DNA of 33,300 nt from a virus. The position numbers and the translations under genes were made by a program. The notes beneath the pieces are model-generated. The model was not told the DNA's origin. It did no database searches and worked only from the letters and a program-made list of their open reading frames with translations. Where the stretch lies: IMG/VR virus record IMGVR_UViG_3300025138_000177, positions 1-33,300 of that record. One strand, written 5' to 3'. Every line of letters starts with the position of its first letter. Position 1 is the stretch's first letter. Below are positions 1 to 33,300 of this stretch, piece by piece.

Positions 1-207
1 AACAAATTGTTTTCCTTTAGCTCCTTCTCTTTTCTTTTTCTTAGCAGTAGAAGCTAATTTACTTTTAGATAAACGTCTAGCTTTAGCTAACGGTAAACAT
101 CTATCAGGGTTTTTTTTATTTTTACTAGTACCACAAGCACCTTTGATTTTACCATCGGTTCCTATACGTACCCATTTTTGGTCTCGCCATTTTTTTAACT
201 CGCCCAT
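1..207 (-). CDS. Small basic conserved phage protein (C-terminus cut by window edge)
   Basis: Sixty-nine codons are visible and the frame is still open at base 1, so the gene continues to the left. The start of the protein reads MGELKKWRDQKWVRIGTDGK; a Cys-Gly-Thr-Ser stretch and a conserved DRCLPLAKAR segment follow, then a lysine/arginine-rich tail. I recognise this pattern as a small protein family common in marine phage genomes, but I cannot name the family with certainty and its function is unknown. The ATG at 207 shares one base with the TAA stop of the preceding gene (TAATG), so translation is probably coupled. The strong positive charge suggests nucleic-acid binding, which is inference only. 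Confidence 0.75.
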   Translation of the reverse strand, partial: MGELKKWRDQKWVRIGTDGKIKGACGTSKNKKNPDRCLPLAKARRLSKSKLASTAKKKKREGAKGKQFV

Positions 208-329
208 TACTTCTTTTTACCTTTCTTTTGTTTTTTCATTTTCAAAGCTTTAAAATCAGCTCCTGTAATTTTATCAAAAGGCATAGCCATTCTTGCAATT
301 TTTCTTTGTGCTTTACTTAATTTACTCAT
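207..329 (-). CDS. Tiny lysine-rich protein, 40 aa
   Basis: This is a 40-codon gene within the minus-strand cluster of tiny basic genes. The product begins MSKLSKAQRKIARMAMPFDK and ends in a run of Lys/Gln/Gly (KKQKKGKKK). There is no membrane segment or cysteine. The gene begins 2 nt after the stop of the upstream gene and its stop overlaps the next ATG by one base, the spacing expected of a translationally coupled operon. Function is unknown; similar short basic proteins recur in marine phage genomes. The coupling and the conserved-looking FDKITGADF core argue that it is real despite its size. Confidence 0.65.
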   Translation of the reverse strand: MSKLSKAQRKIARMAMPFDKITGADFKALKMKKQKKGKKK

Positions 330-331
330 AT

Positions 332-493
332 CTATTTCTTTTTTGCTCCTTTAGCGTAGTTAGGGTCTTTACAATATTTACTGGCTGCCATATTTGCATA
401 TGCAGAAGGGTACTTATCAAAAGTTCTTTTCGCCCAGGAAATCCCAGCCGAACAAATTTTATTACCTTTCTTTTTTGCTCTTCCTTTAGCCAT
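332..493 (-). CDS. Small basic protein with paired cysteines, 53 aa
   Basis: The product has a basic N-terminus (MAKGRAKKKGNK), then ICSAGISWAKRTFDKYPSAY, then ASKYCKDPNYAKG and a lysine tail. Two cysteines about 27 residues apart flank an aromatic-rich core. The pattern resembles a conserved small protein of marine phages whose function is not known to me. Its ATG overlaps the stop of the upstream gene by one base (TAATG), and the next gene starts 2 nt after its stop. A structural or DNA-compaction role is possible, but nothing in the sequence proves it. Confidence 0.7.
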   Translation of the reverse strand: MAKGRAKKKGNKICSAGISWAKRTFDKYPSAYANMAASKYCKDPNYAKGAKKK

Positions 494-603
494 TAGTAAC
501 CTTTTGTTTTTTTAACTTTTACTCCTTTTTTCTTTGCTGCTTTTTTAGCTGCTGCTTTCCCCTTTGGAGTATAAGCATATGTTTTTTTTCCTACTTTAGG
601 CAT
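493..603 (-). CDS. Tiny lysine/alanine-rich protein, 36 aa
   Basis: The 36-residue product starts MPKVGKKTYAYTPKGKAAAK and continues with Lys/Ala repeats to a C-terminal KGY. The composition resembles histone H1-like or other nucleic-acid-condensing tails. The gene overlaps the 3' end of the upstream gene by 8 nt, and its stop overlaps the next ATG by one base. The MP-K-KVGKK opening resembles the 46-residue protein encoded at 19667-19807, so the two may be related. The function is unknown. Confidence 0.6.
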   Translation of the reverse strand: MPKVGKKTYAYTPKGKAAAKKAAKKKGVKVKKTKGY

Positions 604-787
604 TTCTTTGATTTTTAGTTATTGGTTTCTTTTTATATTTATTTGCAAACGAAGCTAATCCTTTTAACTTACCTAGTCCGTGTATAGTAGGAGACTTAGG
701 CTTTACTTGTTGTTTAGTTTTTTTCTTTTTCTTAGCCAACTGAGCTTTGTAAGATTCTAAATAGTTTAAAGGAACGTTAGTAGACAT
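596..787 (-). CDS. Small basic protein, 63 aa, first gene of the tiny-gene operon
   Basis: The ATG at 787 is chosen rather than the TTG at 814, because the TTG lies inside a TATCTTTG promoter element and would not be in the transcript. The protein begins MSTNVPLNYLESYKAQLAKK, has a KKKKKTKQQ stretch, then a GLGKLKGLASFANKYKKKP segment. It is basic, contains no cysteine and shows no membrane helix. It is the promoter-proximal gene of the five-gene cluster. No known family was recognised. Confidence 0.65.
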   Translation of the reverse strand: MSTNVPLNYLESYKAQLAKKKKKTKQQVKPKSPTIHGLGKLKGLASFANKYKKKPITKNQRNA

Positions 788-803
788 AAATTTATTATTT
801 TTA

Positions 804-811
804 CAAAGATA
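804..811 (-). promoter_or_regulatory. Bacteroidota-type -7 promoter element for the tiny-gene operon
   Basis: The minus strand reads TATCTTTG, a perfect match to the TAnnTTTG element, 16 nt upstream of the ATG at 787. No TTTG is present at the expected 20 nt upstream, so the call rests on the -7 element and its position. Confidence 0.55.
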
Positions 812-824
812 CAAATAAAATAAA

Positions 825-1256
825 ATGAAATTTAACTATTTAAAATACTGGAGAGTTATTAGGTATTACACTAAGGCTAAGTATGGTATAAGCACAGGAG
901 AGCTAGATATGCTGCTTTTTTTATATTCAGAAGATTACTTTAGTAAAAGCAAATTCAAAGAGTTTGACGAGCTATTAAGTTGGAACGTAAATAGATTTGA
1001 CAAGCTATTAAAAGAAGGGTGGATAGAATTGTTTAGAAAACGAGTAGGAAATAAAAAAGGATTGTACCAATTGTCTTATAAATCTAAAAGAATGCTTGAC
1101 TCTATATATAAAAAATTAAATGGCGATGAGATTCCTACTTCAGAATATAATCCTATCTTTCATAGAAACGTATCTTATACAGATAAAGTATATAGAAACT
1201 TTATTAAAGAAATGAATAAGACTATAAAACTACAACAACGTCTCTCTCAGAAATAA
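825..1256 (+). CDS. Putative winged-helix DNA-binding protein
   Basis: The product has 143 residues. The pattern of helices (around 8-90) followed by a wing-like stretch (GLYQLSYKSKRMLDSIYKKL) resembles a MarR/PadR-like winged helix: ISTGELDMLLFLYSED as an early helix, WNVNRFDKLLKEGWIELFRK as the recognition-helix region, then a beta-hairpin. The C-terminal third (SYTDKVYRNFIKEMNKTIKL) is a basic helix. It is the only plus-strand gene in the left 4 kb and its 3' end overlaps groES by 35 nt in a convergent arrangement. A role as a phage transcription regulator is inferred from fold resemblance only. No ligand-binding or enzyme motif is visible. Confidence 0.55.
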   Translation: MKFNYLKYWRVIRYYTKAKYGISTGELDMLLFLYSEDYFSKSKFKEFDELLSWNVNRFDKLLKEGWIELFRKRVGNKKGLYQLSYKSKRMLDSIYKKLNGDEIPTSEYNPIFHRNVSYTDKVYRNFIKEMNKTIKLQQRLSQK

Positions 1257-1479
1257 TAGTGCAAGGCTTATTGTCAATCAACAGAGTATAACCTGTTCGT
1301 GAATCAAAATATATAACATCTCCTTTAGAAATGTTATGCACTTCTGTTCCTGGTGCAATTACTTTAGCTTTCTTATATCTTAAAGCATCAGCATCTTTAT
1401 CAGAAAGTATTAACCCAGAGTCAGTTACAATCTCTTCTTCTATAATATCTATAGCAATATATTTATTTATCGGCTTCAT
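1222..1479 (-). CDS. groES: GroES co-chaperonin
   Basis: The 85-residue product is slightly shorter than bacterial GroES (about 95). It begins MKPINKYIAIDI; a mobile-loop region with IVTDSGLILSDKDADAL follows, where SGLIL matches the GGIVL that binds GroEL. Next come KAKVIAPGTEV, KGDVIYFDS and a C-terminal beta segment ending ISERDVVVVL. GroES caps the GroEL ring during ATP-driven folding. The gene overlaps the end of groEL by 17 nt and is transcribed after it, so the two are probably translationally coupled. The 3' end overlaps the convergent winged-helix-like gene. Partnership with the phage GroEL is inferred from adjacency. Confidence 0.9.
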   Translation of the reverse strand: MKPINKYIAIDIIEEEIVTDSGLILSDKDADALRYKKAKVIAPGTEVHNISKGDVIYFDSRTGYTLLIDNKPCTIISERDVVVVL

Positions 1480-3091
1480 TTGATTCGTATGTTCTCGCCA
1501 TTGTTATAATAGCATTAGTACTTAGTATAGTTGTAGCTACAGATACAGCATTTTGTAATGCGTGTTTAGTTACCTTCATAGGGTCAATTACCCCCATCTC
1601 TAATAAATCTCCATATACTTCATTCTTAACATCGTATCCGTGTATAGGATTGGCTATATCGTTGTATATTTCTTTATAGTCTAGTCCTGCATTCAACAGA
1701 ATTTGATGTATAGGTGCTTTTAATGCTTTTCCTAAAATTGCGTAAGCAATTTTTTTCGAGAGATTAGTTTCTTTATCCTCTAAAGCATCATAATTTTTAG
1801 CTACATTGTACAATGCAGTACCTCCGCCAGGCAAAATACCTTCTAAAAGTGCTGAACGTACCGCACAAACAGCGTCATCTACCCTGTCATACAGCTCTTT
1901 TTGCTCAATATCAGTCTGTCCACCTACATATATAACACCAATACCACCAGTTAATGAAGCAATTCTAGATAAAATAAAGTCTTTATCTCCTTTTTTAACT
2001 GCAAGTTTATGTTGTTCCCACAATTGTGCTACCCTTTCTTCTATAACATTACCATTCTCAGCGTCATCTTTTATGATTACAGTAGAATCACGACTAACTA
2101 TTACCTTAGATGCGTGTCCTAAATCATTAAAAGTAATAAGACTTAAGTCGTCACCAGTTTTTTCAGAGAAATATGTAGCTCCAACAGAGATTGCAATGTC
2201 TTGCATTAACTCGTGTTGCTTATATCCAAACTGTGGAGGATTGATATTACATATCTTTAAACCATTCTTCACAACATTAGCTGCTAAAGTATTTACTACG
2301 TTCTCACTACAAGGACATATAAGTAATAATTTTTTTCTGTCTTGAATAATTGGTTTTAATATATTCTCAATGTTTAATATATTATCAACCGAAGCATCAG
2401 AAACTAATATGTACGTATCATCTAATATACACTCGTCTTTCTTTTGGTCATTGATAAATAAACTTGAGTTGTATCCCCTCTCTACTTTTATACCATTAGT
2501 AATCTCATTGTAAGTAGAGCTAGTCTGTGAACGCTCCACAGTTACTATACCAGTCTTACCAACCTTGTCATATGTCTTTGCAATTGTAGTACCAATAGTC
2601 TTGTCTCCATTAGCAGATATTATAGCAACATCTTTTAATCTTCTTTTAGTAATTGGTTTTGATAAAGACTTTAGTTTAGTTATGATTGATGGCACCTCTT
2701 TATTAATATGTTTTAATATCTCAGTACGATTATGATTATCTTTCATCATATCACTTCCAGCCTTTACAATCGCTTCAGTTAATACAATAGCCGTAGTTGT
2801 TCCATCTCCAGCAGAGGTAGCAGTTTTATCAGCAGCCTCTTTCATCATACGTACAGCTAAGTTCTCAACTGGATGTAATAAGTCTACAGCCTTGGCTACA
2901 GTTACCCCATCTTTAGTTACAGTTATTCCTTGTGTGTGATTAGGAGATTCAATTAATACAGTATGTCCTCTTGGACCCAACGTACTTTTTACTGCATTAG
3001 CTATTTTACTTATCCCATTTATTAATGAGGTTCTGCCTGATTCTCCAAACTTCAGGTCTTTAGGAGAGTAACCTCCGCCTTGTGGATTCAT
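1463..3091 (-). CDS. groEL: GroEL chaperonin (60-kDa), phage-encoded
   Basis: The 542-residue length is normal for GroEL. Visible signatures are VKSTLGPRGHTV (about 35-45), TKDGVTVAKAVDL with Asp61, AGDGTTTAIVL with Asp96, and VDDAVCAVRSALLEGILPGGGTAL near 405-430, which holds the ATPase aspartate and the nucleotide-binding glycines. The flexible GGM-rich C-terminal tail of bacterial GroEL is absent; the protein ends YESNEADK. The N-terminal MNPQGGGYSP extension is also unusual. Chaperonins refold proteins in an ATP-driven double ring, and phage copies are thought to fold virion proteins. Here groEL precedes groES, whereas bacterial operons are usually groES-groEL. A promoter element lies just upstream. 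Confidence 0.97.
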   Translation of the reverse strand: MNPQGGGYSPKDLKFGESGRTSLINGISKIANAVKSTLGPRGHTVLIESPNHTQGITVTKDGVTVAKAVDLLHPVENLAVRMMKEAADKTATSAGDGTTTAIVLTEAIVKAGSDMMKDNHNRTEILKHINKEVPSIITKLKSLSKPITKRRLKDVAIISANGDKTIGTTIAKTYDKVGKTGIVTVERSQTSSTYNEITNGIKVERGYNSSLFINDQKKDECILDDTYILVSDASVDNILNIENILKPIIQDRKKLLLICPCSENVVNTLAANVVKNGLKICNINPPQFGYKQHELMQDIAISVGATYFSEKTGDDLSLITFNDLGHASKVIVSRDSTVIIKDDAENGNVIEERVAQLWEQHKLAVKKGDKDFILSRIASLTGGIGVIYVGGQTDIEQKELYDRVDDAVCAVRSALLEGILPGGGTALYNVAKNYDALEDKETNLSKKIAYAILGKALKAPIHQILLNAGLDYKEIYNDIANPIHGYDVKNEVYGDLLEMGVIDPMKVTKHALQNAVSVATTILSTNAIITMARTYESNEADK

Positions 3092-3114
3092 ATTTAATTA
3101 GATTTAATTTAAAA

Positions 3115-3122
3115 CAAATATA
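3115..3122 (-). promoter_or_regulatory. -7 promoter element upstream of groEL
   Basis: The minus strand reads TATATTTG, matching TAnnTTTG, 23 nt upstream of the groEL ATG. A TGACATAA word (3141-3148 on the minus strand) lies 18 nt further upstream, near the -33 position, so a GACATA-binding factor could influence this promoter. The function is inferred. Confidence 0.55.
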
Positions 3123-3140
3123 CAATTTAAATTAACATTT

Positions 3141-3328
3141 TTATGTCATCACATTGGTTTCTCTATTATATATATATATTTATAGTATTATTATTAAAAT
3201 TAATTTCACTACAGTCTGGTCTTAAAATCGACATAATCGACATAAGTATTATTAATCAATTACTTAGCTTTAAATAAACGACATATAATCAACATAACCT
3301 TGACATATATTTTTAATTAATGACATAA
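3141..3328. repeat. GACATA repeat cluster A (iteron- or operator-like)
   Basis: Seven copies of a (T/C)GACATA(A)-like word occur between groEL and the small minus-strand gene. They are: TGACATAA on the minus strand at 3141-3148; two perfect tandem TCGACATAA units at 3228-3236 and 3237-3245; CGACATA at 3279-3285; the variant CAACATAA at 3290-3297; TGACATA at 3301-3307; and TGACATAA at 3321-3328. The same word is clustered upstream of the primase gene (13338-13520). Both clusters also share ACATAACC(C)TTGACA. Replication-origin iterons or operators of a phage regulator are the main options. Confidence 0.7.
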
Positions 3329-3355
3329 AAAAAAGGAGAACCATTAGCTCTCCTT
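3327..3355 (-). terminator. Rho-independent terminator for the 3384-3608 gene
   Basis: On the minus strand AAGGAGA and TCTCCTT (arms at 3349-3355 and 3333-3339) form a 7-bp stem with a 9-nt loop, followed by eight U residues (A-run 3327-3334). It would end transcription of the small upstream gene before groEL. Confidence 0.75.
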
Positions 3356-3360
3356 AATTT

Positions 3361-3379
3361 ACAAACAAACAAACAAACA
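3361..3379. repeat. (AAAC)n microsatellite
   Basis: An ACAAAC-type tract of 19 nt built from AAAC units lies between the stop of the 3384-3608 gene and its terminator. The same AACAAAC word appears as a leader upstream of several plus-strand start codons in the window. Confidence 0.6.
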
Positions 3380-3383
3380 TCCT

Positions 3384-3608
3384 TTACATATTTCTATATA
3401 ACTTGTCATATTTTTTTCTAGACTCAGCTCTTTCGATTCCGTCTGCAATCATTTTAATCTTTCTGTCTTCATCTATAATCCTTTTCATATTAGCTGCTCT
3501 TTCAATTCCCATCATTCCGTCTGGACGATTGTTAATTAATCTACCCTTGTATACATCAAGTCCTGCCATATCATCGAGTACTCTGTTGAGGTTAACCTTG
3601 TGTGCCAT
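3384..3608 (-). CDS. Small charged protein of unknown function, 74 aa
   Basis: The product begins MAHKVNLNRVLDDMAGLDVY. The rest is predicted helical and rich in Arg, Lys, Asp and Glu (IERAANMKRIIDEDRKIKM), with no cysteine, signal peptide or membrane segment. It is a single-gene unit: a weak promoter-like TATCTTTA lies upstream and a clear terminator (3327-3355) lies downstream. This supports reading the minus strand rather than the 82-codon ORF on the opposite strand. I do not recognise the family. Its position beside the GACATA cluster makes a DNA-binding or early regulatory role conceivable, but unproven. Confidence 0.6.
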   Translation of the reverse strand: MAHKVNLNRVLDDMAGLDVYKGRLINNRPDGMMGIERAANMKRIIDEDRKIKMIADGIERAESRKKYDKLYRNM

Positions 3609-3622
3609 ATTCTTTTTTTTTG

Positions 3623-3630
3623 TAAAGATA
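3623..3630 (-). promoter_or_regulatory. Possible -7 element (TATCTTTA)
   Basis: The minus strand reads TATCTTTA, one base off TAnnTTTG, 14 nt upstream of the ATG at 3608. A TTG lies upstream but with only a 14-nt spacer, so the -33 match is poor. Confidence 0.35.
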
Positions 3631-3992
3631 CAAAATTTATTTCACAATTAGAGGAAGTGGGCTCCCCCCCACGCACACGCAACATCGCACAAAATAAAAC
3701 ACTTTTTTTTTTCGAGGGTGGGGTTGACTTTTTTGTAATTATATCTAAATTTTTTTAGCTTTTTTCTAGCTGCATTACTACCTATATAATAAAAAACATC
3801 TCTAAAAATCTACGTAAATAAACTACGATAGTTTACTAGTATTAACTACTAGCATAGGGATATAGTATTTACATATATAACTTGTATACAATTTATAGAC
3901 TCTTATAGCTAGATAAGAGGTTACCTTATAGCCTAACTTATAGTACATAAACAATACTATGTGTACACAATAATCTATCTACCTAGCAAATC

Positions 3993-4006
3993 AGTCGTAT
4001 ACGACT
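3993..4006. promoter_or_regulatory. GTCGT-N2-ACGAC palindrome, copy 1
   Basis: AGTCGTATACGACT is a perfect 14-bp palindrome, about 190 nt upstream of the 4197 gene. It belongs to a six-member family in this window and is a candidate operator for a dimeric regulator. Confidence 0.6.
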
Positions 4007-4113
4007 AATAAAGAAAGATTAATAAATGTCTATTTATATGCTGTTTTATTGACTAGTTATACTTATATTTATACTATGATTAGAAAAGCAATATACATTA
4101 TAACTACATTTTT

Positions 4114-4146
4114 TGTACTATATCTAGTAAAATGTACTATTTCTAG
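4114..4146. repeat. Direct repeat TGTACTATNTCTAG, two copies
   Basis: TGTACTATATCTAG (4114-4127) and TGTACTATTTCTAG (4133-4146) differ at one base and have a 19-bp period, about two helical turns. They lie 51-83 nt upstream of the ATG at 4197 and could be activator or repressor sites. Confidence 0.5.
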
Positions 4147-4156
4147 CATAATTATA

Positions 4157-4170
4157 GGAGAATATTCTCC
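4157..4170. promoter_or_regulatory. Perfect palindrome upstream of the 4197 gene
   Basis: GGAGAATATTCTCC is a perfect 14-bp palindrome ending 26 nt before the ATG. It may be an operator, or a 5'-leader hairpin if transcribed. No TAnnTTTG element with good spacing was found nearby. Confidence 0.5.
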
Positions 4171-4196
4171 GCTAAATATCATAAAAAAACAATAAA

Positions 4197-4874
4197 ATGA
4201 TAAATTTAATGACAAATGAAAGGGAAATGCTACAAAGTAGTAGTATTTCTAATCTGTTCGGCACAATTTCAACAATAACAAATGATTTAAATATTGCGAA
4301 CAGAAGTAAACTACAAAACAAAATTTTACTAGGAAAGAAAGCAATTGAGTTTAAGACTTGGTTGAAATCTGAAGAAGCAAATCAAGTATTTGAAAATGCT
4401 GATTTATGCAAATGGTCACTAGAAGAAATGTCTCTAAAGGTATTTTCAGTTAAGCAAAGCCAATTAAACAGAATGATTAAAGCTAGTAAGAATCAAGACA
4501 AATTAGACCAATTTTTAACTAAATGCAATCAAGAAGAAGCGGAAGGAAACAAGGTTATCCGTTCAGTAGATAATTTCAATAAATTTTGCAAAGGTTTACT
4601 AGAGACAAACGAAGAAGAAGTAAATGCAACAATACCAACAATATTTACTTTATCATTTAAACGTAAATCTTTAGATGAAACTGCTGAAAGAAATATTGCA
4701 TTGAGAATCAACGAATCTCTAGAAGTAATTACTAAAAATGATAGCGAAGAAATCAAGTTAGCAATTGCATTTTTAAATCAACGATTGGAATCAAATGCAG
4801 CCGCTGAATCTATGGAGGGCAGAGTCTTAGCCTTAAGGAATGAAGCATTATTAGAAACATCAAACTTATCTTAA
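4197..4874 (+). CDS. Helical protein of unknown function upstream of the amidoligase
   Basis: The 225-residue product is predicted almost entirely alpha-helical. A segment at about 48-100 (LGKKAIEFKTWLKSEEA, then WSLEEMSLKVFSVKQSQLNR) has the look of a helix-turn-helix-containing region of plasmid or phage proteins; this is a weak resemblance. The C-terminal half is acidic and alanine/glutamate-rich. There is no signal peptide or membrane helix. It ends 27 nt before the amidoligase gene, which follows an AACAAACAATAAA leader, so the two probably form one transcription unit. It could be a regulator, a partner or a substrate of the amidoligase. I do not recognise the family. Confidence 0.65.
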   Translation: MINLMTNEREMLQSSSISNLFGTISTITNDLNIANRSKLQNKILLGKKAIEFKTWLKSEEANQVFENADLCKWSLEEMSLKVFSVKQSQLNRMIKASKNQDKLDQFLTKCNQEEAEGNKVIRSVDNFNKFCKGLLETNEEEVNATIPTIFTLSFKRKSLDETAERNIALRINESLEVITKNDSEEIKLAIAFLNQRLESNAAAESMEGRVLALRNEALLETSNLS

Positions 4875-4901
4875 TAACTAACAAATAAAACAAACAATAA
4901 A

Positions 4902-5987
4902 ATGACAAATTCAATAAATGGTATTAACTACCAAAACATCTTACCTAATCTAGCCGTAAATGGTCGAGATAGGCTAATAGAAAGAAATAGAATTGCACCA
5001 TATCATCAAGGTTGCAGTCCAATATTTTTAAATACTACTAGTACAAAAGTAGATTTACAAGGGATGACAAAAAAGCAAATAGAAGCAAACACAAAAATTG
5101 TAGATGGTAACATTAAAACCAAATTTACAATAGGGATGGAGGTTGAGAAAATGACTTTACCAACAAGCGTAGTTACTAGGAGACAATTGAAGAAAAACCC
5201 TACATTATTTGCAGCTATTGAGGATGATTCTACGGTAGTTTATGAAGCAATAACGAATATTTTACCCCTAGTACCATCTAGTAAATGGAGAAATAAAGTG
5301 TTCAATATGATGACCGAAGCAAAAGAGTTTATCAATGAGGAATTTGCTAGTAGTAATACACTAGAAAATGGTGCCTATAAATGCGGTGGACATATTACAA
5401 TAGCAAATGAAAAGTTTGATGATAGCAAAGAATACTTTGAAAGTTTAAGACCATATGTTGCAGTATTTTATGCAATGAATAAGAAAAGATTAGCCAATAG
5501 ATGGTGTTATTCTAATCTTAATGTAGAAAGTAATGAGCAAAGAAGTAATCATATTATCCCATCAAATGGTAAATATTCTCCTATCAATTTGAAGTCACAT
5601 GGTTGTGTAGAATTTAGATTGTTTTCTAGATTTACTAGTGTAATACAAATGAAAAATAGATACAAGTTGATGCAAATTTTATGCGAATGTGCAGACAATA
5701 GAACATCGGTAGCGAAGTTTAATAAACTAATCTTACCTATCTTAACAAAAATGTATGAAAGTGAAGATAAGGCAAAAGAAACGATAGCTCTAGCGAAATC
5801 ATTTAACAAACTATTAATGACAGATAAAATTGATGAAAAGATTTTACCATTTCTTTATAGTAGAAACAATAACTATTCTTACAATAATGAGAATGGTTTT
5901 GAAACAATAGCTAAAAGATTTTACACTCCTAAAGCCTTAAGAATGTGGAGAAGCGGAGAAATCAAATTTAGTAAAATGGTTGGTTGA
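4902..5987 (+). CDS. Putative amidoligase (COOH-NH2 ligase, GCS/GS-like fold)
   Basis: The 361-residue protein carries the signature order of the Amidoligase_2-type COOH-NH2 ligases. FTIGMEVEK has paired metal-binding glutamates (Glu80, Glu82). EDDSTVVYEAITNI (107-120) matches the usual D-x-S...E-hxS strand. CGGHITIA (161-168, His164) matches the C-G-x-H strand, and VEFRLFSRF (236-244) matches the E-x-R-x-F motif. Such enzymes use ATP to join a carboxylate to an amine, making amide or isopeptide bonds. Family analyses (Iyer and colleagues, 2009) linked them to class II glutamine amidotransferases and GGCT/AIG2 proteins. The gene at 6601 encodes both of those. Specificity cannot be read here. 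The N-terminal 70 residues are poorly conserved-looking and could bind a partner. Confidence 0.75.
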   Translation: MTNSINGINYQNILPNLAVNGRDRLIERNRIAPYHQGCSPIFLNTTSTKVDLQGMTKKQIEANTKIVDGNIKTKFTIGMEVEKMTLPTSVVTRRQLKKNPTLFAAIEDDSTVVYEAITNILPLVPSSKWRNKVFNMMTEAKEFINEEFASSNTLENGAYKCGGHITIANEKFDDSKEYFESLRPYVAVFYAMNKKRLANRWCYSNLNVESNEQRSNHIIPSNGKYSPINLKSHGCVEFRLFSRFTSVIQMKNRYKLMQILCECADNRTSVAKFNKLILPILTKMYESEDKAKETIALAKSFNKLLMTDKIDEKILPFLYSRNNNYSYNNENGFETIAKRFYTPKALRMWRSGEIKFSKMVG

Positions 5988-5997
5988 TTAATTTTAA

Positions 5998-6013
5998 TGG
6001 TCGTTAACGACCA
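5998..6013. promoter_or_regulatory. GTCGT-N2-ACGAC palindrome, copy 2
   Basis: TGGTCGTTAACGACCA is a perfect 16-bp palindrome 11 nt after the amidoligase stop. It is not followed by a T-run, and a separate terminator lies at 6055-6080, so it is better read as a protein-binding site. Confidence 0.65.
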
Positions 6014-6021
6014 AATCTTAG

Positions 6022-6044
6022 GTCTGGTTATCCAGATACCAGAC
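6022..6044 (+). other. Hairpin between the palindrome and the terminator
   Basis: GTCTGGT (6022-6028) and ACCAGAC (6038-6044) form a perfect 7-bp stem with a 9-nt loop. A nested CTGG/CCAG alternative exists. Without a T-run it is not a terminator by itself; it may stabilise the mRNA 3' end. Confidence 0.45.
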
Positions 6045-6054
6045 AGAATAAAAG

Positions 6055-6080
6055 GAGGGGTAATTTACCCCTCTTTTTTT
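6055..6080 (+). terminator. Rho-independent terminator after the amidoligase
   Basis: GAGGGGTAA and TTACCCCTC (6055-6063 and 6065-6073) form a stem with a very short loop, in practice GAGGGG/CCCCTC with a 7-nt loop. It is followed by seven T residues (6074-6080) and should end the 4197-5987 transcript. Confidence 0.8.
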
Positions 6081-6139
6081 ATATATACATTTCCCCCAAT
6101 GGGCATTTTTGTCCCCAAATGGGGAATCAAACATCAAAC

Positions 6140-6182
6140 TTTTGGACACGACATCGTATCTTTTTGGACACGATAGAGTATC
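6140..6182. repeat. Tandem 21-nt repeat, two copies
   Basis: Units at 6140-6160 and 6162-6182 both begin TTTTGGACACGA and end GTATC, differing at 3 of 21 positions, with a 22-nt period. They lie in the 613-nt island between the amidoligase and the amidotransferase fusion gene, and their role is unknown. Confidence 0.5.
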
Positions 6183-6191
6183 AGGAACCTG

Positions 6192-6388
6192 ATGAATCAG
6201 GTGGTCAAAAAAGTTGACTACGCAGGACAGGAAAAGAACAGGAACAGGTGGTAAACTATGCAGGTACATTGCACAATAAAAGGTTAAAAAAGGGGGATGC
6301 TGAGGTATTGGAAGCATTGAGAAAGTCTGTTAGAACGCAGCTATGGAGGTCAAAATTCAAGGAGAAGGAGGTAAATCTGCAGATTTAA
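6192..6388 (+). pseudogene. Possible frameshifted small gene (about 65 codons)
   Basis: An ATG at 6192 opens a 20-codon frame (MNQVVKKVDYAGQEKNRNRW). The -1 frame is open from 6218 to 6388 without an ATG and reads EQEQVVNYAGTLHNKRLKKG, then AEVLEALRKSVRTQLWRSKF. Joined near 6233 these would give a charged helical protein. No classical slippery heptamer is seen at the junction. An imperfect internal duplication is present: CAGGTGGT...ACTACGCAGG and CAGGTGGT...ACTATGCAGG. The stretch is more GC-rich than its surroundings. It may be a decayed gene, a sequencing error, a programmed frameshift or a chance frame. Confidence 0.3.
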
Positions 6389-6394
6389 GCTATT

Positions 6395-6412
6395 TTGGTC
6401 GTAGACGACCAA
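6395..6412. promoter_or_regulatory. GTCGT-N2-ACGAC palindrome, copy 3
   Basis: TTGGTCGTAGACGACCAA has 8-bp arms around a non-palindromic AG centre. It lies about 85 nt upstream of the TTTG of the 6497-6528 promoter, matching the arrangement at copy 4, so an operator role is likely. Confidence 0.65.
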
Positions 6413-6434
6413 TTCAAAAAACTAACTCGTCTTC

Positions 6435-6469
6435 ACCCAAGCTGGGTAAAATTTACCCAAGATGGGTAA
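6435..6469. repeat. ACCCAAG-N-TGGGTAA direct repeats with palindromic junction
   Basis: ACCCAAGCTGGGTAA (6435-6449) and ACCCAAGATGGGTAA (6455-6469) have a 20-bp period. The junction TGGGTAAA-A-TTTACCCA (6443-6459) is itself a palindrome. The pair ends 27 nt upstream of the -33 element at 6497. It is a candidate operator, and the upstream terminator stem contains a similar GGGTAA/TTACCC core. Confidence 0.5.
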
Positions 6470-6496
6470 GCCTACAATAAAATAAAGGTCAGATTA

Positions 6497-6528
6497 TTTG
6501 GCTATGTCTAATTAATGTCTTATCTTTG
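6497..6528 (+). promoter_or_regulatory. Bacteroidota-type promoter (copy of the 8979 promoter)
   Basis: TTTG at 6497-6500 and TATCTTTG at 6521-6528 are separated by exactly 20 nt, a strong match to TTTG-N20-TAnnTTTG. The interval GGCTATGTCTAA is repeated in the 8979-9010 promoter. Transcription should begin near 6535, which excludes the TTG at 6526 as a start codon. Confidence 0.8.
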
Positions 6529-6600
6529 TACAATAATCAGAGGTCAGAGATAGCAAAGCCAAGCGGCAGAGTAGTATCACTCCTCACAAACAACAAACTT

Positions 6601-7773
6601 ATGTGTATAATAATAGTAAAACAGAAAGGTAATAAGGTACCTATGCAAACCTTAAAAAATTCAGCACGAATCAATCAGCACGGACTAGGCATTATTTGGC
6701 TAGATACATATAGTGTAGAGTATCACAAATCTAATGACTACAAGTTACTTGATACATCGAGACCATATATAGCACATTTTAGATATGCAACAAAAGGTGC
6801 AATCAATCTTGAGAACACCCACCCATTTAATTGTGGTAAATTTTCAGATGAATTCTTGTTTCATAATGGAACTATACAAGGCTATGGAGACAACAAGACT
6901 TGCGATAGCAAAGCACTAGCACGAGAACTAGGCGGTGTACCAAGAACAGAATGGAAAGACAAGCTAGGTAAGTATGACTCAAGATTTGTTTCTGTTAATA
7001 CAAGAAACAGAACGTTTCAAATCTACAACAGAAACCTTTGGTTTAACCAAGACAACATTTGGTATTCTAAAACAAATGTAATCCAAGACACCATTGTAGG
7101 TGTGTATGGAACTTTAAGAAAAGGACTAAGTAATAGCGGTCATTTAAAAAATGCGAAGTTTATATCTAAAGCATACACTCAAAACCCTTATCCTTTAGAG
7201 GTTAGCGGTTTACCTTATTTGCACGATGTTGTTGGTGTAGGTAAGAAAGTAGTACTAGAAGTTTATGCGGTTAACAAGGACACTCTAGCAACTCTTGACC
7301 GACTAGAAGGACACCCTCGACACTATGCTAGAAAGCAGATAACTCTTAACTTAGAGAAAGGCGGTACTAAACTATGTTGGGTATACTTTATACAGACAAG
7401 ACCCTTTAACCCTAACACTAGATGTATAAGCGACTATACTTTAGAGAAGCCAAAGAGACCAAGAATAGATTATAACAACTATACATACAACCCTTATAAA
7501 ATGGTGCCTAGGTATAATAAACAATACAATAATTTATTTGCAACTCCCAATCCTTTCCCTCAGATAGAAGTAGATACTGAATTTACTGATGAAGATGTTA
7601 AGAAATATCAATCAGATGCTTGGGCTGATGCTCAGAGAGATGCTGAAGCAGAAACAAAGTATTGTTGCACTTGTATAACTCCTTTGGTAGAGGACACAAC
7701 AGAGGTTAGCAACTCTAGATTTTATTGTGAAGAATGCAATGCAAGTTTTACAGAAGATGAGGTCTTGAGATAA
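6601..7773 (+). CDS. Class II glutamine amidotransferase fused to a GGCT/AIG2-like domain
   Basis: The ATG at 6601 places Cys2 right after Met (MCIIIVK), as required for the N-terminal nucleophile of class II amidotransferases. Also present are HFRYATKGAINLENTHPF and FHNGTIQ, the usual H-x-R-x-AT and HNG motifs; together they span about residues 2-160. From about 165 a gamma-glutamyl cyclotransferase-like domain follows, with VGVYGTLRKG and LDRLEGHPRHYARKQ (acidic residue Glu236). The C-terminal 40 residues hold C-C-x-x-C and C-x-x-C pairs, a likely zinc ribbon. The first domain would release ammonia or transfer glutamine amide; the second would cleave gamma-glutamyl-amines to 5-oxoproline. 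Fusion beside the amidoligase supports one pathway. The substrate is unknown. Confidence 0.8.
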   Translation: MCIIIVKQKGNKVPMQTLKNSARINQHGLGIIWLDTYSVEYHKSNDYKLLDTSRPYIAHFRYATKGAINLENTHPFNCGKFSDEFLFHNGTIQGYGDNKTCDSKALARELGGVPRTEWKDKLGKYDSRFVSVNTRNRTFQIYNRNLWFNQDNIWYSKTNVIQDTIVGVYGTLRKGLSNSGHLKNAKFISKAYTQNPYPLEVSGLPYLHDVVGVGKKVVLEVYAVNKDTLATLDRLEGHPRHYARKQITLNLEKGGTKLCWVYFIQTRPFNPNTRCISDYTLEKPKRPRIDYNNYTYNPYKMVPRYNKQYNNLFATPNPFPQIEVDTEFTDEDVKKYQSDAWADAQRDAEAETKYCCTCITPLVEDTTEVSNSRFYCEECNASFTEDEVLR

Positions 7774-7783
7774 CCTTATCAAT

Positions 7784-7837
7784 GGAGGGAAGTTTTTGTC
7801 ATCTTCCCTCCTATCTGTATCGAGATGTGTATCTCGA
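7784..7837 (+). other. Two consecutive hairpins after the amidotransferase gene
   Basis: GGAGGGAAG/CTTCCCTCC (7784-7792, 7803-7811) is a perfect 9-bp stem with a 10-nt loop. TCGAGAT-GTGT-ATCTCGA (7820-7837) is a perfect 7-bp stem with a tetraloop. Neither is followed by a T-run, so they may be processing, stability or attenuation structures before the 7889 gene. Confidence 0.5.
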
Positions 7838-7888
7838 CTGAAGATTCGAAAACGATGAAACAGATTTAAAAACTTTAAAACAAACAAA

Positions 7889-8089
7889 ATGGATAACGTA
7901 AATTTTATGAAAATGTTTTTAACTATGCAAGATATGTCTATGGACAATAGCACTAGTATTAAAGACAAGGTGAAAGCCAAAGAGAGAATAGTTTTTGCAA
8001 CTCACGGAATTATAAAGCCAAGTGATTGGGCAGAACTAACTGATGAAGTAAAATTAAATAGATTAAATAAATTACAAACAATAAAATAA
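7889..8089 (+). CDS. Small protein of unknown function, 66 aa
   Basis: The product begins MDNVNFMKMFLTMQDMSMDN, with a methionine-rich N-terminus followed by a helical charged region (SIKDKVKAKERIVFATHG) and a C-terminal DEVKLNRLNKLQTIK. No domain was recognised. The start follows an AAACAAACAAA leader, the common translation context here, and the next gene starts 2 nt after the stop. It is the first gene of a run of four tightly packed small genes. The function is unknown. Confidence 0.6.
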   Translation: MDNVNFMKMFLTMQDMSMDNSTSIKDKVKAKERIVFATHGIIKPSDWAELTDEVKLNRLNKLQTIK

Positions 8090-8091
8090 TT

Positions 8092-8346
8092 ATGATTGAA
8101 AAAATTAAAAAATTAGAAATAGATAATGCCTTACTTGAATTAAAAGCATTAAGGTGTGAGGAAGAAATAAGCAATCTAAAGCATAAGATGTCTGTATCAC
8201 AGAATGCTCTTCTGACCAACTACTTTATGAATAACATAGGAATACCCAAATGCTATGTCATAGATGAAGCAGACAAAGAGGTATATGATTTTGAACTGAT
8301 GAGAGAAATATTTGAAAACGAATTAACTAAATTAAAAACTAAATAA
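8092..8346 (+). CDS. Small coiled-coil protein, 84 aa
   Basis: The N-terminal half (MIEKIKKLEIDNALLELKAL, then RCEEEISNLKHKM) shows heptad spacing typical of a coiled coil. The second half (IPKCYVIDEADKEVYDFELM) has a short beta-like stretch and a terminal helix. Two cysteines are present. The gene starts 2 nt after the preceding stop and ends 4 nt before the next start. No family was recognised; it may be an assembly or adaptor protein. Confidence 0.6.
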   Translation: MIEKIKKLEIDNALLELKALRCEEEISNLKHKMSVSQNALLTNYFMNNIGIPKCYVIDEADKEVYDFELMREIFENELTKLKTK

Positions 8347-8350
8347 TATT

Positions 8351-8704
8351 ATGGGACCGCAAAGTAAATATAACGTAGAAAAAATGCTTGAGAAGGCACA
8401 CACAAAAAAAGAAAATATTATGGAATTACCAAAAGAATACCAACTACTGAAGTTAAATGGTAAGGAAATGACAAATGAAACCTTACGAAGTTTTGATTAT
8501 CTCTACCGAGATATAGTAAAACAAGCTACACAACTAAGAGAACAATACCAAGCAGACAACGAGCCTATTATGAATCAGACAACAACAACAGATTTATACA
8601 AGGTAATGAACAACACAACTAAATTTAATAACGAAGTTATGATAGTGTTAAATCTTATTGATGATTTAACAGAGAAACTCAAGAACTTAAAAATAAAAAA
8701 CTAA
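8351..8704 (+). CDS. Helical protein of unknown function, 117 aa
   Basis: The protein is predicted helical and rich in Lys, Glu, Asn and Thr. It begins MGPQSKYNVEKMLEKAHTKK and ends LIDDLTEKLKNLKIKN. It shows no enzyme motif, membrane helix or signal peptide. Its TAA overlaps the next ATG by one base (TAATG), indicating translational coupling. An internal ATG at 8420 could be an alternative start, giving a shorter protein beginning MELPKEYQLLKLNGKEM. Function unknown. Confidence 0.6.
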   Translation: MGPQSKYNVEKMLEKAHTKKENIMELPKEYQLLKLNGKEMTNETLRSFDYLYRDIVKQATQLREQYQADNEPIMNQTTTTDLYKVMNNTTKFNNEVMIVLNLIDDLTEKLKNLKIKN

Positions 8705-8940
8705 TGCAATATATTAAAATAAACAAAGTAGAACTAGCAAGTAAATTAGCAAGACTAGAAACAGAAGCAATTTTAGATGGTACTGATTTTATCGTTGATG
8801 TCGTAAACGATAAAGGACAAGTATATGAAACCAAATATTCAGAGGAAGGTCAAAAAGTATTTGACCAAGCATATGATATGTATTGCGATATTATAGAATC
8901 AACTAAACAAAAACCTGCTTTTACCATACCTTTTGGGTAA
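8704..8940 (+). CDS. Small acidic protein of unknown function, 78 aa
   Basis: The product begins MQYIKINKVELASKLARLET, then has a likely beta-hairpin (FIVDVVNDKGQVYETKYSEE) and a helix (VFDQAYDMYCDIIEST), ending KPAFTIPFG. The short alpha-beta-alpha layout suggests a small folded domain, but I do not recognise it. It is the last gene of the 7889-8940 run and is coupled to the previous gene by TAATG. A GTCGT palindrome begins 2 nt after its stop. Confidence 0.6.
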   Translation: MQYIKINKVELASKLARLETEAILDGTDFIVDVVNDKGQVYETKYSEEGQKVFDQAYDMYCDIIESTKQKPAFTIPFG

Positions 8941-8942
8941 AA

Positions 8943-8958
8943 TGGTCGTACACGACCA
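8943..8958. promoter_or_regulatory. GTCGT-N2-ACGAC palindrome, copy 4
   Basis: TGGTCGT-AC-ACGACCA has 7-bp arms. It lies 20 nt upstream of the TTTG of the 8979-9010 promoter, so a bound regulator would sit next to RNA polymerase. Confidence 0.65.
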
Positions 8959-8978
8959 ATCAATTTAATACAATATTA

Positions 8979-9010
8979 TTTGGCTATGTCTAAATAATGT
9001 TGTATTTTTG
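8979..9010 (+). promoter_or_regulatory. Bacteroidota-type promoter, near-duplicate of 6497-6528
   Basis: TTTG at 8979-8982 and TATTTTTG at 9003-9010 are separated by exactly 20 nt. From about 8975 to 9011 the sequence is nearly identical to the 6493-6529 promoter, including ATTATTTGGCTATGTCTAA. It should drive the small membrane gene and those after it. Confidence 0.78.
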
Positions 9011-9032
9011 TTTAATACTAAAATTTAAAAAT

Positions 9033-9152
9033 ATGAACTTAAAAGAATTTATTAAAGAACTAAGAGCGAAGCCTATCGAGCATCTGCTAGACTTGTTAAC
9101 CCTATGTCTAGTATTTTTATTTGGCTACGTTGCTATATGGATATTCTATTAA
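9033..9152 (+). CDS. Single-pass membrane protein, 39 aa
   Basis: A basic cytoplasmic start (MNLKEFIKELRAKPIEHLLD) is followed by one hydrophobic helix, LLTLCLVFLFGYVAIWIFY, running to the C-terminus. The gene lies 22 nt downstream of a strong promoter and is the first gene of its transcript. It is too short for most gene callers. Tiny membrane proteins in phages can be holins, inhibitors of superinfection or host-takeover peptides. One helix and an early-type promoter do not decide between these. Confidence 0.6.
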   Translation: MNLKEFIKELRAKPIEHLLDLLTLCLVFLFGYVAIWIFY

Positions 9153-9154
9153 CT

Positions 9155-9361
9155 ATGGATATATATGATAAACCAGAAAATGAATTTCTGGATTGGTTAC
9201 AAGACCAAATAAAAGATGAAGAGGAGGGCGGAGATGACTCTGAGCAACTCGATAATGTTTATACTTATATATCTAATAGGATAATCAGAATGAAAAAAAA
9301 ACACGATGAAAAAATGCGATGGGCATTTTGGGATGAGAACTTATTTGAAAACAATGACTAG
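9155..9361 (+). CDS. Small acidic protein of unknown function, 68 aa
   Basis: The ATG at 9155 is preferred to the ATG at 9104, because it starts 2 nt after the stop of the membrane-protein gene, while the upstream start would overlap it by 49 nt. The product begins MDIYDKPENEFLDWLQDQIK, is very acidic in the middle (DEEEGGDDSEQLD) and ends with an aromatic-rich helix (MRWAFWDENLFEN). No family was recognised. The acidic character could suit a DNA-mimic or a partner of a basic protein, which is speculation. Confidence 0.55.
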   Translation: MDIYDKPENEFLDWLQDQIKDEEEGGDDSEQLDNVYTYISNRIIRMKKKHDEKMRWAFWDENLFENND

Positions 9362-9587
9362 CCTAGGGAGAAACGTAATTGCTGAATTCTATAAAAAGCA
9401 ATTAGAGAAAGAAAGATACAAGCTATCTGTTATTGAACTAGATAATTATTTTACCCACTCTGGAAAGGAGGAGATAAATAATAAGATTATATCAATGACT
9501 CCTTCATATAGACGAAAGAAAAAAATCATACGTTACGACAATGATATGAGCAAATACAAACTTAAAAAATATTACAATGTCCAATAA
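9354..9587 (+). CDS. Small basic protein of unknown function, 77 aa
   Basis: The ATG at 9354 is chosen because it overlaps the previous stop by only 8 nt; the longer frame from 9306 would overlap by 56 nt. The product begins MTSLGRNVIAEFYKKQLEKE and is rich in Lys, Tyr and Arg (TPSYRRKKKIIRYDNDMSKY). No motif identifies a function. The C-terminus overlaps the next gene by 11 nt. It is part of the 9033-9765 transcript. Confidence 0.55.
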   Translation: MTSLGRNVIAEFYKKQLEKERYKLSVIELDNYFTHSGKEEINNKIISMTPSYRRKKKIIRYDNDMSKYKLKKYYNVQ

Positions 9588-9765
9588 TCAAAAATATTAT
9601 GCGAACCTTATAGCTAATTCTCTTCAATTAAAAGTAAGGGTAAAACAATTAGAGAAACAACTTAAAAAAGAAAAAGAAAAAAGAATTAGCTGGAACGATG
9701 GAAACCAAAAATTAATAGAAGGACAATGGTATGTTAAGGGTACTGACTTTTGGAAAAACGATTAA
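9577..9765 (+). CDS. Small coiled-coil protein, 62 aa
   Basis: The product begins MSNNQKYYANLIANSLQLKV, then a short coiled-coil (VKQLEKQLKKEKEKR) and an aromatic tail (GQWYVKGTDFWKND). It overlaps the preceding gene by 11 nt. No family was recognised. A -33 promoter element for the next gene lies inside its last codons. Confidence 0.55.
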   Translation: MSNNQKYYANLIANSLQLKVRVKQLEKQLKKEKEKRISWNDGNQKLIEGQWYVKGTDFWKND

Positions 9766-9780
9766 TTTATACTAACTTTA
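9749..9780 (+). promoter_or_regulatory. Likely Bacteroidota-type promoter before the 9808 gene
   Basis: TTTG at 9749-9752 and TAACTTTA at 9773-9780 are separated by exactly 20 nt. The -7 element is one base off TAnnTTTG. Spacing identical to the two stronger promoters supports the call. Confidence 0.55.
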
Positions 9781-9807
9781 CACAAATGATAAACTAAAAA
9801 TTATATT

Positions 9808-10197
9808 ATGAAACTTATATTAGAAGAAATATTATGGAGAAAACAAGAGAAAACTCCTAACAAAAAACGAATACAAAAGCTACAACAATTTTGCGACAAA
9901 AAAAAGATGACTTTTTTTCAGTTTAGAAAGACTGGAGAAGTTATGAAGCGAGATACTTTTATGGACTATTACTACGATAGAGATATAAAAGTTTTAGTTA
10001 ATGGATTAAGAATGTTACCAAACGCAACAGATGTAATAAGATATGTAGGAGGATATTCTATTCAAGTATTACCAGACAAAAACTATTGTTATTACTACCA
10101 CCGAACAATGGAGGTAAGTAAAAATTTAAAAGAACTAGAGGAGAAATTATATAACCACGCTAAAACTTTTATATTCGCTTATGGAAGAGGACAATAA
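9808..10197 (+). CDS. Tyrosine-rich protein of unknown function, 129 aa
   Basis: The product begins MKLILEEILWRKQEKTPNKK, has a strongly basic N-terminal third, and a tyrosine-rich middle and C-terminal part (MDYYYDRDIK, NYCYYYHRTMEVSK). There is no signal peptide or membrane helix. It may be a small alpha/beta fold, with a possible beta stretch around VGGYSIQVLPDK. It overlaps the DUF3310-like gene by 17 nt. No family was recognised. The promoter at 9749-9780 appears to serve it. Confidence 0.6.
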   Translation: MKLILEEILWRKQEKTPNKKRIQKLQQFCDKKKMTFFQFRKTGEVMKRDTFMDYYYDRDIKVLVNGLRMLPNATDVIRYVGGYSIQVLPDKNYCYYYHRTMEVSKNLKELEEKLYNHAKTFIFAYGRGQ

Positions 10198-10480
10198 ATC
10201 TAAATTCTATTGGGATAAATCTAGGAACTTATCTACAACCCAAGATTCAAAAGACAAAAGAGTACCATCATATTATGTTGGAGACACTTATAGAGAAGGT
10301 TATTATCAAGCTAGATATGTGGTAGAGGACTTTGACTGCACTTACAATGTTTCAACCGCCATAACCTATTGCTTACGTAGTAAAAAAAAGCACGATGATG
10401 GAGGGATTGAATGCTTAATTAAAGCAAGAAATCATTTAGAATTTGAAATTGAACGTCTAAATAAATTGCACAATAAATAA
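10181..10480 (+). CDS. DUF3310-like protein, 99 aa
   Basis: The C-terminal half reads YQARYVVEDFDCTYNVSTAI, then TYCLRSKKKHDDGGIECLIK, then ARNHLEFEIERL. This matches the DUF3310 (SaV-like) pattern: Y-x-x-x-V-x-E-D-F near the start, then A-I-x-Y-x-x-R, K, and a closing helix with K-A-x-x-x-L-x-x-E-I. Such proteins are common in phages, often annotated as nucleotide-kinase-like, but their true function is not established. The N-terminal 35 residues are polar and possibly disordered. A large inverted repeat begins 35 nt after its stop. Confidence 0.55.
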   Translation: MEEDNKSKFYWDKSRNLSTTQDSKDKRVPSYYVGDTYREGYYQARYVVEDFDCTYNVSTAITYCLRSKKKHDDGGIECLIKARNHLEFEIERLNKLHNK

Positions 10481-10515
10481 ACATTACTTATATTAGCTGA
10501 AGTTTTCATAATAAC

Positions 10516-10585
10516 AAAAAGAGGAGGTAGCCAATAACGGCAAATTAATATTAATATTATTAAATGTTTAAAGCCTCCTCTTTTT
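10516..10585 (+). terminator. Long-loop purine/pyrimidine hairpin with nested mini-hairpin
   Basis: AAAAAGAGGAGG (10516-10527) and CCTCCTCTTTTT (10574-10585) are perfect 12-bp arms separated by 46 nt. Just inside the left arm lies GCC-AATAAC-GGC. The right arm ends in a T-run, so it can act as a terminator. It ends only 14 nt before the next ATG, so attenuation of the downstream gene or a stable small RNA are alternatives. The 13219-13301 element has the same architecture. Confidence 0.6.
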
Positions 10586-10599
10586 AAAACCAACAAACA

Positions 10600-10770
10600 A
10601 TGCCAGACTCATTAATAAAATCAGAAGAAGAAAAAGAAATTCGTATTAAACACGATAAGATAAATAATTATCTTAACGAAGTGTTTCATACTTTTGGAAA
10701 AGACAATAAATCATTAGTACAAGAACTATTAAATTTAAAAGAAAAATCAAATGAAAAGAGAAGTATTTAA
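10600..10770 (+). CDS. Small charged protein, 56 aa
   Basis: This short frame begins MPDSLIKSEEEKEIRIKHDK and is a charged helical peptide ending KEKSNEKRSI. Its ATG follows an AACAAACA leader, the common translation context in this genome, and its end overlaps the DnaA-like gene by 20 nt. No domain was recognised. It could be a small partner or a leader peptide of the replication operon. The leader and coupling support a real gene. Confidence 0.5.
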   Translation: MPDSLIKSEEEKEIRIKHDKINNYLNEVFHTFGKDNKSLVQELLNLKEKSNEKRSI

Positions 10771-11053
10771 AAAGTTAGTAGATAACGTTTGCAGGGTATG
10801 TGAAATAAATCAAACGGACTTATTCGCCAAACTAAAGATTAGAAAAAATGTAGATGCTAGGCACTTATTATACTACACTTGCAAACAAAGGAATATGGCT
10901 TTAGTAACAATACAAGGTTATATGGAGGACAATGGATATAACATTAATCACTCTTCTATTATACACGGAATAAATGTAGTAAAAGAAAATATAGAAAACG
11001 ACTCTGACTACCGAACAATTACTAATCAGATTCAAGAATGTTCTATACTTTAA
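10751..11053 (+). CDS. Stand-alone DnaA domain IV-like DNA-binding protein (copy 1)
   Basis: The 100-residue product resembles only the C-terminal, DnaA-box-binding domain of DnaA (domain IV). VDARHLLYYTCKQRNMALVT corresponds to the A-R-x-x-A-x-Y-L helix. The NHSSIIHGINVV segment matches the D-H-[ST]-T-V-I-H-A signature. Asp is replaced by Asn, as is common in phage versions. There is no AAA+ ATPase domain. A second paralogue is at 17939-18349. Likely roles are recognition of a phage origin or control of transcription. Binding to the GACATA repeats in this window is a guess. It overlaps its neighbours, consistent with an operon. Confidence 0.7.
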   Translation: MKREVFKKLVDNVCRVCEINQTDLFAKLKIRKNVDARHLLYYTCKQRNMALVTIQGYMEDNGYNINHSSIIHGINVVKENIENDSDYRTITNQIQECSIL

Positions 11054-11460
11054 ATGATATATTTAATCAATCTAAGGCAGATGAATTTTCAGCCACATTA
11101 GATGCTGAAGATTATGAAGCACGAATATTATACGGAATAAGAATAGAAAAAAACCACAAGACTCAAGCGATAATCATTCACAACACTACAATGGGAGGAG
11201 ACTTTTATAAAGAGATAACTCCAGAAGAATATAAAACTTTTTATCAAAAAGGATGGAGATTAGCAGTTTTTGTCTTATGTTTGTCTAACTATCGTAGAAA
11301 ATTAGATATGGTAGAAGCAAACATTAAAAGAGAAGTTAATAGTAGAAAGAATGCAAAACATATTCAGAATCTTAAAAGTGCAAGAGAAAGAATTATGTTT
11401 TCTTTCACTAAGATAACAAAGAAAATAAATTTAATAATCAAACAAACAAACAATGACTAA
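11038..11460 (+). CDS. Protein of unknown function in the recombination operon, 140 aa
   Basis: The product begins MFYTLNDIFNQSKADEFSAT and ends in a basic helical region (ARERIMFSFTKITKKINLII). The middle may hold a small beta-sheet (YGIRIEKNHKTQAIIIHNTT), followed by a helix with WRLAVFVLCLSNYRRKLDMV. It lies between the DnaA-like gene and the single-strand annealing protein and overlaps both, which suggests a role in DNA replication or recombination. I do not recognise the family. Confidence 0.6.
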   Translation: MFYTLNDIFNQSKADEFSATLDAEDYEARILYGIRIEKNHKTQAIIIHNTTMGGDFYKEITPEEYKTFYQKGWRLAVFVLCLSNYRRKLDMVEANIKREVNSRKNAKHIQNLKSARERIMFSFTKITKKINLIIKQTNND

Positions 11461-12037
11461 ATTAAAAACAATCAACATCAAAGGAAAGGCTTACGTTGAA
11501 GTTAAAGAAAGAATTAAACATTTCAGAGAAACCTACCAACACGAATTCGGATTAGTAACAAATGTATTGTCTCATACCGCAGATAGTATATTATTAAAAT
11601 CAGAAATCATAGAAAAAAAGACTGGCTTTGTTGTGGCTGATGGAATAGCTTTTGAAGAATCTGCATCTTCATTTATAAACAAAGGTAACTATGTAGAAAA
11701 TTGTCAAACATCTGCTTGGGGTAGAGCCTTAGGTAATTTTGGAATAGGTATTGACAATGCGGTAGCCAGTTATGAAGAATCGGCAAACTGGAAGTTAAAT
11801 GATAAACCAGTTGCAGTGACTCCACCAGTTACAAATAAAAAACCTACAAAAGTAAAGGTAGATTTAAATCAAAAGGGGACTAAAGAAGTTACGGACATAA
11901 CTCAAATGCTAAAATACATTGCTAAACAAAAGATTAAAAGTTTACCAGAGGCACTTACAATGTTAGCAGATAATGACTACATTATAACTAATGAGGTTAA
12001 TGAGAATGTATCTAACCTTTTTAAATCTAAAAAATAA
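11453..12037 (+). CDS. Putative single-strand DNA annealing protein
   Basis: The 194-residue product carries KGKAYVEVKERIKHFRETY near the N-terminus and NYVENCQTSAWGRALGNFGI, then GIDNAVASYEE, in the centre. This E-N-x-x-T-S-A-x-G-R-A-L-G-x-x-G-I-G pattern is typical of phage annealing proteins of the ERF/Rad52-like superfamily. The C-terminal 70 residues begin with a proline/threonine/lysine linker. The protein would anneal complementary single strands produced by the exonuclease encoded next, whose ATG overlaps this stop by one base. Such exonuclease-annealer pairs are well known in phages. Assignment to a precise SSAP subfamily is uncertain. Confidence 0.72.
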   Translation: MTKLKTINIKGKAYVEVKERIKHFRETYQHEFGLVTNVLSHTADSILLKSEIIEKKTGFVVADGIAFEESASSFINKGNYVENCQTSAWGRALGNFGIGIDNAVASYEESANWKLNDKPVAVTPPVTNKKPTKVKVDLNQKGTKEVTDITQMLKYIAKQKIKSLPEALTMLADNDYIITNEVNENVSNLFKSKK

Positions 12038-12783
12038 TGGATGCACTACAACAAGCAGTTATAAGTAAATTAAAAGATGATGCAGAATACTACAATGGAA
12101 TAGGTAAGAATTATTTATCCAATTCAGACATCAGCACATTGCTTACTAACCCTAAAGATTTTAGGACTCCACGAGAAGATAATAAAAATTTCGTCTACGG
12201 CAGATATTTTCATCAATTAATTCTTGAGCCAAAAAAAGCAAAAGACTTTTTAATTTGTGAAGCATCTTCTCGTAATACTAAACTCTACAAAGAATTTGTA
12301 GTAGAGAATAATATAGAGGTAGCTTTATTAGAAAAAGAGGCTAGAGAAACGGAGGAATTAGTTGATACTTTATTATCTAGTATGGACTTTGCTATGGAAA
12401 TAGAACAAGATACTAATAAGTATGAGGTGCCTATGATTACTGAAATAGGAGGTGTATTATGGAAAGGAAAGGCTGACATCATAACTCATAATAAAATTAT
12501 AGACATAAAAACTACAAGTAATTTAGATGCTTTTGAATACAATGCTAAATGGAAATACTTTTATTGTTCCCAAGCATATATATATGAAAAGCTATTTAAT
12601 AAACCTATGGTATTTATGGTAATAGAAAAAGGCAGTGGTCAGTTAGGATGGTTTGAGTGTGGTGCTGATTTTTTAGCCTTAGGAGAGCAAAAAGTAAATG
12701 AAGCCATTGAAGTATATCAGAATTATTATGGAGACCAAGCATCAAAAAATATTAAGAATCATTACATTAAAAAAACTTTATAA
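12037..12783 (+). CDS. PD-(D/E)XK exonuclease (RecE/RecB/YqaJ-like)
   Basis: The 248-residue protein shows the nuclease core: GRYFHQLIL with His59, KGKADIIT with Asp147, IIDIKTT with Asp156 and Lys158 (the D-x-K motif), and YFYCSQAYIYEKLF with the Q-x-x-x-Y motif near 179-183. Such enzymes degrade one strand of double-stranded DNA to leave 3' tails for recombination. It is coupled to the annealing-protein gene by TAATG. The C-terminal end (DQASKNIKNHYIKKTL) is basic. Processivity and polarity cannot be read from the sequence. Confidence 0.82.
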   Translation: MDALQQAVISKLKDDAEYYNGIGKNYLSNSDISTLLTNPKDFRTPREDNKNFVYGRYFHQLILEPKKAKDFLICEASSRNTKLYKEFVVENNIEVALLEKEARETEELVDTLLSSMDFAMEIEQDTNKYEVPMITEIGGVLWKGKADIITHNKIIDIKTTSNLDAFEYNAKWKYFYCSQAYIYEKLFNKPMVFMVIEKGSGQLGWFECGADFLALGEQKVNEAIEVYQNYYGDQASKNIKNHYIKKTL

Positions 12784-12960
12784 ATGAAACAAACAATTTT
12801 AAATCTTATGCAGTATATAAAAAATATACTACCTAAACTAACACCCAAAAATACTATTATGTGGATTGAAGTTCCAATGTCCGCAAATAGTAGGGATGAG
12901 AAACGTAACATTATTCTCGCAACAATAAGCCAATTGGAACAAACAATAAAAATAAATTAA
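12784..12960 (+). CDS. Small protein of unknown function, 58 aa
   Basis: The frame directly follows the exonuclease stop (TAA-ATG). The product begins MKQTILNLMQYIKNILPKLT and ends LEQTIKIN; the middle has WIEVPMSANSRDEKRNII. It has no cysteine and no clear membrane helix. The exact spacing between two recombination genes suggests a real gene, but there is no recognised domain and the function is unknown. It is too short for many gene callers. Confidence 0.5.
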   Translation: MKQTILNLMQYIKNILPKLTPKNTIMWIEVPMSANSRDEKRNIILATISQLEQTIKIN

Positions 12961-12962
12961 CT

Positions 12963-13211
12963 ATGTCAGATTACGAACACAAAGCAGGAAACGGAACATT
13001 ATTTAAAAACCCAAACAAAACTCCAGATAATAACCAACCAGAATATTCTGGGCAGATTATGACGCAAGATGGAAAACTACAACAAATTGCAGCTTGGCTG
13101 AAAGATGGTACTAAAGGAAAGTATATGTCTTTGAAGTTAAGCGAACCCTATGTTAAGGATAAAGCAAGTGCAGTAGAGTCTCAACCAAAGGATGAAGATT
13201 TACCATTTTAA
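12963..13211 (+). CDS. Putative small single-stranded DNA-binding protein
   Basis: The 82-residue product begins MSDYEHKAGNGTLFKNPNKT. It has a beta-rich middle (EYSGQIMTQDGKLQQIAAWL, KGKYMSLKLSEPY) and an acidic tail ending DEDLPF. That tail is the classical SSB C-terminal tip that recruits partner proteins. The middle resembles a shortened OB-like strand pattern seen in small phage proteins. Location after the annealing protein and exonuclease fits a replication/recombination role. The call rests mainly on the tip and the context. Confidence 0.6.
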   Translation: MSDYEHKAGNGTLFKNPNKTPDNNQPEYSGQIMTQDGKLQQIAAWLKDGTKGKYMSLKLSEPYVKDKASAVESQPKDEDLPF

Positions 13212-13218
13212 ATAAAAT

Positions 13219-13301
13219 AAAGAGAGGGAGCGGACACTACGTCCAAAAAATAACTCAATTAGATTTGAAGTTAATTTTCTTTCTAACTCTCTCTCTTTTT
13301 T
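13219..13301 (+). terminator. Long-loop purine/pyrimidine hairpin terminator with nested mini-hairpin
   Basis: AAAGAGAGGGAG (13219-13230) pairs with CTCTCTCTCTTT (13287-13298), with one G-U pair in RNA, and a T-run follows. Inside lies GGAC-ACTAC-GTCC (13232-13244). The layout matches 10516-10585. It probably ends the recombination operon, although an RNA product between the arms is possible. Confidence 0.6.
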
Positions 13302-13314
13302 AAATTATAGAATT

Positions 13315-13338
13315 AGAGTCGTATACGACTCTTTTTTT
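13315..13338 (+). terminator. GTCGT-N2-ACGAC palindrome, copy 5, with T-run
   Basis: AGAGTCGTATACGACTCT is a perfect 18-bp palindrome immediately followed by T residues (13332-13338), so it can form an intrinsic terminator. It shares the GTCGTATACGAC core with copy 1, suggesting a second role as a binding site. Confidence 0.6.
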
Positions 13339-13520
13339 ATGTCGATATGACAAATAAACATTTTTTGTACTTATAATAGAAAATAATAATTATATTTATG
13401 TTTTTATTTTACACTAACAAGAGTAATTATATGACATAAACGACATAACCCTTGACAATCAAACAATTATCTAAATTAAATCGACATAAATACGACATAC
13501 AAACGACATACAATGACATA
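13338..13520. repeat. GACATA repeat cluster B upstream of the primase gene
   Basis: Copies of (T/C)GACATA occur at 13338-13345 (TCGACATA on the minus strand), 13432-13439, 13441-13448, 13481-13489, 13492-13499, 13503-13510 and 13514-13520, the last overlapping the primase start codon. The right-hand three have an 11-bp spacing, about one helical turn. A related TTGACAA occurs at 13452. Together with cluster A (3141-3328) this is a likely iteron or operator array. Confidence 0.7.
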
Positions 13521-15927
13521 CACAATCACAATATTCCAAAACATAAAAGAGACAACAACTCCTTACCACGTTGATGTATCAGTTAGTCTAGACAGAATCA
13601 AAACAACTGGAGCATCTAAAGAACTGGTACAAAGGATTAGAAAAGAGAAGGACAAGACAAAAAGAAACGAACTAAAGAAGATGTTACCAGCTATTTGTTT
13701 TTCTGGAACGTTTAATAAAAGGCTTGATACGAGCCTTACAGACCACTCTGGGCTAATATGTCTAGATTTCGATGGTTACCCAAAGGTGAAGACAATGTTG
13801 GAGGATAAGGCTAATATTTCTAACAACCCTTTTGTGTTTGCAGTTTTTATATCACCCTCTGGTAATGGACTTAAAGTTTTAGTTAAGATTCCTAAAGACA
13901 AAGACAACCACATAAATTATTTTCAATCTTTACAACAACATTTTAATTCAGAATATTTTGATGCTACGTCAAAAAATATATCAAGAGTATGTTATGAGAG
14001 CTACGACCCATTGTTATATGCAAACCCAGAAAGTAAAGTTTGGGATGAGATACTTGAAGTAGAATACAAAGAAGTAAAAAAACATATAGACCCTTTAACA
14101 ATACCTATTACAGATGAAAATAAGATAGTAGAAATTTTAGTTAGATGGTGGGAGAAAAAATTCCCAATGAGCGAAGGACAAAGAAACCAACACACATATG
14201 TATTAGCCTCTGCATTCAACGACTATGGTGTACACGAAAGTTTAGCATCACATATCTTGACTCAATATGCTACAAAGGATTTTAATAATAACGAAATAGC
14301 AAGAACGATTAGGTCTGCCTATTCTCACTCTCACAACCACGGAACAAAGTATTACGAAGACAATGATAGAATTACCGAAGTTAAAAACAAACTAAGGCAG
14401 GGAGTACCAAAAAATGAAATTCGGTGTCAATTAGAAGATGACAATATTGATACCGAAGTAATTAACTCCGTCTTAGAAAGAGCCGATGAGGATAACAAGC
14501 ATCAAGTATTTTGGACTAAGTCAAATAAAGGTGTTATTAAAATTGTACACATATTATTCAAACAATTTTTAGAAGACAATGGATTTTATAAGTATTGTCC
14601 AGAAGGAGGAAGGAACTATGTTTTTGTAAAAGTATCTAACAACCTTATAGACCACACATCAGAAAAAGAAATAAAAGATTTTATACTAAACTCTTTGTTG
14701 AAGTTAGAAGACTTAACTATTTATAATTACTTTGCTGACCATACAAGATTTTTCAAAGATGAATTCTTAACTCTTTTATCTACCATTGATATTTATTTTA
14801 TAGGAGATACTAAAAAAGAGGCATATTTATATTATAGAAATTGTGCTGTAAAAATTACTGAAAATGAAATAATACCAATAGACTATATAGATTTAGGAGG
14901 TTACGTTTGGAGAGAGCAAGTTATAGATAGAATATTTACTATATGTAAAGTACACGATTGCGACTACAAACAATTTGTTTTTAATATTTGTGGTCAAGAC
15001 TTAGGAAGAGTAGCTACAATGGAAAGCACGATTGGTTATCTTATGCACGGATATAAAAACTTATCTTTCTCTCCAGCAGTAATTCTTAATGATGAGATAA
15101 TATCTGACAACCCAGAAGGAGGAACTGGAAAAGGACTGTTTATGAATGCTTTAAAACAAATGAAAAAATTAGTATTTATAGATGGTAAATCATTTAATTT
15201 TGAAAGGTCATTTGCATATCAAACAGTATCTGCAGATACCCAAATACTTTGTTTTGATGATGTAAAAAAACATTTTGAATTTGAAAGATTGTTTAGTGTA
15301 ATTACAGAATCTTTAACCTTGGAAAAGAAAAATAAAGATGCTATTATAATTCCTTTTTCTAAATCACCTAAAGTAGCTATCACCACTAATTATGCTTTGA
15401 AGGGTAGTGGTAACTCACACTCCAGAAGAAAATGGGAGATAGAACTACATCAGCACTACAATAAAAACTATTCTCCTTTAGATGAATTTGGTAAACTAAT
15501 GTTTGGAGATTGGGATGAGTCTGAATGGTGTATATTTGATAACTATATGGTTTATTGTTTACAATTACATTTAAACGAAGGACTTATAAAATCTGTATTT
15601 GTAAACCTAGCAGTAAGACATCTGTCTGCTGAAACAAGCCACGAATTTATAGAATGGTGTGGTTTACTTAAAGGACAAGAGACTAATAGAAAACTAATTA
15701 CAGAACAGAGGATATATAAAAATTACCTTTATCAAGAATTTATTGAAGACAACCCAGACTATGCTCCTAAATCTAAACTTACTATTTCTAGAACGAAGTT
15801 TAACAAATGGCTTTCAGCTTATGCTTTGTTTTATAGCGGTCAAATAGCAGTAGAAGGTAGAGATATGAATGGAAGGTGGATAATAATTAAAGAAAATGAA
15901 AGTGAACAAAACGAATTAGATTTTTAA
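13513..15927 (+). CDS. Primase-helicase: VirE-N/BT4734-like primase plus SF3-type helicase
   Basis: The 804-residue protein has a VirE-N/BT4734-like domain at about 25-175: LPAICFSGTFNKRLD, then HSGLICLDFDGYPK, SPSGNGLKVLVKIPKD and ISRVCYESYDP. This family belongs to the archaeo-eukaryotic primase-like group and is typical of Bacteroidota elements. The C-terminal half has a Walker A PEGGTGKGLF (Lys540), a Walker B ILCFDDV (Asp582, Asp583) and a TTNYALKGSGNSHSRRKWEI segment, the sensor/arginine region of D5-like SF3 helicases. It should prime and unwind phage DNA. The start ATG overlaps the last GACATA repeat, which suggests autoregulation or an adjacent origin. Confidence 0.85.
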   Translation: MTYTITIFQNIKETTTPYHVDVSVSLDRIKTTGASKELVQRIRKEKDKTKRNELKKMLPAICFSGTFNKRLDTSLTDHSGLICLDFDGYPKVKTMLEDKANISNNPFVFAVFISPSGNGLKVLVKIPKDKDNHINYFQSLQQHFNSEYFDATSKNISRVCYESYDPLLYANPESKVWDEILEVEYKEVKKHIDPLTIPITDENKIVEILVRWWEKKFPMSEGQRNQHTYVLASAFNDYGVHESLASHILTQYATKDFNNNEIARTIRSAYSHSHNHGTKYYEDNDRITEVKNKLRQGVPKNEIRCQLEDDNIDTEVINSVLERADEDNKHQVFWTKSNKGVIKIVHILFKQFLEDNGFYKYCPEGGRNYVFVKVSNNLIDHTSEKEIKDFILNSLLKLEDLTIYNYFADHTRFFKDEFLTLLSTIDIYFIGDTKKEAYLYYRNCAVKITENEIIPIDYIDLGGYVWREQVIDRIFTICKVHDCDYKQFVFNICGQDLGRVATMESTIGYLMHGYKNLSFSPAVILNDEIISDNPEGGTGKGLFMNALKQMKKLVFIDGKSFNFERSFAYQTVSADTQILCFDDVKKHFEFERLFSVITESLTLEKKNKDAIIIPFSKSPKVAITTNYALKGSGNSHSRRKWEIELHQHYNKNYSPLDEFGKLMFGDWDESEWCIFDNYMVYCLQLHLNEGLIKSVFVNLAVRHLSAETSHEFIEWCGLLKGQETNRKLITEQRIYKNYLYQEFIEDNPDYAPKSKLTISRTKFNKWLSAYALFYSGQIAVEGRDMNGRWIIIKENESEQNELDF

Positions 15928-16179
15928 ATGGATGATACAGAGGTGTTTGATATTGCTATTAGAAACTCTTATAAAGTTTTGTTTGAAAACAAAGATGAAG
16001 AAACAATAATTAACTCCCCTAGTTATTATTTTGCTCACGACCCCTTTCATCCTTATTCTAGAGAATTGTTAATTACAATGTTAGATTATTTTATATCAAA
16101 AGAAGAATATGAGAAATGCGAAAAAATAAATAAAGAACTACCTAAATGGAATTCAGAGAATATCAGACGGAAATTATAA
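15928..16179 (+). CDS. Small protein of unknown function, 83 aa
   Basis: The frame starts directly after the primase-helicase stop (TAA-ATG) and overlaps the next gene by 34 nt. The product begins MDDTEVFDIAIRNSYKVLFE, is acidic and helical, with PSYYFAHDPFHPYSREL in the middle and a basic C-terminus (ELPKWNSENIRRKL). I recognise no family; similar small genes often sit between phage replication genes. It may be a helicase partner. Confidence 0.6.
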   Translation: MDDTEVFDIAIRNSYKVLFENKDEETIINSPSYYFAHDPFHPYSRELLITMLDYFISKEEYEKCEKINKELPKWNSENIRRKL

Positions 16180-17375
16180 AAACAGGAACAGAAATAGTTA
16201 AAAACAAAGGATTTGTTTACCTGACTATGGAAGTAAGAACTGGTAAAACTCTTACAAGTTTAGGTATAGCGGATAAACTTAAATGTAAAAACGTTTTATT
16301 TATAACTAAAAAAAAAGCTATATCTTCTATTGAAAGTGATTATAGTCTGTTAAGCCCAGGCTTTACCTTCCAGGCAATAAACTATGAAAGCATTCACAAG
16401 TTACCTAAAATTAAATGGGATATGATAATTTGTGATGAAGCTCACTCTATGGGAGCTTATCCTAAACCAAGTAAGAGAGCTAAACAAGTAAAAGAACTTT
16501 TAAAATATTCTAATCCAAAAGTAATTTTACTATCTGGAACCCCAACCCCAGAATCTTATAGTCAAATGTACCATCAAGTTTATGGAATTCAATACAATCC
16601 TTTTTCTAGATACAAAAACTTTTATAGATTTTGTGATGACTATGTTAACGTAACCATAAGACCCATAGGAGGAATGTCTATTAGGCAATATGGAGGAGGA
16701 AAACCTAGTATTTTAGAAAAGATGCAACCCTACACGATTAGCTACACCCAAGCTGAAGCAGGATTTAAAGTTGTTACAACAGAAAAATTTTTAACAGTTA
16801 AATTAGAAGACACTACTTATTCTATTATAAACACATTGAAGAAAAATTTAGTTGTGCAGGGGAAAGAAGAGGTGATATTAGGTGATACCGCAGTAAAATT
16901 AATGAGTAAAATTCATCAATTATATTCTGGAACAGTTAAGTTTGAGTCAGGAAACTCTAAAGTTTTAGATTTAAACAAAGCAAGATATATAAAAGAAAAA
17001 TTTAATAATAAAAAAATAGGAATATTTTATAAATTTAAAGCAGAGCTGGACGCAATAAAAGAAGTTTATAAAGAAAACGTAACCACAGACTTAGATGAAT
17101 TTAATTCTACAAATAAATCAATTGCTTTACAAATTGTAAGTGGAAGAGAAGGAATATCATTACGCAAAGCTGAATGTTTAGTTTATTATAATATAGATTT
17201 TTCTGCCACATCTTACTGGCAGTCAAGAGATAGGATGACAACTAAAGATAGATTAAAAAATAATGTATACTGGATATTTGCTGAAAAAGGTATTGAACAA
17301 AAAATTTACAAAGCAGTTTCAAAAAAGAAAGACTATACTTTAAATCACTTTAAAAGAGATTTTTTATCATTATGA
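16146..17375 (+). CDS. SF2 (SNF2/DEAD-like) helicase
   Basis: The 409-residue length fits a minimal superfamily 2 motor. The start EFREYQTEII corresponds to the Q-like motif. Motif I is EVRTGKT (Lys34), motif II DEAH (97-100), motif III LSGTPTPES (129-137), and the C-terminal lobe has QIVSGREGISLRKAECLVYY and WQSRDRMTTKDR, motifs V and VI, with arginine fingers. Such phage SNF2-like proteins remodel or unwind replication and recombination intermediates. It overlaps the previous gene and is followed by a nuclease gene, consistent with the replication operon. No accessory domain is seen. Confidence 0.85.
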   Translation: MEFREYQTEIIKTGTEIVKNKGFVYLTMEVRTGKTLTSLGIADKLKCKNVLFITKKKAISSIESDYSLLSPGFTFQAINYESIHKLPKIKWDMIICDEAHSMGAYPKPSKRAKQVKELLKYSNPKVILLSGTPTPESYSQMYHQVYGIQYNPFSRYKNFYRFCDDYVNVTIRPIGGMSIRQYGGGKPSILEKMQPYTISYTQAEAGFKVVTTEKFLTVKLEDTTYSIINTLKKNLVVQGKEEVILGDTAVKLMSKIHQLYSGTVKFESGNSKVLDLNKARYIKEKFNNKKIGIFYKFKAELDAIKEVYKENVTTDLDEFNSTNKSIALQIVSGREGISLRKAECLVYYNIDFSATSYWQSRDRMTTKDRLKNNVYWIFAEKGIEQKIYKAVSKKKDYTLNHFKRDFLSL

Positions 17376-17380
17376 ATTTT

Positions 17381-17404
17381 AACAAAGAAATTTGTAACTT
17401 TGTT
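17381..17404 (+). promoter_or_regulatory. Inverted repeat with -7-like element before the VRR-NUC gene
   Basis: AACAAAG (17381-17387) and CTTTGTT (17398-17404) are perfect arms. TAACTTTG (17395-17402) matches TAnnTTTG but no TTTG is 20 nt upstream. The ATG lies only 6 nt after the element, so a transcript from here would be nearly leaderless. Confidence 0.4.
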
Positions 17405-17408
17405 ATAG

Positions 17409-17657
17409 ATGACTGAACAACAGATACAAAGTAAAAGAATAAAAGAATTAGAAGCAGAAGGGTACTATGTTTTAAAATTAATTAAAACTAATAAGAATGG
17501 AATTCCAGATGTTATAGCAATACCTCGTGGAAGTGATGTTTTGTTTAGTGAAATTAAAAAACCAAATGGCAGATTATCTATTTTACAAGAGTACAGATTA
17601 AAAGAACTAAATGAATATGGGTTTAAAACAGAAGTTTATAGAGGAGGAGAAGATTAA
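17409..17657 (+). CDS. VRR-NUC domain nuclease, 82 aa
   Basis: The product is a minimal VRR-NUC fold of the PD-(D/E)XK superfamily: GIPDVIAI with Asp34, then DVLFSEIKKPNGRLSILQEY with Glu48, Lys50 and Gln60 as the E-x-K and Q positions. Such phage proteins are thought to cleave branched or flap DNA during replication and recombination; family members include FAN1. The gene follows the SF2 helicase, with which such nucleases are often paired. The C-terminus overlaps the next gene. No other domain fits in 82 residues. Confidence 0.82.
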   Translation: MTEQQIQSKRIKELEAEGYYVLKLIKTNKNGIPDVIAIPRGSDVLFSEIKKPNGRLSILQEYRLKELNEYGFKTEVYRGGED

Positions 17658-17970
17658 GCCTTACGATGTAGACGATAAATTTCTTCAGCAGTTAAGAGAA
17701 CTTCCTATTAAAAAAAGTGTCCCCATTGCTATTCTAATGGATTTCAATGCAGACTCTCTTCCAGAACTAGACGGATGGACTCAAGCAGTAGGAGGAGTAA
17801 TTAAAACTCAACCAGCTATATTTTTTGAAATTGAATATTTAAAACAAGAAGATGAAACTCCTTTGTTTATGTCTATTCACGAAACTGATGCTGACGATTA
17901 TTTAGACCATATGTTAAACAAAACTATTTTAATTGAAGATGAAACAATCCGAACCGACTATAAATTTTAA
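17611..17970 (+). CDS. Protein of unknown function, 119 aa
   Basis: The first ATG overlaps the VRR-NUC gene by 47 nt and a second ATG at 17617 by 41 nt, so the true start is uncertain. The body is acidic: KPYDVDDKFLQQLRELPIKK, then PIAILMDFNADSLPELDGWT, then a beta-rich AIFFEIEYLKQEDETPLF. No family was recognised. It overlaps the second DnaA-like gene by 32 nt. Its acidic nature and position suggest a replication accessory protein, without direct evidence. Confidence 0.55.
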   Translation: MNMGLKQKFIEEEKIKPYDVDDKFLQQLRELPIKKSVPIAILMDFNADSLPELDGWTQAVGGVIKTQPAIFFEIEYLKQEDETPLFMSIHETDADDYLDHMLNKTILIEDETIRTDYKF

Positions 17971-18349
17971 TTCACCATACCTTTTAAGAAGTATTGTAAA
18001 TAAAGTGTGCAGGGTAAATGTTCTTTCAAAAAAAAGAAATAGAGAAATAGTAAATGCCAGAATGATTTATTCTAAAATTTTAAGAGATAGAAAATATTCT
18101 TATGTAGATATAGGAATGTCTCTTTTAAAAAATCACGCTAGTGTAATTCATTATTGCAAATCAGTAAACTGGCTTTTAAAATATGATAACAATTTGCAAA
18201 TAAAATATGAAAAATGTTTAGAGCTCTTCAGTTGTAAAGACGAGGAGATTCAAAACTTAAGCAAACCAGAATTAATAATTATGGTAAAAAAATTGGAAAA
18301 TACAAATAAATTATTATCTTTGGAAGTAAGCCGTCTATCAATAGACTAA
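17939..18349 (+). CDS. Stand-alone DnaA domain IV-like protein (copy 2)
   Basis: The ATG at 17939 (MKQSEPTINFNSPYLLRS) is preferred to the TTG at 17933. The N-terminal two thirds match copy 1 at 10751: VNKVCRV aligned with VDNVCRV, NARMIYSKILRDRKYSYVDI aligned with the A-R-x-x-x-Y helix, and KNHASVIHYCKSV as the H-x-[ST]-x-I-H signature. The C-terminal 40 residues form a coiled coil (ELIIMVKKLENTNKLLSLEV) that copy 1 lacks, suggesting dimerisation. It is a likely DNA-binding protein for origin or operator recognition. Confidence in the fold is moderate because only the signature region is clear. Confidence 0.65.
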   Translation: MKQSEPTINFNSPYLLRSIVNKVCRVNVLSKKRNREIVNARMIYSKILRDRKYSYVDIGMSLLKNHASVIHYCKSVNWLLKYDNNLQIKYEKCLELFSCKDEEIQNLSKPELIIMVKKLENTNKLLSLEVSRLSID

Positions 18350-18366
18350 ACCACGTCAATAAAGAA

Positions 18367-18381
18367 TATGTTACTAACATA
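18367..18381. promoter_or_regulatory. Palindrome adjoining the 18383 start codon
   Basis: TATGTTA-C-TAACATA is a perfect 15-bp inverted repeat ending one base before the ATG. It could be an operator, or a hairpin covering the ribosome-binding region. Confidence 0.4.
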
Positions 18382-18382
18382 A

Positions 18383-18571
18383 ATGGGAAGTAAAGGAGTC
18401 GAAAAGGATAAACTGAAATTCATCAATTACACGATGAACGAAATCCACGACTCTTTGAAGGTCATCTACGAAAGTTTTGTTGACGGAGAATACGCAGAAG
18501 TAAAAAGTGAATCTTCACGCATAATTAAAACTTTAAATTCTTTAAAAGAATCGGTGGAAGACGAAATTTAA
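18383..18571 (+). CDS. Small helical protein of unknown function, 62 aa
   Basis: The product begins MGSKGVEKDKLKFINYTMNE and is helical and acidic, ending SLKESVEDEI. It ends one nucleotide before the phosphoesterase gene, which it may help to translate or partner. A palindrome adjoins its start codon. No domain was recognised. Confidence 0.6.
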   Translation: MGSKGVEKDKLKFINYTMNEIHDSLKVIYESFVDGEYAEVKSESSRIIKTLNSLKESVEDEI

Positions 18572-18572
18572 A

Positions 18573-19670
18573 ATGACTGACTCAACCAAATACGGAGGGA
18601 AACGATTAAGGTTAAGTGCCGATGAGGTAGATATTATTAATGAGCACAGAGGAGATTCGGTAGATAACATAAATGGAAACACAGCTTTAGATATTCATCT
18701 AAAGGACAGAGGAATAAACAAGGATGATGTAGTAAGTGTAAAACATTGGCAAAGTATGTCTGGTGAATTACGTTTTTCTATTGTAACCAAAGAGAATCTT
18801 GGTTATGATGAAAATCAAATCTTTAAAAAGATTAATGATTATATAGAAAACTACGCTCCTACCTATGAAGTTAAATCTAAAAAACTTGGCGACCATTTGT
18901 TAGTTGTAAATCCTGCTGATATTCACATAGGTAAGTATGCTAATGAAATGGAAACAGGTGAGCATTATGATTGTGAAACAGCAGTAGATAGAGTTCTGGA
19001 AGGAGTCGCTGGTTTGGTCCACAAAGCAAAAGGTTTCTCTGTTGACAGAATATTATTTTGTATCGGAAACGACATACTTCATATCGACAACGTTTACGGA
19101 CAGACTACTAAAGGAACACACCAAGATACAGATGGTAAATGGTGGGAGCATTATGAAATTGCTTTAATGTTATATGTAAAATGCGTAGAAATACTGAGAG
19201 AAATTGCACCAGTAGATATTCTTCACAGTATGAGTAATCACGATTATCAAAGCGGTTTTCACCTGGCACATACTTTAAAAAGTTGGTTTAGAAATGCTAA
19301 AGACGTAAGGTTTGATATAGGTGTTTCTCATAGAAAGTATTATGTTTATGGAACTAACTTAATAGGATTAGAACACGGAGACGGAGCGAAAATGGAAAAC
19401 CTTCCATTACTGATGGCACAAGAAAATCCTAAAGATTGGTCGTTAACGACTCATCGTTACTGGTACTTACACCATATACACCACAAAGTAAAACATAAAT
19501 GGCTAGACGCTAAAGACTACATAGGAGTTACTGTAGAGTATATGAGGTCTCCCTCTTCTGCTGATAGTTGGCATTCACGAAAAGGCTTTACAGGAGCTCC
19601 AAAGGCTTGTGAAGCGTTTCTCCACCATAAGAATAGCGGACAAGTAGCTAGGCTAACACATTACTTTTAA
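18573..19670 (+). CDS. Calcineurin-like metallophosphoesterase
   Basis: The 365-residue product has the metallophosphoesterase ligand motifs in order: NPADIHIG (Asp116, His118), GNDILHIDN (Gly165-Asn-Asp167), SNHDYQ (Asn222, His223, Asp224), LEHGDG (His268, Asp270) and LHHIHHK (His300-304). The Mre11/SbcD-like arrangement suggests a DNA exonuclease or nucleotide phosphatase. The N-terminal 100 residues, with LSADEVDIINEHRG, resemble a helix-turn-helix-bearing domain, seen in related phage proteins. It is the last gene of the plus-strand block. Its stop overlaps that of the opposite-strand gene at 19667. Confidence 0.8.
   Translation: MTDSTKYGGKRLRLSADEVDIINEHRGDSVDNINGNTALDIHLKDRGINKDDVVSVKHWQSMSGELRFSIVTKENLGYDENQIFKKINDYIENYAPTYEVKSKKLGDHLLVVNPADIHIGKYANEMETGEHYDCETAVDRVLEGVAGLVHKAKGFSVDRILFCIGNDILHIDNVYGQTTKGTHQDTDGKWWEHYEIALMLYVKCVEILREIAPVDILHSMSNHDYQSGFHLAHTLKSWFRNAKDVRFDIGVSHRKYYVYGTNLIGLEHGDGAKMENLPLLMAQENPKDWSLTTHRYWYLHHIHHKVKHKWLDAKDYIGVTVEYMRSPSSADSWHSRKGFTGAPKACEAFLHHKNSGQVARLTHYF
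19439..19450. promoter_or_regulatory. GTCGTTAACGAC palindrome inside the phosphoesterase gene, copy 6
   Basis: The 12-bp core seen at copies 1-5 recurs here within coding sequence for Trp-Ser-Leu-Thr-Thr. The intergenic copies suggest binding sites; this one may be a bound site or a coincidence. Confidence 0.4.
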
Positions 19671-19807
19671 GATTTTTTAAAGCTCCCTCTCTTCGGTCTT
19701 TTCTTTTTAAACCCATCAGTAGCATAATATAACTTTACTTGAGCATCAGTAAAAACTCTACCACTTGGACTTACATTTTTATTTTTTCCTACTTTTTTAA
19801 AAGGCAT
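19667..19807 (-). CDS. Small basic protein, 46 aa
   Basis: The product begins MPFKKVGKNKNVSPSGRVFT, continues DAQVKLYYATDGFKKKRPKR and ends GSFKKS. This M-P-F-K-K-V-G...S-P-S-G-R pattern recurs in marine phage genomes as a small conserved protein of unknown function. The opening resembles the 36-residue protein at 493-603. It follows the giant ejection protein gene by 5 nt and ends on the phosphoesterase stop, so the two strands converge here. It is the last gene of the minus-strand virion transcript. Confidence 0.65.
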   Translation of the reverse strand: MPFKKVGKNKNVSPSGRVFTDAQVKLYYATDGFKKKRPKRGSFKKS

Positions 19808-19812
19808 TGTTA

Positions 19813-22800
19813 TTATCTAAAATTTTGGTAATTTTTATTTCTAGTTCTTTGTCTGCTTTCGTTAAGTCTTTGAGTAGGACTTGCTTGGTTATAGTTATAT
19901 TTCTTTTTCTTTTTCTTTTTTGGCTTAAATCTTTCTGGAATACTTCCTGGAGATATACCAGCAAATGTCAATAACCAGTATGCTAAATGGTCTTGGTCGT
20001 TAGCCATATTATAAGCGGCTTCAATTGGAGTTAATTGTACACCCATAGCAAACTGCATTAATTCATACATAATAGGTATTAGTATAGGGTCATCTTTATT
20101 TTCCTCATTAAGAATAGCACCAAATGTTTCGGCAAACTCGTTTAATGGACTAGTAATATTAGCATCAGCTTTTTTCCAACCCTTACCTTCTTTTTCATTT
20201 ATAAAAGTTTGAATTGCTTGACCTAAAGTAGGAATAGCATTAACTAATCCTATTAATCCATACATTTTAGTTACTCTTTCCCAGAATTTTTCTCTATCAT
20301 CAAAATCATCATCTTTATCTGACTTTCCTAATAATAATAAAGCTATATTTCCTATTGCTAAAAAGTACATTGTACTTAAAGAAGCGTTAAGACCCAAAGC
20401 CCTAACATCTTTCATATCTGGAACTTTGTTTTGAGCAGTATCTTTAGAAATATTAGAAGCAGCAATATAAGTATTGTTAGCTAATTGTATCGGTGAACTT
20501 GTAAATGATGTAAATAATTTTGCTAAACCGTTTTTAGAAGATTGAATTCCTACCTTGTCTATACCTCTACGGCTTTGATTGGTTAAATTGTAATCATTAA
20601 AAACTCTTAGAGCATCTTCGTGAGAAAATCCTTGATTATCTACCAGCTCATCATACACGATAAGATAACCTATAATACCTCCTATATCTCCTACGTTGGT
20701 AAAGTATCCAAATGTTTGAGCAATTAATTTATAAGAAGCTCCATATTTTTTAATCATCTCAGGAGTTCCTTCTATTTCTCTTCCACTATATAAAGCATAT
20801 ATATTTCCCTCTGCCGCTTCTAAAGCTCTAGAATTAAGAGTAGCAGAAATTTTTCTCATTTTAGCTACACTACTTTTATAATTAGCAAAATATTTTACAG
20901 CTTTAGCATTAAATTCAGCAAACGTAATGGCTTCACTAGGAATTGAACTAAGAGCTTGAGCTAATAATTCTGGCACTTGCAAAATAACATTTCTGTTTTT
21001 TTCAAATATAGGGTCACCAGCTTTTCTTTTTTTATACACACTATATTTACCAGCAGTATATAAAGGATATGCCAATACATAAGAAGAAGCTTGTTTAGGA
21101 ACTTGCATTAATTTTAATGAAAGATAATAGCTAGTCATTAGATTAACACCTCTAGAAATTATCATCGCTTTATCCACTCCTCTTGTTATTCCTTTAGGGT
21201 CAAGTTCTACATTAATATTATATACAACTGATTTTTTTAATCCAGTAAAATCTAATAATGCTTTTACTGAAGGTATACGAAGTACTTGTTCTAAAATTTT
21301 AGCAGGTTCAGCATAAGCTTCAAATCTTGAGGTTTGTTCTAAATAATTATCTAATACTTGAAAAAATCCTAAATTTAAAATCATTCTTAAATCTTCTTCA
21401 TTTTTAGTTCTTTCAGAAAAACTGTCTGGTGCAAAGGCTTGAATAGTGGATAAAGGACTTTGTGGGTCTACACTTAAACTTTCGCCTTTACTAGGTCTCG
21501 TTGATGTTTCACCATCTTTATTTTTAACGCTCCTGCTTTCAGTAGCTTGAGGAAAATAATTTTCTTCATAAGGTAAGTTAACTCCAAATATTGTTCTATG
21601 AATATCATTAGCTTGTTCATATCCTACAGTATTAAGATAATCAATTACATTATCTACAAAACTTATCATTTCTTTTCCTATAAACTTCTCTATTTGAGTA
21701 ATTACTTTATCATCAACACCATCACGTAAAAGTATTCTTCTTCCTCTAGGGTTTTGAGATAAAGCATACATTCTTAAAGCTTCATCAGTAGTAAATACAG
21801 ACGTAGTTTCTCCGTCAAATCCCTGTTTGTTTATGTTTTTTAAAGTTATATTACCTTTAGTTTCTGCTAGTTGTTTTATATATTGATAAGCACTAACATT
21901 TCCAAAATCAGCACCCATTAAACGACCTAGAACATTTGGATATTTTTTCTTTTTATATATTTCGTTAGCAATATCAGACATTGCATTTTGTTTTCCTTGA
22001 AATATTTGATGATAAATTTCATTAGCATCAGTTAGTCTATAAAAGAATTCATCAGTAAAAAATTTTCCTTGTCTAGAGTCAAGTGAATTATAAAATAAAT
22101 TTCCTGCAGCTAACATATCTTTTGTTTGTAGTTTTATTTCTCTTACAAAATCACTAAGTTTTTGTCCAGCCACAGTTTGAACATAAGATTTCATTGAGTT
22201 TATAAAACTATTTTTACCATTTGTATCAAACCCATCTAAAATCTGTTTTCTTCTTTGTTGAGATAAATTATCTGTATTAACTGGTGTTCCATCTGGAAGA
22301 AATAATTCTGGATTAGTTTTAATTATTTGAGCATCAGCTTGTGTTTTTAACTTGTCTACTTCTTCTTTTCTTTTTGCCTGGTCTTCTGCATATTGTTCTC
22401 TACCTATAGCTCTTTGATTTTTTAAATCTTCAAATACTTGCTCTACTTCTTGTAAAGACATTGTAGGAAGACCTCCTAATATTGCAAAAGCATCTGCTCT
22501 AGCTACTAAATCTCTAGCAGCTTTGTTTGTTGGGTTAGAAATAGCAGCTCTAACAGTATCTTCTAAAGCTGATAACTCTATGATTTCATTAAAAAATACA
22601 TCTACATCTCCAGTAATATAAGCGTCAATTAATTTTTTTGCAGCAATAAAAAATTCTTTTGTAGTAACGTCTATATCAGTTGACTTTCTAGTCTTATTAG
22701 ATGCAGTTGTGCCAGTACGAGCATTGGTATCAATAAGTTTTTTTATTTTATCAATTACTTTGCTTTTAATTTTTTCATTTTGAGTATCAATTTCTTGAAT

Positions 22801-25800
22801 TACACTCTCCACTTGTCTTAAATAATTCTTTTTATTTACTCCAGCAATTAATTTATTTAACTTAGTCATCACAGCTCTAGGAACCAAAAGTCCTTTAGGA
22901 AAATTAAGTTTTATATAATCATTAAGTTCGCTTTTAACTTTCTGAATACTTTTTTCAGTGTTTCTTCTAACTTGCAGTTTACTTCTTAACTGTCTTATTT
23001 CTTTTTGAACATCTTTATTTGCTGATATTCCTACCGACCTATCAAAAGCAATTACTAAATTATCTTGTATTTCTTGTGATTGAGATGCAAACATAGGGTT
23101 AGATTCTAATGATTTTTTTGCAAACTCTCTAACTTCAGCAGGTGTTTTAGCTGCTGCAATTAATTTTGTATTAACAGGATATTTTCTTAATATTTGTTGA
23201 ACTGTTAAACCTTTAGTTGCTGCAGGGTATTTTCTTTTAATTTTTTCAATATGTTTTTTTCTAACTTGTGTAGTAGTTCCTTTACCAATAAAATCTAAAA
23301 CTTTATTAAAAGTTTCAGTAAATAAAGCTAATCCAATATTAGAACCACCTTTCATATCTCTAAAAGCTAAAGGCAATGTTTGACCCTCAATCATTTCAAA
23401 TGCTAAAGCGTCATTAATTTGTTCAACACTAAAATTATTTCTACCTTTTAATACTTCACGTATTTGAGAATCTATAATCCCTAAATCTCTAGATTTTTTA
23501 ACTATCACATCTATATCAGTTCCTTCAGGTACTTGTATTTCTTGTTGAGATAACGATGGTAATCTCATTTGACCATCTTGTTCTATTTCAACCCCTACAT
23601 TTTCATCTATAACTTGTCCTCCTAATAACTCTCTAAGAGACATATTTACAAAATCTTCCAGAGACATTCCTTTAATGTCTTGAGCAAATGTTTTACTAGA
23701 AAACAAATCTTTAAGTTTCATAAATTGTTTCTTAACAAATGCCATAAGAAGGTCAAACCACTTTGCTAATTTATCTTTTACTGATTGAGACTGTTGAGCT
23801 CCTTCAGCTCTTCTTCTACCTTCATTAGCTATATATTCAACAAGAGCTTCTTCTCTTGCTTTTCTTCCTTCACCATATATTTTTACTTGTTTATCGTATT
23901 CTTCTTGTCCTTTTTCAGTAGATGTTATAAGCTGTAATCCTCTTTTGTAAAGAGAACTTCCTTTTTCTCCAGACCTTTTGCTTTTTAAATAATCAATAAA
24001 CATATGACCAAATTCGTGCAATGGAAGAGTAAGTGTTTTATCATCTGGATTTAAATATATACTACTATCTCCTTTTGCTCCATAAGCAATATATCCGTCT
24101 TTAGTTTGTCTTTTTACTACCCCTGGTTGATTTATGTTTTTTTCAAAAGCTTCTACATTATCAAACACTTTAACACCAGGAAATGCTTTACTTAATAACT
24201 CAACTAATTCTTTTCTTGTTTCTGGAGAAACTTCTTTTCCTTGTCTTGCTTCTCTTTTTAATTTTTCTCCTTTAAATAAATCTAATTTTCTTTTACCTCC
24301 TTCTTGAGCAATATGGTACCCAGTTACTTTTCCTGTAACTTCATCATTATTAGTTATTAAATCATATCCAAAAGTTTGTAATCCCCTTTTCAATGGACTT
24401 ATATTTGAAATTGTATTAGGAAAAAATCCAGTTTTAGTGTCATAACCATAGTCTAGCAATAAGTTTTTTAAAGGTATACGTCTTTGACTTAAACTTACAT
24501 CAGAACCTCCTTTTCTATCTCGTTTTACTTCAGACCATTCTTGTCTAGCCCAATCTGGAATTTTAGATTTAGAGGTAACATTTTCATTTAATGCTCCTTC
24601 GTCAACTAAAACAATAGTACCATCAGCTCTTTGACCCCAGTTTCTTGGAGCTTTAAAATCATTCCATAATAAATCATAATTTAAAAAGTCTTGTAAGTCT
24701 AACTCTTGCATTGTATCCATTAACTCTCTAGTTCTATTTCTAACTTCAAAATCTCTAGCTGAAAATTTCTCCAAAGGCTTTAAAAATGCTCTTACTGCTT
24801 TATCATTACGTGGAACTTTTTCTACAACAATATAATCTGTTCCTACTTCATAAATTTCTGGGACCTTACCTCCTAACATATTTGCATCTCCATATCCGAT
24901 AGATGCGTTTTGTTGCAGACCTCTAGGATTTTTAGCAATTTTAATTACTCTATCATTACCTATGTCATAGACATCTCTTGTTGTACCACCTGGAATTCTT
25001 TTGTCTTTTATTGCACTTAAAGGAACTTTACTAAATGCCACTACATTGGTATTACTTGTTCGGTCATCAGTAAACAACTCACTAACATTTTTCTGGCTTA
25101 AAGAAACATTTCCTCTTTTAGCTTCTCTTTTAGCTTCAGCTATATCTTCTTTATAAGACTGTATTTGTGACTTTGCATCTTCTCTTAAATCAATCTTTTG
25201 TTCTTTAGTAAGACCTGGTGCTTTTAATTCTTCTTTAAGTTGTTGTTTAACAGATAAAATCTCATTATTTAAATCTTCTAATTCTACACTTAAATCTTCT
25301 GCAGCAATTTGGTTTTCTTCTACCTCTGTTTGCGTTTCGGAGGTATTCTCTACCTCTGTTTCTGTTTCTATTATTTCTTCCTCTATTACAGTTCCCTTAA
25401 CATCAGTTAACTCTTTAGTTTCAAGATTGAAAAAAGGTTTATTAAATAGTTTATTAGAAAGTTGGCTTAACGCTTGTATGTCTTCATCTTCTGGATTAAA
25501 AACTTTATTAGTCGCTAAAGTATTTAAAGCTTGTTTAATCAAACCTATTTCTTTTCCAAATATAGTTGTAGAAGTTGGGGATATAGATAATTGATTTTGT
25601 AATCTTATCAACTCCATCATTGTAGTTTGAATAGGTAAATCTTTAGAATTAGTAACTTGCCCATCATTCATTTGCATTAAAGTCTTAGCTTCTCTTTTAG
25701 CTCCTATATTTTCCTGTATATCTTGAACAGTAGATGGTGATAGTAATTTTGTTTCTTGCATTGAATTTGCCCAATTACTTACCTGCTCACTATTACCAAT

Positions 25801-28521
25801 TCTTTGAGAGTAATTAGCAGTACCTTGTTCTCCTGACATTCTTTCTCCAGCAATAATTCTTTCATTTTTTAAAGAAGTTACAAATGCATTCATAACCATA
25901 TTGCTTGAATTACTTCCAAATGCACCAATTGCTTCTAAACCAATTTCTTCTGCTCTAAATTCTTTATCGTTTAATAATTGATTATTTAATTGAGCTAAAT
26001 ATTCACCATAAGCTTCACCACTAGGGTCAATAACCGCTCTTTCAGCAGCCAACAAACCAAATTTTTTCCACCCAAAGCTATTTCTACCCATTAATATTCT
26101 ACCAGCCATTCTAGCTGTAAAATAATCTATTATAGCAATAGGTATACCTCTTGCTAAACCAACATCTCTTGCTTCTGTCCAAACATTATCATCTTGAACG
26201 GCTTTTAAAACACTTTCTGGACTAGCTATATCATATCCTTTTAATGTCATTGCTTCAAAAGCAGCATTAGTATATTCCATTGCAACTAAAGTTCCAGCCG
26301 CTCCTACTTGCATTCCTTGAACTAAACCTTTTACCCCAGCTATTGCTCTTGCTTGAGGAGGTCCTTTCATTAATGTGGCATCTATTGTACCTTTCATAAG
26401 ACCTGCTCCTAAAACCATTTGTACACCATAAGGTAATATTTCAGAAAAAGAACCAGCCGATAAAGACAATCCCATATCTAAAGGGTTGTCCAATAATACA
26501 TCTAAACTTTCTCTAAAACCTTTGCTTCTATTCCATTCTAACATTTCTACAGAAGTACCCCTGCTGGAAGTGGTTGATTCCATTAGTTTATCCGAAATAT
26601 ATTTTGCCGCTTCTTCTCGAGACATTCCTAATATATCTTCTGTTTCTGTAGGACTATCAGATACACCCATAGCTAAAATAACTTTACCAGCTTCTCCTCT
26701 TTTTCTACGAGTATTCCATTCATTAGAAACATTATTCCACATTCCTTTTAATACTTTTCCTTGAGCGGATTTAAGATTTTTAGAATCTAAATATGTTTTT
26801 GAAACAAAAAATTGGTCAGCAGCATATTTTTTATCCATATCTATCTGAGCTTTTGCTGCTACCATAAAATTTACTAAACTTATATCTTCTTCATTATAGT
26901 CTCCTTCAGAAATCATTAAAGGTAAATTACTTATTTTTTTACCAAATTTTTCTATAGCAAAATTATTTAAAACAACTTCTGACATCTGTGCTTGTTTATT
27001 AATATTATAAGCATCATCAATATATACTTGTCTTCGTTTAGCCGCTTCTATATCCCAGGCTATGGTAGTAGCCACAAAATTTTCATCTTGTGTAATGTTG
27101 TATAGATTGTCTCTTTGTTCATCTCTTTTTTTTCTGTAAGCTTGAATATCTGTTCTTAACTTTCCGTCTTCATCAAATAAATATGGGTAAAGTAATTTTT
27201 CTTCTTCAGTAACTTCTGGAACATTTCTATTTATAGGAGTAACGTCTCCTGTTTTTATAGCTAAATCTCCCATTGACATATCTATTTTTTTTAAATCGTC
27301 AATAAAAAAAACTTCATCTCTTGCTTTTTCATATTCATTAACAGCTTTAAATATTGAAGTATAATTATCTATTCCATTTCTTTTAAAAAATAGTTGTTTT
27401 TCTAAGTCTACTGTATTAGCTTCTTTCCACAAACCTCCAGCAAAATCATCAGCTTGGTCTTTAGTATCAAAAGCATACAACTCTCCTCGTTCACGAGCTA
27501 AAGCAATCATTTCTTTAGTTTGTGTTTTTGGATTAAATTCAATCCAATCTTCTGAGTAAGTAGATTGAGCGTCAGGGTTTTTTGGGAATAACGAAGGTAA
27601 GGCATAATTAACTCCATCCATTTCTACTGTTGACATTAATACAGAAGAATAATCTTTAGTATCTGAATTCCATCTTGCTCCAGAACGTGACTCTTTTACT
27701 TTTAATGATTTAGCTATAACTTCATCATTTGGTGCAGGAGCGGCTGGATTTTGCCCATAGAATTCTAAAAAATTATCAAACTCATCTTGATTTTGTACAG
27801 CTCCATCTTTTAGTTTTATATTAAAAGTATGTAATCCGTTTGTAGAAACCACGGTAACAGATTCATTACCACTTCCTTTTACTGGCAAGTTCATAGTTTT
27901 TAAATCTCCAGTCAACGCATCTTTTAAAAGTGGTGCGTTTGGATTATCTAATACAAAACCATATTTTCCTATATTATCTTTAAGGCTTTTGTGAATATTT
28001 TGTGGAGAATAGTCTATGTTTTTTTTATCGGCAAAAAAATCTGGTGAAGTTATTAAATCTCCATAATTATCATAAGAATAACTGTTAGTCATATCTAACG
28101 GCTGTTCTCCTCTGTAGTCCTTATATTCTTTTGAGCCTTTTTTTATTAAAGGTACTTCTTCTCCAGTTGCTATATTAATATAAACACCTTTTGAATTTTT
28201 TTTAACTTCTGGAAATTTTTCTTCTTTTTTTTTTTTTTCGTCTGGAAAGTATGATTGGTAACTTTTTTTTAACCAGTCTAGAGCACCAGTTAAAGGGCTT
28301 GACTCTGGTTTTTTTTCTTTTTCTTCAACTAACTCAAACATTTCTGCAAACTGATTAACATCTGTAAAAGAATTTTGGTCAACTAACTCAAACAACTCTT
28401 CTGGAGAAGCATCTTTATACATATCTATAAAACCTTCCGCATTTGAAAAATTATCTTTTTCTATAACAAAATCATTATATATATCGTTAAGTGTTGTAAG
28501 ATTTTTTAATTCGTCCTCCAT
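19813..28521 (-). CDS. Giant polyvalent ejection protein (gp16 position), 2,902 aa
   Basis: The protein is by far the largest here. An N-terminal acidic region and a domain near 285-385 with STVEMDGVNYALPSLFP and FDTKDQADDFAGGLWKEA resemble segments found in phage internal virion proteins. A hydrophobic region lies at about 670-890. Between about 1150 and 1330 is a protein-kinase-like fold: VIKIAK with Lys1194, NDFKAPRN with Asp1288 and Lys1290, and VDEG with Asp1307. A metallopeptidase motif HEFGH (1502-1506) follows, with EEALVEYIANEG near 1555. The C-terminal third is helical with membrane-like segments and ends in a polylysine tract. LSQ motifs at 1140, 1343, 1656 and 2086 mark the boundaries. 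Gene order suggests the T7 gp16-like ejection protein. Confidence 0.75.
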   Translation of the reverse strand: MEDELKNLTTLNDIYNDFVIEKDNFSNAEGFIDMYKDASPEELFELVDQNSFTDVNQFAEMFELVEEKEKKPESSPLTGALDWLKKSYQSYFPDEKKKKEEKFPEVKKNSKGVYINIATGEEVPLIKKGSKEYKDYRGEQPLDMTNSYSYDNYGDLITSPDFFADKKNIDYSPQNIHKSLKDNIGKYGFVLDNPNAPLLKDALTGDLKTMNLPVKGSGNESVTVVSTNGLHTFNIKLKDGAVQNQDEFDNFLEFYGQNPAAPAPNDEVIAKSLKVKESRSGARWNSDTKDYSSVLMSTVEMDGVNYALPSLFPKNPDAQSTYSEDWIEFNPKTQTKEMIALARERGELYAFDTKDQADDFAGGLWKEANTVDLEKQLFFKRNGIDNYTSIFKAVNEYEKARDEVFFIDDLKKIDMSMGDLAIKTGDVTPINRNVPEVTEEEKLLYPYLFDEDGKLRTDIQAYRKKRDEQRDNLYNITQDENFVATTIAWDIEAAKRRQVYIDDAYNINKQAQMSEVVLNNFAIEKFGKKISNLPLMISEGDYNEEDISLVNFMVAAKAQIDMDKKYAADQFFVSKTYLDSKNLKSAQGKVLKGMWNNVSNEWNTRRKRGEAGKVILAMGVSDSPTETEDILGMSREEAAKYISDKLMESTTSSRGTSVEMLEWNRSKGFRESLDVLLDNPLDMGLSLSAGSFSEILPYGVQMVLGAGLMKGTIDATLMKGPPQARAIAGVKGLVQGMQVGAAGTLVAMEYTNAAFEAMTLKGYDIASPESVLKAVQDDNVWTEARDVGLARGIPIAIIDYFTARMAGRILMGRNSFGWKKFGLLAAERAVIDPSGEAYGEYLAQLNNQLLNDKEFRAEEIGLEAIGAFGSNSSNMVMNAFVTSLKNERIIAGERMSGEQGTANYSQRIGNSEQVSNWANSMQETKLLSPSTVQDIQENIGAKREAKTLMQMNDGQVTNSKDLPIQTTMMELIRLQNQLSISPTSTTIFGKEIGLIKQALNTLATNKVFNPEDEDIQALSQLSNKLFNKPFFNLETKELTDVKGTVIEEEIIETETEVENTSETQTEVEENQIAAEDLSVELEDLNNEILSVKQQLKEELKAPGLTKEQKIDLREDAKSQIQSYKEDIAEAKREAKRGNVSLSQKNVSELFTDDRTSNTNVVAFSKVPLSAIKDKRIPGGTTRDVYDIGNDRVIKIAKNPRGLQQNASIGYGDANMLGGKVPEIYEVGTDYIVVEKVPRNDKAVRAFLKPLEKFSARDFEVRNRTRELMDTMQELDLQDFLNYDLLWNDFKAPRNWGQRADGTIVLVDEGALNENVTSKSKIPDWARQEWSEVKRDRKGGSDVSLSQRRIPLKNLLLDYGYDTKTGFFPNTISNISPLKRGLQTFGYDLITNNDEVTGKVTGYHIAQEGGKRKLDLFKGEKLKREARQGKEVSPETRKELVELLSKAFPGVKVFDNVEAFEKNINQPGVVKRQTKDGYIAYGAKGDSSIYLNPDDKTLTLPLHEFGHMFIDYLKSKRSGEKGSSLYKRGLQLITSTEKGQEEYDKQVKIYGEGRKAREEALVEYIANEGRRRAEGAQQSQSVKDKLAKWFDLLMAFVKKQFMKLKDLFSSKTFAQDIKGMSLEDFVNMSLRELLGGQVIDENVGVEIEQDGQMRLPSLSQQEIQVPEGTDIDVIVKKSRDLGIIDSQIREVLKGRNNFSVEQINDALAFEMIEGQTLPLAFRDMKGGSNIGLALFTETFNKVLDFIGKGTTTQVRKKHIEKIKRKYPAATKGLTVQQILRKYPVNTKLIAAAKTPAEVREFAKKSLESNPMFASQSQEIQDNLVIAFDRSVGISANKDVQKEIRQLRSKLQVRRNTEKSIQKVKSELNDYIKLNFPKGLLVPRAVMTKLNKLIAGVNKKNYLRQVESVIQEIDTQNEKIKSKVIDKIKKLIDTNARTGTTASNKTRKSTDIDVTTKEFFIAAKKLIDAYITGDVDVFFNEIIELSALEDTVRAAISNPTNKAARDLVARADAFAILGGLPTMSLQEVEQVFEDLKNQRAIGREQYAEDQAKRKEEVDKLKTQADAQIIKTNPELFLPDGTPVNTDNLSQQRRKQILDGFDTNGKNSFINSMKSYVQTVAGQKLSDFVREIKLQTKDMLAAGNLFYNSLDSRQGKFFTDEFFYRLTDANEIYHQIFQGKQNAMSDIANEIYKKKKYPNVLGRLMGADFGNVSAYQYIKQLAETKGNITLKNINKQGFDGETTSVFTTDEALRMYALSQNPRGRRILLRDGVDDKVITQIEKFIGKEMISFVDNVIDYLNTVGYEQANDIHRTIFGVNLPYEENYFPQATESRSVKNKDGETSTRPSKGESLSVDPQSPLSTIQAFAPDSFSERTKNEEDLRMILNLGFFQVLDNYLEQTSRFEAYAEPAKILEQVLRIPSVKALLDFTGLKKSVVYNINVELDPKGITRGVDKAMIISRGVNLMTSYYLSLKLMQVPKQASSYVLAYPLYTAGKYSVYKKRKAGDPIFEKNRNVILQVPELLAQALSSIPSEAITFAEFNAKAVKYFANYKSSVAKMRKISATLNSRALEAAEGNIYALYSGREIEGTPEMIKKYGASYKLIAQTFGYFTNVGDIGGIIGYLIVYDELVDNQGFSHEDALRVFNDYNLTNQSRRGIDKVGIQSSKNGLAKLFTSFTSSPIQLANNTYIAASNISKDTAQNKVPDMKDVRALGLNASLSTMYFLAIGNIALLLLGKSDKDDDFDDREKFWERVTKMYGLIGLVNAIPTLGQAIQTFINEKEGKGWKKADANITSPLNEFAETFGAILNEENKDDPILIPIMYELMQFAMGVQLTPIEAAYNMANDQDHLAYWLLTFAGISPGSIPERFKPKKKKKKKYNYNQASPTQRLNESRQRTRNKNYQNFR

Positions 28522-28523
28522 AT

Positions 28524-30695
28524 TTATTTATTAGCGTTGAAATGTTTTAATGCTTCTTTTTGTAGCAGTTGTGCTTTTCTTATAGAAATTGTATCACCAC
28601 TATCTTTATAAGCTTTATAAATAGCATCTATTGTTGGTGCTGTATTAAAGTCATATCCTAATATTTCTCCAGGCTCCATAGTTGAAATAATAGGTTCAAT
28701 ATTAATTGTAGAGTTTTCTTGTTGTTTACCCATACCATCATTCCATTCTATATCAGATGAAATTTCTTGCTTTTTTTGTAAGCCATTTAAAATAGATTCT
28801 TGCTTTCTATACATTTCTCCTCCTAAAGCTTTTTGTAAATTTCTAGGAGTAATTGTATTACCTTCATTAATAGCATTGTATATTTCTCTAACTACTGCAT
28901 TAGTTGTAGAAGGAGATTCTGAGTCTAAAAATACTGGAGCAGTCATAACCTCTGGTAAATAAATTTCAAAAAGTTTACCATCCATACTTGGAACACCTGT
29001 TTCGCTTAAATTCCTAATAGTTATACCTTTCATTTTTAACGCTTTATCAGGATTAGTCTGTCTAGTAAAAATTTCATTTACAGCAAAAACTGTAGCGTCT
29101 GTTTCGTCAGATATTTGAGTTATATCTTGAGCGTTATTAAGATAATTATTTAAACTGTATGGTGCCTTATCTGGGTCACTATTTGGTATTGTTAAACTAG
29201 AATATGGTATATCGACTTGTTCTTCATTTGAAGTTTTATAATTTACAAATTCTCCTCCTTGACCTGTTGTTCTTTCTTGGTTAAGAATATTCGTCATTGC
29301 TTCGCTACCTAATCTTTCACTTATTTGATAGTAACTAGCTCCTATAAATGATTCTCCTGCATTTAAAAAATCTTCGTTTTTACCAGCCATAGATATTAAC
29401 AGAGTTGAAGATGCTTTAGTATTTGGGTCAAAATAAGTCATTTTTAAATTACCATTATCCATATTAATAGCGGTAATATCCACCATATCTTTATCTTTAC
29501 GAGACCTTAACATAAGATTTTTCTTAGCTGCATCAAATTGTTCTATATTTTTTGCATTTTTTAATGCCATCCAATTGTTTGTGTTATTAGCTATACTTAA
29601 AGTTTTTTGTCGATATTCAGAACTTTCTTTGTCAAATCCTGTTGATGCTGAAGCAGTAGTTTTCCTAGGTATTTTTAATTCTAATTGAGAATTCATATAC
29701 TCAAGAGCTTGTTCTTGTAAGTACTGACCTTGTTTACTATCTAAATCAATATTGTAATTACCTGACGAGTCTGGAGTAAGATATATGGCATTTTTATTAT
29801 TTGCTTTTTTTACATCATCTGTAAATTCCCAAGGAGCTGGAGCTCCGTCTGTACCTCCTTTAGGAGCCATTTGTGCGTAATCAGCTAAAACACTAGCTAC
29901 ATTTCTAGGGTCATTTAAATAAGATTTTAATTTACCATTTACCGCTTTTTGAAAACCAGGCATCTTTCTAACGTCATCTTTTATAGAACCATCTGGCATA
30001 TTTGTTTGATATGATGGAGCCAATGTTTTGTATGTATCATCTATAGCTTTAGTTAAATCAAACTTATCTATCTCTTGACCCATCCATCCTAGCATAGTAC
30101 TAACTTGAGTAAAGTCTGCTGTATTGTCAGACATAACTCTTATTGTTTTTCCATCAACTACTTTATCTACTAATTTCCCTTGACTAACCTTCATTGTTGT
30201 AGGGTCAATAAAAGCAGCGTTATCTCTAAAGTCTGCAAATGATTGAATTTTTCCAGCGTTCCAAACGTCTTGAGCTGCCTGACCACCTATTTCTGTAGCC
30301 TCTTTCATACGTTTTTCTTGATTCTGTAAGTAAGTATTATATTTTTTAGTAATTGCAACAATTTGTGCAGTGCCATTAGTTAAATTTTGTGTTAATGTAG
30401 TAAATTGTTTTCTACTCATATTACCAGCATCTAATTGACGCTTTAACATTAAGTTGTAATTTGACGCATTATTTACATAATCTAAAATATAATCACTTGA
30501 CTCTCTGTCTCCACCCTCTGGAGAGTTTTGCAATGTAGTTGCTAGTTCTTGAGTAGCCAAAGCATCAGCCGCTTCATTTTCTTCTTTAGTCTTTCTTTGT
30601 TCATTTAACAAATCAGTAAACCCTGTAGCAACTGCTCCCCAGTTTACATTAGTTTCTTTTTCTCTTTGAGCGTATCCTATATATGTTTTAGCCAT
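28524..30695 (-). CDS. Putative internal virion (ejection) protein, gp15 position, 723 aa
   Basis: The product begins MAKTYIGYAQREKETNVNWG, is mostly helical and polar, rich in Asn, Gln, Thr and Asp, and has no cysteine-rich or enzyme motif. It ends IRKAQLLQKEALKHFNANK. Its length (T7 gp15 is about 750 residues) and its position between a small gp14-like protein and the giant gp16-like protein match the T7-type ejection cluster. These proteins leave the capsid at infection and help form a DNA channel across the envelope. Homology is inferred from order and size, not from a clear motif. It is 2 nt from the giant gene. Confidence 0.6.
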   Translation of the reverse strand: MAKTYIGYAQREKETNVNWGAVATGFTDLLNEQRKTKEENEAADALATQELATTLQNSPEGGDRESSDYILDYVNNASNYNLMLKRQLDAGNMSRKQFTTLTQNLTNGTAQIVAITKKYNTYLQNQEKRMKEATEIGGQAAQDVWNAGKIQSFADFRDNAAFIDPTTMKVSQGKLVDKVVDGKTIRVMSDNTADFTQVSTMLGWMGQEIDKFDLTKAIDDTYKTLAPSYQTNMPDGSIKDDVRKMPGFQKAVNGKLKSYLNDPRNVASVLADYAQMAPKGGTDGAPAPWEFTDDVKKANNKNAIYLTPDSSGNYNIDLDSKQGQYLQEQALEYMNSQLELKIPRKTTASASTGFDKESSEYRQKTLSIANNTNNWMALKNAKNIEQFDAAKKNLMLRSRKDKDMVDITAINMDNGNLKMTYFDPNTKASSTLLISMAGKNEDFLNAGESFIGASYYQISERLGSEAMTNILNQERTTGQGGEFVNYKTSNEEQVDIPYSSLTIPNSDPDKAPYSLNNYLNNAQDITQISDETDATVFAVNEIFTRQTNPDKALKMKGITIRNLSETGVPSMDGKLFEIYLPEVMTAPVFLDSESPSTTNAVVREIYNAINEGNTITPRNLQKALGGEMYRKQESILNGLQKKQEISSDIEWNDGMGKQQENSTINIEPIISTMEPGEILGYDFNTAPTIDAIYKAYKDSGDTISIRKAQLLQKEALKHFNANK

Positions 30696-30706
30696 TTTTT
30701 ATTTTT

Positions 30707-31660
30707 TTAACCCAGTGGAATAAAATCATAAGTTCCTTGATAATCATCTGGTGTAGGCTTGTCTAATTTTTCAACTACTAATCCTGTGTTGTTTAATTGT
30801 CTTAAAGCTCTTTTTTGTTGTCTTAAAAATTTATTAAAATCTTTTACTCCAGCATCCCCTAAAGATGTTTGTATAAAATCTTGACCTGCAATCATACCAC
30901 CCACTTGCGGTTCCCCATCATTATTTATAGATGGTCTATTAATTATGTCATTGACTTGTGAAAAATCTAAATCTTTAAATAAAGCACCTTGTTCTGTTGC
31001 TTGAAATGATGTAAAAGCATCATTTAGTGCAGTTGGTCCTGTAAAACCTGATTTAGATAAATTACTTGAATCTAACATAAATGGAACATCTCCTCCTCCA
31101 GCAGCTTTTGCTTCTTTAAGACCTCCAGATAATGCTACTCCTGCTTTAGCAGTATCTAATATTCCTTGCATTCCTTGAGCTTGAAACATATTTGCTGATT
31201 GTTCTGCTCTACCAGCCGCAATTTGAGCTCCTTTAACTTCTTCTAAATCTAACTGAACACCAATATCTCTTAAACGAGAATCTTCTTGAGCAACTAATGC
31301 TTCTAATTTTTTCTGCTCATCACCCATTCTAGAAGTTTGTTGTTGTTGTGCTTTTTGTTGTGCCGCTAAAACTCTACCAGCAACTGCTGCTGCTCCTCTT
31401 TCGCTTTCAGCTCCTGCTGCTGTAGCCTGAGCTCCTGCAGATAATAATGCTTCTCTTTCTAAAACATATTTTTCTTTGTTAATAGATAAATTTTCGTAAA
31501 AATTTGTTCCTAGTTTTTCTCGTGCTTTTATTAATGCTTGTTCGGCATCAAACTCAGCGTCTGATGCTGCTCTTCTTTGTTTTCCTGCATTTACAAAATT
31601 TAAAGCAGTGCTACCTGCAGTTAAAGCTATGCTTGTAATTAATAATGCTACTGCTGCCAT
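30707..31660 (-). CDS. Putative internal virion (ejection) protein, gp14 position, 317 aa
   Basis: A hydrophobic N-terminus (AAVALLITSIALTAGSTAL) is followed by a long alanine/glutamine-rich helical region (SERGAAAVAGRVLAAQQKAQ, QEDSRLRDIGVQLDLEEVKG) and a C-terminal polar part ending YQGTYDFIPLG. The single membrane segment plus Ala/Gln-rich coiled coil is typical of the smallest T7-like ejection protein, which lies in the outer membrane after ejection. It overlaps the cupin gene by 13 nt. The assignment rests on composition and gene order. Confidence 0.65.
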   Translation of the reverse strand: MAAVALLITSIALTAGSTALNFVNAGKQRRAASDAEFDAEQALIKAREKLGTNFYENLSINKEKYVLEREALLSAGAQATAAGAESERGAAAVAGRVLAAQQKAQQQQTSRMGDEQKKLEALVAQEDSRLRDIGVQLDLEEVKGAQIAAGRAEQSANMFQAQGMQGILDTAKAGVALSGGLKEAKAAGGGDVPFMLDSSNLSKSGFTGPTALNDAFTSFQATEQGALFKDLDFSQVNDIINRPSINNDGEPQVGGMIAGQDFIQTSLGDAGVKDFNKFLRQQKRALRQLNNTGLVVEKLDKPTPDDYQGTYDFIPLG

Positions 31661-32172
31661 AATTCTTTATTTTTGTTTAATACTTCTTTAGGCAATTCTA
31701 AATATTTATTTACATATATATCTAACTCTGCTTCTTTAACAGTTGTTGCATTGGTTTTATTAACGCAACACCATCTACTATCTTTATGTACATAAAAAAC
31801 TCTTTGTGTACCTATTTGTGTAAACACCTTATACGGTGCTTTTATTCTTTTTAATTCACCTTCGTCAGTTATAAAAGAAACTTCGCCTTCTAATAAAAAA
31901 GAAGGGTGTTGTTTTTTATGAATTAAACTAACAATAAAAACACCCTTTGGCATAAACAACTCTCTTGTATACAAACCACCTTCAAAATGATGCTCTAAAG
32001 GAGCTACTTCTTTTAAACCTTTAGATTGTTCTTCTCCAACATTATGAGTTAAACAACCATTTACTTTTTTTAATTCATCTTGAAATATTTCTAGTTTCTC
32101 CCACAAAAGTCCAGGACTTTTAGATATACCAGTTAATATTTTAGATGCAACTAAATTTTCTTTATTACTCAT
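31648..32172 (-). CDS. Cupin-fold protein in the virion gene block
   Basis: The 174-residue product has a central single cupin barrel. The run LEHHFEGGLYTRELFMPKGV and the segment SLIHKKQHPSFLLEGEVSFI form the H-x-H...E-type strands, followed by APYKVFTQIGTQRVFYVHKD. Histidines around 60-62, 86 and 91 could bind a metal. Its N-terminal and C-terminal extensions are helical. Small cupin proteins are common next to tail or ejection genes of marine phages, but their reaction or structural role is unknown. A TATCTTTG element lies 15 nt upstream of the ATG. Confidence 0.65.
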   Translation of the reverse strand: MSNKENLVASKILTGISKSPGLLWEKLEIFQDELKKVNGCLTHNVGEEQSKGLKEVAPLEHHFEGGLYTRELFMPKGVFIVSLIHKKQHPSFLLEGEVSFITDEGELKRIKAPYKVFTQIGTQRVFYVHKDSRWCCVNKTNATTVKEAELDIYVNKYLELPKEVLNKNKELWQQ

Positions 32173-32187
32173 TTACTTAAATAAGAA

Positions 32188-32195
32188 CAAAGATA
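32188..32195 (-). promoter_or_regulatory. Possible -7 promoter element before the cupin gene
   Basis: The minus strand reads TATCTTTG, a perfect TAnnTTTG, in the 29-nt gap before the cupin gene. No TTTG lies 20 nt upstream, so it may be a weak internal promoter. Confidence 0.4.
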
Positions 32196-32201
32196 CTAAT
32201 T

Positions 32202-33032
32202 TTAAGGGAAACTTTTCATAACGTCTGAATCAACAGCAAAGAGTTCTACAGCAAGTGAATTTGGATTTTCAACTAGACCATTAGTTAAGGTGAATTCACC
32301 ATAATGACCCAGTATACCATTAGATTCAGCTATTTGATTTTTTATGTATAATATATATACTTCAGTACCTGTTGCTGGTAATGCCGTAGCACTATTATTT
32401 ATAGTAATATTATTAATATTATTTGCCGCATCATAATTTACAGAAGATACTGGACCTGCTTCAATAGGGGTATATGGGTCTGTGACTGGATTAGGTATTA
32501 TAGCATAATAAACTGTATCTCCTTCATTAATCATACTTCCTAAATCTACAGCCATATCAAATGTTAAAACACAAACTCCAGTTCCTACACCAGTACGTAC
32601 AGTTTGCCCACCAACACCTTGAACTGAACGTAAAGGAAATTCACCACTAATAGGATTAGCAGGATTACTTCTTAAATACGCAAACCATTCTCCTTCTTTT
32701 TGTACAAAATATGAATACGATATAGAGCCTGTATCTTGTAAGTCAGATTTTAAAGTAGCCGACCAAGCAGAGTCAGATTGGATACCTATGGTTTTAAATA
32801 GTTTATTTTCCAAAGGTGATTGATTAAAGACACTTGTAATAGTAGAGCTAAAAGTACTACCATAAAAAGTGTTTCTGAGAGCGGTACTTGAATTATGTTG
32901 CCATAATTTACCTTGATAAAAAGTATATAAATAACCATTCATTCCTTTAATTTGTTCTGGAATAAATGAATAAAATGAAGGAAACCCTTTTGAAGTTTCG
33001 CTATAAGTTACAGTTTGATTAGTAAATGCCAT
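32202..33032 (-). CDS. Putative phage structural (tail-associated) protein, 276 aa
   Basis: The product begins MAFTNQTVTYSETSKGFPSF and continues YSFIPEQIKGMNGYLYTFYQ, a pattern I recall from tail or structural proteins of marine Bacteroidota and crAss-like phages. It is beta-rich, with short turns, Gly/Ser/Asn/Thr-rich segments and few lysines. The C-terminus has GHYGEFTLTNGLVENPNS. It stands directly upstream of the cupin and ejection genes, in the same direction, which suits a tail or tail-fibre-adjacent protein. The exact role is unknown. Confidence 0.6.
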   Translation of the reverse strand: MAFTNQTVTYSETSKGFPSFYSFIPEQIKGMNGYLYTFYQGKLWQHNSSTALRNTFYGSTFSSTITSVFNQSPLENKLFKTIGIQSDSAWSATLKSDLQDTGSISYSYFVQKEGEWFAYLRSNPANPISGEFPLRSVQGVGGQTVRTGVGTGVCVLTFDMAVDLGSMINEGDTVYYAIIPNPVTDPYTPIEAGPVSSVNYDAANNINNITINNSATALPATGTEVYILYIKNQIAESNGILGHYGEFTLTNGLVENPNSLAVELFAVDSDVMKSFP

Positions 33033-33043
33033 ATATTATTATT

Positions 33044-33300
33044 TTAAGGTGCACATCCAAATGTTGCAGTTATACAACTTTCATCATCAAGTAATATTGC
33101 TTGTTCTCCCCCACTAACAGGGTCATTAACTCCAGTTAACACCCATCCAGCGGAACCAAAAAGTCTATCACCATAACCAGGGGATGTAGCATCAGTATTT
33201 ACAGCAGTAGAAGTTCCATTAGCATTAGCATATACTCTTGTTCCGATTGACCATCCACCACTTGGAGCTGCTATTGAAAATACTTGCCCTCCATTATCTG
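33044..33300 (-). CDS. Structural protein, C-terminal part (N-terminus beyond window)
   Basis: Eighty-five codons up to the TAA are visible; the frame is open to the right edge. The segment reads GGQVFSIAAPSGGWSIGTRV, then GDRLFGSAGWVLTG and ESCITATFGCAP at the end. It is Gly/Ser/Thr/Asn-rich and beta-like, as in phage tail or adhesin proteins. It is followed by the 276-residue structural protein on the same strand. No family was assigned because the N-terminus is missing. Confidence 0.55.
   Translation of the reverse strand, partial: DNGGQVFSIAAPSGGWSIGTRVYANANGTSTAVNTDATSPGYGDRLFGSAGWVLTGVNDPVSGGEQAILLDDESCITATFGCAP

Follow-up and report, generated by a model that had tools for sequence, protein, structure and literature searches.

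Amidoligase, ATP-grasp, glutamine amidotransferase (GATase) and GGCT genes form a published 'peptidoglycan modification' cassette in podoviruses, named after a predicted role (PMC5498523, PMC10580990, PMC3890496). The phages carrying it are Pseudoalteromonas phages PSA-HP1 and RIO-1, as well as phiEco32, LUZ24, tf and CW02 (PMC5498523, PMC3890496). Published work, too, treats peptidoglycan as a hypothetical target of the cassette (PMC5498523, PMC10580990), and in phage HP1 the equivalent genes are expressed immediately upon infection (PMC7082346). The same enzyme families are found in Cellulophaga phage phi14:2 (Crassvirales), a phage of a Bacteroidota host, as one gene run (gp048-gp052) that constitutes a complete cassette of five separate genes, ATP-grasp and PF14395 ligase included. 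In Arthrobacter phages Salgado and Ottawa, a GATase_6 gene lies beside or close to a PF12224 amidoligase with no GGACT nearby, while in Geobacillus phage GR1 and Bacillus phage 055SW001 the PF12224 amidoligase is next to or near GGACT, with no GATase nearby.

The window analysed here is a fragment of 33,300 nucleotides of a virus genome (IMG/VR record IMGVR_UViG_3300025138_000177), whose positions 4197-7773 hold three genes, coding for a 225-aa protein, a 361-aa amidoligase and a GATase-GGACT fusion. With the podoviral cassette, this locus has in common the amidoligase, class II GATase and AIG2/GGACT families near replication genes, but it possesses one amidoligase only, and its GATase and GGACT are fused and accompanied by a cysteine ribbon; the genes of phi14:2, in contrast, are unfused. 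Searches for ATP-grasp (PF08443) and the second COOH-NH2 ligase (PF14395), which gave matches in two cassette phages, gave none in 14 IMG/VR relatives, Podoviridae sp. ctfjg026 (MW202828) and phage C75C1 (OQ984151). Since these two enzymes were not found in the relatives, the chemistry may differ from that of the longer cassette. Judged by its gene families, the locus is a two-gene, partly fused and reduced variant of the published phage amidoligase cassette. As for the phage modification system put forward in the initial annotation, the enzyme families and their pairing stand, but the module is not new, the predicted cassette having already been published (PMC5498523, PMC10580990, PMC3890496). 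The coordinates of all features are given in Table 1.

Table 1. Position of the genes, domains and intergenic elements in the window
Feature	Position	Strand	Evidence
225-aa protein, no assigned function; immediate upstream neighbour of the amidoligase	4197..4874	+	conserved
Divergent Amidoligase_2-like, glutamine-synthetase-fold carboxylate-amine ligase, 361 aa	4902..5987	+	profile-profile, AlphaFold, Foldseek
Palindrome TGGTCGTTAACGACCA, directly after the amidoligase stop	5998..6013	.	
Palindrome TGGTCGTAGACGACCA, ~100 bp 5' of the promoter	6396..6411	.	
Inverted repeat ACCCAAGCTGGGTAAA / TTTACCCAAGATGGGT, 5' of the promoter	6435..6467	.	
Bacteroidota-type promoter (TTTG ... TAnnTTTG) of the fusion gene	6497..6528	+	motif match
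GATase II-GGACT fusion, 390 aa, N-terminus Met-Cys	6601..7773	+	Pfam, alignment, predicted fold
Class II glutamine amidotransferase (Ntn) domain, residues 1 to ~160	6601..7080	+	PF13230, Foldseek
GGACT-type gamma-glutamyl cyclotransferase domain, residues ~165-270	7093..7410	+	PF06094, Foldseek
C-terminal four-cysteine ribbon (C355, C358, C376, C379)	7657..7743	+	alignment

The 361-aa protein had been assigned to the amidoligases on its GMEVEK, CGGH and EFRLF motifs. All three are present (G78-x-E80-x-E82-K83, residues 161-164 and residues 237-241, respectively), and G78, E80, E82, K83, E107, D109, E115, R130, C161, G163, H164, R196, E237 and R239, active-site glutamates included, are invariant among 74 sequences. 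The motifs, which align with those of PF12224, keep their order GxExE, DxS, E, GxH, ExR (G78xE80xE82, D109xS/T111, E115, G162-G163-H164, E237xR239), position 111 (S/T) being the only one of the set to vary. Searches against Pfam and PHROGs returned chance-level matches only, the PF12224 profile matched 0/74 members and gave no match in 14 related contigs and MW202828, and the amidoligase profile found no match among PDB sequences. Because these searches fail, comparison of folds and of profiles was required. With hhalign, the profile-profile comparison to PF12224 proteins gave a probability of 95.4 (E 1.9e-8), and the AlphaFold model (pLDDT 90.3, pTM 0.91) displays a ligase fold for which Foldseek retrieved PafA, GmaS, YbdK and GS from the PDB (E from 2.6e-4, probability ~0.99, with a low TM of ~0.3), together with many annotated phage amidoligases. 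PafA/Dop, GmaS and YbdK have their glutamine-synthetase-like ligase fold in common with the amidoligase at ~10% identity. By profile-profile comparison and modelled fold, the protein is a very divergent member of the amidoligase fold and has the residues that ATP/metal-dependent activation of a carboxylate would require; its family is invisible to the present Pfam and PHROGs models.

The fusion gene starts at ATG 6601, which gives 390 aa; the TTG at 6526 of the open reading frame list overlaps the promoter. Its Met-Cys N-terminus had been read as that of a class II amidotransferase, and C2, R61, T64, H74, N89, G90 and D102 are indeed invariant in 57/57 fusion proteins, all of which contain GATase_4 (PF13230; E 4.7e-7 in the present fusion), while Foldseek matches the domain to GFAT and to the GlmS glutaminase domain 1xff. 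Alignment and fold indicate an Ntn domain of the glutaminase type in which the catalytic Cys and the residues that bind glutamine are intact. The second domain, previously recognised as GGCT/AIG2, matches GGACT (PF06094) with an E of 3.7e-17, and YGTL (169-172) and the catalytic-type E236 are invariant across the 57 proteins. Its best matches, by sequence and by fold, are the human GGACT structures 3jub/3juc/3jud (Foldseek E 1.8e-10), E236 aligning with the Glu altered in the E82Q structure 3jud; the domain is predicted to be a gamma-glutamylamine cyclotransferase that has kept the catalytic Glu. Thus the expected profiles were recovered directly for both fusion domains, but only by profile-profile comparison for the amidoligase. 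At the C-terminus, 56/57 fusion proteins have Cys at all four ribbon positions, a pattern that probably binds zinc. The initial annotation had overlooked this ribbon, as well as the conserved upstream 225-aa gene. The fusion itself hints that its GATase and GGCT portions work as a single unit.

As an alternative, the module could make or recycle a gamma-glutamyl metabolite or scavenge nitrogen, its GATase domain being a gamma-glutamyl hydrolase of the EgtC or Dug3 kind and not an ammonia donor. Phages in which the amidoligase has a GGACT but no GATase adjacent to it, or the reverse, are as expected if both domains share a gamma-glutamyl product type, and GmaS, the gamma-glutamylmethylamide synthetase, is among the top fold matches of the amidoligase. 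However, the glutamine-binding residues, all retained, also fit a normal glutaminase, and no transport or metabolic genes conserved beside the module were found in a neighbourhood survey of related loci, so that we regard such a small-molecule role as unlikely.

The fusion had been considered unusual, a view at odds with its presence in at least 225 IMG/VR contigs; two annotated phage genomes also carry a GATase-GGACT fusion. Among the retrieved contigs with ~2 kb or more upstream of the fusion, the amidoligase is found upstream and on the same strand in 73/73 cases, and the fusion lies downstream of the amidoligase in 67/77 loci, the other 10 contigs ending within 2.5 kb. The two genes are paired too consistently for chance, and the arrangement is not rare; as had been anticipated, both proteins fall within the folds proposed for them and their genes co-occur in related phages. 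Purifying selection, as estimated from dN/dS (~0.19 for the amidoligase and ~0.12 for the fusion), acts on both genes. A special co-evolution of the two was considered and rejected, as tree mirroring (0.75 vs. 0.69-0.87 for other gene pairs) gave no signal beyond shared phage ancestry.

In Podoviridae sp. ctfjg026, of the same lineage, GroEL/GroES and a homologue of the 225-aa protein are present and the amidoligase, directly upstream of the fusion, bears a 242-residue N-terminal extension, unlike the one described here. That this extension could be the 225-aa protein was rejected, since it has no significant BLAST match and a separate homologue is present. The 225-aa family, for which a Pfam search matched no family, lies directly 5' of the amidoligase in 67/80 loci, with dN ~0.12 and dS ~1.05 against the related locus L007. 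In phage C75C1, whose backbone differs, CDS0025 is a GATase-GGACT fusion (43% identical) without the cysteine ribbon, and the amidoligase CDS0020 lies upstream in the same orientation; it belongs to the standard PF12224 proteins, and BLAST gives no significant match between it and the present one. The host of the virus is a Bacteroidota-type bacterium. The sole close match in cellular genomes is a contig of a Cytophagales MAG, and the genes on this contig mark it as phage.

Concerning substrates, the stretches between and beside the genes were screened for a small precursor or tag peptide, and none shared by all members was found. Families of small proteins (55, 67 and ~100 aa) occur near the module, but they are not convincing substrates, since they are restricted to part of the lineage or form loose clusters. 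This bears on a PafA/Dop-like scheme in which the amidoligase would attach glutamyl or amine groups to a protein of the host or the phage, with GGACT reversing the isopeptide bonds. PafA, the Pup ligase, is the top PDB fold match of the amidoligase, and the cyclotransferase domain best matches human GGACT, an isopeptide-cleaving enzyme that acts on epsilon-(gamma-glutamyl)-lysine. Yet GmaS, YbdK and GS score nearly equal to PafA, with a TM of ~0.3 for all, and no conserved Pup-like peptide was found near the genes in all members; modification of a protein or peptide in this manner seems rather unlikely.

Exact copies of the palindrome TGGTCGTNNACGACCA number three against an expected 0; two of them lie in the amidoligase-fusion gap (~610 bp), in addition to the inverted repeat and the promoter, in agreement with the heavily regulated promoter region described initially. 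A Bacteroidota-type promoter is present within 300 bp 5' of 38/89 fusion genes vs. 2.2% of random 300-bp windows, mostly 50-75 nt ahead of the ATG, so the fusion gene often has its own host-type promoter. An Rfam search found no RNA.

The module sits just 5' of replication and recombination genes, a location that could also suit decoration of a modified base of the phage DNA by the ligase and amidotransferase. As neither hydroxymethylase, base kinase, deazaguanine nor glycosyl genes were found among the window genes searched (Pfam, PHROGs), such DNA modification is very improbable.

By analogy with the longer cassette, our best inference is that the module edits amide or isopeptide bonds in some component of the host envelope at an early stage of infection. 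The amidoligase would activate a carboxylate, probably that of a glutamyl side chain, for coupling to an amine or ammonia; the GATase domain would supply ammonia from glutamine or hydrolyse gamma-glutamyl amides, and the GGACT domain would take off gamma-glutamyl groups in the form of 5-oxoproline, and bonds would thus be both made and edited. The setting is likely early infection. The target is the least certain step; it is likely a part of the host envelope, for example the stem peptides of peptidoglycan, in line with the proposal for the longer cassette. Against an envelope target, GGACT substrates are L-gamma-glutamyl amines and the peptidoglycan stem has D-Glu. Taken together, a ligase that makes the bonds and a bifunctional protein that edits them on the host envelope early in infection is a reasonably probable reading.

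A bolder and doubtful proposal is that this Bacteroidota phage lineage writes and edits gamma-glutamyl or isopeptide bonds with a minimal system, in which the ligase would attach and the Ntn-GGACT protein, perhaps guided by its ribbon, would release or trim, on a host target not previously known as modified. More than 15 years after it was first noticed, the phage amidoligase cassette has no known product; this lineage cuts it to a single ligase with a bifunctional partner, always together, and so would offer a simple version for reconstitution and substrate tests.

The span 4197-7773 holds three genes, all on the + strand, of which the second had been read in the initial annotation as an amidoligase and the third as a class II amidotransferase fused to a GGCT/AIG2-type domain, with a promoter region of its own. 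As for the 361-aa protein, only chance-level matches were obtained against Pfam and PHROG, and PF12224 matched none of its 73 homologues. Though that family model gives nothing, the amidoligase fold was confirmed: the motifs follow the PF12224 order (G78-x-E80-x-E82-K83, D109-x-S/T, E115, CGGH161-164, E237-F-R239) and, the S/T position excepted, are invariant in 74 sequences; they align in a profile-profile comparison with seven PF12224-type phage proteins, of which two share 91% identity (probability 95.4, E 1.9e-8); and the AlphaFold2 model is confident (pLDDT 90.3, pTM 0.91). In the PDB, the model comes closest to the Pup ligase PafA, gamma-glutamylmethylamide synthetase, YbdK and glutamine synthetases; with TM-scores this low, the superfamily is clear but no particular substrate is indicated. 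Viral-model matches include many annotated amidoligases, for instance from phages tf, Salgado and phi14:2. Motifs, profiles and predicted fold thus place the protein within the amidoligase fold, on a divergent branch that the present PF12224 model does not reach. In the related phage MW202828, the amidoligase (locus L009, 13218-14942) is extended at its N-terminus by 242 residues, to which no Pfam family matches.

Features of the window
Feature	Position	Strand	Remark
143-aa protein	825-1256		adjoins chaperonin genes
GroES (PF00166), GroEL (PF00118)	1222-3091	-	both phage-encoded
225-aa protein	4197-4874	+
361-aa protein (amidoligase)	4902-5987	+
Palindrome TGGTCGTNNACGACCA	5998-6013, 6396-6411, 8943-8958		exact copies
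Strict Bacteroidota-type promoter	6497-6528		TTTG, 17-24 nt, TAnnTTTG; upstream of fusion
Fusion, 390 aa	6601-7773	+	real start ATG 6601; Met-Cys N-terminus
2,902-aa protein	19813-28521	-	largest gene; no Pfam family at E 0.01

The reading of the third gene also held, GATase_4 and GGACT being found by Pfam in 57/57 aligned members. The N-terminal (Ntn) domain, with fold matches to GFAT and the GlmS glutaminase domain, has C2, R61, T64, H74, N89, G90 and D102 invariant in these members; R61, N89-G90 and D102 are the counterparts of GlmS glutamine-binding residues. In the cyclotransferase domain, whose best fold match is human GGACT, YGTL 169-172 and E236 are invariant, the latter aligned with the Glu mutated to Gln in human GGACT structure 3jud. 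A C-terminal cysteine ribbon (C355-x2-C358/C376-x2-C379) is retained in 56 of the 57 and absent from the fusion of phage C75C1.

The promoter upstream of the fusion was likewise borne out: of 89 distinct fusion genes, 38 have the same type in the 300 bp preceding the gene, mostly 50-75 nt ahead of the ATG, vs. 2.2% of random windows. This recurrence supports a separate fusion transcript, read by the host polymerase. The palindrome TGGTCGTNNACGACCA, with three copies vs. none expected by chance, is common to the closest relatives only and could act as an operator or form an RNA hairpin; copies precede each of the Bacteroidota-type promoters at 6497 and 8979.

Both genes co-occur in related phages. 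From at least 225 fusion-bearing IMG/VR contigs, 80 were kept: the amidoligase lies upstream of the fusion, on the same strand, in 73 loci (76 to 4,876 bp away), while in the eight loci without it (one from a cellular-genome scan) each contig ends less than 2 kb upstream of the fusion. Conversely, the fusion follows in 67 of 77 amidoligase loci, the remaining ten ending within 2.5 kb, and the 225-aa family immediately precedes the amidoligase in 67/80. Because a single phage lineage accounts for most of these contigs, part of the pairing reflects shared ancestry, and tree mirroring gave no signal beyond it for this pair. Independent support for the association comes from C75C1: its backbone is a different one, its amidoligase is a standard PF12224 member, and its fusion is 43% identical. 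Phages with an amidoligase neighbouring either a GATase or a GGACT lend further support. Compared with a close relative, the amidoligase has a dN/dS of about 0.19 and the fusion one of about 0.12.

The 33,300-base IMG/VR virus record is probably a fragment of a larger genome, because relatives sharing its gene order reach about 57-64 kb. GroEL is conserved in 58/80 related loci and GroES in 44/80, both being present in MW202828; the 143-aa protein is conserved in about 41, and the MW202828 protein in the equivalent position bears a repressor annotation. A Cytophagales host is hinted at by a 56-kb contig, L168, which was assigned to a Cytophagales MAG and matches the lineage gene by gene.

In podoviruses, amidoligases have been described in a cassette together with ATP-grasp, GATase and GGCT, with a proposed peptidoglycan change and superinfection block (PMC5498523; also PMC10580990; gene list in PMC3890496); in phage HP1, its genes are expressed immediately upon infection (PMC7082346). 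Cellulophaga phage phi14:2 has the same families complete, including ATP-grasp and a PF14395 ligase, all unfused, whereas in the present lineage GATase and GGACT are fused and neither ATP-grasp (PF08443) nor the PF14395 ligase was detectable in 14 relatives or MW202828. The module is thus a reduced, fused variant of an already known type. The ligase would probably use ATP to activate a carboxylate and couple this to ammonia or an amine. Glutamine, or a different gamma-glutamyl amide, would be the substrate of the GATase domain, while the GGACT domain would free gamma-glutamyl groups as 5-oxoproline. A common product for the two domains is suggested by the phages in which just one partner accompanies the ligase. 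The target may be a protein, a metabolite or the cell wall; an envelope target is the favoured candidate, on two grounds: the hypothesis in the literature and a promoter of host type.
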